A DNA stretch of 64,000 bases from Hymenobacter sp. YIM 151858-1 (GTDB taxonomy: Bacteria; Bacteroidota; Bacteroidia; Cytophagales; Hymenobacteraceae): NCBI RefSeq assembly GCF_025979705.1, contig NZ_CP110136.1, positions 2,232,001-2,296,000 on the forward strand, read 5' to 3'. Each line of letters begins with the position of its first letter. Position 1 is the first letter of the stretch. A program made the position numbers and the translations under genes. The notes below the pieces were generated by a model. That model was not told the DNA's origin, ran no database searches, and saw only the letters and a list, made by a program, of their open reading frames with translations. This document shows, piece after piece, positions 1 to 64,000 of the stretch.

Positions 1-606
1 AGCGGCCATGGCATCGTCGTTGCCTTGGCGCGCGGGGCGGGCTTCGGCCGGGGCGGCCATCTTCTGCAGCTCCTCGTCGGTGTGGCGCTTGGCATCGGCC
101 GTGAAGGTGGTTTTCGGCTCCGAGGCTACTTCCGTCAGCACGATTTTGTCGCGCAGCTGGCCTTTGTACTTGTCGAGGTCGGCTTCGGTAGCGGCTTTCA
201 CCAGCACAATCTGCTTTTTGATGGCGCCGTTGGTGCCGGGCGTCCAGGCTTTGGGCGCGCCAATCATGGCGTGGTAGTAGGGCGCCGTCATGGCCACGTA
301 CGACTTCTCGATGTCCCAGCCGCGGCCGAACTCGCCCCAGGGCTCCACCTTCGCATTCGCGAGGCCCCATTGGGCCATTTGCTTTTGCGTCCAGTCGTGG
401 GCGCGCTTCAGGCCCTCGGAGCCGGCCAGGCGCGGGCCGCTTACATCGGTGAGGTAAAAGGCGGTTTTCATCACCTGCGAGCGGTTCAGGCCTTCGTCCT
501 TGATTTTGGCAATCATGGCCTGATCGACCTTTTCGGCTTGCTGCGCCAGCGCGGGGGCGGCCGCGCTCAGGCCGTAAGCCACGGCCAGGTACACGAGTTT
601 CTGCAT
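1..606 (-). CDS. M28-type metallopeptidase, N-terminal part (runs off the window)
   Basis: An open frame reads leftward from an ATG at 604-606 to base 1 without a stop, giving 202 residues. Residues 1-21 form a signal peptide (MQKLVYLAVAYGLSAAAPAL), so the product is exported to the periplasm or outer membrane. Residues about 50-85 contain YLTDVSGPRLAGSEG and a following HDWTQKQM segment, typical of the N-terminal part of secreted M28 (aminopeptidase Y-like) peptidases; a PA-type insert probably begins near residue 130. The zinc-binding residues lie outside the window, so activity cannot be judged. The gene is divergent from the hydrolase at 754. Confidence 0.8.
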   Translation of the reverse strand, partial: MQKLVYLAVAYGLSAAAPALAQQAEKVDQAMIAKIKDEGLNRSQVMKTAFYLTDVSGPRLAGSEGLKRAHDWTQKQMAQWGLANAKVEPWGEFGRGWDIEKSYVAMTAPYYHAMIGAPKAWTPGTNGAIKKQIVLVKAATEADLDKYKGQLRDKIVLTEVASEPKTTFTADAKRHTDEELQKMAAPAEARPARQGNDDAMAA

Positions 607-679
607 CGGAAGGGTGCGTGAAGGGTTGGGGGGTGACGGGCTAAAGAAACACGATATGGACGAGGTTTGGGCCGGTACG

Positions 680-709
680 TTGCGTGGCGCAACTGCCTGC
701 CTATCTTTC
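680..709 (+). promoter_or_regulatory. Putative Bacteroidota promoter of the 754 hydrolase gene
   Basis: TTG at 680-682 is followed after 19 bases by TATCTTTC at 702-709, one mismatch from the Bacteroidota -7 consensus TAnnTTTG. Transcription would start about 40 bases before the chosen GTG start. Confidence 0.4.
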
Positions 710-753
710 CCCTCGATTTTATCTTTCCCTGCTGTCATGCCTGCCTCGTATCC

Positions 754-1719
754 GTGAAAACGCTCCTTACCCTACTGCTGCTCGTGCTGGCTTTTGTGCC
801 CGCCCGCGCTCAAGCCCCCGATAGCAGCTACGCCGCCAAAATGCGCGCCCCGGGCGTGCAAATGGTCTCCATCGATGGCAAGTACAAGGTCTGGACGCAG
901 CGCGTGGGCCAGGGCAAGATAAAGCTGCTGGTGCTGCACGGCGGCCCCGGCAATACCCACGAGTACTTCGAGAACTTTCCGGAGCACCTGGCCCAGGAGG
1001 GCGTGGAGCTGTACTACTACGACCAGCTCAACTCGTACCACTCCGACAAAACGCCCGACAAAGACGTGTGGCGCATTGCCCGCTTTGTGGAGGAGGTGGA
1101 GCAGGTGCGCCAGGCCCTAGGTCTGGACAGCTTTTACCTGCTCGGGCACTCGTGGGGCGGCATGCTGGCGCTGGAGTACGCCAGCAAGTACCCGCAGCAC
1201 ATCAAAGGCCTGATTACCTCCAACATCGGCTACAAAGCCACGGTGTTCAACAAGCACCGCTACTCCCAGTACGCCGACATTATCCGGCGCCACTCGGCCA
1301 AGGAAGGCAAAACAATAGCCGGCCTCGATACCATGGGGTTGGTGGCGCTTTCGCCGTACATCACGCCGGCCGTAACCAAGGAGTTCCGGAGCCTGCATAT
1401 GATGCGCCTGCCGCAAGAGCCGCCCACGTTTACGCGCAGCCAGGCGCATATTACCCGCACCTACGCCGGCCACTTTATGCCCTACATGCTGGCCTGGGAT
1501 TTCAGCGAGCGGCTGACCAGCATCAAACTGCCTACGCTCATCATTGGCTCCAAGCACGACTTCGTTCCGGTGGCCGACATCGAGTATATGCAGCGGCGCA
1601 TCCCCGACAGCCAGCGTTACATCTGCCCCGAAGGCTCGCACTACGCCATGTGGGACGACCCCAAGCACTACTTCCCGGCCCTGATTAAGTTTCTGCGGAA
1701 AACGGAGCGCAAAGGCTAG
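754..1719 (+). CDS. Secreted alpha/beta hydrolase, proline iminopeptidase-like (S33)
   Basis: The product hydrolyses esters or N-terminal proline peptides in the cell envelope (family inference). I chose the GTG at 754 because it begins a clean signal peptide (MKTLLTLLLLVLAFVPARAQ) on a 321-residue protein; the frame is open back to an ATG at 667, but that would put a hydrophilic extension before the signal. The oxyanion motif HGGPGNTHEY is near residue 62, the nucleophile elbow GHSWGG near 131, an acidic residue in GSKHDFVPV near 265, and the catalytic histidine in EGSHYAMW at 296. HGGPG with GHSWGG is the signature of prolyl aminopeptidases. The true substrate cannot be read from sequence. 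Confidence 0.85.
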   Translation: MKTLLTLLLLVLAFVPARAQAPDSSYAAKMRAPGVQMVSIDGKYKVWTQRVGQGKIKLLVLHGGPGNTHEYFENFPEHLAQEGVELYYYDQLNSYHSDKTPDKDVWRIARFVEEVEQVRQALGLDSFYLLGHSWGGMLALEYASKYPQHIKGLITSNIGYKATVFNKHRYSQYADIIRRHSAKEGKTIAGLDTMGLVALSPYITPAVTKEFRSLHMMRLPQEPPTFTRSQAHITRTYAGHFMPYMLAWDFSERLTSIKLPTLIIGSKHDFVPVADIEYMQRRIPDSQRYICPEGSHYAMWDDPKHYFPALIKFLRKTERKG

Positions 1720-1772
1720 CCCGCGCGGCACAGCCCTAGGTGCGCGCCGGTCTGCGCCATCCAAGCAGCATC

Positions 1773-2066
1773 ATGGAGAACAAGTCGCCCCACATTCTCA
1801 ACACCTCTGCCAACCTGATGGGGCTGTGCTTTATCGTGCTTACCTCGCTCAAGGTAAATGCATTGGCCGTGGGCTCGGTTATCGACGATTTCACGGCCCT
1901 GGCCACGTTGCTGTTCATCACCAGCAGCATCCTGTCGTTTCTGTCGATGCGCAGCTCGGGGCATCGTAGCGGGGTGTACGAGCGCGTGGCCGAGGTAATT
2001 TTCCTGGGCGGCCTGGTGCTCGTGTTCGTTACCATTGCGCTCATCAGCCTGAACTTTATCCGCTAG
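1773..2066 (+). CDS. Small membrane protein of unknown function
   Basis: A 97-residue protein starting at the ATG at 1773 (an upstream in-frame GTG at 1740 is less likely). It has about three hydrophobic segments: LMGLCFIVLTSLKVNALAVG, TALATLLFITSSILSF and VIFLGGLVLVFVTIALISL, with a short basic loop (MRSSGHRSG) between the last two. It lies 53 bases after the hydrolase and could be co-transcribed with it. I do not recognise a family; an inner-membrane location is the only supported statement. Confidence 0.6.
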   Translation: MENKSPHILNTSANLMGLCFIVLTSLKVNALAVGSVIDDFTALATLLFITSSILSFLSMRSSGHRSGVYERVAEVIFLGGLVLVFVTIALISLNFIR

Positions 2067-2185
2067 CCGCCGGCCGTCGGCAAAGGCCAAACCCGCATTG
2101 GCCCAACGTTCCGGCAGTTGCCGGCGGCCACGCCGGCCCTAGGTGGCCCGGCCCCAGGCAGCACCCAACACCTCCCCCCCACCGC

Positions 2186-2836
2186 ATGGACGCTTATGCC
2201 TTAACCTTCGATGCCTTCGATAAGATGGCGCAGGCCTATCAGGATCGGTACATGGAGCTTGATTTGTACAACGATACCTACGCTGCGTTTTGCGCCTTGC
2301 TGCCCCAGCCCCACGCGCGCATTCTGGAGCTTGGCTGCGGCCCCGGCAACATTACGCGCTACCTGCTGGCCCGCCGCCCCGATTATCGCATTACCGCTAC
2401 CGACGTAGCCCCGGCTATGGTGCAGCTGGCCCGGCAAAACAACCCCACGGCCACGTGCCAGCTGCTCGATTGCCGCGCCCTCGGCCAGCTATCCGAGCAG
2501 TACGAAGGCATTGTGTGCGGCTTTTGCCTGCCCTACCTCTCGCGGGCCGATTGCGCCAGGCTGATACACGACTGCGCTGCCCGGCTTACCGATGCGGGCG
2601 TGCTGTACCTCAGCGCCATCGAGGGCGACTACCAGCAATCCGGCTTCGAAAGCTCGAGCAACGGGCAGCACAAAGCCTACGTGTACTACCACCAGGAGGC
2701 CTACCTGCGCGAGCAGCTAGCCCGCAACGGCTTTGCCGTGGCCGGGCTCGTGCGCAAGCACTTCGGCCGGCCCGATGGCACGCCCTCGGTGCATCTTATC
2801 ATCATCGCCCAGCTCGCAGGCGCGAGCAGCAAATAA
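2186..2836 (+). CDS. Class I SAM-dependent methyltransferase
   Basis: A 216-residue protein with motif I LELGCGPGN near residue 48, an acidic residue after strand 2 (ITATDVAPAM) and a later YLSAIEGDY strand, the usual order of a Rossmann-fold methyltransferase that binds S-adenosylmethionine. The N-terminal FDKMAQAYQDRYMELDLYND segment resembles small-molecule methyltransferases of the Methyltransf_25/11 type. The substrate is unknown. A strong hairpin terminator follows directly. Confidence 0.85.
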   Translation: MDAYALTFDAFDKMAQAYQDRYMELDLYNDTYAAFCALLPQPHARILELGCGPGNITRYLLARRPDYRITATDVAPAMVQLARQNNPTATCQLLDCRALGQLSEQYEGIVCGFCLPYLSRADCARLIHDCAARLTDAGVLYLSAIEGDYQQSGFESSSNGQHKAYVYYHQEAYLREQLARNGFAVAGLVRKHFGRPDGTPSVHLIIIAQLAGASSK

Positions 2837-2837
2837 G

Positions 2838-2869
2838 AAAGAGCGTTGTGCCGGGCACAACGCTCTTTT
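2838..2869 (+). terminator. Intrinsic terminator after the methyltransferase
   Basis: An inverted repeat with arms AGAGCGTTGTGCC and GGCACAACGCTCT ends in TTTT. It separates the plus-strand methyltransferase from the convergent TerB-like gene, and A-rich bases on the left allow it to work in both directions. Confidence 0.85.
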
Positions 2870-2914
2870 GTTGGCAGCCCGGCGGCTCGGCTACCGGGTG
2901 CGGCAGGCCCTGGG

Positions 2915-3334
2915 TTAGCTAACCGTAGGCGGGTTGCGGGGCGTGCCGGCCGGTGCGCCCCCGGCCAGCTGCGTTACCATATCGTCGAGAATGTCCTTGC
3001 CGTAGCCGATGCGGTTGGCGTATTCCAGGCACAGGCCGTATTCGCGCGGGTCAATCTGGCCGTCCTGCAGCATCATCTGCACCAGGGTTTGCAGTTCCAG
3101 GGTGCGCTGCAGCCCTTCCGAAGCCACAATGAAGCTGAGCACGTTGAGGTTGTCGGCAATGGGGTTCACGTCGTCGGGCGTCAGGCCCAGGCGTTGGCCA
3201 ATCTGCACCAAAAAGTCGCCTTCTTGTTTGTCGAGGCGGCCGTCGGCGGCGGCTACCAGCACCAGGTTCTGAAAGAAGGCCAGTTTTTTCTGTTGGGTAT
3301 CGAGCAGCTGTTCAAGCTCTTTCGGATGCTGCAT
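2915..3334 (-). CDS. TerB-like domain protein
   Basis: A 139-residue all-helical soluble protein. VAAADGRLDKQEGDFL near residues 27-42 and MMLQDGQIDPREYGLC near 87-102 are the two EF-hand-like acidic helices of the TerB/DjlA-type domain (ADG.LD..E). The last 15 residues are a disordered tail rich in G, P and T. No ter operon surrounds it, so a tellurite-resistance role should not be assumed; in Bacteroidota such single-domain proteins are common and of unknown function. Confidence 0.75.
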   Translation of the reverse strand: MQHPKELEQLLDTQQKKLAFFQNLVLVAAADGRLDKQEGDFLVQIGQRLGLTPDDVNPIADNLNVLSFIVASEGLQRTLELQTLVQMMLQDGQIDPREYGLCLEYANRIGYGKDILDDMVTQLAGGAPAGTPRNPPTVS

Positions 3335-3682
3335 GGCTGTGCGTAGTCAGGAGTGTTGGGGAACTGAATTTTGAAGCCCACCTGCGGCCAGGCGGCTTCT
3401 CATTCAACGCGCCGCTACCGGGAAGGTTGGCCCACGCACCCGAAGCTCGACACTTGCCTGGGTGGGTTTTCAAAAGTCTGACGAGCACCGGCCGCCACCC
3501 GTTTATCACGCTGATTTTCCTGCAGTAAACAGGAAATCATCGCATCAGCAGAACCGCTTTTCGGGCTTTGTAAAGTCTGAAATCACCCGATTATGTGAGC
3601 CGGCCGCACCCCCAACAGTAGTAATATTGGCTACTGCTTCAGCACCTCCACACCAACCAACATCAACCCCAACACCGCCGCC
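3335..3682. other. 348-base divergent intergenic region
   Basis: The region separates the TerB-like gene (minus) from the YiaA-like gene (plus). It holds one visible hairpin around 3512-3539, GATTTTCCTG paired with CAGGAAATC around a seven-base loop, and a C/A-rich leader just before the start at 3683. I see no convincing promoter box, no conserved small ORF and no RNA family I can name. Confidence 0.4.
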
Positions 3683-4126
3683 ATGAACCGACAACCTTCA
3701 ACCGCTTTTATAGGTGCCTCCTGGGCTGCGCTGCTCATTGGCATCATGGCCTACAACGTAGGCCTCTGGAACGCGCAAATGGCCCTGAACGAGAAGGGTT
3801 ATTACTTCACCATCCTCATGTTCGGGCTGTTTGCGGCTATTTCGGTGCAGAAAAGCGTGCGCGACCGAATGGAGGGCATTCCGGTAACCAACCTGTACTT
3901 CGGCATCAGCTGGCTGTGCACCCTTATGGCCGTGCTGCTGCTGGTGGTGGGCCTCTGGAACGCCACGCTTACCCTCAGCGAAAAAGGCTTCTACGCCATG
4001 TCGTTCACGCTGAGCCTGTTTGCCGCTATTGCCGTGCAAAAAAACACCCGCGACAACCAGGATGCACCCGCGCAGCAGCCCAAGCCGCGCGCAGAAGAGC
4101 GCCCCCGCATCGAGCAGGAAGCCTAG
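3683..4126 (+). CDS. YiaA/YiaB-family inner membrane protein
   Basis: A 147-residue protein containing two copies of a two-helix module. The first copy reads [16 protein letters not shown] then [15 protein letters not shown]; the second reads [16 protein letters not shown] then [15 protein letters not shown]. This internal duplication is the YiaAB domain signature (four membrane segments). The last 25 residues are a charged cytoplasmic tail with [13 protein letters not shown]. The family has no established biochemical function. Confidence 0.85.
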
Positions 4127-4151
4127 GTGTACTGCCGAACAAGAAGCAACC

Positions 4152-4180
4152 AGGCCCGCTGCACAGTGTGCAGCGGGCCT
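4152..4180. terminator. Hairpin between convergent genes
   Basis: A perfect 13-bp stem (AGGCCCGCTGCAC with GTGCAGCGGGCCT) around a three-base loop lies between the YiaA-like gene and the convergent protease gene. T-tracts are weak on both sides, so termination efficiency is uncertain. A CCTAGG site follows at 4198. Confidence 0.65.
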
Positions 4181-4206
4181 GATTGCTGATAAAAGCACCT
4201 AGGGAT

Positions 4207-6339
4207 TTACACCTCGTCGCTGAGCACGGCCACGGCCTCGCGCAGGGTCAGGTCTTTGCGCAGAGGCTGCACAAAGCGGTTGGTGCGGTTGGTTTGTACG
4301 CTGTCGGTGGAGGGGGCGGCACCTAGGGGCGCCACGGCCAGCACGGGGGCTTGCTGCTGCACCTGCTTGTAGCGCTCGGTGGCTTCTTGCAGGGCTTTCT
4401 GCTCGGCGCGGTAGGTGGCCAGGTTCAGCGAAGCCAGCGTTACTTTCTCGCGCTTGGCCATGTTCTGCACGGCGTCGGTGAGCAAACCAAAAGCCTGGTT
4501 CGAGGCTACGCGTTGCTTGCTGGCCGCGGCCAGCTTGGCCACGGGCGGCGCCGTGGCCCACGGCCGGTAGCTGGCCGGCGCAATTTCATCCCAGGGCAGC
4601 GGGTAGTCGGTGTCCTGCTCGCCCTCGGCCAAAGTGCTGTAAGCATCGGGCACCACGATGTCGGGCGTTACGCCTTTAAACTGCGTGGAGGCACCGTTTA
4701 CGCGGTAGTACTTCTGGATGGTCATTTTGAGCGAGCCGAAGGGCTTGAGCGCCGCCAGCTCGGGGTTCATGATGTTATCCAGCTCGAACACACGCTGCAC
4801 CGTGCCTTTGCCGTAGGTGGTATTGCCGAGCACAATGCCGCGCTTGTAATCCTGAATGGCACCGGCCAGGATTTCCGAAGCCGAGGCGCTGTAACGGTTT
4901 ACCAGCACCACCAGCGGGCCGCCGTACTGCACTTTGGGGTCGGGGTCGGTTACGACTTCGGGCGTGCGCTGCCGGCCTTTCACCTGCACCATGGGGCCGC
5001 TTTCCATAAACAAGCCGGCCATTTCGGCGGCATCGTAGAGCGAGCCGCCGCCGTTAAAGCGCAGATCGAGCACCACGCCCTGCACGTTTTCGGCCTTCAG
5101 CTTCAGCAGTTCCTTCTTGACATCCTCAGCCGAGTTGCGGCCGCCGTTCTGGTTGAAGTCGGCGTAGAAGCTGGGCAGCAGGATGTAGCCGAATTTCTTA
5201 CCGCCCTCGTTGATGACGGCCGATTGGGCGTAGGTTTCCTCAATCACCACCACGTCGCGGATAATCGGGATGACCTTGACGGTGGCGTCGGGCTTTTTCA
5301 CCGTCAGGCGCACCTCGGTGCCTTTTTTGCCCCGAATCAGGCCCACCACTTTGTCGAAGCGCATGCCATCCACGGCTACGGGCTCAGCCGCGCCTTGCGC
5401 CACGCGCTGAATCACGTCGCCGGCCTTTAGCTCGCCTTGCCGGTACGCCGCCGAGCCGGGCACGATGTAGGCCACCACAATCTGGCCATCACGCTCGCTG
5501 AGCTGGGCGCCGGTGCCCTCGAGGCGGCCCGTTACGGCCAGGTCGAAGTTCGTCTTATCCTGCGGCGCGAAGTACTCGGAGTGTGGGTCGAAGGTGTTTG
5601 CTACCGTGTTGGCAAACTCGGCCAGGCGGTCGGCCTCGTCGGTTTGCAGCAGGTCCTGGAACCGCTCGTCGTAGTATTTCAGCACCTGCTTGCGGGCCTC
5701 GGCTTCCATTTGGGCGGGGGTACGCACGGGCTTCGAGATAACCGCGCCCGAGGGGGCTGCTTTGGTTGAGGCCAGCGACTTGATTTGCTGCCGGTCCTGC
5801 TCGTCCATCATCTCGGCCACGCGCACCATGGTTTGGTACTTCAGCAGGCGGCGCCACATGTCGCGGCGGGCGGCTTCGTCGGCAGGGTAGCCGAGCTTAT
5901 CCGAATCGGTTTCGAAGGTTTCGTTGGCCGTAAACTCGAAGGGCTGGCTCAGCAGCTCGCGGTAGAGCACCTGCGCCTCGCGGGTGCGCTGATCGATGAG
6001 CTTGGTGCTGAGGTCGAGAAACTCGTGCTTGCCCTGCTTAATCTCGTTATCGATGAGCTTTTCGTAAACCTGCAGCTGCTTCACGTCGGGCTGCAGCAAA
6101 AACTTCTTGCTGCCGTCGAGGCGCTTGAGGTACAGCGCATACACCCGGCGCGAAAGTTCGTCGTCGAGCTGCGTGGGCTGCACGTGGGCCAGGCCCAGGC
6201 CCTGCACCACCGTGCTCAGCAAGATTCCCTTTTTCTGGGGCGGCACATCGCCGGCGAGGCGCTCCGAGCCCGGCGGCAGAAAAAACAAGAAGCCCGGCAG
6301 CAGCGCCGAGTACAAACCTAAAGAAGAACGAAACGCCAT
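4207..6339 (-). CDS. Carboxy-terminal processing protease (tail-specific, S41 family)
   Basis: A periplasmic PDZ serine protease that cleaves proteins at nonpolar C termini, about 710 residues. I start it at the ATG at 6337-6339, which opens a signal-like stretch (MAFRSSLGLYSALLPGFLFF); the frame extends to 6447 without support. Order: Tsp N-terminal domain with VYALYLKRLDGSKKFLLQ, PDZ near 230-320 (VPGSAAYRQGELKAGDVI), S41 domain with serine in NRYSASASEILAG and lysine in NTTYGKGTVQ, forming the Ser-Lys dyad, then a C-terminal DUF3340-type region. Size and order match Bacteroidota Prc/Tsp. Two CCTAGG sites lie at its 3' end. Confidence 0.93.
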   Translation of the reverse strand: MAFRSSLGLYSALLPGFLFFLPPGSERLAGDVPPQKKGILLSTVVQGLGLAHVQPTQLDDELSRRVYALYLKRLDGSKKFLLQPDVKQLQVYEKLIDNEIKQGKHEFLDLSTKLIDQRTREAQVLYRELLSQPFEFTANETFETDSDKLGYPADEAARRDMWRRLLKYQTMVRVAEMMDEQDRQQIKSLASTKAAPSGAVISKPVRTPAQMEAEARKQVLKYYDERFQDLLQTDEADRLAEFANTVANTFDPHSEYFAPQDKTNFDLAVTGRLEGTGAQLSERDGQIVVAYIVPGSAAYRQGELKAGDVIQRVAQGAAEPVAVDGMRFDKVVGLIRGKKGTEVRLTVKKPDATVKVIPIIRDVVVIEETYAQSAVINEGGKKFGYILLPSFYADFNQNGGRNSAEDVKKELLKLKAENVQGVVLDLRFNGGGSLYDAAEMAGLFMESGPMVQVKGRQRTPEVVTDPDPKVQYGGPLVVLVNRYSASASEILAGAIQDYKRGIVLGNTTYGKGTVQRVFELDNIMNPELAALKPFGSLKMTIQKYYRVNGASTQFKGVTPDIVVPDAYSTLAEGEQDTDYPLPWDEIAPASYRPWATAPPVAKLAAASKQRVASNQAFGLLTDAVQNMAKREKVTLASLNLATYRAEQKALQEATERYKQVQQQAPVLAVAPLGAAPSTDSVQTNRTNRFVQPLRKDLTLREAVAVLSDEV

Positions 6340-6418
6340 AATTAGGAGCGTAGCTAAAGCGTGAGAAAGCAGCCCCGGCGTTGCGGCGGCCCCGGGCGTG
6401 GGGCCACCGAGCAAGCTG

Positions 6419-6426
6419 TACCTTTG
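6419..6426 (+). promoter_or_regulatory. Candidate -7 element (TACCTTTG)
   Basis: An exact match to TAnnTTTG about 155 bases before the ACT protein start. I see no good TTG about 20 bases upstream, so it may be chance or imply a long leader. Confidence 0.3.
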
Positions 6427-6582
6427 GGCTTTGCCATTGAAGAACACGTGTTGCCAACCTCAGTTGCACGCGCAAGCCGCACAATATGCAACGGGCAGCG
6501 GTATTCGCCCCTAGGTGGCCGGGTTAGTTTTCGGCCCCGGGCCTGGGTGTTGCTTTCGGCTCCTGATAACCAACCTCTTGCC

Positions 6583-6990
6583 ATGCCCGGCCAAACCGAC
6601 CTTCGGCAACTCCTGCGCACCCTGCAGCCCGCGTTGCAGCCCGGCGCCTACGTGTTCTGCACCGTGCGCCGCCTCAGCGGCCTCAACCCCGACGATATCG
6701 TGTGCCTGTTCCGGGAGCAGGAGGGCCTCACGGTAATCCTCCCGCAAGCCGCGGCCGATGCCCTGGGTCTGCCCTACTCGTTCGTAGCTAGTTGGATTAC
6801 GCTTACCGTGCACTCGGCCCTGGAGGCCGTAGGACTTACGGCGGCGTTTGCCACGGCGCTTACCCAAGCCAACATCAGCTGCAACGTAGTAGCCGCCTAC
6901 TACCACGACCACCTCTTTGTGGCCCAAACCGATGCCGAGCGCGCCCTAGGTGTATTGCGGCAGCTCTCGGCCGAGGCAGCGCGAGCCTAG
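6583..6990 (+). CDS. ACT-domain protein (COG3602-like)
   Basis: A 135-residue protein from the ATG at 6583. It starts LRQLLRTLQPALQPGAYVFC and continues with EGLTVILPQAAAD, ITLTVHSALEAVGLTAAFAT and NISCNVVAAYYHDHLFV. This is the tandem ACT fold of small free-standing proteins that resemble amino-acid-binding regulatory domains. No enzyme is fused or adjacent, so a regulatory role is inferred from the fold only. The frame is open upstream to 6361, but that region reads as a non-conserved Arg/Gly-rich extension. Confidence 0.8.
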   Translation: MPGQTDLRQLLRTLQPALQPGAYVFCTVRRLSGLNPDDIVCLFREQEGLTVILPQAAADALGLPYSFVASWITLTVHSALEAVGLTAAFATALTQANISCNVVAAYYHDHLFVAQTDAERALGVLRQLSAEAARA

Positions 6991-7151
6991 GTCGCCCAAG
7001 GCCGTAAGCTGCCTGGCACCTGGCCCCTAAGCGTATGTACCGACTGCTACCCCATTGGCTGCTACGGCCGGGTACTTGGCCAACTTCGCCCAAGCGCCGC
7101 CTAGGTGCCCGCACCGATGGGCTTAACTTGCAGCCTCTATTCCGCTTCTGC

Positions 7152-8087
7152 ATGCACCTGTACGTTTATACCCTGCTCGACGACACGCTTCGCGCCCGCC
7201 TGCGGGCCCATTTGCCCGCCGACGTGCAGGTATCCTTCCGCAACGAGCTTGCCGACGACAAGCAGCGCCCCGCCTTCCAATCGGCCAACGTAATTCTGGG
7301 CAACCCGCCGCGCGCCTGGTTTGCCGCAGGCACTCTGCCCAACCTGCAGTTCTGGCAAATCGATTCGTCGGGCTTCGAGCAATACACCGGCCTGCAGCTA
7401 CCCGTGCCCGTGGCCAACATGGGCGACTACTTTGCCTGGCCCTGCGCCGAAACCATGGTGGCGGGTATCATGGCGCTGTACCGCAACCTGCCGCAGCTGG
7501 CCCTGCTGCAAGCCGAAAAGCGCTGGGTGGGCCCGCCCGTTCGCGCCAACATGCAGCTGCTGCGCCACAAGCGCGTGGTAATCCTGGGTGCCGGTTACAT
7601 CGGCCTGGCGGTGCGGCAGCAGCTCACGGGCTTTGGCTGCCACACGCAGCTGCTGGCCCGCACCAGCCCCGAAGCCCAGCTCCGCTCGCCCGAAGACCTA
7701 AAAGCCGTACTGCCCGGTACTCACTTGGTTATCAACTGCCTGCCCGGCACCGCCGAAGGCTTTTACTCCGCTGAGCTGATCGGAGCCATGAAGCCCGGCA
7801 GCGTGTACGCCAGCGTAGGCCGCGGCAACACCACCGACGAGCCCGCCCTGATTGCCGCGCTGCAGTCGGGCCACCTAGGCGGCGCCGTGCTCGATGTAAC
7901 CGCCGTTGAGCCCCTGCCCGTGAGCAACCCGCTTTGGAGCATGCCCAACGTCATTCTTACCCAACACTCCGCCGGCGGCCAGCCCGATGAAGATGGTGGC
8001 AAGGTGGATATGATTCTGCTGAACCTAGGGCGCTTCCGAAATGGCGAGCCGCTGGAGAGTTTGGTCGATGTGGCGCGGGGGTATTAA
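7152..8087 (+). CDS. D-2-hydroxyacid dehydrogenase (NAD-binding)
   Basis: A 311-residue cytoplasmic oxidoreductase that interconverts a 2-oxoacid and a D-2-hydroxyacid (family role; substrate unknown). I chose the ATG at 7152 (MHLYVYTLLDD) because the upstream frame lacks family character. The NAD(P) motif VILGAGYIGLAV is near residue 140, NCLPGTAEGFY near 195, ARG-type SVGRGNTTDEPALI near 220, DVTAVEPLP near 255 and the catalytic histidine in TQHSAGG near 278. Length and motif order fit the GhrA-like branch. Two in-frame CCTAGG sites encode Leu-Gly. Confidence 0.88.
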   Translation: MHLYVYTLLDDTLRARLRAHLPADVQVSFRNELADDKQRPAFQSANVILGNPPRAWFAAGTLPNLQFWQIDSSGFEQYTGLQLPVPVANMGDYFAWPCAETMVAGIMALYRNLPQLALLQAEKRWVGPPVRANMQLLRHKRVVILGAGYIGLAVRQQLTGFGCHTQLLARTSPEAQLRSPEDLKAVLPGTHLVINCLPGTAEGFYSAELIGAMKPGSVYASVGRGNTTDEPALIAALQSGHLGGAVLDVTAVEPLPVSNPLWSMPNVILTQHSAGGQPDEDGGKVDMILLNLGRFRNGEPLESLVDVARGY

Positions 8088-8181
8088 GGTACAGCAAGCA
8101 GTCCAGCATCCTTTTTGGCGCTCCATGTGGAATTAGCCATTTCTGCGCATCTAATTACCAGACGGATACGGATGCCTGTTT

Positions 8182-9102
8182 ATGCTTCTACGCTTACTGC
8201 TGCTTTGCCTTGTTTCTCCTTGCTTTGTGCAAGCTCAAATCGCGCAGATAACCGGCCGCATTGTCGGCCGAGCTGATAATCAACCACTACCTAGAGCTAC
8301 TATCATCGAGAAAGGTACCACGAACGGTACATTGTCTACTTCTGATGGACATTTCGAGTTATCGACAAAGAACATTTCGGACAGCTTGACCCTGACCGTA
8401 TCCAACGTCGGTTTTGATACGCGTTTTGTACAAGTAGCACCGGACAGCTATACAGAAATAGCTCTTGATTCGAGTCGGATACCATCACACCCTCGGCCTC
8501 ACACGTTTTGGGGTAGCTTCAGTCTGCTGCCAGGTTTGAGCTATGCCCCATTTGGCGCGGATTTACGATTATTTACCCGCATGCGTGGTTTCAAATACCC
8601 TATCGGCATTGGCTTTACTTACCAGTCCAATGTACACCGTAACCACTTTTTTCGCAGCACTTTATCCCTCCCTAACTGGTCGCGCAACGGACGGTTTTTT
8701 GTGAGCAGCAATTTGGAGCGGCAGTGGCTACAGATTGTGCCGGCAAACTTGCATTTCATCAGTTACACCGGTACAATTGGCCTATTAAAGTACCGCATCG
8801 GCCCATGGTTTGGCCCTTGGCTACATCTGACAGCGGGGTACGCAGCGAAACGTTTTATTTCAGATGCTACCGGCTTTAGAATTGCTGGTTTGGGATACGG
8901 AGCTGGGCTTAGCCACGAGTTCAGGCCTTTCTTTTTGCGCTTAGGAGCCGAAGCTCGTTTTCTCCGTTGGCCTGGTTACTGGCAGCTACAAGGACAGGTG
9001 CTCCATTCGCTCGACGTAAGCCGCCGCTTTCGAGTAGGTTTGGCAGCACATTCTTTATTGCAGTACAGAGAAGTAAGCGTGATTATGTATTGTTCCTTTT
9101 AA
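8182..9102 (+). CDS. Outer-membrane protein with N-terminal carboxypeptidase-like regulatory domain
   Basis: A 306-residue exported protein. Residues 1-18 are a signal peptide (MLLRLLLLCLVSPCFVQA). Residues about 20-98 form a beta-sandwich of the CarboxypepD_reg-like type (ITGRIVGRADNQPLPRATI, GTLSTSDGHFEL, LTVSNVGFD). The rest alternates short aromatic strands and ends in F (VSVIMYCSF), as outer-membrane barrels do. Base composition and codon use are visibly more AT-rich than in neighbouring genes, and it has no CCTAGG site, which suggests recent acquisition. Function is unknown; the domain is common in TonB-linked and surface proteins of Bacteroidota. Confidence 0.7.
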   Translation: MLLRLLLLCLVSPCFVQAQIAQITGRIVGRADNQPLPRATIIEKGTTNGTLSTSDGHFELSTKNISDSLTLTVSNVGFDTRFVQVAPDSYTEIALDSSRIPSHPRPHTFWGSFSLLPGLSYAPFGADLRLFTRMRGFKYPIGIGFTYQSNVHRNHFFRSTLSLPNWSRNGRFFVSSNLERQWLQIVPANLHFISYTGTIGLLKYRIGPWFGPWLHLTAGYAAKRFISDATGFRIAGLGYGAGLSHEFRPFFLRLGAEARFLRWPGYWQLQGQVLHSLDVSRRFRVGLAAHSLLQYREVSVIMYCSF

Positions 9103-9110
9103 GTAGTGCT

Positions 9111-9157
9111 TGATAAAGTAAAAGCCCGACCGGTGAGGTCGGGCTTTTACTTTATCA
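9111..9157. terminator. Bidirectional terminator between convergent genes
   Basis: A perfect 21-bp stem (arms 9111-9131 and 9137-9157) with a five-base loop. The core GCCCGACC/GGTCGGGC is flanked by A-rich and T-rich runs, so it can end transcription of both the 8182 gene and fabI. Confidence 0.9.
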
Positions 9158-9170
9158 AAGTTCCAGAAGC

Positions 9171-9998
9171 TTAAGCTTCCTTGGTAGCATGGGTAATAGC
9201 TTCTACCATCGCCTCAGAAATGCCCGTGGTGCTGAAACCACCGTCGTGCATCAGGTTCTGCATGGTTACGTAGCGGGTCAGGTCCGAAAACAGCGATACG
9301 CAGTAATCAGCGCAAGCTTCGGCCGGGGCGTTGCCCAGCGGCGAGAGGCGGTCGGCGTACTCGTAGAACGCATCGAAGCCGCTGATGCCGGTACCAGCCG
9401 TGGTTTTGGTAGGCGACTGCGAAATGGTATTTACGCGCACCTTTTTCTGGGTACCTAGGCGCTGGCCGTAGCTGCGGGCAATGCTTTCGAGCACGGCCTT
9501 CGCCTGCGACATATCGGTGTAGTCGAGGAATGCGCGTTGCGCCGCTATGTACGACAGGGCTACTACCGAACCCCACTCATTCAGGGCGTCCTGCTTCTCG
9601 GCTACGTGCAGCATCTTGTGGAACGACAAAGCCGAAATGTCGAGCGTCTTCTGGAACCAGTCGTAGTTCAGCTCGCCGTAGTGCTTGCCCTTGCGGATGT
9701 TCGGGCTCATGCCGATGCTGTGCAGCACGAAATCGATTTTGCCGCCCAGTTGCTCCACCGCGCCGCTGAATACTTTTTCCAGGTCTTCTACCACGGTGGC
9801 ATCGGCCGGAATGATCGGGGCGCTGCACTGCTCGGCCAGCTTGTTGATTTCGCCCATGCGCATGGCAAGCGGCGCGTTGCTGAGCACGAACGTTGCGCCT
9901 TCTTCGTGGCAGCGCTGAGCTACCTTCCAGGCAATGGATTGTTCGTTGAGGGCACCGAAGATGATGCCGCGCTTGCCGGCAAGTAGGTTGTTGGCCAT
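9171..9998 (-). CDS. fabI: Enoyl-[acyl-carrier-protein] reductase, NADH type
   Basis: It catalyses the last step of each fatty-acid elongation cycle, reducing enoyl-ACP. The 275-residue protein starts at MANNLLAGKRG (ATG 9996-9998). It shows the FabI-type cofactor segment GIIFGALNEQSIAW, SIGMSPN in the middle, and the Y-x6-K catalytic pair in YTDMSQAKAV. FabI lacks the usual SDR glycine motif, as here. The C terminus GGFSTTGISEAM matches the FabI substrate loop region. A -7 element lies 43 bases upstream of the start. One CCTAGG site at 9454. Confidence 0.93.
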   Translation of the reverse strand: MANNLLAGKRGIIFGALNEQSIAWKVAQRCHEEGATFVLSNAPLAMRMGEINKLAEQCSAPIIPADATVVEDLEKVFSGAVEQLGGKIDFVLHSIGMSPNIRKGKHYGELNYDWFQKTLDISALSFHKMLHVAEKQDALNEWGSVVALSYIAAQRAFLDYTDMSQAKAVLESIARSYGQRLGTQKKVRVNTISQSPTKTTAGTGISGFDAFYEYADRLSPLGNAPAEACADYCVSLFSDLTRYVTMQNLMHDGGFSTTGISEAMVEAITHATKEA

Positions 9999-10040
9999 AA
10001 AAACGGTTGAGTCGAGTCGGAGGAAGGAATATGGAATGGG

Positions 10041-10048
10041 CAAAAATA
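10041..10048 (-). promoter_or_regulatory. -7 element of fabI
   Basis: On the minus strand the site reads TATTTTTG, an exact match to TAnnTTTG, 43 bases before the fabI start. No clear TTG is visible at the -33 distance. Confidence 0.45.
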
Positions 10049-10064
10049 GGGTTTCGGTCTAGAT

Positions 10065-10148
10065 TGTCATGTCGAGCTAGGCGAGACATCTGAGTCAGGC
10101 CGTTCGTGGTAGTTCCAACCCAGATGTCTCGCTGCGTTCGACATGACA
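10065..10148. repeat. GTCAT-type palindromic repeat, copy 1
   Basis: An 84-bp imperfect palindrome: arms 10065-10095 and 10118-10148 pair at 26 of 31 positions around a 22-base loop. It begins TGTCATGTCGAGC and ends with the near-complement GTTCGACATGACA. It sits between the fabI promoter and the stop of the GIY-YIG gene. The loop sequence is related to that of the second copy at 10471, so the two are homologous elements and not just similar hairpins. Confidence 0.85.
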
Positions 10149-10167
10149 GTTAGTACCCGCCCACATC

Positions 10168-10455
10168 CTAGTTCAGCGCCTTCCACTCGGGGTTGTGCGC
10201 CGCGATTAGTGCATCCTTCTTCGGGCGCCCCCAGCCCTTCAGCTCCTTCTCGCGCGCAATGGCCTGCTGAACACTGGCGTAATGCTCCCAGTGCACAAGC
10301 AGATGACACCAGTACCTTCCAGCGAATGTGTGTGGCTTTCCTGCATTCTCTAAGTGCTCGTCCAAACGCCGCACCATATCGTTGGTAACGCCGATGTAGA
10401 GCACGGTTTTCTTTGGGTTGGTAACGATATAGACGTAATAGTTGTGATATTTCAT
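10168..10455 (-). CDS. Small GIY-YIG nuclease-domain protein
   Basis: A 95-residue protein that is essentially one GIY-YIG domain (COG2827 type). It starts at MKYHNYYVYIV (ATG 10453-10455); an earlier in-frame ATG at 10474-10476 falls inside the flanking palindrome. The GIY-YIG pair reads YVYIVTNP then VLYIGVTNDM, followed by the conserved arginine in MVRRLDEH, glutamate in AREKELKGW and asparagine in AAHNPEW, so the nuclease site looks intact. Its stop is 20 bases from one palindrome and its start 16 bases from another. Family members are often labelled excinuclease-like, but they lack other UvrC domains. A role in DNA processing is inferred; a link to the flanking repeats is discussed as a finding. 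Confidence 0.88.
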   Translation of the reverse strand: MKYHNYYVYIVTNPKKTVLYIGVTNDMVRRLDEHLENAGKPHTFAGRYWCHLLVHWEHYASVQQAIAREKELKGWGRPKKDALIAAHNPEWKALN

Positions 10456-10470
10456 AGAGATAAGAACCTC

Positions 10471-10557
10471 TGTCATGTCGAGCGGCAGCGAAACATCTGG
10501 GGACGGACCGTCTGCTACGATTCTAACTCAGATGTCTCGCTGCCGCTCGACATGACA
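10471..10557. repeat. GTCAT-type palindromic repeat, copy 2
   Basis: An 87-bp palindrome with arms 10471-10501 and 10527-10557 pairing at 29 of 31 positions around a 25-base loop. It begins TGTCATGTCGAGCGGCAGCG. It lies between the start of the GIY-YIG gene and the end of recN. Confidence 0.88.
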
Positions 10558-10565
10558 ATTCCGGC

Positions 10566-12245
10566 CTACGCCGCTACCAACTCGCTTTCGCCGCGCATCG
10601 AGAGCAGCTCGCGGGCGCTTTGCACGGCGTTTTCCGTAACGCGGGCACCCGAAATCATTTGGGCGATTTCGCGGATACGTTCCTCTTCCGTCAGGCGGCG
10701 GATACGGCTAACGGTGCGGTCGGCGCGGTCTTCCTTGTACACGAAGAAGTGCGCATCGCCGGCGGCGGCCATTTGCGGCAAGTGCGAAATGGTGATGAGC
10801 TGGTGCTTTTTGGCCATTTGCTGCATCATGCGGCCCACCTTCACGGCTATTTCGCCCGAAATACCGGTGTCGATTTCGTCGAACACGATGGTAGGCAGCG
10901 CAGTCTTATCGGCCAGCAGGTACTTCACGCACAGCATCAGGCGCGAGAATTCGCCACCCGAGGCGGCTTTACTGAGCGTTTGCGGGTGGGCACCTTTGTT
11001 AGCCGTAAAGAGCAGGCAGATAACATCGGTACCGCTGGCTGTGGGTTGGCCGGTGCTGTGCTGCACCACCAAGCGGGCGTTGGGCATCCCTAGGTCGGCA
11101 AGCAACTCGGCCAGTTCGCGCTCAAACTGCGGGAAGGCTTTGCGGCGCTGCTCCGAAAGGTGCGCTGCCCGCTTGTTTACCGTAGCCAACGCGCCTTCGG
11201 CATCTTTGCGCAGGCGAGCAATTTCCTTGTCGAGGTTCAGCACCGAGCCTACCTTTTGCTGCAGCTCATCGCGCACGGCCAGCAGGGCGGGCAGGTCGCG
11301 CACCTGGTGCTTGCGCTGCAGGTTGTAGAGCACCGTCAGACGGGCTTGCAGCTCATCGAGGCGCCTGGGGTCGGCCTCGGTGCGCTGCTCGGCCATTTCG
11401 GTTTCGTCGGCAATGTCGCGCAGCTCAATCAGGCACGAGTCGAGCCGCTCCTTCAGCTGGCGTACCGACTCCGAATACCCGGCAATGTGCCCCAGCATAA
11501 TACTGGCTTCCTTGAGCGACGAGGTGGCGCAGTACTCCCCTTCCGACAGGCTTTGCAGTGCGTACGTCAGCTTCTGCTTGATTTCCTCGGCGTGCTCCAG
11601 CTCTTTCAGCTCTTGCTCCAGTGCCTCCTGGTTTTCGCCATCGAGGCGGGCTTCCTCCAGCTCGTTTAGCAAGAAGCTGTGGTAATCAAGCTCCTTGTTG
11701 GCTTGGGCTACCTGGTCCTCGAGGTGCTTGAGGTCGGCGGCCAGCTTGCGGTACTGCCGGTAGGCATTGCTGTACTGCGTGCGGGTGGGCACCAGCCCGG
11801 CGTACAGGTCAATCAGGTTCAGCTGAAACACCGGGTCGCCGAGCAGCAGCGTATCGTGCTGCGAGTGGATGTCCATGAGGTTGGCGCCGACTCTGCGCAG
11901 CGTTTCCACCGTCACGGGGGTGTCGTTCACAAAGGCGCGCGATTTGCCGTTTGGGCTGATTTCGCGGCGCAGAATGCACTGCGCGTCGTAGTCGATGTCT
12001 TCGGCCTCGAATATATCCTGCAGGTGGTAGCCCGAAATATCAAAATGCCCCTCGATCACGCACTTCTTGGCCGTGTTGAAAAGCAGTTTCGAATCGGCCC
12101 GGTTGCCGAGGAGCAGCCCAATGGCGCCGAGCATGATGGACTTGCCGGCGCCGGTTTCGCCCGTGATAATGTTCAGCAACGACGAGGGCCGCAGCTCCAG
12201 CGACTCGATGAGGGCGTAGTTTTGTATGCGGAGGTCAACCAGCAT
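10566..12245 (-). CDS. recN: DNA repair protein RecN
   Basis: An SMC-like ATPase that acts early in double-strand-break repair. The 559-residue protein starts MLVDLRIQNYALIE (ATG 12243-12245). The Walker A motif is GETGAGKS near residue 31, a long coiled coil fills roughly residues 150-370, and the C-terminal half carries the signature region ASGGEFSRLM and Walker B TIVFDEIDTGISG, followed by the histidine switch TISHLPQ. It is the last gene of the bamD-omega-coaCB-DUF4835 block but has its own promoter. One CCTAGG at 11089. Confidence 0.96.
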   Translation of the reverse strand: MLVDLRIQNYALIESLELRPSSLLNIITGETGAGKSIMLGAIGLLLGNRADSKLLFNTAKKCVIEGHFDISGYHLQDIFEAEDIDYDAQCILRREISPNGKSRAFVNDTPVTVETLRRVGANLMDIHSQHDTLLLGDPVFQLNLIDLYAGLVPTRTQYSNAYRQYRKLAADLKHLEDQVAQANKELDYHSFLLNELEEARLDGENQEALEQELKELEHAEEIKQKLTYALQSLSEGEYCATSSLKEASIMLGHIAGYSESVRQLKERLDSCLIELRDIADETEMAEQRTEADPRRLDELQARLTVLYNLQRKHQVRDLPALLAVRDELQQKVGSVLNLDKEIARLRKDAEGALATVNKRAAHLSEQRRKAFPQFERELAELLADLGMPNARLVVQHSTGQPTASGTDVICLLFTANKGAHPQTLSKAASGGEFSRLMLCVKYLLADKTALPTIVFDEIDTGISGEIAVKVGRMMQQMAKKHQLITISHLPQMAAAGDAHFFVYKEDRADRTVSRIRRLTEEERIREIAQMISGARVTENAVQSARELLSMRGESELVAA

Positions 12246-12315
12246 AAGGTTGGTGGTTGCGTAAATAGTTATTGACAAACACCACCTAGGCGTGCGGCGG
12301 CCAAGTGGATACTTA

Positions 12316-12347
12316 CAAACTTACTAAAACGTTTAGCCCATCCGCAA
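12316..12347 (-). promoter_or_regulatory. Promoter of recN
   Basis: On the minus strand TTG (12347-12345) precedes an exact -7 box TAAGTTTG (12323-12316) with a 21-base spacer. Transcription would begin near 12309, leaving a leader of about 65 bases that contains a CCTAGG site at 12285. Confidence 0.65.
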
Positions 12348-12419
12348 GCATAACCTCTAACCTATTTAGCAAATAATAACAAAAATCGCCTTTCCAAGCA
12401 ATCAGGCGCAGATAAAAAA

Positions 12420-12457
12420 ATTAGCAGCGGCAAACCTTGTTGGTTTGCCGCTGCTAA
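12420..12457 (-). terminator. Terminator of the DUF4835 operon
   Basis: A perfect 17-bp stem built on AGCAGCGGCAAACC and its complement with a four-base loop. On the minus strand it is followed by a run of seven Ts. It lies just after the DUF4835 stop and separates that operon from recN. Confidence 0.9.
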
Positions 12458-12488
12458 TGTATGGTCGCTCAGCTGCCTAGGTCGGGCG

Positions 12489-13421
12489 TCAGCGCTGCTG
12501 CAAAATGGCCTGGTACTTGGCCGAGTTGGTGGGGTCTACTTCCTGCAGCAACGCCACTACGCCCTGCTTCTGATCGGCCGACTGGCTGCTGCGGTAGATG
12601 TTGGCAATTTCATCGGCCTTGGTTTCGAAAAACGAGCGGATTAGCGTGGAGCCCGGCCGCCGCTGGTTGGCCTGCTGAATGCCCTGCAACGCCGTGAAGA
12701 TGCTGGTGCGGGCGTCGTCGGGCTTCTGAATGAAGATATCGAGGCCCTGGCGGTAGTAGGCGTACACGGCCGAGCGCAGGGCCTCGAGCTGCGGATCCTG
12801 CATGCCGTTGAGCAGCCAATAGCGGCTGCGCTGGTCGCGCTTGCCGTTGTCTTTCCAACCATCGTCGCCGTCGGCGCTTTGGCCGGCCGCTACCTGCAGG
12901 ATGTTGCGGGCGCGGTCGAAGTAGCGCGAGCCACCTAGGGGCGAGAAGCTGTCCTGGTCCATGCCGATGATCATGTAGGCATAGAAGCCCAGAATCGACG
13001 ACAGGTTGTTGACGTAGGAGTTCTCCGAAAAATCGAGCGGCTGGCCGGGCAGGTAAGTAAACCGCCACGACTCGGCGTAGCTCATCAGGTTGGTTTCGTA
13101 GGCGGTGCCGTACACGGGGCGCGTGCTCAGGATGCGCGCCGTAACTTGGTAAGTGCCGTTCTGCGGGATGGCGTTGATGCCGATGAAAAGGCGGCACCGG
13201 ATACGCTCTTCCGGCTTGTACACGTCGTTGGTCCAGCGGCGGTTATTCAGGAAGTCGGCTATTTCCTTCTGCATCCGATTGATCAGCTGCGGATCGGTTA
13301 TGGCCACGTTTTGGGCCGTTACCTCTACCTCAGCCAGCAGCTCCTGGGCTGCGGCCGGGCGGGTGCCGGCCAGCAGCATCAGCAACAAACCTAGGCAGAA
13401 GAAAATACCGTTACGCAACAT
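12489..13421 (-). CDS. DUF4835 family exported protein
   Basis: A 310-residue protein starting MLRNGIFFCLGLLLMLLAG (ATG 13419-13421), a signal peptide cut near AAAQE. The mature part has EVEVTAQNVAITDP, an FLNNRRWTNDVY segment, RIRCRLFIGIN, and FYAYMIIGMDQDSFSPLGG, features of the DUF4835 family found downstream of coaBC in Bacteroidota. Its start overlaps the coaB stop by 11 bases, indicating translational coupling. Function is not established; conserved linkage to BamD and CoaBC suggests an envelope role. A CCTAGG at 12934 encodes part of SPLGG. Confidence 0.85.
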   Translation of the reverse strand: MLRNGIFFCLGLLLMLLAGTRPAAAQELLAEVEVTAQNVAITDPQLINRMQKEIADFLNNRRWTNDVYKPEERIRCRLFIGINAIPQNGTYQVTARILSTRPVYGTAYETNLMSYAESWRFTYLPGQPLDFSENSYVNNLSSILGFYAYMIIGMDQDSFSPLGGSRYFDRARNILQVAAGQSADGDDGWKDNGKRDQRSRYWLLNGMQDPQLEALRSAVYAYYRQGLDIFIQKPDDARTSIFTALQGIQQANQRRPGSTLIRSFFETKADEIANIYRSSQSADQKQGVVALLQEVDPTNSAKYQAILQQR

Positions 13422-14142
13422 GGGGCTGAAGGCGGGCAACAATGGCAGAAACAATATCGTGGGCTACGGCGGCTTTGGGCTTTAGCTCGAAAGCCGTGGC
13501 GCCGTGGGCATCCACGAGGGTAATTTTGTTGGTATCGTGGCGGAAACCCGCGCCGGCATCGCGCAGCGAGTTCAGTACCACGAGGTCGAAGTTCTTGCGC
13601 CGCAGCTTATCCTGGGCGTGGCGCAGTTCGTCCTGGGTCTCCAACGCAAAACCCACCGAAAATTGTTCGGGCCGCTTGGTTTGGCCCAGCGTGGCGGCAA
13701 TGTCGATGTTCTTTACCAGCTCCAGCACCAGCGTTTCGTTGGAGCCGTCGTCGCGCTTCTTGATCTTTTCCGTAGCCACGGTGCCGGGCCGGTAATCGGC
13801 CACTGCGGCGGCAAACACCCAGATATCGGCCTGCTGCGCTACGGCGGCCGCGGCTTCGTACATCTCCTGCGCGGTTTGCACCCGCACCACCTGCACGGCC
13901 GGGTGCTCGATGCTCAGGCTGGTAGGTCCGCTCACCAACGTAACCGCAAACCCCGCATCAGCAAACTCCTGCGCCAAGGCATAGCCCATTTTGCCAGTGG
14001 AGTGGTTGCCGATAAACCGCACCGGGTCGATGGGCTCGTACGTTGGGCCAGCGGTGAGCAGTACGCGGCGGGGCGAATTCTGAATTCTGAATGCTGAATT
14101 CTGAATTGAGTTGGTTACGTCGCTGGCTAATTCAGAATTCAT
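13411..14142 (-). CDS. coaB: Phosphopantothenate-cysteine ligase (separate CoaB)
   Basis: It joins cysteine to 4-phosphopantothenate in CoA synthesis. The 243-residue protein has a repeat-derived leader (MNSELASDVTNSIQNSAFRI) and then the true CoaB domain: VLLTAGPTYEPIDPVRFI, NHSTGKMGYALA, FAAAVADYRP, KIKKRDDG and GFALET. In most bacteria CoaB is fused behind CoaC as CoaBC; here the two lie in different frames with a 4-base ATGA overlap, inside an inserted palindromic repeat. The enzyme domain itself looks complete. See the finding on this split. Confidence 0.9.
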   Translation of the reverse strand: MNSELASDVTNSIQNSAFRIQNSPRRVLLTAGPTYEPIDPVRFIGNHSTGKMGYALAQEFADAGFAVTLVSGPTSLSIEHPAVQVVRVQTAQEMYEAAAAVAQQADIWVFAAAVADYRPGTVATEKIKKRDDGSNETLVLELVKNIDIAATLGQTKRPEQFSVGFALETQDELRHAQDKLRRKNFDLVVLNSLRDAGAGFRHDTNKITLVDAHGATAFELKPKAAVAHDIVSAIVARLQPHVA

Positions 14143-14161
14143 AATTCAGCATTCAGAATTC
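14075..14161. repeat. GAATTC-type palindromic repeat inserted in the coaBC junction
   Basis: An 87-bp inverted repeat whose arms are built of GAATTCTGAATGCTGAATT units with a loop at about 14108-14128. It holds the end of coaC and the start of coaB. In one frame the unit encodes NSEFRIQN-like peptides, seen here as SIQNSAFRIQNS. The composition is much more AT-rich than the flanking genes. Confidence 0.85.
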
Positions 14162-14681
14162 TCACAATTTCCTCCGGCTCCTGCATGCGGCCGGGGCCGC
14201 TGAGGCCGCTGGCCAGCTCGCCGGCGGGCGAGTCGAGCACGCGCACGCCGTCCTGGCGCAGGCGCTCGAGGTTGCGCTGCGTGGCCGGGTGCTGGTACAT
14301 ATCGAGGTCCATGGCCGGGGCCACCATGGTGGGGCAGCGGGCCGAGAGGTAAACGGCCGTGAGCAGGTTGGGGCACAAGCCGTTGGCCAAAGCACCTAGG
14401 GTGTTGGCGCTGGCAGGGGCAATCAGCAGCAAATCGGCCCACAGCCCTAGGTCGACGTGGTTGTGCCACACGCCGGAGGCTTCGTCTTTGATGAACCCTT
14501 GCAGCACCGGGCGCTTCGAGAGCGTGGCCAGGGTAATGGGCGTAACAAAAGCCGAAGCCGAGGGCGTCAGGATTACCTGCACCTCGGCTTCGGCTTTTAT
14601 CAGCAGCCGCACCAAAGCGGCCGATTTGTAAGCGGCGATGCTGCCACTCACGCCCAGCAATATGCGGCGACCTGCCAGCAT
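14139..14681 (-). CDS. coaC: Phosphopantothenoylcysteine decarboxylase (separate CoaC)
   Basis: A 180-residue FMN-dependent decarboxylase that forms 4-phosphopantetheine. It has the flavoprotein start RRILLGVSGSIAAYKSAALV, the active-site histidine in VWHNHVDLG, IAPASANTLG, the PAMDLDMYQHPA substrate motif, and ELASGLSGPGRM with the flexible flap. The protein stops at RILNAEL inside the inserted repeat, where a CoaBC fusion would continue into CoaB. Two CCTAGG sites (14395, 14446) both encode Leu-Gly. Confidence 0.92.
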   Translation of the reverse strand: MLAGRRILLGVSGSIAAYKSAALVRLLIKAEAEVQVILTPSASAFVTPITLATLSKRPVLQGFIKDEASGVWHNHVDLGLWADLLLIAPASANTLGALANGLCPNLLTAVYLSARCPTMVAPAMDLDMYQHPATQRNLERLRQDGVRVLDSPAGELASGLSGPGRMQEPEEIVRILNAEL

Positions 14682-14703
14682 CGCGGCTTAGGCTAAACTA
14701 AAA

Positions 14704-15045
14704 CTACTCGGCTTTCTCGGCCGTGGGCTCCTCCGGCTCGGGCATCCGGAAGGTTACTTTGCCTTCCAGGAACTCCTCGATGGCGAGGTTGGTGGGCTTG
14801 GGCAGACGCTCGTAGTGCTTCGAAATCTCGATTTGCTCGCGGTTTTCAAACACCTCCTCGAGGTTGTCGACGGTAGTTGCAAATTCGGCCAGCTTGCCGT
14901 TCAGCTCCTCCTTGAGCTTCACCGAAATCTGGTTGGCGCGCTTCGAGATGATGGCAATCGACTCGTACACGTTGCCGGTTTCGTTCACGAAGTCCGACAG
15001 GTTGCGGGTAACGATGGAAGCAGGAACGTTGCTAGGTACTTTCAT
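14704..15045 (-). CDS. rpoZ: RNA polymerase omega/Rpb6-type subunit
   Basis: A 113-residue protein starting MKVPSNVPASIVTRNLSDF (ATG 15043-15045). The segment GNVYESIAIISKRANQIS is the Rpb6/omega core that latches onto the RNA polymerase beta-prime subunit. The C-terminal tail is acidic (PEPEEPTAEKAE). Position between bamD and coaBC is the standard Bacteroidota arrangement, which supports the call more than sequence identity alone. The spacing to coaC is 22 bases, consistent with one transcript. Confidence 0.88.
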   Translation of the reverse strand: MKVPSNVPASIVTRNLSDFVNETGNVYESIAIISKRANQISVKLKEELNGKLAEFATTVDNLEEVFENREQIEISKHYERLPKPTNLAIEEFLEGKVTFRMPEPEEPTAEKAE

Positions 15046-15098
15046 AACCAAGTGATGGTTGAGGAATCTGGACAAATATGCCAAACGCGGCGGTTTGG

Positions 15099-15947
15099 TT
15101 ACTGAGCCTTGGGCGTGGTGGCGGTTGCTCCTTCGCTGGCCGGCTGGTTTTCTTTCAAAAATTTCTGCGCGGCGTCGTAGAGCTGCTCCGCGTCTTTCAG
15201 GTTTTTGCTCTGCGGGAAGGCATCAACAAAGGCCTGATAATACGCAATAGCTTCGGTAAAACGCTCGCGCTGCTTGTTTTCCACGCTTTCGCGGGCCAGC
15301 TCGTACTGCGACACGAACTTGAGATAAGCCACCTGCTCGCCGTAGGGCGACGAAGGGTATTGCTGCTGAAAACCGTTCAGGGCCACTACGGCCGATTGGT
15401 AGTAGCGCAGCGAATAGTACAGCTTGGCCGATTCGAAAGCCTTCACATCCAGCTTCTTCTGCAGCTCGTTTGACATGCCTTCGGCCTCGGGGCGGAACTT
15501 GCTTTCGGGCCGGCGGTTCAGGAACTCCTGAATGGACTCAATCGCGGCGAAGGTGTTGGTTTGGTCGAGCTCGAACTCGGGCGAATCCTTGAACAGCGAC
15601 TTGGCGTGCATGAATTCGGCCTCCTCGGCAAACGGTGAGGCGGGGTACGTGGCCGCAAACTGATCGAAGTAGTACGCGCTTAGCGTGTAGTTGCGCTGCC
15701 GGTAGTTGATGTTGGCGAAGTAGAACTCGGCCTTCTCGGCCTCGGGGCGCCCCTTCAGCAACGGAATCAGCGGCTCCAGCAAGGCACCGGCCTTGTAGTA
15801 GTCTTGCTTTTTCTCGTAGTAGTCGATGGCCGCCGTGTACTTCTTGTTTACGTCGGTGCTTTTCAGCAGCTTCTGGTAAGAGCTGCAGGCACCGAGCAGC
15901 AAGGTGCTCATCAGCAGGGCGACGACGCGAAGGCGGAATACGGACAT
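15099..15947 (-). CDS. bamD: Outer membrane assembly lipoprotein BamD
   Basis: A subunit of the BAM complex that inserts barrel proteins into the outer membrane. The 282-residue precursor starts MSVFRLRVVALLM and has a lipobox at LLLGACSS, so it is lipidated at C21. Five TPR-like helices pairs follow, with KLLKSTDVNKKYTAAIDYY, FYFANINYRQRNYTLSAYYF, YPASPFAEEAEFM and YYQSAVVALNGFQQQYPSS. Its promoter sits unusually close to the start codon. It leads the operon with omega, coaC, coaB and DUF4835. Confidence 0.92.
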   Translation of the reverse strand: MSVFRLRVVALLMSTLLLGACSSYQKLLKSTDVNKKYTAAIDYYEKKQDYYKAGALLEPLIPLLKGRPEAEKAEFYFANINYRQRNYTLSAYYFDQFAATYPASPFAEEAEFMHAKSLFKDSPEFELDQTNTFAAIESIQEFLNRRPESKFRPEAEGMSNELQKKLDVKAFESAKLYYSLRYYQSAVVALNGFQQQYPSSPYGEQVAYLKFVSQYELARESVENKQRERFTEAIAYYQAFVDAFPQSKNLKDAEQLYDAAQKFLKENQPASEGATATTPKAQ

Positions 15948-15955
15948 AAGGGGGA

Positions 15956-15985
15956 CAAAGGTAAGGGTTTGGCGGCCCAACGCAA
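15956..15985 (-). promoter_or_regulatory. Promoter of the bamD operon, almost at the start codon
   Basis: On the minus strand TTG (15985-15983), a 19-base spacer, then an exact -7 box TACCTTTG (15963-15956). Only eight bases separate the box from the ATG, so the transcript would have a leader of a few bases at most. Confidence 0.7.
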
Positions 15986-16048
15986 AAGCCGCTCAGCCAC
16001 AGGAGCCCAGCACCGCCGCAAAGGTTGCGCTGCTGCTGGGCCTAACAC

Positions 16049-17827
16049 TTAACGTTTGGGTTTGGTGCTGCCCAAGGTAGCGGGCTTTTGTGTAGGAGCT
16101 GCTTTGGCCGCCGGAGCCGTGGTTTTGGTGGCCGGTGCGGCCTTGGCAGGCTTGGCCGCCGGTTTAGGAGCCGCTGCTTTAGTAGCCGGCTTAGCTGCAG
16201 GTTTGGCCGGGGCCTTGCCCTTAGCGGCCGATTTCCTGGTGGCTACCTTTTTGGCTGGCTTGCCTTTGGGCTTGGCGGCCGGCGCAAAGTGCTTGCCCAA
16301 CACGGCGCGGCGGGTGGGCTTTTGCGCAATCAGCCACTGAAACCCTTTCAGCTGCTTATCCTCCTCTTTCAGCTCGTGCGGCGGAATAAAGCTGGCGTCG
16401 GGGTTGGTGAGGAAGGTGATGGTTTGCAGCTTGTTTTCGGCAAAGCGCAGGGCCATGTTGGCCGACACGGCTTTGTTGAGGCCGGTGGTGGCGGTGTCGT
16501 TTTCGAGGGCGTAGTACAGGCTTTCGGCGTTGCCCAGCACATCAACCTTGCGCAGCTTGCTGTTGCTGAAGTGCGCCACCATGTTGCGGCCTTTCACCTG
16601 ATTGAAGTTCAGCAAGGTATCCTGGCCCACGATAAACGAGTTGGCGTACAGGCGCATCTGGTCGATTTTCTGCCGCCGCAGCCGAATTTCCATCGAGTCG
16701 GCCGTGAGCTGGTTTTTCTGGTTCCAGAGCACCGGCTTGGTGTTCAGGTAAATCACCGAGTCGCGGCGGTTGTAGGTAAGCGAGTCGCAGCGGCCCTGCA
16801 GCTCGCCGCGGTAAATCTTCACGCGCCGGTAAGCGTAAATAATGCCGGGGTCGTTGGCGGCGCGGCGCTCCACGCTCATCAGCGTATCGGCGGCGAGGTA
16901 CAGCGTGTCGCGGTCGGCAATGCTGCGCATCACCGGTGAGCCCGACACCTTGGCCCGACCTAGGGCGCGCCAGTAGCGGCCCACGTCGCCGCGAATTACC
17001 ACGTTATCCTTTTTGGCCGTCATCGACACGTTGCCGCGGGCCACGCCGTATTGCCGGGCCTCGTCGTAAATCAGCTGGTCGCCACCCAGGAGGTAGTTCG
17101 GCGTTTCAATCTTGGCGTTGCGCTGGAAGTCCGATACCCGCGTGCGGGTGTTGTATGTGCCCTTTTCGGCGTAGAGGTTGCCCTGCTGCCCCGTAATGCG
17201 CGTCGGCCCGAAGAAGTACGCCACCTTGGTTTGGGTGTTGAACTGCAGCGTATCGTTGGTGATGGTGTAGTCGCGGCTTTGCAGGCGCACGTTGCCCCGG
17301 AAGCTGAACACCTGCGTTTCGGTGTTGTAGTAGCCGCGCTGCGAATCGAGCGTGTTTTCGGGGTCGACGATGTGGCCGCCGTCGCGGTAAAAGGCGATGC
17401 GGCGGTTGAGGTCGTAATCGAGAGCGGGCGTAGTAAGCGTAATGCGCGGGTCGCGCAGGGTTACATTGCCCGTCATGCGGGCCAAGCGGGCGTCCCCGTC
17501 GTAAAAGCCCCGGTCGCCGGTGATGGTAACCGTGTCGTTTTGCACTACGCGCACGTTGCTGAAGGCCTCAATGGCGTTGCGGTCGGCGTACTGGTAGGCC
17601 GAGTCGCAGTACAGATACGTGTCGCCCTGCCGGAAACTCACGTTGCCGATCAGCTTCCGGATTTGCCGGCCGTTGAACACGCCGCCCACCAGCTCGCCCG
17701 CGCCGGGCAGCAGCTCGATGCGCTGGCCTTTTTGCGGCGGGGCCGTTTGGGCAGGGCGGCGCTGGGCCCACGCTAGCGGCGTGGTCAGCAGCAACAAAAA
17801 GCAGAATAAAAAGAAACGAAGGCGCAT
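16049..17827 (-). CDS. OstA/LptA-like outer-membrane biogenesis protein with basic C-terminal tail
   Basis: A 592-residue exported protein (signal MRLRFFLFCFLLLLTTPLAW). Residues about 35-450 are repeated beta strands of the OstA/LptA jellyroll type: RKLIGNVSFRQGDTYLYCDS, ARMTGNVTLRDP, FSFRGNVRLQSRDY, GVARGNVSMTAKKDN. Such proteins carry lipopolysaccharide across the periplasm. The last 85 residues or so are almost only K, A, P and T in PAKPAAKPA-like units, resembling a histone H1 tail and unusual for LptA. A near-leaderless promoter precedes it. It lies upstream of bamD, 101 bases away. Confidence 0.82.
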   Translation of the reverse strand: MRLRFFLFCFLLLLTTPLAWAQRRPAQTAPPQKGQRIELLPGAGELVGGVFNGRQIRKLIGNVSFRQGDTYLYCDSAYQYADRNAIEAFSNVRVVQNDTVTITGDRGFYDGDARLARMTGNVTLRDPRITLTTPALDYDLNRRIAFYRDGGHIVDPENTLDSQRGYYNTETQVFSFRGNVRLQSRDYTITNDTLQFNTQTKVAYFFGPTRITGQQGNLYAEKGTYNTRTRVSDFQRNAKIETPNYLLGGDQLIYDEARQYGVARGNVSMTAKKDNVVIRGDVGRYWRALGRAKVSGSPVMRSIADRDTLYLAADTLMSVERRAANDPGIIYAYRRVKIYRGELQGRCDSLTYNRRDSVIYLNTKPVLWNQKNQLTADSMEIRLRRQKIDQMRLYANSFIVGQDTLLNFNQVKGRNMVAHFSNSKLRKVDVLGNAESLYYALENDTATTGLNKAVSANMALRFAENKLQTITFLTNPDASFIPPHELKEEDKQLKGFQWLIAQKPTRRAVLGKHFAPAAKPKGKPAKKVATRKSAAKGKAPAKPAAKPATKAAAPKPAAKPAKAAPATKTTAPAAKAAPTQKPATLGSTKPKR

Positions 17828-17832
17828 CGGCG

Positions 17833-17840
17833 CAAAAGTA
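17833..17840 (-). promoter_or_regulatory. -7 element five bases before the OstA-like start codon
   Basis: The minus strand reads TACTTTTG, an exact TAnnTTTG match, then CGCCG and the ATG. Transcription from it would give a leaderless mRNA. The -33 region has only a weak TTA. Confidence 0.6.
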
Positions 17841-17853
17841 CAGAACCACAGCC

Positions 17854-18816
17854 CTAACGCACACTCGTCAGGTTTGGTGCATTTGCCGTATTGCTACGCA
17901 TAGCCCGATTTCGTCCCAATTGCTTCAGCATTTGTGGCACGTTATCCACCTCAATGGCATCGGGCTGCAGGGCCAGCAACCGCCTGATTGATTTGCCCGA
18001 ACGCCCGCCAAAAAGCACCACCTGCAGGCCCGCCGAGCGCGCCTGCGCCATGTGTTCGGGCGTGGCCAGGCGCTTGGGCAGCACCACGGCCTGCACCCCT
18101 TCCACGGCCGCTACTGGCAGCCGCTCATTAAATGCATCGGTAATTTCCAGACCTAGGGCCACATCGGGCAGCTGGGTTTTAAACTGCCGAAGCGAGGGCA
18201 CGTGCTCGGTTACAATTAGCACCCGCTCGGCTGGCACTTGGTATTGCCGCAGCAGCCGACCTAGGGCGCGCACCAACTGGGGCGAGCGGGCGTAGGGCTG
18301 CCGGGGTTGGCAGGCGTCGTTTTCGTGCAGATCGAGGTGCAGGTACGGAAACGTTGGCCGCTTGCTCAGTTCCTGCAGCAGCTGCTCGAGCGTGGCCACG
18401 CGCTCCTGCTGAAACCAATCGTAGGGCGGCCCGCCGCGGTAGCGCAGCTGCTGCAGCGCGGCGGCAGGGTGCTGGCTTACGCAACCTTGGCCGGTGGTCA
18501 TGCTTTGCAGCTCGGCATCGTGGTAGAGCACGGGTATACTGTCCCGGCTGAGCTGCACGTCCACCTCCACCCCATCGGCGCCGGCACCTAGGGCCTCGGC
18601 TACGCCGGCCAGGCTACTGGGCGGCAGTGGATTAAAAGGGTTGATGGGCGTGAAGAAACCCGAGCCCGCGTGCCCGATTACCTGCACCGGCGCGCGATTA
18701 GCACTACTGGTAGCACTGCCCGCGTGGCGGCTGCAGGCTACCAGCCCAACGCCAAATACGCAAATCAGCCAGGCGGCGCGGCGCGCGGTGACAACAGCAG
18801 CGTAAGATTTGAGCAT
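17854..18816 (-). CDS. Glycerophosphodiester phosphodiesterase-family lipoprotein
   Basis: A 320-residue protein that hydrolyses glycerophosphodiesters to glycerol-3-phosphate and an alcohol (family role). It starts MLKSYAAVVTARRAAWLICV with a lipobox-like GLVACSR, so it is probably membrane anchored. The GDPD motifs are VIGHAGSGFF (first histidine), GADGVEVDVQLS (metal ligands E and D) and VLYHDAEL (second histidine); YLHLDLHEND follows. Normal GDPDs have HRG in place of HAG, so the first motif is slightly divergent. Several CCTAGG sites (18152, 18260, 18587) encode Leu-Gly. Confidence 0.85.
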   Translation of the reverse strand: MLKSYAAVVTARRAAWLICVFGVGLVACSRHAGSATSSANRAPVQVIGHAGSGFFTPINPFNPLPPSSLAGVAEALGAGADGVEVDVQLSRDSIPVLYHDAELQSMTTGQGCVSQHPAAALQQLRYRGGPPYDWFQQERVATLEQLLQELSKRPTFPYLHLDLHENDACQPRQPYARSPQLVRALGRLLRQYQVPAERVLIVTEHVPSLRQFKTQLPDVALGLEITDAFNERLPVAAVEGVQAVVLPKRLATPEHMAQARSAGLQVVLFGGRSGKSIRRLLALQPDAIEVDNVPQMLKQLGRNRAMRSNTANAPNLTSVR

Positions 18817-18908
18817 AGAGCAATGGCTATACTTACTCCTCTCTCTACTGAATGGCAGCAACTTAGGTTTAGCCACCTAGGCGGTTTCGCGGCGGGGCGG
18901 GCAGGCGC

Positions 18909-18916
18909 TACCTTTG
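18909..18916 (+). promoter_or_regulatory. -7 element of tilS
   Basis: TACCTTTG, exact match to TAnnTTTG, 25 bases before the tilS ATG. No clear TTG at the -33 distance. Confidence 0.45.
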
Positions 18917-18941
18917 CCCCCTCTCCTAGTACTGTGCCTGT

Positions 18942-20276
18942 ATGCTCGACCGCGTTCGTGAGTTCATTGCCGAAAACAACCTCTTCAACCCCGAAACCGA
19001 TCAGCTGCTGGTAGCCGTGAGCGGCGGCATGGACTCGGTGGTGCTGCTCGATGTGCTGCACCGCCTGGGCGTGGGCGTGGCGGTGGCGCATTGCCACTTC
19101 GGCCTGCGCGGCGAGGAGGCCGATGCCGACGAAGAGTTTGTGCGCAAGCTGGCCAAGAAGTACGAGGCGCCTTACTTCGCCGAGTTCTTCGACACGAAGG
19201 GTTTTGCCGCGCAAGAAGGCCTGTCAACCCAAATGGCGGCCCGCGTGCTGCGCTACCAGTGGTTCGAGCAGGTGCGCCGCACCCAGCAGCTCGGCTACAT
19301 TGCCACCGCCCACCACCGCCGCGACGCGGCCGAAACCATGCTGCTGAACCTTACGCACGGCACGGGTTTGCGCGGTTTGCACGGCATACCTGCCCGGCAA
19401 GGCAACGTGGTGCGCCCCCTGCTGGGCATCGGCAAAGAGGATATGTTCGACTACGTGGTGGATCGCCGCCTGGTGTGGCGCGAAGACTCCTCGAACGAAA
19501 GCACCGCCTACCAGCGCAACAAGCTGCGCCACGAGGTGCTGCCCACCCTACGCGAGCTAAACCCCAACCTCGACGAAACCCTGCAGCACACCGCCGAGCG
19601 CGTGCAGGGCGCCGAGCAGCTGGTGCAGCACATGGTGGAGCAGGCCACTCAGCAGGCCCGCCGCGACGAGAACGAGGCCGTGTACCTTAACATAGGCGTG
19701 CTGCAAGCCACGCCCGCCACCGCCGTGGTGCTGCAGGAAATGCTGCGGCCCTTTCATTTCTCGTGGCTGGTAGTCAAGGATATTGTGGCCTCGTTTCGGG
19801 CTACCTCGGGGCGGCAGTTCGAGTCGCCCACGCACTTGCTCGTCAAAGACCGCGACCAGCTCGTCATCACGCCCAAAAACCTAGGCGGCTTTGGCACTTT
19901 TCAGCTGCAGCAGGGCCAAACCGAGCTGGTGGCCGAAGGCCTGCGCCTGACGGTAACGGAGCGCCCCGCCGAGGGCTACAAAATCCCTAGGTCGCGCGAG
20001 GTGGCCGCCTTCGATGCCGACAAGCTGAAGTTTCCGCTCACGCTGCGCAAGTGGCGCGAGGGCGACTGGTTTATGCCCATCGGCCTGAAAGGCAAGAAGA
20101 AGCTCAGCGACTTCCTCATCGACGAAAAAGTACCCCTGAACCTGAAGCCGCAGGTGCCGCTGCTGGTTACGCCCGATGGCAAGGTAGCCTGGGTGGTGGG
20201 CCACCGGCCCGATGATCGGTTTAAGATTACCGAGGAGACGCAGCGGGTGCTGGAAGTGCGCTTGCAACGGAAGTAG
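18942..20276 (+). CDS. tilS: tRNA(Ile)-lysidine synthase
   Basis: It converts C34 of the CAU-anticodon isoleucine tRNA to lysidine, so that AUA is read correctly. The 444-residue protein has the PP-loop SGGMDSVVLLDVL near residue 27, VAHCHFGLRGEEADADEEFV, TAHHRRDAAETMLLNL and REDSSNESTAYQRNKLRHEV, all N-type ATPase/TilS signatures, then the C-terminal substrate-binding region with LRKWREGDWFMPIGLKGKKK. Two in-frame CCTAGG sites encode Leu-Gly and Pro-Arg. The stop codon TAG is also the first base triplet of a palindromic repeat. Confidence 0.95.
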   Translation: MLDRVREFIAENNLFNPETDQLLVAVSGGMDSVVLLDVLHRLGVGVAVAHCHFGLRGEEADADEEFVRKLAKKYEAPYFAEFFDTKGFAAQEGLSTQMAARVLRYQWFEQVRRTQQLGYIATAHHRRDAAETMLLNLTHGTGLRGLHGIPARQGNVVRPLLGIGKEDMFDYVVDRRLVWREDSSNESTAYQRNKLRHEVLPTLRELNPNLDETLQHTAERVQGAEQLVQHMVEQATQQARRDENEAVYLNIGVLQATPATAVVLQEMLRPFHFSWLVVKDIVASFRATSGRQFESPTHLLVKDRDQLVITPKNLGGFGTFQLQQGQTELVAEGLRLTVTERPAEGYKIPRSREVAAFDADKLKFPLTLRKWREGDWFMPIGLKGKKKLSDFLIDEKVPLNLKPQVPLLVTPDGKVAWVVGHRPDDRFKITEETQRVLEVRLQRK

Positions 20277-20400
20277 CGCGGACTTTGTAGTCCGCGTCCT
20301 CGGATAGTAACTTCTAATCGTTGACCTAGGCTCTACGAGGAGAATACTATCCGAGGACGCGGACTACAACCGCAGGAAGGCGTAGCCAAAGTCCGCGCTA
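20274..20400. repeat. TAGCGCGGACTTT bulged palindrome overlapping the tilS stop
   Basis: Outer arms 20274-20286 and 20388-20400 are exact complements, as are inner arms 20287-20309 and 20345-20367. The right side carries an extra 20 bases (20368-20387), so the structure is a 36-bp stem with a one-sided bulge. The loop contains a CCTAGG. It probably also ends tilS transcription. Confidence 0.85.
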
Positions 20401-20502
20401 CAGCGCAGCACATGGAAAATGCGCCTCGTTACCGCTACTTCGCCGCACTCTTTCTACATTGCAAGCGCGTAACCCCATCTTTCAATTCCCATTCCGTACC
20501 CC

Positions 20503-21447
20503 ATGAAAGTAACCGTTGTAGGGGCAGGTAACGTGGGCGCTACCTGCGCCGATGTACTCGCCACCCGCGAAATCGCCAACGAAATTGTTCTCGTCGACAT
20601 CAAAGAAGGTATTGCCGAAGGCAAGGCCCTCGACATTTGGCAGAAGGCTCCCATCATCGGTTACGACTCGCGCACCATCGGCGTAACCAACGATTACAGC
20701 CGCACCGCCGATTCGGACGTGGTGGTAATTACCTCGGGCCTGCCCCGCAAGCCCGGCATGAGCCGCGACGACCTTATTTCCGTTAACGCCGGCATCGTGA
20801 AGTCGGTAACGGAGCAAGTAGTAAAGTACTCGCCCAACGCCATCATCATCGTCGTATCGAACCCGCTCGACGTGATGACCTACCAGGCGCACCTCACCTC
20901 GGGCCTCGACCGCATGAAGGTGTTCGGCATGGCCGGCATCCTCGATACGGCCCGCTACCGCGCATTCCTGGCCGAGGCCCTGAACGTGAGCCCCAAAGAC
21001 ATTCAGGCAGTACTGATGGGTGGCCACGGCGACACCATGGTGCCCCTGCCCCGCTACACCACCGTGGGCGGCATTCCGGTTACCGAGCTGATCGAGAAAG
21101 ACAAGCTCGACGCCATTGTGCAGCGCACTGCCGTAGGCGGTGGCGAGCTGGTGAAGCTGATGGGTACTTCGGCCTGGTACGCTCCGGGTGCTGCCGCTGC
21201 GCAAATGGTGGAGGCCATCGTGCGCGACCAGCGCCGCGTGTTCCCGGTGTGCGTAGAGCTGAAAGGCGAATACGGCATCGACGGCGTGTACCTGGGTGCA
21301 CCGGTAATCCTGGGCAAAAACGGCATCGAGCGCATCATCGAGCTGCAGCTGAACGACGAGGAGAAAGCGTTGCTTGAAACCTCGCGTGGCCACGTGAAAG
21401 AAGTAATGGACGCGCTGGACAAAATGGGCCAGCCCGCCAACGCGTAA
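20503..21447 (+). CDS. mdh: Malate dehydrogenase
   Basis: TCA-cycle enzyme that oxidises malate to oxaloacetate with NAD. The 314-residue protein has the nucleotide motif VVGAGNVGATCADVL at the N terminus, the aspartate that selects NAD in EIVLVDIKEG, the substrate arginines in GLPRKPGMSRDDL, NPLDVMTY, and the catalytic histidine in LMGGHGDTMVPLPRYT. This is the LDH-like MDH (type 3) found in Bacteroidota. Codon use is strongly biased to C/G third positions, as expected for high expression. No CCTAGG occurs inside it. Confidence 0.96.
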   Translation: MKVTVVGAGNVGATCADVLATREIANEIVLVDIKEGIAEGKALDIWQKAPIIGYDSRTIGVTNDYSRTADSDVVVITSGLPRKPGMSRDDLISVNAGIVKSVTEQVVKYSPNAIIIVVSNPLDVMTYQAHLTSGLDRMKVFGMAGILDTARYRAFLAEALNVSPKDIQAVLMGGHGDTMVPLPRYTTVGGIPVTELIEKDKLDAIVQRTAVGGGELVKLMGTSAWYAPGAAAAQMVEAIVRDQRRVFPVCVELKGEYGIDGVYLGAPVILGKNGIERIIELQLNDEEKALLETSRGHVKEVMDALDKMGQPANA

Positions 21448-21469
21448 CCTGGCCTAACGGCCAAGCTTG

Positions 21470-21510
21470 CGAGCCGCTGCGCCTTCGGGTGCAGCGGCTC
21501 GTTTGTTTTC
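21470..21510 (+). terminator. Terminator of mdh
   Basis: Arms CGAGCCGCTGC and GCAGCGGCTCG (21470-21480 and 21491-21501) around a ten-base loop, followed by TTTGTTTTC. Confidence 0.88.
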
Positions 21511-21647
21511 TGTCATTCCGAGCGAAGCGCGGAATCCGGGGAAATCAGCCATCTGATGCGCCTGAGTCAGCAGTGCCAGAATCGGGGCTCATGATGATTT
21601 CGAAAAGAGCAATACTCCCCTGATTCCGCGCTTCGCTCGCAATGACA
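21511..21647. repeat. GTCAT-type palindromic repeat (TGTCATTCCGAGC form)
   Basis: Arms 21511-21541 and 21617-21647 pair at 29 of 31 positions around a 75-base loop. The left arm reads TGTCATTCCGAGCGAAGCGC. The 31-bp arm length equals that of the copies at 10.1 and 10.5 kb. Confidence 0.85.
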
Positions 21648-21650
21648 AAA

Positions 21651-21692
21651 ACGCAGCGGCCCCGCCTAGGTACCTAGGCGGGGCCGCTGCGT
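21651..21692 (-). terminator. 42-bp perfect palindrome acting as terminator of the rhomboid operon
   Basis: The 42 bases are identical to their own reverse complement, with GGTACC at the centre and two CCTAGG sites (21665, 21673) beside it. On the minus strand it follows the rhomboid stop by 16 bases and is followed by TTTTTG, so it can terminate that operon. Confidence 0.8.
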
Positions 21693-21708
21693 TGGGGGCT
21701 GCCCGTGG

Positions 21709-22599
21709 CTACTGCTGGCTAGCCCGAAACAGCTTCTGCTTTTCTTCCTTGGAAAGGCTCTCGTAGCCGGAGCGCGAAATCTTATCGAGTATCAGATCGA
21801 TTTCTTCCTGGGGCGGCTGGGCCAGGCCGCCGCGTTTGGCACCTGCGGCGGTGGCCGGCGCACTGCGGTGCGTTACGCGCAAGCGCGGGCGCCCGTGCAA
21901 CAGGCCGTTAATCCATTCGCCGACGGCAATAACCGGGCGGCCCAGGTCGCGGCCGCGCTGCAGCTGGTTGATGTAGATGAAGCCCAACACCGCGCCGCCC
22001 AGGTGGGCTATCTGTCCGCCGGGGTTGGTGCCGTTGATGCCGGCAATCGAAATCAGCACCACCGCCGCGGCTATGTACTTGATGCGTACCGGCCCGATGA
22101 GCAGCAAGTTGAAGGTGTAATCGGGCAAAAGCGTGGCGGCCGCTACAATCACGGCCGTTACGGCGCCCGAAGCCCCAAGCATGGGCACGCCCAAACCGGG
22201 GCGCAGCACGGGCAGCAGGTTGTAGCTCAGCACAAAAAACAACGCCCCCACCAAGGCACCCAGAATGTAGAGGCTCACGAGGCGCCGGTCGCCGAGGTAC
22301 TCGCGCACCAGCATGCCAAACCAGTACAGGTTCAGCATGTTGAAAAGGATGTGGAAAAAGCCGTCGTGGGTGAAGGCGTAGGTGAGCACCGTCCAGGGGT
22401 GCCGCACGAGGCTGGGCAAATCGGAGGGCATGGCCAGCTGGCGCAGCACCACGTCGTAGGCGTCGCCCACGCTGCTCAGGTGCAGCACCGCGCGCATCAC
22501 CACCAGCACCGCAAACACCAGCACGTTGATGACCAACAGCTGATTCAGCGCGTTGTCGCGGCGGGTAAAGGTTTGCTGAATATCGGCGAAGATGCTCAT
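21709..22599 (-). CDS. Rhomboid-family intramembrane serine protease
   Basis: A 296-residue polytopic protein. Membrane segments include LLVINVLVFAVLVVMRAV, FFHILFNMLNLYWFGMLV and LYILGALVGALFFVLSYNL. The catalytic serine is in GASGAVTAVIV and the histidine in GQIAHLGGAVLGF, with the conserved H-x-x-x-N in HILFNM. The last 80 residues are a soluble tail with EEIDLILDKISRSGYESLSK, a motif repeated in many Bacteroidota rhomboids. It is 14 bases after the other rhomboid gene, so both are in one operon. Confidence 0.92.
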   Translation of the reverse strand: MSIFADIQQTFTRRDNALNQLLVINVLVFAVLVVMRAVLHLSSVGDAYDVVLRQLAMPSDLPSLVRHPWTVLTYAFTHDGFFHILFNMLNLYWFGMLVREYLGDRRLVSLYILGALVGALFFVLSYNLLPVLRPGLGVPMLGASGAVTAVIVAAATLLPDYTFNLLLIGPVRIKYIAAAVVLISIAGINGTNPGGQIAHLGGAVLGFIYINQLQRGRDLGRPVIAVGEWINGLLHGRPRLRVTHRSAPATAAGAKRGGLAQPPQEEIDLILDKISRSGYESLSKEEKQKLFRASQQ

Positions 22600-22613
22600 G
22601 GCAAGGGGGTGGG

Positions 22614-23402
22614 TTAGTAGAAGCGCGAGTGGTGCCGTTCCCAGTATTTCAACAGCAGGAAGCCGAACAACATTCCGCCCAGGTGGGCGAAGTGGGCCAC
22701 GTTGTCGCCGGGGTTGCGCTCCACGCCCGCGTAGAGCTCGTACAGCCCGTACAACGCCACGAAATACTTGGCCTTGATGGGGAACGGGAAGAACAGGAGC
22801 ATCAGCTCCGTATTGGGGAAAAGATAGGCAAAAGCCAGCAGAATGCCGAAAAGCGCCCCCGAAGCGCCCACCATCGGGCCGTTGAGGGCGCGCTCGTAAA
22901 TCGTGTCGACGCTCTCGATTGCGCTCTTGATGTTGCTTTGGTTGCCGGGGTTTAGCTGAATGTCGCGGGCTACCATCTCGTAGCCTTGGGCCTGCGGGTA
23001 GTAGTCGCGGAAAAAGTCGCTGAACTCTACGGCGCTTGGCGACTCTACGAAGGCGTTGCGCGCGTCGCGCATTTGCCCTATCTCGTACTCCCGAATGCCC
23101 GAGTACAGCACCCCTGCCCCTATCCCGCAGATCAGCCAGAAAGCCAGAAACCGCTGCGGCCCCCAGCGCATTTCCAGCATCGGCCCGAAGGAAAACAGGC
23201 CGAACATGTTGGATAGCAGGTGGCCCCAGCCCGCGTGCATGAACATGTACGTGACGTGCTGAAACGGCTGAAACAGTTCGGAGGTCCAGGGATAGAGGGC
23301 CAGCAAACGCGGCACCACCCCAAGCGCACCCATGCTTTCGAGTAGCAACAGCCCTATGTTGATGAGGAGCAGGTTGCGCACCATGGGGGTGACATTGAGC
23401 AT
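22614..23402 (-). CDS. Rhomboid-family intramembrane serine protease
   Basis: A 262-residue protein with MVRNLLLINIGLLLLESMG, MFMHAGWGHLLSNMFGLFSF (conserved H and N), the catalytic serine in MVGASGALFGILLAFAYLF and the histidine in FAHLGGMLFGFLLLKYW. A hydrophilic insert of about 75 residues separates the third and fourth segments. It has only a short tail, unlike its neighbour. Two different rhomboids next to mutL is a conserved arrangement in this phylum (established gene-order knowledge). Confidence 0.92.
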   Translation of the reverse strand: MLNVTPMVRNLLLINIGLLLLESMGALGVVPRLLALYPWTSELFQPFQHVTYMFMHAGWGHLLSNMFGLFSFGPMLEMRWGPQRFLAFWLICGIGAGVLYSGIREYEIGQMRDARNAFVESPSAVEFSDFFRDYYPQAQGYEMVARDIQLNPGNQSNIKSAIESVDTIYERALNGPMVGASGALFGILLAFAYLFPNTELMLLFFPFPIKAKYFVALYGLYELYAGVERNPGDNVAHFAHLGGMLFGFLLLKYWERHHSRFY

Positions 23403-23623
23403 ACGCAGAGCAGATTAAGGCTGATAGTGACTTGGCAGGCCGCCGGAAGGTATCTTCCGCTGCGGCCCACGCTACGCTTGCTTACGCAAAACGGGCAAGC
23501 GTAGCGGTACCCCGGCCAGGGCACCGCCCGGCACGAAGGTATAACCAGCGGGCCAACTGCCCAGTTTAGCGCCCCGGTGGGCCCGTGCCCCTAACCGCGC
23601 CCCTGCCGCAAAGCACCTAGGGC
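23403..23623. other. Intergenic region with a 12-bp hairpin
   Basis: Between the first rhomboid gene and mutL. CGCTACGCTTGC at 23470-23481 is complementary to 23495-23506 around a 13-base loop. There is no T-run, so it may be a decayed repeat or a processing site. A CCTAGG lies at 23616. Confidence 0.5.
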
Positions 23624-25645
23624 TTAGCTCCGGAAAAAGGCCTGGAGCTGATCGAACTCCAGCATCACGAGGGTGCGCTGGCCATCGGGCGTGTAGCCGG
23701 GGGTTTGGCAGGCAAACAGCCGGTCGATGAGGGCCGTCATTTCCACCTCGCTCAGGCGGGCGGCGGCCGCGGCGGCTACGCGGCGCGCGAGGCTGCGGGC
23801 CAGTTGCTCGCGGCGGTCGAGGCGGGCGCGCACGCCCGGCATCCGAAACTGTTCCAGCAAGCCTTCGAGCAACTCCTTTTCGTTGGCGCGGCTGGGCACA
23901 TCCGCGGGCAGGCCTTCTACCACAATGGTGTTGGGCCCAAACTCCGAGAAGCGGAACCCTAGGTCGTGCAGCTCGGTGGTTACCTCGCGCAGCACGGCAA
24001 AGTCGCTGGGCGAAAAAGCCACCGTGCGCGGAAACAGCAGGGTTTGCGAGGCGCTGCTCTCCTCGGCAATCTGCTGCTGGTACTGCTCGTACAAAATCCG
24101 CTCGCGGGCCGCAATGTGGTCAATCATCATCAGCCCCGATTTCACGGGCACCAGCACGTATTGCTGCACCTGCACCACGCGGCGGCTGGGCAACGCGCCC
24201 GGCGCTGCGGCACCGCCCTCGGCGGCGCCGGTGCTGGGGCCGTGCGTAAGCGGCAACTCGGGCGAGGCTGGGGCTGCGGCAGCCGGCGCGGTGGGCACCG
24301 GCGGCAACACCGGAATGGCGGGCAACGGCTCGGGTTTGGCGTCGGGCGCCTCGGCCTCAATGTCATCGAGGGCGCCGGGCTGGCTCAGGGTTTTATAAAA
24401 GTCTTCCAGCGCTTTGCGGGCTTGCTCGGTGGGGCGCGGCGTCAGGGGTTTTTCATCGGTCCAGCGCGTGGCCTCGCGCGTGGGTCGGGCGGGAGCGGCA
24501 GCGGCGGCCATGGCCGCGGCCAAAGCCCCGCCTTCGTTCCCTAGGTTGTGGTGCGCGTTATCATCAGGGTCGGCAAAGTCTGATATCGAGCCCGTGCGCA
24601 GGCCCGCCAGCGGCGCAAAGTTCACGTTGCTCTCGAAGTCCAACGACGGGGCCATGTTGTGCAGACCTAGGGCCTGCTTTACGGCGGCGCGCACAATGGC
24701 GTACACGGTTTTCTCGTCCTCGAACTTGATTTCCGTTTTGGTGGGGTGCACGTTGATGTCGATGGTCTTGGGGTCGAGCTCCAGAAACAGCACGTAAAAC
24801 GGGTGCGTCTCCTTGGGCAGCAGGCCCTCGTAGGCGGCCAGCACCGCGTGGTTCAGGTAGGCCGAGCGGATAAAGCGCCCGTTCACGAAGAAAAACTGGT
24901 CGCCGCGGCTTTTTTTGGCCGATTCGGGCTTGCCGATGTAGCCTTTCACCGAAATAAACGGCGTAACCTCCTCTACCAGCGCCAGCTGCTCCTTGTAGCT
25001 GTTGCCAAGCAACGACACCACGCGCTGGCTGAGCTTGCCGGCCGGCAGGTTAAACACCTCCAGGTCGTTCTGGTACAGCGAAAAGCTGATGTTTGACTTC
25101 GACAGCGCCACGTGCTGAAACTCGTCGAGAATGTGGCGCATTTCCACCGCATTGCTCTTCAGAAAGTTGCGGCGCGCCGGCACGTTGTAAAACAGGTTTT
25201 TTACGGCAATGCTGGTGCCATCGGGGCACGCCGTGGGCTGCTGATTGGCCACCTGCGAGCCTTCTACCAGCAGCTGGGTGCCGGTTTCCTGCGCCCGCAG
25301 CTTCGACTTGATTTCGACCTGGGCCACGGCCGCAATCGAGGCCAGCGCCTCGCCCCGAAACCCGAGGGTACGAATCCGAAACAGGTCCTCCGTCGTACGA
25401 ATCTTACTGGTGGCGTGCCGCTCCAGGCTCATGCGCGCATCCGTAGCCGACATGCCCGAGCCGTTATCTACTACCTGCACCAGCTGCTTGCCGGCCTCCT
25501 TCACGATCAGCTGAATTTGGGTAGCGCCGGCATCCACGGCGTTTTCCAGTAGCTCTTTCACCACCGAAGCCGGGCGCTGCACTACCTCGCCGGCGGCAAT
25601 CTGGTTAGCTAGGTATTCGGGCAGCAGTTGAATGATATCGGACAT
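23624..25645 (-). CDS. mutL: DNA mismatch repair protein MutL
   Basis: ATPase that couples mismatch recognition to strand removal. The 673-residue protein starts MSDIIQLLPEYLANQIAAGE (ATG 25643-25645). GHKL motifs are ELLENAVDAGAT, VVDNGSGMS and TLGFRGEALASIAAV; FFVNGRFI and INVHPTKTEIKFED follow. A Pro/Ala-rich linker covers about residues 370-480 and the C-terminal dimerisation domain ends CQTPGYTPDGQRTLVMLE. The CPDGQ-type motif is incomplete for an endonuclease and no clear DQHAxxE motif is seen (it reads IDHIAARERILYEQY), so nicking activity is uncertain. Confidence 0.95.
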   Translation of the reverse strand: MSDIIQLLPEYLANQIAAGEVVQRPASVVKELLENAVDAGATQIQLIVKEAGKQLVQVVDNGSGMSATDARMSLERHATSKIRTTEDLFRIRTLGFRGEALASIAAVAQVEIKSKLRAQETGTQLLVEGSQVANQQPTACPDGTSIAVKNLFYNVPARRNFLKSNAVEMRHILDEFQHVALSKSNISFSLYQNDLEVFNLPAGKLSQRVVSLLGNSYKEQLALVEEVTPFISVKGYIGKPESAKKSRGDQFFFVNGRFIRSAYLNHAVLAAYEGLLPKETHPFYVLFLELDPKTIDINVHPTKTEIKFEDEKTVYAIVRAAVKQALGLHNMAPSLDFESNVNFAPLAGLRTGSISDFADPDDNAHHNLGNEGGALAAAMAAAAAPARPTREATRWTDEKPLTPRPTEQARKALEDFYKTLSQPGALDDIEAEAPDAKPEPLPAIPVLPPVPTAPAAAAPASPELPLTHGPSTGAAEGGAAAPGALPSRRVVQVQQYVLVPVKSGLMMIDHIAARERILYEQYQQQIAEESSASQTLLFPRTVAFSPSDFAVLREVTTELHDLGFRFSEFGPNTIVVEGLPADVPSRANEKELLEGLLEQFRMPGVRARLDRREQLARSLARRVAAAAAARLSEVEMTALIDRLFACQTPGYTPDGQRTLVMLEFDQLQAFFRS

Positions 25646-25690
25646 AGCAATACGAACCTCAACGGGGGTTGCGTTTGTTCTGATGAAGGG

Positions 25691-25698
25691 CAAAGGTA
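25691..25698 (-). promoter_or_regulatory. -7 element of mutL
   Basis: Minus strand TACCTTTG, exact match, about 45 bases before the mutL start. The -33 position has no clear TTG. Confidence 0.45.
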
Positions 25699-25859
25699 CG
25701 TCACCGCCCGACGGCTTGCGCCACCGGTCTGAGTCAGCCGGACTCAGCATGGGATTTTACCCGTAGCCGCGTCGTAACATTTCCTGAAAATGAACGGCTT
25801 GCTGGTTCCGGCTGTAATTGGTCCCAAATTAGCACTCATCCGCCACGGGAAATAATGCG

Positions 25860-25867
25860 TAAGTTTG
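25860..25867 (+). promoter_or_regulatory. Candidate -7 element of the GH3 gene
   Basis: TAAGTTTG, exact match to TAnnTTTG, on the plus strand between mutL and the GH3 gene. It would give a leader of about 175 bases. Confidence 0.4.
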
Positions 25868-26049
25868 TGGCCAGCTTTTGCTTGCGGGCTTGCTCGTAAG
25901 TTGGTCGGCCATCGTCTTACGGGCTTCGGCCGGTTATTTCCGCTCCGTTTGTTTGGCGCCCTTCCCCGTAGGTTCCGGCCTCCGCAGAAGGGCGCAGATG
26001 CAGGCGGCCGACTTAGCCATTTCATTTACGCGACACGACACAGAGGCCA

Positions 26050-29028
<2,979 letters not shown>

Positions 29029-29081
29029 TTAGAGGGGAAGCGTATTTCTATGTGGTGTGGAACAAGCAACCCCTTGACCGG

Positions 29082-29117
29082 CGCGTCGTCCCTGACCAGG
29101 ACGGCGCGTTCTTTTTT
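29082..29117 (+). terminator. Terminator of the GH3 gene
   Basis: Arms CGCGTCGTCC (29082-29091) and GGACGGCGCG (29099-29108) pair with one G-T, followed by TTCTTTTTT. Confidence 0.8.
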
Positions 29118-29252
29118 GGCGTAACCCACTTCTAACACCTGCTGCGGCCTAGGTCGGCGCGTATAATTCTGCGGGTTTTTCCAACTTGCCGCTGCTTGCG
29201 CTGTTAGGCAGCCAAACCCCTCCTCCTTCTGCCCCTGCTGCACACCCACACT

Positions 29253-30389
29253 ATGAATATTGGCATTGTCTGTTACCCTACTTTCGGCGGCTCGGGTGTA
29301 GTGGCCACCGAGTTGGGCAAAGCCCTGGCGCTGAAGGGCCACCGTGTGCACTTCATCACCTACAGCCAACCCGTTCGGCTCGATTTCTTCAACGAAAACC
29401 TGTTTTACCACGAGGTTTTCATTCCGCCGTACCCGCTGTTTCAGTTTCCGCCCTACGAGCTGGCGCTGGCCAGCAAAATGGTCGACATCGTGCAGAACGA
29501 GAAACTGGATGTACTGCACGTGCACTACGCTATTCCGCACGCCTCGGCGGCGTACATGGCCAAGCAAATTCTGCGCACCAAGGGCATTCAGATTCCGGTA
29601 ATTACCACGCTCCACGGCACCGATATTACCCTGGTGGGCAAAGATGCCTCGTACGAGCCGGTGGTTACGTTCAGCATCAACCAGTCCGATGCCGTTACGT
29701 CGGTTTCGGCTGATTTGAAGGACGAAACCTACCGCTACTTTGCGGTGGAGAAAGACATTGAGGTTATCCCGAACTTCATCAACCTGGAGCGCTTCAAGAA
29801 ACAGCGCAAGGAGCACTTTCGGGCGGCTATTGCGCCCGAGGGCGAAAAGCTGCTGATCCACACCTCCAACTTCCGCTCCGTGAAGCGCGTCGACGACGTG
29901 GTGCGGATTTTTGCCGGGGTGCGCGAGCAAATGCCCGTGAAGCTGCTGCTGGTGGGCGACGGCCCCGACCGCCCGCGCATCGAGAAGCTGTGCCGCGAGC
30001 TGGGCCATTGCCAGGATGTGCGTTTCCTGGGCAAGATGGAAGCCGTGGAAGAGGTACTGAGCATCTCCGACCTGTTCCTGATGCCTTCCGAGAAAGAAAG
30101 CTTTGGCCTGGCGGCCCTGGAGGCCATGGCCTGCGAAGTGCCCGTTATTAGCACCAACGCCGGCGGCATTCCGGAGCTGAACGTGCACGGCCTCACCGGC
30201 ATGGTCAGCAACATCGGCGACGTGCCCGACATGGTACAAAACGCCCTCTACGTGCTCCACGACGATAACCTACCCCGATTTAAGGCCGCCGCCCGCACCC
30301 ACGCCGAAGAGTTTGCCGTGGAGAAGATTGTGCCCCGCTACGAAGCCTGCTACCAGCGCGCCATCGACGCGGTGCTGGCTGGGGTGTAA
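29253..30389 (+). CDS. bshA: N-acetyl-alpha-D-glucosaminyl L-malate synthase
   Basis: First enzyme of bacillithiol synthesis: it transfers GlcNAc from UDP-GlcNAc to malate. The 378-residue GT4 protein has IGIVCYPTFGGSGVVATELG at the start (BshA-specific donor loop), the HVHYAIPHASAAYMA segment, TLHGTDITLVG and the C-terminal E-x7-E region SEKESFGLAALEAMACEVPV. These match BshA better than other GT4 enzymes. The remaining bsh genes are not in this window. Confidence 0.92.
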   Translation: MNIGIVCYPTFGGSGVVATELGKALALKGHRVHFITYSQPVRLDFFNENLFYHEVFIPPYPLFQFPPYELALASKMVDIVQNEKLDVLHVHYAIPHASAAYMAKQILRTKGIQIPVITTLHGTDITLVGKDASYEPVVTFSINQSDAVTSVSADLKDETYRYFAVEKDIEVIPNFINLERFKKQRKEHFRAAIAPEGEKLLIHTSNFRSVKRVDDVVRIFAGVREQMPVKLLLVGDGPDRPRIEKLCRELGHCQDVRFLGKMEAVEEVLSISDLFLMPSEKESFGLAALEAMACEVPVISTNAGGIPELNVHGLTGMVSNIGDVPDMVQNALYVLHDDNLPRFKAAARTHAEEFAVEKIVPRYEACYQRAIDAVLAGV

Positions 30390-30404
30390 AATGGCTCTTT
30401 TCAG

Positions 30405-30526
30405 GTCATCCTTCATCTGTCGTCCGCAAAGCGAAGGACCTTATCGCGGCTGAACAACTGACGTAACACCGTCTTGTTCTTGCGCGATAAGGTCCTTCGC
30501 TTTGCGGACGACAGATGAAGGATGAC
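30405..30526. repeat. GTCAT-type palindrome with 44-bp perfect arms
   Basis: Arms 30405-30448 and 30483-30526 are exact reverse complements around a 34-base loop. The inner part AAAGCGAAGGACCTTATC recurs in the 42.2 kb repeat. It lies between the bshA stop and the end of the convergent 30542 gene, where it could also act as a terminator. Confidence 0.92.
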
Positions 30527-30541
30527 AGCTTTTTAAGGAAC

Positions 30542-31075
30542 CTAAAACAACCCTGCGGCTTCGCGCTTAACGGCGTTTAGCGCCGGGGTGGTGGGGTCGG
30601 TTTCGTCGGCAATCAGGGTTTCGAGCACGCGCTTGGCCAGCTCGGTGCCGCGGGCCTGCTGCTGGTTGGGCAGGGTTTGGTAGGCCTTGTTAATCATGGT
30701 AAGCACGTTTTCCTTGGCCTGCCGCACCTGCGCCCAGGCTTCGGGGCTCATGTAGAGCTGCTGCGAGAGGTTGTGCTCGTACTCAGCCCGGATTTCCTGC
30801 ACCAGCAGGCGGTGGTACTCGGTGGCGGTTTGGCCGGCCGAGCTCAGGCGCACCAGCAGGTTGTTGGGCGTGATGCGCTCGAGCAGCAGCGTTATGCGCT
30901 CGTAAGCTTGCAGCCGGATGGGCAGCACGGTTTTGGCATTCTCGAAGCGCAAGGCAATGAGGCGGCGCTGCTGGTCTTTTTCGAGGTATTGCTGCAGCAG
31001 GAAGTACACCGTGCCGGCCACGATGAGCGCGGGCAAGGTAATCTTGAGCAGGTCGATGATGAGGGCAGTATCCAT
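30542..31075 (-). CDS. Membrane-anchored coiled-coil protein of unknown function
   Basis: A 177-residue protein starting MDTALIIDLLKITLPALIVA (ATG 31073-31075). One N-terminal membrane segment (about 8-30, IVAGTVYFLL) is followed by a helical cytoplasmic part with LEKDQQRRLIALRFENAKTV, LQAYERITLLLERITPNNL and QEIRAEYEHNLSQQLYMS. Similar short anchored proteins are widespread in Bacteroidota without a known function. The -7 box of its promoter faces that of the IscA-type gene. Confidence 0.6.
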   Translation of the reverse strand: MDTALIIDLLKITLPALIVAGTVYFLLQQYLEKDQQRRLIALRFENAKTVLPIRLQAYERITLLLERITPNNLLVRLSSAGQTATEYHRLLVQEIRAEYEHNLSQQLYMSPEAWAQVRQAKENVLTMINKAYQTLPNQQQARGTELAKRVLETLIADETDPTTPALNAVKREAAGLF

Positions 31076-31159
31076 GCGGAAAGAAACACGCCGCGCTGGC
31101 GGCACAGTGGAGGGTAATAGCTGATGCCCTAAAAACGGCGCCAACGCACCTAGGGCCGG

Positions 31160-31167
31160 CAAATATA
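31160..31167 (-). promoter_or_regulatory. -7 element of the 30542 gene
   Basis: Minus strand TATATTTG, exact TAnnTTTG match, about 84 bases before the start; a CCTAGG at 31149 lies just downstream in the leader. Confidence 0.5.
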
Positions 31168-31232
31168 GTACGGTGAACCTGCCGCCTACGGCCGCTGTTA
31201 CGGTATCGTTACGGCTTATGGCACTTGGGCTG

Positions 31233-31240
31233 TATCTTTG
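31233..31240 (+). promoter_or_regulatory. -7 element of the IscA-type gene
   Basis: TATCTTTG, exact match, with TTA at 31209-31211 as a weak -33. It lies about 56 bases before the start codon. Confidence 0.5.
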
Positions 31241-31296
31241 TAGCCCAGGGCGGCAGGCCCTCCCCAACCGAAGATTCTACGCAACAACTTCTGACT

Positions 31297-31653
31297 ATGG
31301 CAACTGCCACGGCTTCCACCAAAACCGCTCCCATCACGCTCACATCGCGCGCACTGGAAGAGGTGAAAAACATTCTCCGCGAGAAGAACGTCCCGGCCGA
31401 GTACGGCCTGCGCGTAGGCGTGCAGGGCGGCGGCTGCTCGGGCCTGAGCTACCTGCTCGGCTTCGACAAAGCCAAGGACCAGGACGAAACCTTCGACGTG
31501 GACGGCGTAAAGCTGATCATGGATAAAAAGCACGCAATGTACGTGTTGGGCATGGAAGTCGACTTCCAGGATGGCCTGAACGCCCGCGGCTTCACCTTCA
31601 GCAACCCCCAGGCCAAAAGCACCTGCGGCTGCGGCTCGTCGTTCTCGGCGTAA
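31297..31653 (+). CDS. HesB/IscA-family iron-sulfur cluster assembly protein
   Basis: A 118-residue A-type carrier that binds and passes Fe-S clusters. The three cysteines are in VQGGGCSGLSY and STCGCGSSF, the family signature. I chose the ATG at 31297 (MATATASTKTAPITLTSRAL); an upstream in-frame ATG at 31225 lies before the promoter box. The N-terminal Thr/Ala-rich segment is a short disordered extension. No other suf or isc gene is nearby, so it is a stand-alone carrier such as SufA or ErpA; which one cannot be decided. Confidence 0.9.
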   Translation: MATATASTKTAPITLTSRALEEVKNILREKNVPAEYGLRVGVQGGGCSGLSYLLGFDKAKDQDETFDVDGVKLIMDKKHAMYVLGMEVDFQDGLNARGFTFSNPQAKSTCGCGSSFSA

Positions 31654-31673
31654 GCCCCTAGGTCGTTTTCAAG

Positions 31674-31713
31674 CCACAAGCCCCGGCAACTGCGCAGTTG
31701 CCGGGGCTTGTGG
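31674..31713 (+). terminator. 40-bp perfect palindrome terminating the IscA-type gene
   Basis: Bases 31674-31693 and 31694-31713 are exact reverse complements with no spacer, followed by TTTT that overlaps the stop of the convergent 31716 gene. The arm core is CCCCGGCAACTGC. Confidence 0.88.
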
Positions 31714-31715
31714 TT

Positions 31716-32351
31716 TTAGCTGAAATCGTAAGGGTAGCCGATTTCCTGCAGGTCGGCTTCGAGTTGGGGCCAATCCTCCAGCTCGGCAATGATGCCGCGC
31801 ACCACCTCCTTGGTAAGTACCTCCCCGCGGTAGATGTGCGCCACGGCACCTAGGGCCAACGGCTGGCGGTCAGTTTCCTCGATGAAATACCCGTTGGCCC
31901 ACTCGGCATAGGTTTCGGGCTTGCCATCGAAGATGTACAGCAGCTCCTCCGAACCGTCTTCGCCGTGGGTGGGCGGGCCGGTTTGCCAACCCGTTTCGGG
32001 CGTGTACCACAAGCAAAACGTGGTGCCGATGGAGCTGACGGGCTCGCCAAACATAAACTCCTCGAACGCTTCGGGCAGCCCGCGCGTCAGCTGCTGTTTA
32101 TCGGCTTGGTCGTAGCCCTCCAGGTAGCCGTTGATGCAGCAACCCTCCTTGCGGAACAGCACCAGCATCTGGTCGCCCTCGCCGTCGTTCATTTCAAACA
32201 GCTCCTCGCCCAGGCCCCAGGCGGGGTCGTAGGTGTGGTAGCGGTATTCCCACTCCTGCGAGTTGATGGCATCGAGCACCGCCAACGATTTGCAGAGGCG
32301 TTGCAGGGTTGGGGCGTCGGGCAGGGCGGCGTAGTTGCGGGTTGAAATCAT
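31716..32351 (-). CDS. Conserved hypothetical protein
   Basis: A 211-residue acidic soluble protein starting MISTRNYAALPDAPTLQRLC (ATG 32349-32351). It contains EWEYRYHTYDPAWGLGEELF, MLVLFRKEGCCINGYLEGYD, TTFCLWYTPETGWQTGP and YADWA-like YAEWANGYFIEE. No signal or membrane segment. It resembles small all-alpha/beta proteins seen in Bacteroidota with no named domain, and I cannot assign a function. Its stop overlaps the T-run of the neighbouring terminator. A CCTAGG at 31849 encodes Leu-Gly. Confidence 0.65.
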   Translation of the reverse strand: MISTRNYAALPDAPTLQRLCKSLAVLDAINSQEWEYRYHTYDPAWGLGEELFEMNDGEGDQMLVLFRKEGCCINGYLEGYDQADKQQLTRGLPEAFEEFMFGEPVSSIGTTFCLWYTPETGWQTGPPTHGEDGSEELLYIFDGKPETYAEWANGYFIEETDRQPLALGAVAHIYRGEVLTKEVVRGIIAELEDWPQLEADLQEIGYPYDFS

Positions 32352-32404
32352 ATGTACAGCGTAATAGCGTTTATGTGCTGAGAAGAACAATTATACCCTA
32401 TCTA

Positions 32405-32857
32405 TTACCGCTTAATGAGCCGATAAAACCCATTACCGTCTTGCCCCATCCGTAGCCCATTGTAGAATACGCTGTTGTACCGAAAGACGTCGAAGCACTT
32501 GCTTTCTTTAATGGTGTAAGTGATGTCGAGCGTGTCGGTATCCATACGATTTAGACGAATGAACAATCGGGCGTCAGATTTGCCATCGAATCCCACGGGG
32601 CGCAGTTCTACCACGCTGCCGGGTCCTGCAACAGACTCGTTATACACGGTGAAGTCAGCCGCTACGCCCTGGTAGCTTATTCTAATCGAGTCGGGGTGGT
32701 ATTGGGAAGTAGAGCGCCCAATCAGGTTTTGACTTGTCGGCGACACTAGCAAGAAGGCCAGCGAACTGTTCGGGGGGTCTACATCATCACATCTGTTACA
32801 GCCAGCCAGGGTAATCGCTGTTAGCAAGCAGGCAATGTTACTTGTGCAATTTTTCAC
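32405..32857 (-). CDS. Small lipoprotein of unknown function
   Basis: A 150-residue protein with a lipoprotein signal (MKNCTSNIACLLTAITLAGC) lipidated at C20. The mature part begins NRCDDVDPPNSS and is predicted beta-rich, with ITYTIKESKCFDVFRYN near the end; three further cysteines may pair in the periplasm. Codon use is less GC-biased than in neighbouring genes. No family is recognised. Confidence 0.6.
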   Translation of the reverse strand: MKNCTSNIACLLTAITLAGCNRCDDVDPPNSSLAFLLVSPTSQNLIGRSTSQYHPDSIRISYQGVAADFTVYNESVAGPGSVVELRPVGFDGKSDARLFIRLNRMDTDTLDITYTIKESKCFDVFRYNSVFYNGLRMGQDGNGFYRLIKR

Positions 32858-32975
32858 GTGACAATGGGTTGTGGATGCGGTGGCTGTTGAAGCCCGACAT
32901 GCGTAAACTAATGCGTACCAGCGCGTGGCGCAGGCACTGACCGAGCCGGATGCCCGGCTTCATCCCTAGGTTAGT

Positions 32976-33875
32976 TCAATACGTCTTCGTCATATCGGCC
33001 GGCACCACCAGCACATAGTCTGCTTTTTTCAGGTGCTCCTTATCAAGCTTGCCGAGTTGCTCCTGCGTTACGGTGCTGATGGTAAGAATGCGTAGCTGAG
33101 GCTCGGCCTGGCGCAGGTACCACACAATGCCGTCGTGGTTATCGGAGTGGTACGCGCCGTTTAGGTGCAGCAGCAATTGGCCGGGCTGGCGGCTTTGGCG
33201 GATGAAGTGCGCCATGGTGGCGTCTTTGAGGGCCTGGGCCTGCACAATGTTTTGCACGCCGGCTGCGTGGGCCGCGTCGCCGCCGAACATCTTAAACATA
33301 TTCTGGTAGCCGGGCAGGTTGTAATCGACCTTGATGGGCAAGGGCGCCACCCACTTTTTCTCGTCGGCACCTAGGGCATCGAGGGCCGTGAGGCTGCCCT
33401 TGGCTACTTGCTGCGCGAAGCGGCGGGGCACGTTGGTGCCCACCACGCGCAGCTTCTGTTGCCTGGCCAGTAGCAGCAGGGGCTTGTAGTCGGTGGGGTA
33501 ATTGGGCCAGGGGCGGCTTTGCTCCTCAAACGCTTTGTCGTCCAGCTCGCCCACGTTGTACTGCTCCACCAGGGGCTGCACGTCGCGCTCGAACATTTCC
33601 AGACCTAGGACCAGCTGCCCCGCTTTGCGCTGCGCCAGCTCCTTGGCCACCTGCAGCTCCAGCCAGTGCGCCATGGGGTCGTTGTGCTGCTCGCCGAACA
33701 GCACCACATCGGCCCCAGCCAGCTCCTTGGTCATCCGGCCGAATGATACCGGCTTGCCATCGGCCGTGAAGAGGCGGTAGGCGGGCCGGTCGTCGGTGTT
33801 GTCGGGGCCGGAGCCGGTTGCAGAAGCCGTTGCCGTAGCGAGCATAAACAGAGCAGCAAGCAAAACTCGAATCAT
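32976..33875 (-). CDS. ChaN-family (haem-binding uptake) protein
   Basis: A 299-residue exported protein (signal MIRVLLAALFMLATATASAT). The ChaN core is ADVVLFGEQHNDPMAHWLEL, LVLGLEMFERDVQPLVEQY, PLLLLARQQKLRVVGTNVPR and LLLHLNGAYHSDNHDGIVWY. Family members bind haem through tyrosines and histidines and are linked to iron uptake, but many paralogues have no proven role. No iron-uptake genes are adjacent. CCTAGG sites at 33370 and 33604 encode Leu-Gly. Confidence 0.85.
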   Translation of the reverse strand: MIRVLLAALFMLATATASATGSGPDNTDDRPAYRLFTADGKPVSFGRMTKELAGADVVLFGEQHNDPMAHWLELQVAKELAQRKAGQLVLGLEMFERDVQPLVEQYNVGELDDKAFEEQSRPWPNYPTDYKPLLLLARQQKLRVVGTNVPRRFAQQVAKGSLTALDALGADEKKWVAPLPIKVDYNLPGYQNMFKMFGGDAAHAAGVQNIVQAQALKDATMAHFIRQSRQPGQLLLHLNGAYHSDNHDGIVWYLRQAEPQLRILTISTVTQEQLGKLDKEHLKKADYVLVVPADMTKTY

Positions 33876-33905
33876 AGTAGCGAGCAGCCCGACGCTGCCT
33901 GTGTG

Positions 33906-34376
33906 TTAGTCCCAATCGTCGCCTTCGGCACCCATGCCAATAAGCCAATAGGGCGCACAGGTTACGGTATTGCGCGAGGCACTGTTCAACTCCACCCGAT
34001 CTACCACGCGGCCGTTTACCAGCATTTCCAGTTTCAGCCAACTGTTGGCAGCGGGCTGGAGCGCGCTGCTGCAGCTTACGTTGCGCAGGGCAATGGCGGC
34101 ATCCAGGTGGTCGTACCAGCCAAACTCGCCCAGGTTGTACGTGCTATCGGCCCGCACGGCGTAGGTGTAGTGGCCGCTGGGGCCGGGCTGGGGGTTGGTG
34201 GTGGTGTTTCGTACCGAGGTGTAGTGCATTTCGGCGCCCAGGCCGGCGAGGTTCTGGCCGGTAACCCGCAGCGCAACGGTGTATTTTACCTTGTCCTTCA
34301 GCGGATCATCGTCGCAGCTTGCCAGCAAAGCCAGCACCAGCAACACCAGCAAGGGCGCGCGCAGCAGTTGTTTCAT
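33906..34376 (-). CDS. Small lipoprotein of unknown function
   Basis: A 156-residue protein with lipobox LLASCDDD (lipidated at C21). The mature part looks like a beta-sandwich: VKYTVALRVTGQNLAGLGAE, GHYTYAVRADSTYNLG and LKLEMLVNGRVVDRVELN, resembling small Ig-like lipoproteins. It lies 30 bases upstream of the ChaN-like gene, so the two may be one transcript. A -7-like box lies four bases before its start codon. Confidence 0.65.
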   Translation of the reverse strand: MKQLLRAPLLVLLVLALLASCDDDPLKDKVKYTVALRVTGQNLAGLGAEMHYTSVRNTTTNPQPGPSGHYTYAVRADSTYNLGEFGWYDHLDAAIALRNVSCSSALQPAANSWLKLEMLVNGRVVDRVELNSASRNTVTCAPYWLIGMGAEGDDWD

Positions 34377-34380
34377 GCCC

Positions 34381-34388
34381 CAAAGTAA
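34381..34388 (-). promoter_or_regulatory. -7-like element next to the lipoprotein start codon
   Basis: The minus strand reads TTACTTTG, one mismatch from TAnnTTTG, then GGGC and the ATG. The same ten bases CAAAGTAACG occur before grpE at 40291. Confidence 0.35.
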
Positions 34389-34417
34389 CGATTAGAAACT
34401 ACCTCGGCCGTAAAGCA

Positions 34418-34450
34418 CCGAAGCCCTTCCTAGGTCAGGAAGGGCTTCGG
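34418..34450 (-). terminator. Hairpin between the ABC permease end and the lipoprotein
   Basis: Perfect 14-bp arms CCGAAGCCCTTCCT and AGGAAGGGCTTCGG around a five-base loop. CCTAGG (34429) spans the stem-loop junction. It lies upstream of the 33906 gene and downstream of the permease gene read leftward is at 34474, so it probably ends the ABC transcript. Confidence 0.7.
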
Positions 34451-34473
34451 TTATCAAGGGAGCAAGCAAGCGG

Positions 34474-35835
34474 CTAGCCTTTGTAGAAGAGCCACTTCGA
34501 CAGCTCGCCGTAGGTTACTTTTTTGCCGTACATCAGAATACCCACGCGGTAGATGCGGCCCGCCAGCCAGATGGTGCCCATAAAACCGGCAATCAGCAGC
34601 GCCATCGACATGGCAATTTGCCAGGCCGGCACGCCGCCGAAGGGCAGGCGCATCATCATGGCAATGGGCGAGGTAAACGGAATCATCGACATCCAGAACG
34701 CCACCGAGCCGTTGGGGTTGGTTGTCAGGATGGCCTGCGACACCACAAACGTGAGTACCAGCGGCATCGTCACGGGCATCATAAACTGCTGGGTGTCGGT
34801 TTCGCTGTCCACGGCCGAGCCGATGGCCCCGAACAGGGCGCCGTAGAACAGGTACCCGCCCAGGAAGTAGAACAGGAAGCAGCCCAGCAGCAAGGGCATG
34901 TTCAGGTCGGCGTTGTCCAGGGCCTGAAAGGCTTTTGCCGAGAAGTTCTCCTTTTTCGCGGCCTCGTCGGCAGGCGTATCCTTGCGGGCAATGGCTGTAG
35001 CGTCAACATCGGCAGTAGTGCCCGAAACGCTGGCGGCCTGGCTAGCCACGGCCTTATCGGGGCTGACGAAGGCAGAAGCTGCTGTGCTGATGCCCATGGA
35101 AAGCAGCACCCACAACGCCAGCTGCGTAAAGCCCACGCCGGCAATGCCCAGCACCTTGCCCATCATCAGCTGGAAGGGCTTCACGGAGGAAATTACCACC
35201 TCCACAATGCGGTTGGTTTTTTCCTCCATCACGCCGCGCATAATCTGCACGCCGTAGAGGAAAATGAAGATGTAGATCAGGAAGCCGAAAAAGTACGCCA
35301 CGCCCGTGCTGATGCCCGTGCTGGAGCTCTTTTCGCCTTCATCACTCAGGCTCACGGTTTGCAGATCGATGTCGGCCTTGAGGTTATCGAGCACCGAGCG
35401 GTCGATGCCGGCTTGCTGCAGCCGGCGGTTTTCGATGGCTTTGTTGGCAGCCCGCCGAATGTCGTTTTCGAGGGTTAGGCTCAGGCCCTTCCGCGAAAAC
35501 ACCTGAAACCCATCGGGGTTGCCGATGTCCATTTTCGGTACGTACAGCAGGGCGTCGTACTTGGCTTTCTGAAACTCCTGCTTGGCCGTGGCCAAATCGG
35601 GCGATACGCGCGTGAAGCTGATGTCGTCCTTGCTTTCGGGCAGCTTATCGGCAAACAACCCGCCGGCATCGGCAATGGCTACCACCTTGCCGCTGTCCGA
35701 CATTTTCGCGATGAGCACCGGCACCGCAAACAAGGCCACCGTAAGCAGCGGCCCGATAAGCGACATGATGATAAAGCTTTTTTTGCGCACCCGAGTGAGG
35801 TACTCGCGCTGCGCGATAAGCCAGATTTTAGACAT
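34474..35835 (-). CDS. ABC-2 type transporter permease (NatB-like)
   Basis: A 453-residue permease starting MSKIWLIAQREYLTRVRKKS (ATG 35833-35835). One N-terminal membrane helix (IIMSLIGPLLTVALFAVPVL) precedes a periplasmic domain of about 130 residues, then five or so helices including YFFGFLIYIFIFLYGVQIMRG and the ABC2_membrane_3 signature EEKTNRIVEVVISSVKP. A second hydrophilic insert with TADVDATAIARKDTPADEAA lies near 305-345. It forms an exporter with the ATPase encoded upstream. The substrate (sodium, drug or lipid) is not readable. Confidence 0.88.
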   Translation of the reverse strand: MSKIWLIAQREYLTRVRKKSFIIMSLIGPLLTVALFAVPVLIAKMSDSGKVVAIADAGGLFADKLPESKDDISFTRVSPDLATAKQEFQKAKYDALLYVPKMDIGNPDGFQVFSRKGLSLTLENDIRRAANKAIENRRLQQAGIDRSVLDNLKADIDLQTVSLSDEGEKSSSTGISTGVAYFFGFLIYIFIFLYGVQIMRGVMEEKTNRIVEVVISSVKPFQLMMGKVLGIAGVGFTQLALWVLLSMGISTAASAFVSPDKAVASQAASVSGTTADVDATAIARKDTPADEAAKKENFSAKAFQALDNADLNMPLLLGCFLFYFLGGYLFYGALFGAIGSAVDSETDTQQFMMPVTMPLVLTFVVSQAILTTNPNGSVAFWMSMIPFTSPIAMMMRLPFGGVPAWQIAMSMALLIAGFMGTIWLAGRIYRVGILMYGKKVTYGELSKWLFYKG

Positions 35836-35964
35836 GATTGTGTTGATGTTTTGAGAGAAGAATAGCGCCTGCCGTGTAGGGCAGCAAGCACAAGCACTTG
35901 GGCGGGCCCCTAGGTGTTCGAAGGCTTTGCAGCACCTAGGCACAGCCGCAAAAGGCAGCCTGCC

Positions 35965-36918
35965 TTACGCCGTTACCGAGTCGGTTTCGGGCACGTAATC
36001 GGGCTGGGTTTCGCGCACGCGCCGGATAAAGATTTCGTTGATGCTCGGGATACGCTCGCGGAAAGCGTGCACCTCCACCCCGCCGGCCCCGATGAGGTAG
36101 CGCAGCAAATCGTTGGGCGTGAGGTCGTGCAAAATGCGGATGCGGGCGTAGAAATGGTCGTTTTCGCGCTTCTTCTGCTCCACCACTTCAAAATCGGGGT
36201 GCACCACCATCAGCTGGCCGCGGCCCTCCACCTCGTAGGTTTGGGTGCGGTAGGCGTTGCGCACGTCGCGCACTTGCCCATCCAGCACTTTCTGCGAGCG
36301 GTTAATCAGGGCAATGTGGTCGCAGAGCTCCTCCACCGACTCCATGCGGTGCGTGGAGAAGATGATGGTGGTACCCTGCTCGCGCAAGGCCAGGATTTCG
36401 TCCTTCAGCAGGTTGGCGTTGATGGGGTCGAAACCCGAGAACGGCTCGTCGAGAATGAGCAGGGCGGGGTCGTGCACCACGGTGGCCACAAACTGCACCT
36501 TCTGCTGCATGCCCTTCGAGAGGTCCTCTACGTTTTTGCCGGCCCAGGTTTTGATGTCGAACCGATCGAGCCAGTACCGGATTTTCTGGTTGGCCTCGGC
36601 CTTCGATAAGCCTTTCAGCTGCGCGAGGTACATCAGCTGCTCCCCTACTTTCATCTTTTTGTAGAGGCCGCGCTCCTCGGGCAGGTAGCCAATCTGGCCG
36701 ATGTGGGCGGGGTTCAGCCGCTCGCCCCGAAACCGGATTTCGCCACCGTCGGGGCCCGTAATTTGGGTAATGATGCGGATGAGCGAGGTTTTGCCGGCGC
36801 CGTTGGGGCCGAGCAGGCCAAAAATGGAGCCTTCAGGCACCTCGAGACTCACGCCATCGAGGGCGGTGTGGTTGGCGTACTGCTTGCGTACGTCAATCGC
36901 CTGTAAAATTGGTTTCAC
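35965..36918 (-). CDS. ABC transporter ATP-binding protein (NatA-like)
   Basis: A 317-residue ATPase. I favour the GTG at 36916-36918 (reading MKPILQAIDVRKQYANHTAL); the frame stays open to an ATG at 36975 but the extra 19 residues are not ABC-like. Walker A is GLLGPNGAGKTS, the Q-loop is in LPEERGLY, the signature is DLSKGMQQKV (SKGMQ for LSGGQ), Walker B is LLILDEPFSGFDP and the switch histidine is in FSTHRMES. A C-terminal DUF4162-type domain follows. It is 129 bases upstream of its permease; two CCTAGG sites lie in the gap. Confidence 0.9.
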   Translation of the reverse strand: MKPILQAIDVRKQYANHTALDGVSLEVPEGSIFGLLGPNGAGKTSLIRIITQITGPDGGEIRFRGERLNPAHIGQIGYLPEERGLYKKMKVGEQLMYLAQLKGLSKAEANQKIRYWLDRFDIKTWAGKNVEDLSKGMQQKVQFVATVVHDPALLILDEPFSGFDPINANLLKDEILALREQGTTIIFSTHRMESVEELCDHIALINRSQKVLDGQVRDVRNAYRTQTYEVEGRGQLMVVHPDFEVVEQKKRENDHFYARIRILHDLTPNDLLRYLIGAGGVEVHAFRERIPSINEIFIRRVRETQPDYVPETDSVTA

Positions 36919-37050
36919 GGCCGTTGAGAAATGGTTGTGGACAGCAAGGTAGAGACTTCGAACGCACGGCGGCACGCGCCGGCCCGAAATCTTGCCTGAA
37001 CGGTGGTTTTGGCCCGACCAAGCAGCGAAATGATAACTCAGACTGCGCGG

Positions 37051-37680
37051 CTACTCCTCGGCGCTCAGCTCGCGCAGCGAGGTTTCGAGGTAGTCGAGGT
37101 GTTGGCCGTACAGGGTTTGCAGGTACCAACGCGTAAACCAGCGGATTCCGAAAAACATGAGCACGCTAAACAGGAGGTATATCAAGCCCGTTATGCCCAG
37201 CGCCACCCACAGGGCGCGTCCGCTCAGGCGCTGCATGATTTCGCCCGCGATGTAAAAGATGCAAATCCCCATCGCCACTGGCGTCGACCAGAGCGTAACC
37301 CGGTAGTAAAGCCGCACCAGCCCGCGTAATCCGGCCAACTGCCTCGCTACGTGCTCGTGCACCGCCCCCGAAAAATCGGCCAGCCGATTGAGCACCGTCA
37401 GCTTGCGGTGATAGTAGAAACCGCTGAGCAGGCACACCACCACGAGGTACACCAACATGGCCCGCACTTGCCCCGTAACCCCGGCGGCTAGGCTTGCGCC
37501 GGCTCCGAGCACGAAGGCAACAGCGAGGGCAATTTCCAGCCAGGCGTTGCGGCGCATCTTGGCCACAGCGTTTTGGGAGCGGCGGCTCACGAGGCGTTCC
37601 AGCTTAGCCGCGTCGGTAGCGGCCCGGGGTTCGGTGGGCGCGGCTTGTTGCCAGCGGCGCCGCAGGTCATCAAGTTCCAT
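37051..37680 (-). CDS. Membrane protein coupled to an ECF sigma factor
   Basis: A 209-residue protein starting MELDDLRRRWQQ (ATG 37678-37680). The cytoplasmic N-terminal 60 residues are charged (WQQAAPTEPRAATDAAKLER). Four membrane segments follow: IALAVAFVLGAGASLAAGV, AMLVYLVVVCLLSGFYY, TPVAMGICIFYIAGEI and LGITGLIYLLFSVLMFFGI. The start ATG shares one base with the sigma factor stop (TGATG), so the two are translationally coupled. Position suggests an anti-sigma or sensor role, but no zinc-containing anti-sigma motif is seen. Confidence 0.75.
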   Translation of the reverse strand: MELDDLRRRWQQAAPTEPRAATDAAKLERLVSRRSQNAVAKMRRNAWLEIALAVAFVLGAGASLAAGVTGQVRAMLVYLVVVCLLSGFYYHRKLTVLNRLADFSGAVHEHVARQLAGLRGLVRLYYRVTLWSTPVAMGICIFYIAGEIMQRLSGRALWVALGITGLIYLLFSVLMFFGIRWFTRWYLQTLYGQHLDYLETSLRELSAEE

Positions 37681-38183
37681 CAGACGAGGCGAACAAACAG
37701 GGTGCGAAGTTTCTCTTGCACGCGGTGCATTTTCACGCGCACGTTGTTTTGGGTGATGCCGAGGATATCGGCCATTTCTTCGTAGCTGCGCTCTTCGAGG
37801 TACAGCAGCACAAAGGCCTTCTCTACTTCCGACAACCGCTCGATGGCGCGGTACAGCTGGGCCAGGTCGTCGCCTAGGTCGTCGGGGGGCGGGGCGGCGT
37901 AGGGGGCATCGGGCTCGAGCTCGGCGGTACCGGGGTGGCGGGTGCGGCGCCGCAAATCGGATATGGCCACGTTGAGGGCTACGCGGTAGAGCCAGGTGCT
38001 GAGCTTGGCCGCGCCGGGCTGGTAGCGGGGCCACGCGCGCCACAGCTGCAGCACAATTTCCTGGTACAGGTCCTGCTGATCGGTGGCATCGGGGCAGTAC
38101 ATGCGGCACACGCGCCACAGCAACGGCTGATGCTCGGCCAGGCGAGCGGTAAATTCGGCAGATGAGGGTGCGGCAGGGCTCAT
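37680..38183 (-). CDS. ECF-family RNA polymerase sigma factor
   Basis: A 167-residue sigma-70 family regulator. Region 2 is seen in HQPLLWRVCRMYCPDATDQQ and DLYQEIVLQLWRAWPRYQ plus STWLYRVALNVAISDLRRR; region 4 in YRAIERLSEVEKAFVLLYLE and YEEMADILGITQNNVRVKMH. A Pro-rich linker joins them. The chosen start is the ATG at 38181-38183 (MSPAAPSSAEF); an in-frame ATG six bases earlier is possible. CCTAGG at 37873. It overlaps the downstream membrane protein gene. Confidence 0.92.
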   Translation of the reverse strand: MSPAAPSSAEFTARLAEHQPLLWRVCRMYCPDATDQQDLYQEIVLQLWRAWPRYQPGAAKLSTWLYRVALNVAISDLRRRTRHPGTAELEPDAPYAAPPPDDLGDDLAQLYRAIERLSEVEKAFVLLYLEERSYEEMADILGITQNNVRVKMHRVQEKLRTLFVRLV

Positions 38184-38284
38184 GAGCAACTAAGTCGACG
38201 AATTAATCGCCCCTGCTGCGCACGCATTACACCCAGCCCCGAATATTTTTCTGGTGGTAGAGCAGCGGGTTTCGCAAGCCTAAC

Positions 38285-38318
38285 AAAAAAGCCCGATCTG
38301 CTTAGCAGATCGGGCTTC
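38285..38318 (-). terminator. Terminator of dnaJ
   Basis: Arms AGCCCGATCTGC and GCAGATCGGGCT around TTA, with six Ts on the minus strand after the stem. Confidence 0.92.
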
Positions 38319-38342
38319 GGTAGCACCTAGGGTGCCAGGGGT

Positions 38343-39488
38343 TTACTGAAAGTACTCTTTCACTTTCTCGAAGAAGCCTTTCTCGTTTTTGCCGGGGCTG
38401 GGCGTAAAGTTGGGCGACGAACGCAGCTTTTCGAGCAGGGCGCGCTCCTCGTTGGTCACGTTCTTGGGCGTCCAGACGTTGATGTGAATCAGTTGGTCGC
38501 CTTTGCCGTAGCCATTCAGGTCGGGAATGCCTTTGCCGCGCAGGCGCAGAATTTTGCCGGCCTGCGTGCCCGGGTCAATCTTCACCTTCACCTTGCCCTC
38601 AATGGTGGGCACCTCCACGCTGGCACCTAGGGCCGCATCGATGATGGAGATGTACTGATCGAGCACCACGTTGTTGCCGTCGCGCTTCAGCAGTTCGTGC
38701 GGCTCCTCCTCAATCTGAATGAGCAGGTCGCCGGGTACGCCGCCGCGCTCGGGGTAGTTGCCTTTGCCGTTCATGCTCAGCTGCATGCCCTCGGCCACGC
38801 CCGCCGGAATGTTGATCGGAATGATTTCTTCCTGCAACTGGCGGCCTTCGCCGTGGCACACGTCGCACTTGTTCGTTACCACCTTGCCCTCGCCGTGGCA
38901 GGTGGGGCAGGTGCTGCTGCTCACCATTTGGCCGAGCATGGTTTGCACCACGCGCTTTACCTGGCCCTGGCCGTGGCAGGTGCCGCAATCGTGCACCTCG
39001 GTGCCATTTTTGGCGCCCGTGCCCGAGCAGGTGTTGCAAGCCGTGTAGCGCTTTACCTTAATTTTCTTCTCAACGCCGTTGGCTACTTCGTCGAGGTCGA
39101 GCTTCAGCTTGATGCGCAGGTTGGAGCCTTTGCGCACGCGCCGGCCCTGGCTGCGGGCACCGCCGCCGAAAAAGCCCTCGAAGCCGCCGCCCCCGAAAAT
39201 GTCGCCGAACTGCGAGAAGATGTCCTCCATGCTCGGTCCGTGGCCGTTGCCGCCGGCTCCGCCTACGCCCTGGTGGCCAAACCGGTCGTAGCGGGCGCGC
39301 TTCTGGTCGTCCGACAATACCTCGTAGGCCTCGGCGGCTTCCTTAAACTTGTCTTCGGCCGAAGGGTCGTCGGGGTTCTTGTCGGGGTGAAACTTGATGG
39401 CCACCTTGCGGTACGCCTTCTTGATTTCATCGGCCGACGCGTTTTTGGCTACGCCCAGTATCTCGTAATAGTCTCGCTTCGTCGACAT
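38343..39488 (-). CDS. dnaJ: Chaperone protein DnaJ
   Basis: Hsp40 co-chaperone that stimulates DnaK. The 381-residue protein has the J domain with [12 protein letters not shown] near residue 32, a G/F-rich linker ([15 protein letters not shown]), four zinc modules [24 protein letters not shown] and CDVCHGEG, and the two C-terminal substrate-binding barrels ending before [10 protein letters not shown]. Length and order are those of a type I DnaJ. grpE is 88 bases upstream; dnaK is not in the window. Confidence 0.97.
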
Positions 39489-39497
39489 GACGTTGTC

Positions 39498-39568
39498 GGT
39501 ATTAGGTATTCAGTATCAGGTGTTAAGATCATGTTGGCCCTAAGTCCAACTACCCAATACCTACTACC
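39498..39568. repeat. Short inverted repeat between grpE and dnaJ
   Basis: GGTATTAGGTATTCAGTA (39498-39515) is an imperfect complement of TACCCAATACCTACTACC (39551-39568), with a 35-base loop. The AT-rich GTATTAGGTATT units differ from the flanking coding DNA and look like a small dispersed repeat. Confidence 0.55.
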
Positions 39569-39576
39569 AGAAAAAT

Positions 39577-40161
39577 TTACTGTCCTAGCACCACCTTGGC
39601 GTGGCGAATCACTTTGTCGCCGAGGTAGTAGCCCTTTTCCACTTCGTCGACCACCTTGCCCTTCAGGTCTTCCGACGGAGCCGGAATCTGGGTAATGGCC
39701 TCGTGCAATTCGGGGTCGAACGCCCCGCCTTTGGTCTCCATCGTCTGCAGGCCTTTTTGCTGCAGGGCTTTCGTGATCTTGCCGTAGATGATGTCGATGC
39801 TTTCGCGCACCACATTGGCATCGTCGGTATTCTGGGTGTGCTGGCGGGCCCGCTCAAAGTCATCGAGCACGGGTAGCAGCACCATCATCAGCTCCTGGTT
39901 GGCCGTCTTGAACAGGTCGGCGCGCTCTTTGGTGGTGCGGCGCTTGTAGTTCTCGAACTCGGCCGCGAGGCGCAGGTACTTGTCTTTCAAATCGGCTATT
40001 TCCTGGTCGGCACGCGAGGCATCGGCCGCGGCCCCGCCGTTGTCGGCAGTTTCGGCGGTAGCTTGCTCGTCAAACATTTCGCCGGCTACGTGGTCGGCGT
40101 GGTTGGTCGCGCCATTGGTTTGCTGCGACTCTTCGGTGTGCGGATATTGTGCGTCAGCCAT
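39577..40161 (-). CDS. grpE: Nucleotide exchange factor GrpE
   Basis: It releases ADP from DnaK. The 194-residue protein has an acidic disordered N terminus (about 1-50), a long helix with DQEIADLKDKYLRLAAEFEN and YKRRTTKERADL, the dimer region LMMVLLPVLDDFERA, and the C-terminal head with GGAFDPELHEAITQIP and EVEKGYYLGDKVIRHAKVVL. It forms a heat-shock pair with dnaJ downstream. Confidence 0.96.
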   Translation of the reverse strand: MADAQYPHTEESQQTNGATNHADHVAGEMFDEQATAETADNGGAAADASRADQEIADLKDKYLRLAAEFENYKRRTTKERADLFKTANQELMMVLLPVLDDFERARQHTQNTDDANVVRESIDIIYGKITKALQQKGLQTMETKGGAFDPELHEAITQIPAPSEDLKGKVVDEVEKGYYLGDKVIRHAKVVLGQ

Positions 40162-40290
40162 TCCTTACAGCTTCTATTTCAGGGGATGGGTGTTCCTTTT
40201 CAGAACACCTGCAGGCACAAGGAGCCTGCCAAACGCCACCGTGGTGACATAGTGGCACAGAAACCTCAGCCCTAGGTGGTTTAGTTCAGA

Positions 40291-40298
40291 CAAAGTAA
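40291..40298 (-). promoter_or_regulatory. -7-like element of grpE
   Basis: Minus strand TTACTTTG, one mismatch from TAnnTTTG, with a TTG about 24 bases upstream. It predicts a leader of about 120 bases. Confidence 0.35.
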
Positions 40299-40413
40299 CG
40301 CAGCCAGCCGCACTTGGCCGGCCAATTGGCGCACCCGGCTGCAGGCGATAGTTTGCGCTGCCACCGGGGTCCATTTCGCTCTGAAAATGTTTATAGTCTT
40401 AATACTGACTAAG

Positions 40414-40421
40414 TATCTTTA
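40414..40421 (+). promoter_or_regulatory. -7 element of the GAF gene
   Basis: TATCTTTA, one mismatch from TAnnTTTG, about 57 bases before the GAF start; TTTATAG upstream is a weak -33. Confidence 0.4.
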
Positions 40422-40478
40422 CAGCGCCGCCCGCTGCCCCAAAGCAGTCCTCCTACACACCAAGTTCACTCGCCTGCC

Positions 40479-40967
40479 ATGACAACCACCGCTCAACTAC
40501 AAGACTCAACCATGCAGCTTGAGGTAAGCGAGTTTACTCACATTCTGCACCTGCACGGCATTCACGCTGCCCTCAAATACCTGAACAACCGCACCCCGCA
40601 CCGCTACACGGGTATTTTCCGCTTCGATGGCGACACGCTCCGCAACGAGGCCCTGTACGACCGCTACAACCCCACGCAGGAGAAAGGTGCCGATGCCCCC
40701 ATGGAGGCAACATATTGCTCGTTGGTGGGCCGGCAGCAACAACCCCTGGAAATAAACGATGCCTCCACCGACTTGCGCGTGAAAGGCATCGTTGATACAC
40801 CCGTGGTGTCGTACTGCGGAGTGCTTATCCGCGATGGGCAAGGCCAGCCATTCGGCACGCTTTGCCACTACGACATGCAGCGCTGCCAGGAGCGCAGCAC
40901 CGATTTGCCCCTGCTCGAAGCCGCCGCCCAGCTGTTTTATGCGCAGCTAAGGCCAGCGGCTTCCTAG
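40479..40967 (+). CDS. Stand-alone GAF-domain protein
   Basis: A 162-residue soluble protein consisting of one GAF domain: LKYLNNRTPHRYTGIFRFDG, then PMEATYCSLVGRQQQPLEIN, DTPVVSYCGVLIRDGQGQPF and GTLCHYDMQRCQ. The pattern ATYCSLV..., followed by SYCGVLI and FGTLCHYD, matches GAF sensors that bind small ligands or chromophores; the cysteines C80, C115 and C128 (approximate) could be relevant. No kinase, cyclase or DNA-binding domain is attached, so the output partner is unknown. Confidence 0.82.
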   Translation: MTTTAQLQDSTMQLEVSEFTHILHLHGIHAALKYLNNRTPHRYTGIFRFDGDTLRNEALYDRYNPTQEKGADAPMEATYCSLVGRQQQPLEINDASTDLRVKGIVDTPVVSYCGVLIRDGQGQPFGTLCHYDMQRCQERSTDLPLLEAAAQLFYAQLRPAAS

Positions 40968-40981
40968 GTCGGTTGGCGGCA

Positions 40982-42088
40982 CTAGTCGAACTGGTCCTCC
41001 GACAATTCCTGCTCGTCGTCTTCGAACTCGTCCGCGTCGTCGTTGCTTTTCTGTACCCAAATGCTGTGGCGCAGCGGCTTGGGGTCTTCGCGGCGGGCTT
41101 CTTGAATTTGCTGCCAGAGCAGGTCCTTCAGCTTCTGAATGTTTTTCTGGGTGATGCTGGAGATGAACACGTGCGGCACATCGTGGGGCAGCGTGGCCGT
41201 AATTTCGGCCTCCAGCTCCTCGTCCAGCATATCGGATTTAGTGATGGCCAGCACTCGGCGCTTTTCCAGCAAGTCGGGATTAAACTGCTCCAGCTCGCTC
41301 AGCAGCACCTGGTACTCGGCGGCAATATCCGGCGAGTCGGCCGCAATCATGAACAGCAGCGTGGCGTTGCGCTCGATGTGCCGCAAAAAGCGCAGCCCCA
41401 GGCCTTTGCCCTCGGCCGCCCCCTCAATAATACCCGGAATATCGGCCATCACGAACGACTGGTAGTCGCGGTAGCCTACCACCCCTAGGTTGGGCACCAG
41501 GGTGGTGAAGGCATAATCGGCAATTTTGGGCGTGGCAGCCGAAACCACCGACAGCAGCGTGCTTTTGCCCGCGTTCGGGAAGCCCACCAAACCCACGTCG
41601 GCCAGCAGCTTCAGCTCCAGAATATTCCAGACTTCCTGGCCCGGCTCGCCGGGCTGCGCGTAGGTTGGCGCCTGGTTGGTGGCCGACTTGAAGTGGTCGT
41701 TGCCGAGGCCGCCGCGGCCGCCCGGCGTCAGGATGATCTGCTGCCCGTCTTCGGTAATCTCGGCCCGCACTTCGCCCGTTTCGGCGTCGCGGGCAATGGT
41801 ACCCAGGGGCACTTCCAGGATAATGTCTTCGCCCTGTGCGCCGGTGCGCAGGTTTTCGCCGCCGCCTTCGCCGTGGCCGGCAATTACGTGCTTCTTGTAC
41901 TGCAGGTGCAGCAGTGTCCAGAGCTGCTTGTTGCCTTTGAGGATGATATGACCACCGCGGCCACCGTCGCCGCCATCGGGGCCACCTAGGGGCTTGCCTT
42001 TGGCGCGGAACATATGGCGCGAACCGGCTCCGCCCCTACCCGAGCGGCAGCAGATTTTTACGTAGTCGATGAAGTTGTTGGAAGCCAC
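40982..42088 (-). CDS. obgE: Obg-family GTPase
   Basis: Ribosome-associated GTPase needed for 50S maturation. The 368-residue protein has the Gly-rich Obg fold at 1-160 ([43 protein letters not shown]), then the G domain with G1 [10 protein letters not shown]2 in [12 protein letters not shown]3 DIPGIIEGA and G4 TKSD, and an acidic C-terminal tail ([19 protein letters not shown]). Gene order hpt-adk-obgE is conserved in this phylum. Confidence 0.97.
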
Positions 42089-42100
42089 AGGCGGTCAGTA

Positions 42101-42202
42101 ATTGGATGAGTGAATGAGCGAATGAGCGGATGAATGGATGAGTTGCGCGGGGTTGGCCGCGTATCTACTCATCTGCTCATCCGTTCATCCACTCATTCCA
42201 AT
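42101..42202. repeat. Palindromic repeat built of GGATGAnn units
   Basis: The left arm from ATTGGATGAG is made of degenerate eight-base units (GGATGAGT, GAATGAGC, GGATGAAT) and the right arm to CCACTCATTCCAAT is its imperfect complement, with a GC-rich loop near 42132-42160. Another palindrome begins six bases later. Confidence 0.75.
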
Positions 42203-42207
42203 AAAGC

Positions 42208-42306
42208 CGTCATCCTGAGCAAAGCGTAGGGTCTTGTCAGGACGGAACGGGTTTGGTAAACACCGTTCCAGCGTGATAAGGTCCTTCGCTTGGCTCAGGA
42301 TGACGG
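42208..42306. repeat. GTCAT-type palindromic repeat (CCGTCATCCTGAGC form)
   Basis: Left arm from CCGTCATCCTGAGCAAAGCG and right arm to GGCTCAGGATGACGG pair imperfectly around a central loop. Its right arm shares GATAAGGTCCTTCGC with the 30.4 kb repeat. Confidence 0.8.
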
Positions 42307-42352
42307 GATGGTATCGGTAGCGGGTTCGGCAGGCCAAACCCACGCCGCAAAG

Positions 42353-42976
42353 TTATGCTTTTACCTCGTCGGCGGCCTGGCTGCCATCAACCACCGTAGC
42401 GGGCTGGTGCGAATCGATGAGGTGGCAGAGTTGCTGGAAGATGCCGTCGATGGAGCCGATGCCGTTTACAGCGTGGAATTTATCCTGCTCGGCGTAGTAC
42501 GAGGCCACTTGGGCGGTTTTGGTGTTGTACTCCACCACGCGGCGCCGGATCAGCTCTTCGTTCTGGTCGTCGGGGCGGCCCGAGGTTTTGCCGCGCTCGA
42601 GCAGGCGCTTCACCAGTTCGTCTTCGGTTACCTCCAGGGCAATCATGCACGAAATGCCGGTGTCGTAGCGCTGCATCAGCTCGTCGAGCGCCACGGCCTG
42701 CGGAATCGTACGCGGAAAACCGTCGAAGATGAAGCCGCCGGCGGTTCGGTTGCTGGCCAGTTGCGTCTCGATCATGCCAATCACCACCGCATCGGGCACC
42801 AACTCGCCGGCATCCATGAGTTTTTTGGCCGTGAGGCCAAGCTCGGTGCCTTGAGCAATTTGCGAGCGGAGCAAGTCGCCGGTGGAGAGGTGTACCAGGC
42901 CATAACGCTGAATGAGGTTTTGGCTCTGGGTTCCTTTACCAGCCCCGGGAGGGCCGAACAACACAATATTAAGCAT
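42353..42976 (-). CDS. adk: Adenylate kinase
   Basis: It interconverts ATP plus AMP and two ADP. The 207-residue protein has the P-loop GPPGAGKGTQS, AMP-binding LSTGDLLRSQI and FIFDGFPRTIPQA, and the arginines in RRRVVEYNTKTAQV. It lacks a zinc-finger LID (short LID at SGRPDDQNEE), giving the short-form enzyme typical of Bacteroidota. A C-terminal extension of about 15 residues (HQPATVVDGSQAADEVKA) is poorly conserved. Confidence 0.95.
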   Translation of the reverse strand: MLNIVLFGPPGAGKGTQSQNLIQRYGLVHLSTGDLLRSQIAQGTELGLTAKKLMDAGELVPDAVVIGMIETQLASNRTAGGFIFDGFPRTIPQAVALDELMQRYDTGISCMIALEVTEDELVKRLLERGKTSGRPDDQNEELIRRRVVEYNTKTAQVASYYAEQDKFHAVNGIGSIDGIFQQLCHLIDSHQPATVVDGSQAADEVKA

Positions 42977-43054
42977 GACGCGAGAAAGCGGGAGGGATTG
43001 TGAGAAAAACGGGGGCGAGTGTAATATAAGAAAGATTAGCCAAGTCTGGGCGCG

Positions 43055-43594
43055 CTACACAGCGCGGTACAGGTCGCGGTAGTTGCGGCCGAGGCCATCG
43101 TAGTCGAGGCCGTAGCCCACCACAAAGTCGTTCGGAATGGCTAAGCCCTGGTACTTGATGTTGAGCTGGTGTTGCAGGCATTCGGGCTTGATGAGCAGGG
43201 TCGCCACCTCAACCGATGCCGGCTGCTTGGCCTGCAATTGCTCGAGCAGGGCCTTCATGGTGTGGCCCGTGTCAACAATGTCTTCCAGTACCACCAGGTG
43301 CCGGCCTTCTACGGCCTCTTGCAGACCTAGGATTTCCTTTATCTCGCCGGTGCTGCTGGTGCCCTGGTACGACGCCACCCGGATGAAGCTGATTTCGCAG
43401 TCGATGCTTAACTCCTTCATCAGGTCGGAGGCGAACATAAACGAGCCGTTGAGCACGGCCAGCAGCAAAGGTTTTTTGCCGGCGTAGTCGCGGTTGAGTT
43501 GCTGGGCCACTGCGCGCACAGCAGCAATCAGCTGAGCTTCGGACAGATAGGGAGCAAACTCTTTGTTATGCAGCGAGATAGTGGCCTGAGGCAT
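43055..43594 (-). CDS. hpt: Hypoxanthine phosphoribosyltransferase
   Basis: Purine salvage enzyme that makes IMP or GMP from hypoxanthine or guanine and PRPP. The 179-residue protein has AVLNGSFMFASDLM, the PRPP loop VVLEDIVDTGHTM and the base-binding IPNDFVVGYGLDYDG. Size and motifs match bacterial HPRT. It precedes adk by 78 bases, in the order hpt-adk-obgE. A CCTAGG at 43326 encodes Leu-Gly. Confidence 0.95.
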   Translation of the reverse strand: MPQATISLHNKEFAPYLSEAQLIAAVRAVAQQLNRDYAGKKPLLLAVLNGSFMFASDLMKELSIDCEISFIRVASYQGTSSTGEIKEILGLQEAVEGRHLVVLEDIVDTGHTMKALLEQLQAKQPASVEVATLLIKPECLQHQLNIKYQGLAIPNDFVVGYGLDYDGLGRNYRDLYRAV

Positions 43595-43641
43595 GCCAGG
43601 GGTGGATTGGCGTGGGGGCGAAAGTGCGGCGAAGGTACGAC

Positions 43642-43681
43642 AAAAAAGAGCAGCCCTCCCGGTTGGCAGGAAGGCTGCTCC
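43642..43681 (-). terminator. Terminator of the pyrophosphatase gene
   Basis: Arms GAGCAGCCCTCC and GGAAGGCTGCTC (one G-T pair), with a run of six Ts on the minus strand, just after the hppA stop and before the hpt start. Confidence 0.85.
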
Positions 43682-43703
43682 CTTGTCATACGTTGCCGGG
43701 GCC

Positions 43704-45965
<2,262 letters not shown>

Positions 45966-46074
45966 AAAGCGGTGTTGGGGTTGAGGAAGAAGGAAAAGTG
46001 AGAATAGCACAGGTTGGCGCTTGAAAAATAGGCTTTTTACCCACAAGCCCAACTATTTCCTTCTTGCGTCCAGC

Positions 46075-46989
46075 TTACAGCTCCTGCATGAGCACCTGGT
46101 AGAGGCGCAACATGCTGTCGATGTCGGCTTTATGCACAATCTCGTCGGGGGTGTGCACGTTGTCTTCCGGAGCCCCCACGAAGCACCAGTCCCAGGGCTG
46201 GGCGCCGTGCTGCAGCTCCTTGCCGTCGGAGCCGCCGCTGCCCTCCACTTCCAGCTGGTGCGCAATGCCCGAGGCCTTGGCAATCCGGCGGATGCGCTCC
46301 ACGTACGAGCGCCGCGGAATGAGAGAGTCGCGCAGCGAGATGACGCAGCCCTGGCCAGGGTGCACGCCCTCGGTAACCCACGTAATGTCGCACACCAACG
46401 CCTGGCGCACGCCGTAGTGCTTGTAGATGTAATCGGCCAGGTACGCCACCGAGCCGCCGCCGTGCTCCTCCCAGCAGCTGAAGACCACGATGCCATGCTC
46501 CAGCGTCTCGCACAGCCGCAAGGCCGTCCAGACACCCAGGCGGTTGTCGAGGTAGCAGCTTTGCACGGCCTCGTCGGTTTCGCGGAAGTCGCAGCGGAAG
46601 GTCAGTTCCGTCCCGCGTTCAATCTCGCGGTTGAACTCATAACCCAAGGCCCCGGTTTTCTCGTCTACCGTGAGCGTGCAATCAATTTCCCCCTGCGCGT
46701 CCTGCCCCACCAGCCGGTAGCCCGTTTCGGCATCCGGGCCGCCGATGCGCACCAGTTGCTTGCCGTACCGCACCGTAAACCCAATCGAATCAAGATGCGC
46801 GAAAACCGCTGTTCTGGGCTGGCCGAAGACCAGAATAATACAATCCTGAAACTCTCCACCGGCCAACACCGTTGGCTGAACTCGCCAGGCCGGCGCTTGC
46901 TCTGCAACGTAACGAAGCACAAATTCGGTGAGCGGGGCTTCGTGGCCTGAGGGAGCCGCTATGCGGCATAACGTGTGCAGCAGATTCAT
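46075..46989 (-). CDS. M42-family glutamyl aminopeptidase-like metallopeptidase
   Basis: A 304-residue cytoplasmic dizinc exopeptidase starting [20 protein letters not shown] (ATG 46987-46989). Zinc and catalytic motifs are [42 protein letters not shown] and [11 protein letters not shown]. The usual first motif HxDE is HLDS here, as in the M42 frv branch. Family enzymes form large tetrahedral complexes that trim peptides. It is divergent from the TPR gene at 47100. It has no CCTAGG. Confidence 0.85.
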
Positions 46990-47002
46990 AGAAGAGGCTA
47001 TT

Positions 47003-47036
47003 TTGTCCAAATTCTAACCTAAATAGCGTATTTTAG
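47003..47036 (+). promoter_or_regulatory. Possible promoter of the TPR gene
   Basis: TTG at 47003-47005 and TATTTTAG at 47029-47036 (one mismatch from TAnnTTTG) with a 23-base spacer, about 64 bases before the start. Confidence 0.35.
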
Positions 47037-47099
47037 CTGTTCCGTTTGGTAGCGGAGCGCTGGCTGTCTTTCCGCCTTCCGTTTCCTTTAGATTAATCC

Positions 47100-48371
47100 A
47101 TGCGTTTTCATCTGCGTTTTATCCTGTGGTTGTATGTGGTAATTGGCTTGCTGCTGGCCTTGCCAAGCGCGGCAGCCGCCCAATCAGCCGACACGACTAA
47201 GCGCAACGCGCCCATTCGCAACATTCAGCTGGAAAACGTTGATGTGGCTCCCGGCGCAGTGGACACCAAAGGCTGGCTGCTGCTCGACAAGGACATCCAA
47301 TTGGAGCTCGACGGGGCCGTGCGCAATCTGTACAACTTCAAGTACGACAAGGCCGAAAAGCAATTCCGCTCGCTTCGGCGCCGCTATCCCAACCACCCCA
47401 TGCCGTACTTCCTCCTAGGCCTCAGCCAATGGTGGAAGATCATGCCCACGAACATCCAGACCACGCTCTACGACCGGCCGTTTTTTGCCTACATGGATAC
47501 GGCAATCGTGAAGGCCGAAAAGCTATACGAACAAGACAACCGCAACTACGAGGCCTGCTTTTTCCTGGCCGCTTCGTACGGGTTCGATGCGCGCCTGAAT
47601 GCCGAGCGCGCCAACTGGCGAAAAGCTACGGTATCAAGCAAACGTTCCCTCAAATACCTGGAGCTGAGCAAAGAAGCCAACGGCCTCAGCCCCGAGTTCT
47701 TGTTCGGGCAGGCGTTATTCAACTATTACGCCGTCTGGATTCCGGATAATTACCCCTTGCTCAAGCCTGTATTGCTCCTTTTCCCGAAGGGCAACAAACA
47801 GCTTGGCCTGCAGCAACTCCGCAACGTGGCCGATAACGGCGTGTATGTAGGTCCCGAGGCGAAAGTATTTTTGATGCGCATCCTCAACAACGAGGAGAAC
47901 AACCCCACGGCGGCCATGCCCATTGCCCGCTCGCTGGCCACCAACTACCCCGATAACGGCTACTTTCAACGCTTCTACGCGCTGTTGTGCTTTAACGAGG
48001 GCGAGTTTCGGGAATGCGAACGGGTAAGCCGCGAAATTCTGGACAAAATCAACCGTGGCTTTCCGGGCTACGAGGGCATCAGCGGCCGCTACGCCACCTA
48101 CTTCCTAGGTTGGCTGATGCAAAACAAATACAAGGACATCAACAAGGCCAAGGAGTACTACCAGCGCTGCATCGTGTTTGCCGAAAGCACCAACGAAACC
48201 AGCGGCGGGTTTTACCTCTACGCCAACCTCAACCTGGCCCGCATCGCCGATAAGGCCAAAGATGTAAAGGCCGCCGTACGTTACTATGGTGTGGTACACA
48301 ATAAAGCCGACCACAAAAGCGAACAGTACCGCGAGGCCCGGGCTTATTTGAAGAAGAACAAGAAAGGTTAA
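47100..48371 (+). CDS. Exported tetratricopeptide-repeat protein
   Basis: A 423-residue protein with a signal peptide (FILWLYVVIGLLLALPSAAA). The mature part has helical TPR units: LYNFKYDKAEKQFRSLRRRY, YPNHPMPYFLLGLSQWW, NRNYEACFFLAASYGFDARL, FNEGEFRECERVSREIL and YYQRCIVFAESTNETSGGFY. TPR proteins act as scaffolds, here probably in the periplasm. It is 24 bases upstream of the membrane protein gene at 48396, which suggests co-transcription. CCTAGG at 47414 and 48104 encode Leu-Gly. Confidence 0.8.
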   Translation: MRFHLRFILWLYVVIGLLLALPSAAAAQSADTTKRNAPIRNIQLENVDVAPGAVDTKGWLLLDKDIQLELDGAVRNLYNFKYDKAEKQFRSLRRRYPNHPMPYFLLGLSQWWKIMPTNIQTTLYDRPFFAYMDTAIVKAEKLYEQDNRNYEACFFLAASYGFDARLNAERANWRKATVSSKRSLKYLELSKEANGLSPEFLFGQALFNYYAVWIPDNYPLLKPVLLLFPKGNKQLGLQQLRNVADNGVYVGPEAKVFLMRILNNEENNPTAAMPIARSLATNYPDNGYFQRFYALLCFNEGEFRECERVSREILDKINRGFPGYEGISGRYATYFLGWLMQNKYKDINKAKEYYQRCIVFAESTNETSGGFYLYANLNLARIADKAKDVKAAVRYYGVVHNKADHKSEQYREARAYLKKNKKG

Positions 48372-48395
48372 GGCCTTTTCGCTTACCTAGGAGCT

Positions 48396-49772
48396 ATGGA
48401 GCTGAAGGACCTTTTTTTGACGCCTCTCTACCTAGGCATTTTCTACGGTATTGCATTCGCTATCCGTAAGCGCTACACCAACGCACTTACGCGCCGCTAC
48501 TTTATCCCCGCCCTTACGGTTAAGTTTATTGGGGCGATTGGATTAGGACTGATCTACCAGTTCTATTACAGCGGGGGCGACACCTTCAATTACTTTCACC
48601 ACGTCAAGGTAATTCACGAAGCTTTTGGCGGTTCATTTGGCACTGGGTTAAAGGTACTCATGGCCCAAAGCCCGCCCGATGCCGACATGCTTCGCTACAC
48701 CGCGCGCATGTATTGGTATGATGCGCCCACCGAGTATTTTATTGCACAGGTAGCTGGCGTATTCTCGCTACTTTGCTTCAATAGCTACGCCGTAATTGCG
48801 TTGTGCTTTGCCTTCGTTAGCTTTTGTGGGATGTGGGCGATGTACGTCACGTTTTTGAAAATCTACCCACTGGCTTATAAAAAGCTGGCCATTGCCGTGT
48901 TTTTCCTGCCTTCGGTGTTCTTTTGGGGCTCAGGGCTCATGAAGGACTCGCTGTGCATGGGTGCCCTCGGCTGGACGTTCTACGGATTCTACCACGTATT
49001 CATTGCCAAGAAAAACCTGACCACAGCAGCTCTGCTAGGCGCCTTAGGTGCGTACGTCCTCATATCGGTTAAGGTGTACATCCTGCTTTCGTTTCTGCCA
49101 GCAGCGCTTATCTGGGTATTCACCGAAAACAACCGCCGTATCAAATCCGCAGCCCTACGTGCCTTGCTTAAGCCGCTGTTCTTAGCGTTAGGGGTCGTGG
49201 CAGGTTATTTCGGGGCGACCAACCTCACGGCTGGCGACGATAAGTACGATGTAGAGAAGCTCGGCGAACGAGCTCGTATTACCCATACTTACTTGAGTAC
49301 CTACGTGGCCAGCGGCTCGGTTTACAACATTGGAGAGTTCGATGGATCTCTGGCATCTACACTGAAAGTGGCACCGCAAGCAGTAGTTGTGTCTATCTTC
49401 CGCCCCTTTTTATTCGAGGTGCGTAACCCAGTAATGCTGCTTTCTGCTATTGAAGCCACGATGTTTATCTGGCTTACATTGTCTTTGTTTTACCGAGCAG
49501 GATTGATAAAGGGTTTAAGCACAATCATTAGCACCCCCATCTTATCGTTCAGCTTCCTATTCTCCATTGTATTTGCCATTGGAGTTGGTATTAGCAGCGG
49601 CAATTTTGGCACTTTAGTCCGGTACAAAATTCCACTTATGCCTTTCTACCTAAGTGCGCTGTACATCATGCAGCACATGCAGTTCAGTAAAAAAGTGGCA
49701 CGCCGGCGGGTCGCGCCAAATGTACATCTTACCAAACCCAGCGAAATTAAACAACTGACTACCCCTGGGTAA
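48396..49772 (+). CDS. Polytopic membrane protein, possibly a glycan polymerase or transferase
   Basis: A 458-residue protein with about eleven membrane segments, for example FIPALTVKFIGAIGLGLIYQ, FIAQVAGVFSLLCFNSYAVI and LAIAVFFLPSVFFWGSGLMK. The hydrophilic loops contain YQFYYSGGDTFNYFHHVKV and FWGSGLMKDSL, resembling polymerase-like or GT-C proteins of Bacteroidota polysaccharide loci, which often carry a KDS motif. No catalytic signature can be named with confidence. An IS1-family element begins seven bases after its stop. The gene marks the start of the glycan locus, and CCTAGG is absent after its first 36 bases. Confidence 0.6.
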   Translation: MELKDLFLTPLYLGIFYGIAFAIRKRYTNALTRRYFIPALTVKFIGAIGLGLIYQFYYSGGDTFNYFHHVKVIHEAFGGSFGTGLKVLMAQSPPDADMLRYTARMYWYDAPTEYFIAQVAGVFSLLCFNSYAVIALCFAFVSFCGMWAMYVTFLKIYPLAYKKLAIAVFFLPSVFFWGSGLMKDSLCMGALGWTFYGFYHVFIAKKNLTTAALLGALGAYVLISVKVYILLSFLPAALIWVFTENNRRIKSAALRALLKPLFLALGVVAGYFGATNLTAGDDKYDVEKLGERARITHTYLSTYVASGSVYNIGEFDGSLASTLKVAPQAVVVSIFRPFLFEVRNPVMLLSAIEATMFIWLTLSLFYRAGLIKGLSTIISTPILSFSFLFSIVFAIGVGISSGNFGTLVRYKIPLMPFYLSALYIMQHMQFSKKVARRRVAPNVHLTKPSEIKQLTTPG

Positions 49773-49779
49773 AACACCC

Positions 49780-50531
49780 GGTAGTGGCTCAGGTAGGCTG
49801 ACGTACGTATAAGTGAACATGGAAGCATGTTCGTATTGCGGCGCTTCGGCGCTGCGCAAAAACGGCTTGGCGCGCAACGGCAAACAACGCTACCACTGCC
49901 GCGCGTGTGGGCGGAGCAGCCGCTCGGCACCGGGTAAAGGCGCCTATTCGGAGGCGCGGAAAGCCGAAATCCTGCGCGCCTACCAGGAACGCACCAGCCT
50001 GCGCGGGCTCACGCGCATCTTCGGCGTTTCACGCCAGACGGTCACGGCGTGGCTAAAAAAAAGCCCGTAGCCTACCGCCGCTGAGCCAGACGCTGGCCGC
50101 CGCGGCCCGTTGACGGGCTGGAGCTGGACGAGTTGTGCACGTTCGTGGGCCGCAAGCAGCAGAAGGTGTGGTTGTGGTTAGCCCGGTGCCGGCGCACGCG
50201 CCAGGTCGTCGCCTACGCCCTGGGCTGTCGTGGCCGGCGCACGGCGCGTAAGTTATGGCGCCGTCTACCGCCCGAGTACCGCCGGGCTTGGTGCTACACG
50301 GATTTGTGGGAAGCCTACATGGGTGTGGTACCTTGGCGCCAACACCTGCCGGCTACCTGCCGCGGCACCACGAACCACGTCGAGCGGTTCAACGCCACGC
50401 TGCGTGCCCGCCTCGGCCGGCTGGTGCGCAAGTCGCTCTCGTTCTCCCGCTCCCTGAAGCTGCTCGACGCTTGCGTGAACCTCTTCCTGCACGACTACAA
50501 CGCCACGCGTCAGCCTACCTGAGCCACTACC
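49780..50531 (+). mobile_element. IS1-family insertion sequence, degraded
   Basis: A 752-bp element bounded by perfect 24-bp inverted repeats at 49780-49803 and 50508-50531 (outer end GGTAGTGGCTCAGGTAGG). The flanking eight-base sequences AAACACCC and AAATACCT match at six of eight positions, a possible decayed target duplication. The interior holds disrupted insA/insB-type ORFs. The right repeat overlaps the end of the transposase frame. Confidence 0.88.
49819..50522 (+). pseudogene. IS1-family transposase remnant
   Basis: The first part (49819-50070) encodes an InsA-like zinc-ribbon and helix-turn-helix protein: CSYCGASALRKNG, YHCRACGRSS, TRIFGVSRQTVTAWLKK. It ends after an A8 run at 50055-50062, where IS1 elements make a -1 frameshift. 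In the -1 frame a stop occurs at 50082-50084; the segment PLSQTLAAAAR continues in the third frame, and LELDELCTFVGRKQQ resumes in the -1 frame to 50522 (NHVERFNATLRARLGRLV). Two further shifts are therefore needed and the copy is probably dead. Each part is clearly IS1-family. Confidence 0.8.
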
Positions 50532-50768
50532 AAATACCTATTTATATACTTAGCGCAGAATATATTATGCGCTAGCCATCTATTGTTATTGGCAGTAAGC
50601 AATTTATAATTCGGACAGTCAGGCAGGTTGTATTGTTACCCAGAAAGGAGTGCTTTTCTACAATGTTATGTGGTACTGCACGCCAAAAGTCCCAAACACA
50701 TCTATCCCTAGATTTTCGCTGCAGCATTTGGCGAGATTAACAAAGCAGATCCGGCTCGCATAAAAAGA
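50532..50768. other. AT-rich intergenic region with a small hairpin
   Basis: A 237-base AT-rich stretch between the IS and the formyltransferase end. TAGCGCA (50551-50557) and TGCGCTA (50568-50574) pair around ten AT bases. I see no ORF or promoter with support; the region may be 3' untranslated DNA of the formyltransferase transcript. Confidence 0.4.
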
Positions 50769-51545
50769 TTACCGAGTGCGATTACGCAAGTATTCTGCCA
50801 GTGTAGGGTGCGACCACAAACGAGACTTTCCTTCCGGAGCATTTTTTAGTTGTAAAGCACCAATCAACGCATCCCGCACCGCTTTTTTCAATAATGGTAA
50901 ACCCGCGGCCAACTGCAAAAGCGGGTATGTCACAAAATTATCTTCTGACGTAGGATTAATCAGCGCTTGATCGATGATATCTCCTGTGTCAATACCCGGA
51001 TCTACTAGGTGGACTGAAACACCGCAATGAGCTGAATCGTTGTTGGCTAAAGCCCAATACCCACCATGCACGCCACGGTAAAGCGGAGTTATTCCAGCAT
51101 GGGTATTAATGAATTTACAATTCACGCTTGTCAGCACCTTCTTTGATATTATACGGGTGCCATTCACGACAATAACATCGGGCTTTATGCCTTGCAACTG
51201 ATTTATACACTCCGGGCTATTTACCGAAGACACACGGGTAATATACTCTTCTGGTATAGGACTATTATCCAAACCCTCCGAAGCCCTAATTGCATTTAGC
51301 CGCTTCTGCGAAGAAGCTTTCAAAGGCTGCGCTATCAGCACTTTGAATAAAATTTGTCCTACTACAGTATTCCATCCTAGTTTTTCCGCCCTACGTTTAA
51401 GCAACTGTTTTTGGCTGACAGGGGTCTCAATGATGATTTTATGGACGCCAAACTCCTGGTTTAAGGCATGAAACAGGATGTTTGTCGATTCCCCCGGACC
51501 TGCCAGAATAACAATTTTATTATTATCGCTAATAGACTGACTCAT
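50769..51545 (-). CDS. Formyltransferase, probably of an amino sugar
   Basis: A 258-residue formyl_trans_N-type enzyme. The N-terminal part has VILAGPGESTNILFHALNQE; the folate and catalytic motifs are KFINTHAGITPLYRGVHGGY and CGVSVHLVDPGIDTGDIID. The N-H-D triad residues correspond to N in NTHAG region, H and D in IDTGD (approximate). It lacks the C-terminal domain of Met-tRNA formyltransferase. Position in a glycan locus, overlapping the deacetylase start by four bases (ATGA), argues for formylation of a sugar amine, using 10-formyl-tetrahydrofolate. PurN is less likely from context. Confidence 0.8.
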   Translation of the reverse strand: MSQSISDNNKIVILAGPGESTNILFHALNQEFGVHKIIIETPVSQKQLLKRRAEKLGWNTVVGQILFKVLIAQPLKASSQKRLNAIRASEGLDNSPIPEEYITRVSSVNSPECINQLQGIKPDVIVVNGTRIISKKVLTSVNCKFINTHAGITPLYRGVHGGYWALANNDSAHCGVSVHLVDPGIDTGDIIDQALINPTSEDNFVTYPLLQLAAGLPLLKKAVRDALIGALQLKNAPEGKSRLWSHPTLAEYLRNRTR

Positions 51546-52564
51546 GCATTTATATCTTTAAGATTTTGAAGACGAACAGCAATATCATTCATGGAAAGGC
51601 TTTCCATACCGTATTTGGCGCGTAGCTGCTGATAATAGCTAGCAATTTGGCGCAATACGGAAATATTTTCGCTTAAGTTTATTCCGAAATTGTGCGGATG
51701 CCACCATAAATGAAATACCTTTCCATGGCGCGCGGCATACTCCATTCCATTCAAGATGCGCTTAATACGCAAACTTTCCAAAAAACTAAATTTTTTTGAC
51801 CAAGGCCGCAAAAACCGACTAGCCGGTATGTTATAAGGACTAGAACGTGCTATATCTTCGAGTGAATAACAATTTTCGCCAGAAATATTGATGTATGCAT
51901 CCAACAGTCTGGCACCGCGTTTGTAAAGTTTTTGGTCTTCCTCATTTCGCTCCTTGTATATCCACGAAGGCTCATTTCCGCGGTAACTTGTTATGCCAAA
52001 TTCTCGGCAAATATCGAAGTAATCAGAATTACTCTGATTGCGTGGAAATACTAAACTGCGGACCTCCAATCCCTGCTCACGACTTATTTGAACAGCTGCA
52101 GCCAAATCGTGCCTAAATGCTTCGGCGGTTTGTCCGCGCTCTAAGCAATAATAATGACAGAAAGTATGGGTGGCAACTTCCTGTCCTGGCGTTTGTCGGA
52201 TTTTTTCTAGCAACGAAAAGCCAAAATGATAAGGATCATTTTCTTCGTTGTCACCTATCTCATCAAGGGCCAGGTAAGGCGACAGGTTGTTATCAACGTA
52301 TTCAGGCCGAACGCTTGGCAAATGCGCTAATAAATCAGATTTGTCTTTGCAAAACAAAAACCCTACCGTAGCCCAAGTTGCCCGCAGGTTGAATTCAGAA
52401 AACACAGCCAACATAGCTGGTATAGCCTTATGCACACCCAGAATATTAGCACCATACTGTTCAAGCGTTTGCTGATCGCGCACTCCCCAGTTGAGCTCAA
52501 AGTCAAGGGATATAACGAATTTTCCTGGCTCTCGCAGCTCAGGCCAGTTTGCAGTCCTATGCAT
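51542..52564 (-). CDS. Polysaccharide deacetylase-family protein
   Basis: A 340-residue protein of the NodB fold without a signal peptide, so cytoplasmic or membrane-associated. SLDFELNWG gives the catalytic aspartates (the first D-x-E variant), ATHTFCHYYCLE the metal histidines, and LVFPRNQSNSDY the R-containing motif; HLWWHPHNFG is the final histidine motif. It would deacetylate a sugar or lipid-linked glycan precursor (inference). It is 11 bases downstream of the GT4 gene at 52576, in one operon, and shares an ATGA overlap with the formyltransferase. Confidence 0.82.
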   Translation of the reverse strand: MHRTANWPELREPGKFVISLDFELNWGVRDQQTLEQYGANILGVHKAIPAMLAVFSEFNLRATWATVGFLFCKDKSDLLAHLPSVRPEYVDNNLSPYLALDEIGDNEENDPYHFGFSLLEKIRQTPGQEVATHTFCHYYCLERGQTAEAFRHDLAAAVQISREQGLEVRSLVFPRNQSNSDYFDICREFGITSYRGNEPSWIYKERNEEDQKLYKRGARLLDAYINISGENCYSLEDIARSSPYNIPASRFLRPWSKKFSFLESLRIKRILNGMEYAARHGKVFHLWWHPHNFGINLSENISVLRQIASYYQQLRAKYGMESLSMNDIAVRLQNLKDINA

Positions 52565-52575
52565 ACATCCTTTTC

Positions 52576-53652
52576 TTAACTAAACAGAGCCAAGAAATTG
52601 TTTTGATTTGAAAGAACGGAGTACCGCTCAACGATTGTACGACGAGCCCCCGTTCCTAACTGAGCCCTCAAATCCTGGTCGCTTAGCAGGCTACGTAACG
52701 AAGAATACCATTCGTCGGGTGTATCACATACAAACCCATTGTAACCCTGTTGTACTACTTCGGTGTTCATGCCTACCGGCGATACGAGGGCAGGCATTCC
52801 CAATGACATGTATTGCAGGGCTTTGAACGCGCACTTGCCGCGAGCCCAGGGGTCGTCTACCAGTGGCATGAGCCCTAAGTGAAATTGCAGTAAATCTTCA
52901 ATCTCGGTTTCCTTGCGCCAAGGGATGTACGAAAGTGCCCGCAACCCAGCGTATTCAGGAGCTTGGTTTGAAATAACCTTGAAATCGAATTCAAAGCCCT
53001 CTTGCTCCAATCGTTCTAAAACTGGCCAAATCAAGTCCAGGTGCCGAAGGGTTGTATGAGTACCGGTCCAACCAATAACCGGCCGCTGCGGCAGGTATTG
53101 GTCACGTATGCGGTTATGACGAGTTTCGGTATCTAAGGTAGTTGGGTTAATAATGGCATTCGCGTTAAACTGTTGTGCATAATCTCGTAAGTAGGCATTG
53201 CCGCAGCTTACTTTGTATGCCCAACGGCATATTCTGCCTACTTTTTGCTGCCATTTTAGCCTGCTTATGAAGGTTCGCTCCCCGGCCGGGTCTTTCATCC
53301 AGATGGCATCATCAAAGTCGTATATAATACGTTTGCGAAACACCTTTGCAATGAGCCATTCGAATAACGGGGGGCCGATAGGAGCAGCTTCGCGGTGAAT
53401 AAACACAAAATCAGCCTTGGGTACCTGTGTCAGCAATACCCAAATACGACGCATAAACCCAGCTAGTATACCTAATATCTTGGCGAGGGTATGGCCGGAT
53501 TGGTAAAGGACTGCCCATGTTTTATCAGACAAAAAGGGCTCCATGCGCCATGTATGTCCGGCTGCAGGCAAAAAACCGAGGTATTGCTCGAAACGGAAAC
53601 GCTGTGAGGGCGCCTTTCCGGGAGGGTATGGGACCAGAAAAAGAATGTGCAT
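52576..53652 (-). CDS. Glycosyltransferase, GT4-like
   Basis: A 358-residue protein starting MHILFLVPYPPGKAPSQRFR (ATG 53650-53652). It has the GT-B fold layout, with IHREAAPIGPPLFEWLIAK and IIYDFDDAIWMKDPAG in the N-terminal half, PVIGWTGTHTTLRHLDLIW at the domain border, and MPLVDDPWARGKCAFKALQY with LSLGMPALVSPVG in the donor site. The classical E-x7-E is replaced by K-rich residues, as in some GT4 subgroups. It leads a three-gene operon with deacetylase and formyltransferase. A -7 box lies at 53692. Confidence 0.85.
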   Translation of the reverse strand: MHILFLVPYPPGKAPSQRFRFEQYLGFLPAAGHTWRMEPFLSDKTWAVLYQSGHTLAKILGILAGFMRRIWVLLTQVPKADFVFIHREAAPIGPPLFEWLIAKVFRKRIIYDFDDAIWMKDPAGERTFISRLKWQQKVGRICRWAYKVSCGNAYLRDYAQQFNANAIINPTTLDTETRHNRIRDQYLPQRPVIGWTGTHTTLRHLDLIWPVLERLEQEGFEFDFKVISNQAPEYAGLRALSYIPWRKETEIEDLLQFHLGLMPLVDDPWARGKCAFKALQYMSLGMPALVSPVGMNTEVVQQGYNGFVCDTPDEWYSSLRSLLSDQDLRAQLGTGARRTIVERYSVLSNQNNFLALFS

Positions 53653-53691
53653 GACTGGGACTATACACGGCAGTGGCCGCAAATTGGGTTG

Positions 53692-53699
53692 CAAAGGTA
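53692..53699 (-). promoter_or_regulatory. -7 element of the 52576 operon
   Basis: Minus strand TACCTTTG, exact match, 40 bases before the start codon at 53652. Confidence 0.5.
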
Positions 53700-53756
53700 C
53701 GGCAAGCGCAAGATTCTTGAAGCGCGTTTGGGTTTTGCCAGAACGACCCCTCGATC

Positions 53757-53828
53757 GTCATGCTGAGCCCAGTCGAAGCATCTCTACTGATAGCAGCCTT
53801 CTAGTATCATTGCTTCGCTAGCTCAACA
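53757..53828. repeat. Degenerate GTCAT-type palindrome in the glycan locus
   Basis: GTCATGCTGAGCCCAGTCGA on the left is an imperfect complement of the CTTCGCTAGCTCAACATG segment on the right (to about 53828). Mismatches are more frequent than in other copies, so it looks old. The surrounding 308-base divergent region (53653-53960) otherwise holds only two promoter boxes. Confidence 0.5.
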
Positions 53829-53924
53829 TGCCCCAATACCCAAACAGGCTCTTAGTTGCGAAAGCTAAACGGTCAGGCCTTTCTCAATTCGCCTGCCTTG
53901 CGGCGCTCAACAATAGGCCATAGC

Positions 53925-53932
53925 TATCTTTG
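53925..53932 (+). promoter_or_regulatory. -7 element of the GT2 gene
   Basis: TATCTTTG, exact match, about 28 bases before the ATG at 53961; a TTG at 53898-53900 is 24 bases upstream. Confidence 0.5.
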
Positions 53933-53960
53933 GTCTTATTTAGGTCTGTAACCTCAACCA

Positions 53961-54902
53961 ATGTCAGTCTCTATTAGTACGCCGCTTATATCAGTTATCA
54001 GTCCGGTGTATCAAGCCGGAGGTCTTATACAAGAGCTGATTGAGCGATTAGAAACTGTGTTGCCACAGGTTTCCACCGACTATGAGATAATCTTAATCGA
54101 CGATGGCAGCACTGATGAGAGCTGGCAGCTTATTGTAAAGCACGCTGCACGCAGTAACAACATACGAGGGCTTCGACTAAGCCGAAATTTTGGGCAGCAC
54201 CACGCCATTACCGCCGGGCTAGACTTGGCTGCCGGCACGTGGGTGGTCGTTATGGACTGCGACCTGCAAGACCGTCCGGAAGAGATAGTTTCACTTTACC
54301 AGCACGCGCAGCGCGGCTACGACGTGGTACTGGCTGCCCGGCAGCACCGACAGGACAACTGGATGAAACGCGCTAGTTCACGCTTGTTTTACCGTGCCTT
54401 ATCTTATCTCACCGGTGTGAAGCAAAATCCCGAAATAGCCAACTTCGGCCTATACCATCGCCGCGTAATCGATACGGTACGGCAATTGCGCGAGAGCATC
54501 CGCTACTTCCCCACCATGGTGCAGTGGGCGGGGTTTCGGCAATGCAGCTTACCCGTGCAGCACCTGGAGAGCAAACGCCCCTCCACCTACAACCTAGGTC
54601 GAAGGCTTCGCTTAGCTACCGACATCATGCTGGCTTATTCCGATAAACCCCTACGCCTGACGGTTTACACCGGCTTGCTGATTTCGGTGGTGGCCTTTTT
54701 GCTCGGGTTGATTACGCTGCTTCGTTTTGCCCTAGGCCAAATTACGGTGCCCGGCTATGCCAGCTTGTTCATTTTCATGAGCTTTTTCTCGGGGCTGATT
54801 ATTCTGGTGCTCGGGATTGTAGGGCTTTATGTAGGCAAAACATTCGAAGGCGTACGCAACCGGCCACTGTACGTAATAGCTGCCACTACCCCGCGTAATT
54901 GA
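53961..54902 (+). CDS. GT2 glycosyltransferase, polyprenyl-phosphate type
   Basis: A 313-residue enzyme of the DPM1/ArnC/GtrB group that transfers a sugar to polyprenyl phosphate. The N-terminal GT-A domain has SVISPVYQAGGLIQEL, YEIILIDDGSTDESWQ, LSRNFGQHHAITAGLDLA and the D-x-D-like VVVMDCDLQDRPEEI. Two C-terminal membrane helices follow (LISVVAFLLGLITLLRFAL and IILVLGIVGLYVGKTF). It lies two bases from the aminotransferase start and the two are cotranscribed. CCTAGG at 54593 and 54731. Confidence 0.92.
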   Translation: MSVSISTPLISVISPVYQAGGLIQELIERLETVLPQVSTDYEIILIDDGSTDESWQLIVKHAARSNNIRGLRLSRNFGQHHAITAGLDLAAGTWVVVMDCDLQDRPEEIVSLYQHAQRGYDVVLAARQHRQDNWMKRASSRLFYRALSYLTGVKQNPEIANFGLYHRRVIDTVRQLRESIRYFPTMVQWAGFRQCSLPVQHLESKRPSTYNLGRRLRLATDIMLAYSDKPLRLTVYTGLLISVVAFLLGLITLLRFALGQITVPGYASLFIFMSFFSGLIILVLGIVGLYVGKTFEGVRNRPLYVIAATTPRN

Positions 54903-54903
54903 C

Positions 54904-56061
54904 ATGACGCCGACGCACATACCCTTTAACAAACCTTACCAGTCGGGCCGCGAGTTGCTGTACATCCAGGAAGCAATTAAGGCAGGGCAATTATCGGGTA
55001 ATGGGCGGTTCACCAAGCAGTGCCAAACTTACTTCGAGCAACAGTACCACATCCACAAAGCGCTGTTAACTACCAGCGGCACGGCAGCCCTCGAAATGGC
55101 AGCTCTGTTGCTGAACTTACTTCCCGGCGACGAGGTCGTAGTGCCTTCGTTTACGTTTACCTCAACCGCCAATGCTTTTGTACTGCGTGGTGCACGCATA
55201 GTGTTTGCCGACAGTTCGGCCGAGCACCCCAACATCGATGTTTCGCAACTCGAATCACTGATTACGCCGCGTACCCGGGCTATCGTACCCGTGCACTACG
55301 CCGGTGTTTCCTGCGATATGGCTGCAATTATGTACCTGGCTGAACGCTTTAACCTGGCAGTGATTGAGGATGCCGCACAGGCCATCGAGAGTTATTACCT
55401 AGGAAAAGCGTTAGGAAGCTTTGGTCAGCTAGCAGCATTTTCCTTTCACGAAACCAAAAACCTGATTGCCGGCGAAGGCGGGCTGCTGGCCGTCAACTCG
55501 CCCGAGCTAGCACCTAGGGCCGAAATCATGTGGGAAAAGGGCACTAACAGGGCCGCTTTTTTTCGGGGTGAGGCTGCCAAGTACCAGTGGGTTGATGTCG
55601 GATCGTCGTTTTTGCCTTCGGAGCTGAACGCTGCATATCTCTGGGCACAACTAGAGGCAAAGGCTAGAATACTTGAGCAACGGCGCCAGCAGTGGCACCG
55701 CTACTACCATGCCTTTCAAGAAATTGCTGCCGAAGGCCTAGCCCTGTTACCCGTTGTACCGGCGTACGCGCAGCACAATTGGCACATATTCTACTTGGTG
55801 TGCCGCAACCTACCCGAACGCCAGCAGTTAATACAGCACCTAGCCGAGCAGAATATTCTGGCGGTTTTTCACTACCAAACGCTCCACGACAGCCCGTACT
55901 ACCAAGCACTGCACGACGGTCGGCCTCTGCCCAACGCCCAACGGTTTGCTGATTGCTTGGTGCGCTTGCCTCTGTATTTCGAGCTTTCCGAAGACGACCA
56001 GCTGCGCGTAATCGAGGCAGTGGTTAACTACTTCGACCGTTTGCGCAAAACCTCCTCGTAA
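54904..56061 (+). CDS. wecE: dTDP-4-amino-4,6-dideoxyhexose transaminase (WecE-type)
   Basis: PLP enzyme that aminates dTDP-4-keto-6-deoxyhexose. The 385-residue protein follows WecE/RffA closely: FNKPYQSGRELLYIQEAIKA, SGNGRFTKQCQTYFEQQY, TTSGTAALEMAALLLNLLPG, PSFTFTSTANAFVLRGARIV, VHYAGVSCDMAAIMYLAERF, the PLP lysine in AFSFHETKNLIAGEGGL, and WVDVGSSFLPSELNAAYLWA. The last 34 bases overlap the 3' end of the convergent GT4 gene at 56028. The symbol is by similarity; the exact sugar is unknown. Confidence 0.85.
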   Translation: MTPTHIPFNKPYQSGRELLYIQEAIKAGQLSGNGRFTKQCQTYFEQQYHIHKALLTTSGTAALEMAALLLNLLPGDEVVVPSFTFTSTANAFVLRGARIVFADSSAEHPNIDVSQLESLITPRTRAIVPVHYAGVSCDMAAIMYLAERFNLAVIEDAAQAIESYYLGKALGSFGQLAAFSFHETKNLIAGEGGLLAVNSPELAPRAEIMWEKGTNRAAFFRGEAAKYQWVDVGSSFLPSELNAAYLWAQLEAKARILEQRRQQWHRYYHAFQEIAAEGLALLPVVPAYAQHNWHIFYLVCRNLPERQQLIQHLAEQNILAVFHYQTLHDSPYYQALHDGRPLPNAQRFADCLVRLPLYFELSEDDQLRVIEAVVNYFDRLRKTSS

Positions 56062-57188
56062 AGCGCCCCCAACTGCAGGTAGGTAGCTTCGGGACTAAAC
56101 TTATGCCGCACAAATGCCCGTCCGGCTTCGGCAAACTGTTGGCGCAAAGGCAAGTCGGCGGCGAGGCGCACCATGGCCTCAGCCATGGCAGGCACATCGC
56201 GGTTGGGCACCAACAGCCCGGAGCGCCCATGCTCAAACAACTCCGCCGGTCCGCCACAATCCGAGGCAATCAGCGGTGTGCCGAAAAAGAGCGCGTCTAA
56301 GCAAGTAAGCGAGAACGACTCCGACTCAGAAAAATTCAGCACAATATCGGCCTGCTTGATAACGGCCTCTACATCGGACTCGAAGCCGCCAAACGTTACT
56401 ACTTCGCTTAAGCCAGCATCAGCCATTGCGGCTACCAATTGGGCTTTGAATTCGCGGTTTTTCTCCAGCCCCATGTCGCCGCCCATAAAGCGCAGCCGCA
56501 GCCGGGAGTCTTGGGCATAAGCATGCCTGAAGGCTTCAAGAGCAAAGTTCTGGCCTTTACCAGGTATATAATTGCTCAAATACAGCATCCGCACAGTTCC
56601 GTCGGTTCGGAGCGCTACGCTGGTGGGCGGGTATTTTTCTTGTCCCGGAATTGGATCGGCAATTACCCGCACGCGTGGCAGCGGACTAAAATACCGGTAC
56701 ACAGCCTGCGACACACACACCACGCGATGCGCCACATGCTCGGCTAGCCAACGCCATGTCCGCGCCAGGGGCTGTACCTGCGTTTGCGGCAGAAAGCGTA
56801 CGTGCGTGATCAAAGGCAGTGCCGTAAAAGCCCGTGCAATAACCCCTGTTAGGTTGTAAAAATCGTTCATGTGCAGCGCACTAGCCTTTTCGCGGCGGGC
56901 AATACGCGCCAAGCGCCAGCCATTCAGCAGCAGCATAAACGGATATAATACTAGGTTGCGCACCCGTTTGCTTATCTCGACAAACGGCACTTGGTACACT
57001 TTGTAGCCGGCGGCTTCGAGCACAGCTACGCCCTTGCTGCCGCTGGGCAGCACGTATACAAACTCGAACTGATGCTGCAAACGATCAGTAGCACCCCGCA
57101 TCGCATTTAGGGCTCCGGTTACTGCAGTGGAGTTATCTGCAACCAGGATGACCGGGCGCACCGATCGGTTGACCAATTGTTCGCTCAT
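56028..57188 (-). CDS. Glycosyltransferase, GT4 family
   Basis: A 386-residue GT-B enzyme starting MSEQLVNRSVRPVILVADNS. It carries VRMLYLSNYIPGKGQNFALE and GVV-type FGGFESDVEAVIKQADIVLN, and the donor E-x7-E region FSESESFSLTCLDALFFGTPL. The start overlaps the stop of the upstream GT4 gene (57185) by four bases. The 3' end overlaps the convergent aminotransferase by 34 bases, so the transcripts are antisense there. Confidence 0.88.
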   Translation of the reverse strand: MSEQLVNRSVRPVILVADNSTAVTGALNAMRGATDRLQHQFEFVYVLPSGSKGVAVLEAAGYKVYQVPFVEISKRVRNLVLYPFMLLLNGWRLARIARREKASALHMNDFYNLTGVIARAFTALPLITHVRFLPQTQVQPLARTWRWLAEHVAHRVVCVSQAVYRYFSPLPRVRVIADPIPGQEKYPPTSVALRTDGTVRMLYLSNYIPGKGQNFALEAFRHAYAQDSRLRLRFMGGDMGLEKNREFKAQLVAAMADAGLSEVVTFGGFESDVEAVIKQADIVLNFSESESFSLTCLDALFFGTPLIASDCGGPAELFEHGRSGLLVPNRDVPAMAEAMVRLAADLPLRQQFAEAGRAFVRHKFSPEATYLQLGALYEEVLRKRSK

Positions 57189-58435
57189 GCACCTAGTACC
57201 TCGTTGATTGCTTGCACCCATTGCCCGAAGATCTTTTCGCGGGTGAAGTCTTGCATCCGTTGACTAGCGAGCTTGCCAAGGCGCTGCCGCTCTGCTTCAT
57301 CGTTCAGTAAGGCGGCAATGGTCTCAGTCCACACCTGCTGATCGGCAGCCAGCGTTGCCGCCTGATTCAACATGGGCATTAACATGCCGAATTCAGCCCT
57401 TTCGGCTTGGCGAATGGGTTGAGCGGGGGCGCTAGAAGCGGGTGCCAGAATCTCACGCGGCCCGGTGGGGCAATCGGTAGTTACCGCTGGTACTCCACAA
57501 ATCATTGCTTCGCCCAAGGCCATGGGAAAACCTTCCCAAGCCGACGGGAACACAAACAATGCCGCCGGACGGATGTACTTGAAGGGATTTTGCTGCAGCC
57601 CTACGAAATACACGTCGTAATCGGGCGTGAGCTGATGGTTGCTCCAAGCCTCGTATACCCGCAGACCTAGGGCGCGGGCGCGGGCGGTTAAGTCATCACG
57701 CAATTCACCGTCGCCGACAAACACGAGCTTGGCCGCCTGCTTTCGCAACAGCGCGGCAAAACTATCCAGCAACGGCGCTTGGTTTTTCTGAATGGTAAGC
57801 CGGCCCGAAGTCACCAGTACCGGCGCCGAATCATACACAGCTTGCTCCTCGGCACTAAGCGGCTCCTGCGCTTTTGCCGTAATCCGATCTACTTCGAAGA
57901 AGTTATTGATCGTCTGTATTTTCTCGGGCTTCACGCCGAAACCACTAATGAGTTCCGGATTGATGTCGCGACTAACCGTTACAATCCTGTCGGCGCGATT
58001 GTACAGGCTGGGCATTAGCACCTTTTTGCGCAACCAACCCACGGCACCCCGAATGTTCTGGTCGTGCAGCTTTGAGCCGTGAATACACAGGATAACCTTT
58101 TCCGAACCCTTGCTCAGCAGGTTCACGTAATCCGCTCCTTCCAAGTGGCTGATGCAGATGTCCGTCCGCAGGCGTTGTTTTAGGTTGCGCAGCCGGGTAA
58201 TTCGGGCCACAAAGTTCCGGACTTTATCTAGAGCTGAGCCGCCGCCAGCTACTTCCAAGCTTTCTACCGAATTGTTGCTCGGAAACAGGTTTCCTCCCTC
58301 AAGGTTGAATACTGCTTCGGTTACGTCGTAATGTTTGGCCAGTTCTACGCTATGGTCGTGAAATACACGCTGCGCTCCTCCTAAACCTAAATTGGGAATG
58401 AGCAGGAGTACTTGACAAGACATAGATCTGTTCAT
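57185..58435 (-). CDS. Glycosyltransferase, GT4 family
   Basis: A 416-residue GT-B enzyme with LLIPNLGLGGAQRVFHDHSV (G-G-A-Q/ER donor loop), ILCIHGSKLHDQNIRGAVGW, RIVTVSRDINPELISGFGVK, VLVTSGRLTIQKNQAPLLDS and E-x7-E in PSAWEGFPMALGEAMICGVP. This is the typical GT4 layout of exopolysaccharide enzymes. It forms an overlapping pair with the 56028 gene. CCTAGG at 57666 encodes Leu-Gly; it is the last such site in the window. Confidence 0.9.
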   Translation of the reverse strand: MNRSMSCQVLLLIPNLGLGGAQRVFHDHSVELAKHYDVTEAVFNLEGGNLFPSNNSVESLEVAGGGSALDKVRNFVARITRLRNLKQRLRTDICISHLEGADYVNLLSKGSEKVILCIHGSKLHDQNIRGAVGWLRKKVLMPSLYNRADRIVTVSRDINPELISGFGVKPEKIQTINNFFEVDRITAKAQEPLSAEEQAVYDSAPVLVTSGRLTIQKNQAPLLDSFAALLRKQAAKLVFVGDGELRDDLTARARALGLRVYEAWSNHQLTPDYDVYFVGLQQNPFKYIRPAALFVFPSAWEGFPMALGEAMICGVPAVTTDCPTGPREILAPASSAPAQPIRQAERAEFGMLMPMLNQAATLAADQQVWTETIAALLNDEAERQRLGKLASQRMQDFTREKIFGQWVQAINEVLGA

Positions 58436-58502
58436 AAGAAGCGAGTAGTGAATTCAGCTGCACTGCCACAGCAAACCTTGGTTACCTGTACCTGCTTACA
58501 AC

Positions 58503-59732
58503 TCATCCGCCTTTTTTAGGCTCTGAGCAGCGGCTTACAACAATCGCTGCACGAAAAATTGCTTCGTAAGAATCCAAACAGTAGGTCATGCGGAACTTTT
58601 CAAATGCTTGTAATGCGCGCTGCCTGTGCATATCCAAGAGTGTAGGCGTGCTCAAATAAGCGCGCATAGCCTGTTCCAGTTGCTGTTCATCAACTCGCTC
58701 GAAGTTATACTGGTCGATGATGATGCCAGCAGTACCCATAGGTGTGTCGAGCATTGTAGGCACTTCACCAATCAAAGAAGCAATTACGGGCTTACCACAG
58801 AATAAATATTCAGCAATGGAATTTGGTAAACTTTCGGCATGGAAGTAACTGGGCAGCAGCCCCACATCAAATAAATCGACCCAATCGATGGGGTTGCGGG
58901 AGAAGCCAATAAAGTGAATGCGCGGATGCCGGTGCCGAGCTTTTAATTGGGCTAGATAATCACTGTGGCCGACCAAAACTAAGTGGGCCTGCGGAAAATC
59001 GGCAGAAAGGCGTTCAAAAGAGTTTACAGCTGCTCCCCATCCTTTTTGGGCAATTCCACGGGCTACCATCCCAAACACAAAGGCATCCGCAGGAATATGC
59101 AGAGCTTCGCGCGTGCACTGTTGTTTCTCTTCTGAAAACTTTCCAGCAAAGCCATTGTATATTTTACGCAGGCGGTCATCTGGTGCTGACACGCCCGGCA
59201 GCTGGAATATCTGCAGATTTTTGTCCGTCAGGTACACTACTGCCTGTGCGTTATGCAATGCTACTTTGCCTTGGCGAATAGTTTCTTGACCGTCGTGTTT
59301 GTGCAAGAAAAGCTCGTAACAACCATGCATGGTGATAACTAGTGGCGGGCGTTTTCGCTTTTTCAATGCTAATGAGGCAACATAATCCGCATATATAGTA
59401 TGCGTGTTGACCACATCTGGCTGCATAGTGGCTATGATGCGGCGCATGCGACGGGCAACAAAAGGCGCACGCAAAGAGGGCTGGCGTCCAAAACGCCGCA
59501 GTAATCCCTCTGTTTTGCGCAGTAGCCAGTCCCCCCCTATTCCGCAAGAGCCAAAAGCTTCTACCGGAACATCCGGCGCAATGCGCTTTACTAGATTTTG
59601 ATCGGTGTGATGTGCATAGTGGCTGAACAAACGCACTTGATGCCCCGCTTGGTGCAGTGCCTGAGCTAAGCGCAATGCAAATACCTGCGCGCCGCCAATC
59701 CGCAAATCTTCAATAGCAAGCAAAATTTTCAC
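58503..59732 (-). CDS. Glycosyltransferase, GT4 family (paralogue A)
   Basis: A 409-residue enzyme with MKILLAIEDLRIGGAQVFAL, VTMHGCYELFLHKHDGQETI-like VITMHGCYELF, FGMVARGIAQKGWGAAVNSF, LVLVGHSDYLAQLKARHRHP and the donor motif HAESLPNSIAEYLFCGKPVI. It is clearly paralogous to the gene at 60721, which has the same IGGAQ loop, MVARG.A.KGW and LPNSIAEYLFCGK. An intact IS1 element separates the two. Confidence 0.9.
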   Translation of the reverse strand: MKILLAIEDLRIGGAQVFALRLAQALHQAGHQVRLFSHYAHHTDQNLVKRIAPDVPVEAFGSCGIGGDWLLRKTEGLLRRFGRQPSLRAPFVARRMRRIIATMQPDVVNTHTIYADYVASLALKKRKRPPLVITMHGCYELFLHKHDGQETIRQGKVALHNAQAVVYLTDKNLQIFQLPGVSAPDDRLRKIYNGFAGKFSEEKQQCTREALHIPADAFVFGMVARGIAQKGWGAAVNSFERLSADFPQAHLVLVGHSDYLAQLKARHRHPRIHFIGFSRNPIDWVDLFDVGLLPSYFHAESLPNSIAEYLFCGKPVIASLIGEVPTMLDTPMGTAGIIIDQYNFERVDEQQLEQAMRAYLSTPTLLDMHRQRALQAFEKFRMTYCLDSYEAIFRAAIVVSRCSEPKKGG

Positions 59733-59912
59733 GCTAGCAAAGATCGGGAAAAATAAGCTTTTTCAGGATGCTTAAAAAATATTTGCTTTTGCAGACATCA
59801 ACACCCAGTCTAGCGTTCTATATGCAAAATTAGACGCATCATAACTTGGCATGAAAAAAGCAATTTTTACATCAAAAATATTAGATATATAATACTTATT
59901 TACCCTAAAGTT

Positions 59913-60647
59913 GGCATTGCTACAGCAGCATAGCTAAGGTGCCGTTTTTCTTGGCGCGTAGCAGCAGGACAGCTTGCAGCAGCATGCGTTTGCACTTGCT
60001 GTAGCACTTGGTGCGGCGGCGGAAGCGGGCCAGGTAGTGGCGCAGCAAGCTGTTGCAGCTCTCCACCGAAGTGGTTTCGGCCTTGCTGCGGTAGTGCAAG
60101 TGGATCGGCACCAAGGCCCGGTACGGCCGGTAGTAGTCCGTGCACACGAGTTGGAACGCGTGGCGGGCCAACGAGGCGAACAGCCGGGCGCCGGTCGCCT
60201 CGTCGCGGGCGCCAACGACGGCATCGAGCACCTGTTTTCGCTCCCGGTCTACCGCGAGCCAGACCCAACAGGCGTTTTTTTCTGCCCCACGTAGCTGTGC
60301 AACTCGTCCACTTCCCCGATGCGCACGGCCTGCCCCGGCGCGTCGGTCGCTTGCTGTTGGGCACGCTGGCCGTACGCCCGCACCCAGCGCAGGATGGTCA
60401 CGTTCGACACGCCCAGCACCCGCCCGATGGCGCGCAGGCCCAGGCCTTCCAGGTACAGCTTGAGCGCCAACTGCCGCTGCTCGTCCGGATAGGCCACGCC
60501 CACACCGCCCGTGTAATTGTAGCCGCAGGCCAGGCAGCGGTAGCGCTGCTTGCCCCGCATCAGCCCGTTTTTGCAGTTCGAGTCACTGCCACACCGAGTA
60601 CATTGCATACGGCCAAGTTACCTGAATCTACGCGGTGTAGCAATGCC
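59913..60647 (-). mobile_element. IS1-family insertion sequence, apparently intact
   Basis: A 735-bp element. Its ends share GGCATTGCTACA (59913-59924 and the complement at 60636-60647), with weaker similarity beyond. An exact eight-base target duplication CTAAAGTT flanks it at 59905-59912 and 60648-60655, which shows recent insertion. It lies between two paralogous GT4 genes, in an AT-rich gap. It differs in sequence and ends from the IS at 49780. Confidence 0.93.
59920..60608 (-). CDS. IS1-family transposase, read through a -1 frameshift
   Basis: The first frame (60608-60249) encodes the InsA-like part: CTRCGSDSNCKNGLMRGKQR, YRCLACGYNYTGG, GRVLGVSNVTILRWVRAYGQ and EVDELHSYVGQKK. An A7 run (T7 at 60275-60281 on plus) lets ribosomes slip -1 into the second frame: KNACWVWLAVDRERKQVLDA to AVLLLRAKKNGTLAMLL, containing VCTDYYRPYRALV and ETTSVESCNSLLRHYLARFR. 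No further stop interrupts the fused frame, so the copy may be active. Coordinates cover both frames. Confidence 0.85.
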
Positions 60648-60720
60648 CTAAAGTTGTTATAAGGATAGTTGATTTAACATAATCTAATTTTTGCTTAACC
60701 TAGCAATGACTATACGCGCG

Positions 60721-61959
60721 TTACTGCCGATTTGTTAGACAATCGTTGTACAGTTGTTCGTAGGCCACTACGCAACGTCGCATGTCAAATTTCTGGAATG
60801 CATCCGATGCTAGTTGCTGATGCTTTTGCAACAACGCTGGCTCTAATGCATAGCGACGCATGGCCTGGTACAACTCATCAGCCGAAGCAAGACCACTTTC
60901 AGGAAATGGAATTAGCAGGCCAGCCTGTTCGCCGGTGCTCGTCTGCAGCATGTTCCTCACCTCTCCCACATCAGTTGAAATGCAGGCTTTGCCGCAAAAC
61001 AAGTATTCGGCAATGGAGTTAGGCAGACATTCGCGCAACGAAGAAGCCAAAACCCCTACGTCAAACACCGTTACAAAGTCAACAGGGTTGTCGTCGAAGC
61101 CTGTGAAATGGATATCCGTTTCCGTTGCGCATTCTGCCTGCAGTTGAGTTAGTGCTGGCCCATCCCCTACCAATACCAGTGCAAGGGGCTTAGTGATTTC
61201 ACTCCGCAACAGGCGGTAGGCTTGCACCAGCGGCTCCCAGCCTTTTCCAGCTACTCCTCTCGCCACCATACCGAATACCAAAGCTTCCGCCTCAATACCC
61301 AAAGCTGCACGCGTGCGGCTTGCAGCACGCCCCGACAAGTGAGCATCCAGACCATTATAGATGCGCCTTACCACCAAATGAGCAGTGACTTCTTGCGGTG
61401 TCACTTCAGGTCGGAGTACCTCCAGATTAGAATCAGCGAGGTAGGCTACGCCCTGTACAGCCCGCAGAGTATTGCTAACACGTTCCGGGTAATTAGGAAT
61501 GACGTGCTCCTGACCTTTCTTGTAAAATTCCATGAACTGCTCATAATCCCCGTGCATGGTGATTACAAGCGGTACCGAAGGCATGTCGCGCAATACTTGG
61601 CTGATGAGCTCATCGCACCGGAAAGTATTGCTGCTTACCACATCAATGTTGTACTGCTCAATCGTCTGTTTTAGATGCTTTTTCAGGATGCCAGACCTAA
61701 TACTTAAGTCATAGCCATGCCGCTCCAACCAGCCTTCGGCCCGCTGCAGCATAAGATCAGCACACGTTAAACCCGGCTGATAATGAATGAGCTTGACATC
61801 CGGCGCCAACTTCCGAAGCAGGGAATCCTGTGCGTATTGCCAATACAGAGTGTACAACCATACCGAATGCCCGGCTTGTTGTAAAGCTTGTGCAAAACGC
61901 AATGCGAAAGTCTGGGCCCCTCCTGCTCTTAGCTCTTCTACGGCAACCAATACGTTCAT
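60721..61959 (-). CDS. Glycosyltransferase, GT4 family (paralogue B)
   Basis: A 412-residue enzyme starting MNVLVAVEELRAGGAQTFAL (ATG 61957-61959). It has VITMHGDYEQFMEFYKKGQE, VFGMVARGVAGKGWEPLVQA, ALVLVGDGPALTQLQAECAT, and ECLPNSIAEYLFCGKACIST. Its first 35 residues and donor-site region match the 58503 gene, so they are tandem duplicates. No CCTAGG occurs in it. Confidence 0.9.
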   Translation of the reverse strand: MNVLVAVEELRAGGAQTFALRFAQALQQAGHSVWLYTLYWQYAQDSLLRKLAPDVKLIHYQPGLTCADLMLQRAEGWLERHGYDLSIRSGILKKHLKQTIEQYNIDVVSSNTFRCDELISQVLRDMPSVPLVITMHGDYEQFMEFYKKGQEHVIPNYPERVSNTLRAVQGVAYLADSNLEVLRPEVTPQEVTAHLVVRRIYNGLDAHLSGRAASRTRAALGIEAEALVFGMVARGVAGKGWEPLVQAYRLLRSEITKPLALVLVGDGPALTQLQAECATETDIHFTGFDDNPVDFVTVFDVGVLASSLRECLPNSIAEYLFCGKACISTDVGEVRNMLQTSTGEQAGLLIPFPESGLASADELYQAMRRYALEPALLQKHQQLASDAFQKFDMRRCVVAYEQLYNDCLTNRQ

Positions 61960-62129
61960 AGTTACACTCTGGGACCGACAACCTGATTTCGCCCCTAAGT
62001 TATGCGCCAATTCTCGGCCGCTTTCTCGGCGACGCCCATCATCCCGTAGGCAAGACTACAACAGTGGCTCGGAACCATAATGCGCAGCCCCGCTGCCGAG
62101 CATTATGATACCTTCAGTAGATTAACAAA

Positions 62130-63269
62130 CTAGTTGAGTTGGGTAAGGCCGTACACGCGTCCGCTATGCGTGTTCTGGAGCATGCGCGTTACGGACGCTT
62201 CGAGCCTTGGTACATCAACCCAGTACTCCTTGCCCTCACGCATGTCCCCTCCTACAACCACATCGTAATACCGCATACCTGCAGCATATGCTTGCCAATA
62301 ATAAAGCGGCTGCAGGTAATTGCTGGGCATTATCTCGATGATGTGTCCATGATCATAATTCATAAAGAATTGCTGGATCAAGCCGGCCCCGTGCAAAGCA
62401 ACTAAGTACTCCGTTTCTTGGAACAGCTGTACCTGCTCCTCCATCGTGAGGTGTTCGGCGTAGACCACCTCAAACCCGTGCTTCTGCATAACAGCAATTG
62501 CTTCGGCTTCATTGGCTAGGTAGCGACCGTATTTCTGCTTATCCCGGCTCAAAAAGACTTTACGCCACGGTTTGGTAACTGGCAGTTCGTACATCTTACG
62601 CATGGCCCGCCAAGTATCCGGACTGAAGTGCGCCGATTGCAGCTTGTACAGTTTGCCTACATGCACCCATTCTTCGTTTCCTACCACGTACCAGTTCAGC
62701 CCCTGCAAAAAAGCGCTGCGCTTGTATAGATACTGAAAGAATGATTGCTCAAACATTTTGCGGGTGATGAGCAAGGGCGTGCTTTTCGGCAAGTCACTCC
62801 GATCCAACTGTTGGAGGCTGCTTAATGCATCTACGAAGTGATGGTAGTAATTACGAGTAGCAGAGCCATCGTACCAAATAGCTACCGGCAACTCCGTTGG
62901 CTGCTTAGGACGCATTAAATGATTCAGGATATAAGGGTATTGCCGATCACCCTTATAAACCACTGTTTGCTCAACTAACTCGCGGTTGGGCCGTGTACCT
63001 AATAAACGCTCGGGCTCAAGAAGCACATCATCGATTTCAAGAACGTACTCTTCTTGGAACCGCCATCTTTCGCTATCCGCTTTGATGAATTTGCTATACA
63101 ACTCATCTTCAAAGCGTACGGGAATACCACTAAATACGTCAATTTTTTGACGATGAATATACTTGAAGCCTCTACCCTCTTCCTTATTCTGCCAATACTT
63201 TGCAGCAATCTTCCGGCCCAAGCCACTGTGCCACAAAAAAGAGCGAACAAGTTGATTTGCGTTTGGCAT
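62130..63269 (-). CDS. GT61-like (DUF563) glycosyltransferase
   Basis: A 379-residue protein starting MPNANQLVRSFLWHSG. The core motifs IWYDGSATRNYYHHFVDALS, KPWRKVFLSRDKQKYGR, TMEEQVQLFQETEYLVALHG and AGLIQQFFMNYDHGHIIEIM are those of GT61/DUF563 proteins (H-G-A-G). The donor and acceptor are unknown. It is 34 bases from the partial gene at 63304 and probably in one operon. Confidence 0.85.
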   Translation of the reverse strand: MPNANQLVRSFLWHSGLGRKIAAKYWQNKEEGRGFKYIHRQKIDVFSGIPVRFEDELYSKFIKADSERWRFQEEYVLEIDDVLLEPERLLGTRPNRELVEQTVVYKGDRQYPYILNHLMRPKQPTELPVAIWYDGSATRNYYHHFVDALSSLQQLDRSDLPKSTPLLITRKMFEQSFFQYLYKRSAFLQGLNWYVVGNEEWVHVGKLYKLQSAHFSPDTWRAMRKMYELPVTKPWRKVFLSRDKQKYGRYLANEAEAIAVMQKHGFEVVYAEHLTMEEQVQLFQETEYLVALHGAGLIQQFFMNYDHGHIIEIMPSNYLQPLYYWQAYAAGMRYYDVVVGGDMREGKEYWVDVPRLEASVTRMLQNTHSGRVYGLTQLN

Positions 63270-63303
63270 AAAATTACGACCAGTTTTTCTTTAGACTTCC
63301 TAC

Positions 63304-64000
63304 TTATTCTACTTCACATCCAACAGCACGATACTGGTGCTTAAATCGCTCAATCCATTTCAGCCATTGCGCAAAGAAATCATCTGCACTTTGGCTTGTA
63401 CCAATAAATTGCCGGAAGTATTCAGGAGCGAAATCCTTAGGAAAATCATGCATCGCGTCTAGCTCGCCTGCTATCCATGCTTGATTCATGATATAATTAA
63501 AACGAACCATATCAAAATCGATTTCCCTAAACCCATTCGTAGTAGACGTGATGTAAGAAGTCTGCGTGCTCTCCTTTACTAGCTTGCCGTACCGACTATG
63601 CGTTTGGTCGTACCAGGTAGATGCCTTTTTTAATTGATCTTCCTCAAGCACTATATTTCGCGCATCCTTCCACAAATACAACCAGTATTTTTTATCAAAA
63701 CACGCAGAAGCAACAGCATACAGCACATAAAACGGCAACTGATACTTCATTATCGATTGAAAGAAACCTAATCGATAAAACACAGATCTAAATTTGTACT
63801 TATTCATAAATACAAATTCATCCCAGCTACTTATCTCCGGCGTAATCTCCTCAATATTATCAGAAATACCCACTTTACGCCCAGCGACTAATGTTGCATT
63901 TCCTTGCCAGGCTAAACGCAGCATCACCATGTGCTGCTCATTCATAATGGTATTAACCTCGGCTAAGTCAACAGGCTGAGTAATCCAGATGTCATCTTCG
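63304..64000 (-). CDS. Glycosyltransferase-like protein, C-terminal part (runs off the window)
   Basis: An open frame enters at the right edge and ends at 63304, about 232 residues. The visible N-terminal bases read EDDIWITQPVDLAEVNTIMN, with an acidic D-D that could be a D-x-D-type site, then WQGNATLVAGRKVGISDNIE and a helical C-terminal part ending KHQYRAVGCEVE. Position in an operon with GT61 suggests a glycan-synthesis protein; the family cannot be named from this part. Confidence 0.5.
   Translation of the reverse strand, partial: EDDIWITQPVDLAEVNTIMNEQHMVMLRLAWQGNATLVAGRKVGISDNIEEITPEISSWDEFVFMNKYKFRSVFYRLGFFQSIMKYQLPFYVLYAVASACFDKKYWLYLWKDARNIVLEEDQLKKASTWYDQTHSRYGKLVKESTQTSYITSTTNGFREIDFDMVRFNYIMNQAWIAGELDAMHDFPKDFAPEYFRQFIGTSQSADDFFAQWLKWIERFKHQYRAVGCEVE

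Follow-up and report, generated by a model that had tools for sequence, protein, structure and literature searches.

The 64,000-nucleotide stretch of Hymenobacter sp. YIM 151858-1 DNA analysed here (the window) contains an element that is probably one of the gene-bearing copies of a REP family tagged CGTC/TGTC, the dedicated enzyme of which would be, by the mechanism proposed below, a single-domain GIY-YIG nuclease. REPs are common and long-studied repeats of bacterial genomes, and the nuclease is best read, from sequence comparison, as the dedicated partner of the CGTC-type REPs and as the GIY-YIG counterpart of the REP/RAYT system. This reading is suggested by the conserved sequence of the nuclease, its place within the repeat, the match between nuclease clades and repeat stems, and the prediction of repeat load.

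The gene (95 aa) occupies positions 10168-10455 on the minus strand and, as an earlier note on this DNA had described, is boxed between two palindromes at 10065-10148 and 10471-10557. Each palindrome consists of two inverted TGTC-tagged REP-like hairpins with a constant outer tag, TGTC, and a stem starting with AT; the hairpins of the left palindrome lie at 10065-10089 on the plus strand and 10124-10148 on the minus strand, and the left-hand hairpin of the right palindrome is imperfect. The 31-bp arms given for both in the earlier note fit the left palindrome (31 nt, 84% complementary), whereas the arms of the right one measure 29 nt (97% complementary), and the loops, described as similar, are only loosely so by eye. 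The spacing is as close as reported, although the gaps are 19 bases past the stop codon and 15 bases ahead of the ATG instead of 20 and 16. The upstream ATG that had been placed within a palindrome is indeed found at 10476, in frame with the gene and inside the right palindrome, which gives a possible 7-codon N-terminal extension (10456-10476, minus strand; the 102-aa reading). When folded as DNA, the left and right palindromes have z values of -7.1 and -11.0, respectively, and 0 of 200 shuffles of each fold as well. The sequence TGTCATGTCGAGC, with at most two mismatches, has 7 matches in the window compared with 1.2 expected, and 0 of 100 shuffles reach 7. The other family members in the window are solitary, as had been claimed: one at 21511-21647 with the arms TGTCATTCCGAGCG and CGCTCGCAATGACA, mixed TCC/TGC stems and no GIY-YIG gene inside; a CGTC-tagged one of the CCT stem family (CGTCATCCTGAGC...GCTCAGGATGACG) at 42208-42305; and an imperfect CGTC-tagged one of the GCT stem family at 53756-53830. 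Apart from these, an inverted GTAG-tagged repeat pair (GTAGCGCGGACT...AGTCCGCG) of the same kind as the repeats around a Y1 gene of this genome (L028) is located at 20273-20401.

The assignment as a stand-alone GIY-YIG nuclease gene is based on Pfam, alignment, an AlphaFold2 model and purifying selection. The 102-aa reading matches the Pfam GIY-YIG family with 59.5 bits (cut-off 22.6), and the Pfam scan of the protein returned a weak T5orf172 match in addition and no Y1 match. The protein has the single-domain GIY-YIG motif with Arg30, Glu69, and Asn88, which are invariant across 22 aligned relatives and which we take to be the catalytic residues. The mean pLDDT of the model is 94.4, and its nearest solved fold is the UPF0213 protein BH0048 (PDB 1zg2, E 1.5e-4), followed by a weak match (E 0.01) to Slx1, a nuclease acting on branched DNA. 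By sequence, the nearest solved relatives are BH0048 and EF2693 (1ywl), both UPF0213 proteins listed as hypothetical; with a REP partner, a small nuclease of obscure role would gain a defined biological setting. The substitution pattern indicates that the gene is under purifying selection, with a pN of 0.09 against orthologues and a pS of 0.77-0.79 that is saturated; the dN/dS between L031 and L032 (H. edaphi) is 0.059. The gene is intergenic, between what look like an enoyl-reductase gene and recN, and does not lie in an intron, an intein, or a conserved gene.

The repeats resemble the CGTC REP superfamily named by Di Nocera et al. (2013; PMC3733652), which, according to the accessible excerpts of that paper, apparently has no dedicated transposase. 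Common to both are the tag CGTC/TGTC/CCTC, which is unpaired and next to the stem (TGTC in the window), a stem that starts with complementary AT (ATGTC/GACAT in the window), and the arrangement in inverted pairs. In the four families described in these excerpts, the stem is 8-9 bp, the loop is 4-5 nt, and the tail is CCA (PMC3733652), whereas the window hairpins have a 5-bp perfect stem, an 11-12 nt loop, and the tail CTG. Because stem, loop and tail differ in this way, the window repeats are classed on their sequence as CGTC-like and not as members of the four published families. RAYT is the enzyme associated with the GTAG REPs. The excerpts of the 2013 paper (PMC3733652) state that CGTC REPs occur in many alphaproteobacteria, that the CGTC-1 elements of Neisseriae are dRS3, and that CGTC REPs do not flank tyrosine transposase genes; the spread of the CGTC REPs is left open. 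A matched, conserved nuclease would offer a testable answer to how these REPs spread.

The Hymenobacter genome has eight GIY-YIG matches, of which three are longer proteins and five are small genes. Every one of the small genes is enclosed by inverted TGTC/CGTC-tagged repeats, with the stem types ATGTC (the window gene and L001), ATTGC (L002 and L003), and ATCCT (L006), and none of the three longer proteins has GTCATnnnGAG within 1.5 kb. In L001-L003, the tags mostly face outward and the gene is within the loop; two of the five small copies, L002 and L006, appear frame-shifted. The repeats populate the genome, with 75 sites for GTCATGTCGANC (4 for the reversed control), 269 for GTCATBYBGAGB (22 for the reversed control), and 38 for GTCATTGCGAG of the ATTGC (TGC) family (0 for the reversed control). 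As in REPtrons, one or a few enzyme genes are flanked by inverted REPs that populate the genome in many gene-less pairs; unlike in REPtrons, the window unit has neither an HUH Y1 transposase nor a GTAG tag, and a GIY-YIG nuclease and a CGTC/TGTC tag take their places. Most of the ATTGC sites pair up, and of 17 units of 169-455 bp that were read, two hold a GIY-YIG gene. Gene-bearing and gene-less units have common terminal repeats (35 arms of the 17 units), which by eye reach approximately 75-85 bp into the unit and end abruptly on the outside. Such terminal inverted repeats are also common to MITEs and their autonomous partners; unlike these pairs, the unit contains no DDE or Y1 transposase. 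Simple internal deletion of the gene was considered for the short loops and is not general in the TGC family, the loops of which hold other sequence. In the 15 gene-less ATTGC units (L009-L023), the loops often hold, by eye, terminator-like hairpins or nested GTAG-type repeats, and otherwise other sequence.

The association extends to the relatives of the gene. Scanning a genome collection, we took the best 80 of at least 569 confirmed relatives (at least 594 candidate stretches), by title all Bacteroidota, and searched their flanks for a strict motif (GTCAT-XYZ ... complement of XYZ-ATC, within 250 bp) that detects GTCAT-type tags only, so that its counts are lower bounds. The motif is present on both sides of 50 of the 80 genes and in 3 of 1481 control windows, and on at least one side of 67 of the 80 and in 77 of the 1481; the control windows come from the same loci, include coding sequence and, like all other controls at these loci (scores and ORFs), are unmatched for intergenic position. 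All 80 loci entered this count, with a nominal length given to interrupted frames. The excess of palindromes beside homologous genes that the earlier note had proposed to look for is therefore present. Homologues lacking palindromes, which would have spoken against it, are not the rule, although they exist: 13 of the 80 have no flanking repeat by the strict motif, and 7 of the 29 loci of the order sample described below have no recognised repeat. The left and right repeats have the same stem triplet in 44 of the 50 doubly flanked loci (shuffle mean, 14.3; maximum, 25), a match to which each genome's own repeat make-up contributes, because the shuffling was across genomes. A motif-free score of the inverted repeats between the flanks, calculated for 77 of the 80 loci (L040, L087, and L093 are too near a contig end), reaches 28 or more for 48 of the 77 (6 of 741 controls) and 60 or more for 22 of the 77 (0 of 741). 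Of the 188 remaining ORFs (120 aa or longer) that lie away from the GIY-YIG gene, 0 are flanked by repeats on both sides, and of the 142 in its vicinity, 6 are; other positions and other ORFs of these loci are rarely flanked in this double way, contrary to the equal frequency that had been named as a refutation.

A sample of 148 genomes of the order, 61 of them with a nuclease match at E 1e-8, gave 29 loci outside this genome, each the best match of a best-scoring genome. The strict motif lies on both sides of 13 of the 29 (6 of 212 controls) and on either side of 22 (40 of 212 controls, which is not negligible), and the inverted-repeat score is at least 30 for 16 (2 of 212 controls). Six of the seven misses have near-miss or variant tags such as TGTCCT (in one of these six the repeat is only partly aligned), and the seventh has an unrelated palindrome. 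Twenty distant GIY-YIG loci, hand-picked from the weaker matches of the sample, have the strict motif in no case; within one genome (G077), a close homologue (L144) is flanked and a distant one (L178) is not. The notion that any GIY-YIG gene in a gap would be flanked in this way is disfavoured by these loci, and the association is concentrated in one part of the GIY-YIG family. Its boundary is not sharp, because 6 of the 20 distant genes have inverted repeats of other kinds with a score of at least 30 (0 of 68 controls), two of them terminator-like, two starting with TGTCACCC, and two others. Inverted repeats of a variant or unrelated type (TGTCACCCTGAGC..., TAGCCACGCTGTAAGCG...), perhaps representing additional families of this kind, flank the GIY-YIG genes L181, L180, and L151.

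Over the 148 genomes, the repeat load, defined as the count of TGTCATNNNGAN{4,16}ATC minus that of a reversed control per Mb, was compared with the presence of the nuclease at a cut-off of E 1e-20, which we chose and which 44 genomes pass. The median excess per Mb is 6.24 with the nuclease and 0.98 without it, and an excess above 5 per Mb is observed in 24 of the 44 genomes with the nuclease and 7 of the 104 without (Mann-Whitney p 2.4e-7; within-family permutation p 0.0002). The direction is the same at a cut-off of E 1e-8 (within-family p 0.0012). The repeat load follows the nuclease, in a correlation that gives no direction. All but one (G148) of the 15 genomes richest in repeats have the nuclease; lower in the list, G036, G107, G053, and G014 are repeat-rich with no nuclease detected. 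For G148 and G036, enzyme loss, a missed variant or another driver is possible. Y1_Tnp, the RAYT-type family, is present in 107 of the 148 genomes and is related to the repeat excess without stratification (p 0.004) and shows no link to it within families (p 0.22). G077 is repeat-rich and has the nuclease and no Y1_Tnp match.

On a tree of the nucleases, the stem type changes 27 times, compared with a shuffled mean of 39.6 (0 of 200 shuffles as low); the tree was built by a quick method that leaves 36 of its 76 inner branches unresolved, and near relatives inflate the clustering. The tree contains 79 rows cut at 101 aa, 67 of them with a stem label, with three proteins of this genome added and four loci with frames shorter than 80 aa left out. 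By this measure, nuclease clades tend to match the repeat stem family. Pontibacter makes a stronger case for the matching of enzyme and stem than the clustering over the whole tree: one nuclease clade (L033, L035, L036, and L038) has ATTTC repeats, found downstream only, and a second (L041, L045, L050, L060, and L084) has ATCCT repeats, with CTT in L081; judged by accession prefix, P. amylolyticus (L033 and L084) and strain BT731 (L036 and L050) have one gene of each clade. In the Hymenobacter genome, the Y1 gene L028 (1321-2150) has a GTAGCGCGGACT...AGTCCGCG GTAG repeat pair on each side, and paired GTAG repeats on each side are the usual RAYT arrangement. Two of the other Y1 genes have no such hairpin, one has a single doubtful match, and none of the four Y1 genes has GTCATnnnGAG within 1.5 kb. 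Judging from these flanks, a GIY-YIG/CGTC and a Y1/GTAG system appear to exist side by side in this genome.

The association is present in Bacteroidota, Pseudomonadota, and one cyanobacterium. A protein search of a plasmid collection gave 31 records, of which 16 regions were analysed, most near-duplicates being skipped; a further search with 38 records left the set at the same 16 (Rhizobium, Shinella, Azospirillum, Neisseria, and others; one, Spirosoma, belongs to Bacteroidota). A generic [CT]GTC hairpin is found on both sides in 10 of the 16 regions and on one side in 2, compared with both sides in 14 of 464 controls, and inverted-repeat scores of 30 or more are reached in 13 of the 16 and 16 of the 464. 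Where annotation is available, the GIY-YIG gene likewise lies between genes. The four regions missed by the generic hairpin are those of Sinorhizobium sp. C101 and Rhizobium tumorigenes, which have CCTC-tagged CCTCATTCCTGTGC...GCACAGGAATCCAG or repeats close to it (R. tumorigenes on the downstream side alone), and those of Planktothrix and Spirosoma, in which the repeats on either side are of the TGTCAT type and have shorter stems. The stems at the plasmid loci mostly start with AT, and with GC or AC in Novosphingobium and Sphingobium. Besides the TGTC of the window, the tag is CGTC in L108 and L113 and CCTC in L125 and L127. CGTCATCCTCGGGCTTGACCCGAGGATCCA occurs among the flanking repeats of Shinella WSC3 and Neorhizobium and agrees with the 2013 description in its stem (9 bp), loop (5 nt), and CCA tail, and the flanks in Neisseria gonorrhoeae include CGTCATTCCCGC...GCGGGAAT; judged by sequence, the Neisseria repeats and several of those from alphaproteobacteria fit published CGTC families. 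A. lipoferum, S. meliloti, and Neisseria (dRS3) are CGTC hosts in the accessible excerpts of the 2013 survey (PMC3733652) and have GIY-YIG-adjacent repeats here.

The unit is present at some orthologous sites and absent from others. At the window site it is syntenic in three species, namely this genome, H. gummosus, and H. edaphi (L032), and recent mobility at this site is therefore not supported. In six other genomes of the genus, in which the flanking recN query has an identity of 84-94%, the unit is absent; by eye, five of the six have other CGTC-type palindromes and the closest one has a GTAG-type palindrome. The gap between the two neighbour genes, with a different palindrome in each of these six species (L112-L116 and L118), is a turnover hot spot. 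L001 and L108 have a common element up to the CGTC ends and no common flank (blastn, E 1e-10), and for this reason we regard them as one element that occupies different loci in the two species. The unit of Azospirillum lipoferum separates sufB from sufC, which are 617 bp apart; where it is missing, in A. ramasamyi (96.7% identity), A. oryzae, strain B510, and A. thermophilum, the distance between these genes is 55-129 bp, and no CGTC palindrome is seen by eye at the site in these four relatives. S. meliloti Ak57 (L121, 2119-2977) has tandem units, a full one beside one that is missing most of the nuclease gene, at a site where Sinorhizobium C101 has only short repeats. No clear target-site duplication was seen by eye at the window, Azospirillum, or S. 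meliloti sites, the intergenic flanks of which have diverged.

In the mechanism that we propose, two inverted REP hairpins would form a palindrome that is extruded as a cruciform or folded as single-stranded DNA. The nuclease would recognise the hairpin of its own family by the constant GTC tag and the family-specific stem and would cut at or near the tag, and the break would then be used to excise, insert or gene-convert the unit. Gene-less palindromes would spread as non-autonomous copies, and the gene would spread when it lies between the arms. DNA binding, cleavage, the position of the cut, the transfer step, and the mobilisation of the repeats by the nuclease are what we infer here, whereas the association, the selection, and the presence or absence of the unit at orthologous sites are observed. 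The chances seem to us about even that a lone GIY-YIG hairpin/cruciform nuclease drives the CGTC REP superfamily in Bacteroidota, Pseudomonadota, and Cyanobacteria with no HUH enzyme, DDE enzyme, recombinase, or reverse transcriptase. The parallel with REP/RAYT drawn in the earlier note, in which a GIY-YIG nuclease replaces the HUH enzyme, gains support from the flanking excess, the other phyla, and the genome-wide correlation, as well as from the co-clustering of stems and nucleases and the orthologous sites without the unit. On the other hand, the reading of the nuclease as the dedicated partner is weakened by the strict-motif misses, the order-sample controls, the repeat-rich genomes without the nuclease, the unstratified Y1_Tnp correlation, the synteny at the window site, the two apparently frame-shifted copies, the lack of a clear target-site duplication, and the other inverted repeats at 6 of the 20 distant genes.

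Its main rival, which we regard as unlikely but worth weighing, is that the palindromes spread by other means and that the nuclease only copies itself into existing ones, i.e., a free-standing GIY-YIG homing gene cuts empty palindromes and enters their loops by repair. GIY-YIG is a known homing-endonuclease fold (accessible text of PMC1564403), and the window nuclease has the catalytic fold and the selfish-looking distribution of such enzymes. The mostly outward tags with the gene in the loop, the numerical excess of gene-less palindromes (38 TGC-family sites, with a gene in 2 of the 17 units read), and the gene-less palindromes at the window site in six relatives fit this explanation as well. 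However, no intron, intein, or conserved target gene was seen and the flanks are multicopy inverted repeats, unlike the situation of homing endonucleases; moreover, the abundance of the repeats tracks the nuclease and each nuclease clade tends to be accompanied by a stem family of its own, a pattern suggestive of an enzyme that feeds its repeat family, and the Azospirillum insertion lies where the four relatives show, by eye, no CGTC palindrome.

A domesticated host function, in which the nuclease trims or resolves REP cruciforms without moving REPs and linkage keeps enzyme and site matched, would account for the strong purifying selection, the fold near Slx1, and the vertical retention at one site in three species, and yet we consider it improbable: the patchy presence (44 of 148 genomes), the apparently frame-shifted copies, and the loss or gain at orthologous sites look selfish. 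It is slightly harder still to believe that a RAYT (Y1) or another enzyme moves the REPs and that pairs of REP copies have trapped the small GIY-YIG genes as cargo. Y1 is widespread in the order (107 of 148 genomes) and the repeat excess is weakly higher with it (p 0.004, unstratified), but this association is absent within families (p 0.22), and G077 is repeat-rich without Y1; none of the four Y1 genes of this genome is near GTCATnnnGAG, L028 being flanked by GTAG repeats instead, and RAYT as the driver is disfavoured on these grounds. Nor would one expect a single gene family to be picked up as cargo repeatedly in several phyla, and the accessible excerpts of the 2013 survey (PMC3733652) report no CGTC-flanked tyrosine transposase gene. 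Chance is rejected by the shuffles and the position controls, and the accumulation of gene and repeats in the same intergenic gaps as insertion hot spots, which the other palindromes of six relatives at the window site and the controls unmatched for intergenic position might favour, is barely credible given the low same-locus controls, the 0 of 20 distant GIY-YIG genes with the strict motif (partly in the same genomes), the matching left and right stem types, and the genome-wide correlation with the nuclease.

If the nuclease is the dedicated partner of the CGTC-type REPs, REP spread would have arisen independently at least twice, by way of unrelated enzymes, and one genome would contain, side by side, two unrelated nuclease folds that serve selfish hairpins of one kind, each fold with a tag of its own. 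No link between a nuclease and CGTC REPs was found among the open-licence papers listed, subscription papers and preprints being outside that search. In the open literature, the matches to GTCATTGCGAG are unrelated by title, and others among those listed concern, by title, restriction enzymes, introns of fungal mitochondria, genome editing, phages, Tn7, and other nucleases; a matched Moraxella paper contributes, in its accessible part, a clade gene list only. The words "transposase", "nuclease", and "RAYT" are absent from the accessible main text of the 2025 RepRanger paper (PMC12306157), and "palindrom" is absent from the accessible text of the 2006 GIY-YIG survey (PMC1564403).

Two minor observations concern the surroundings of other GIY-YIG genes. 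On the Planktothrix plasmid p1 (L119), the neighbours of the gene are a type IIL restriction enzyme (MmeI) on one side and DISARM drmA on the other. In Photobacterium sp. GJ3 (L130), a cluster of CGTC/TGTC hairpins that recurs every ~270-360 bp is located downstream of the GIY-YIG gene.
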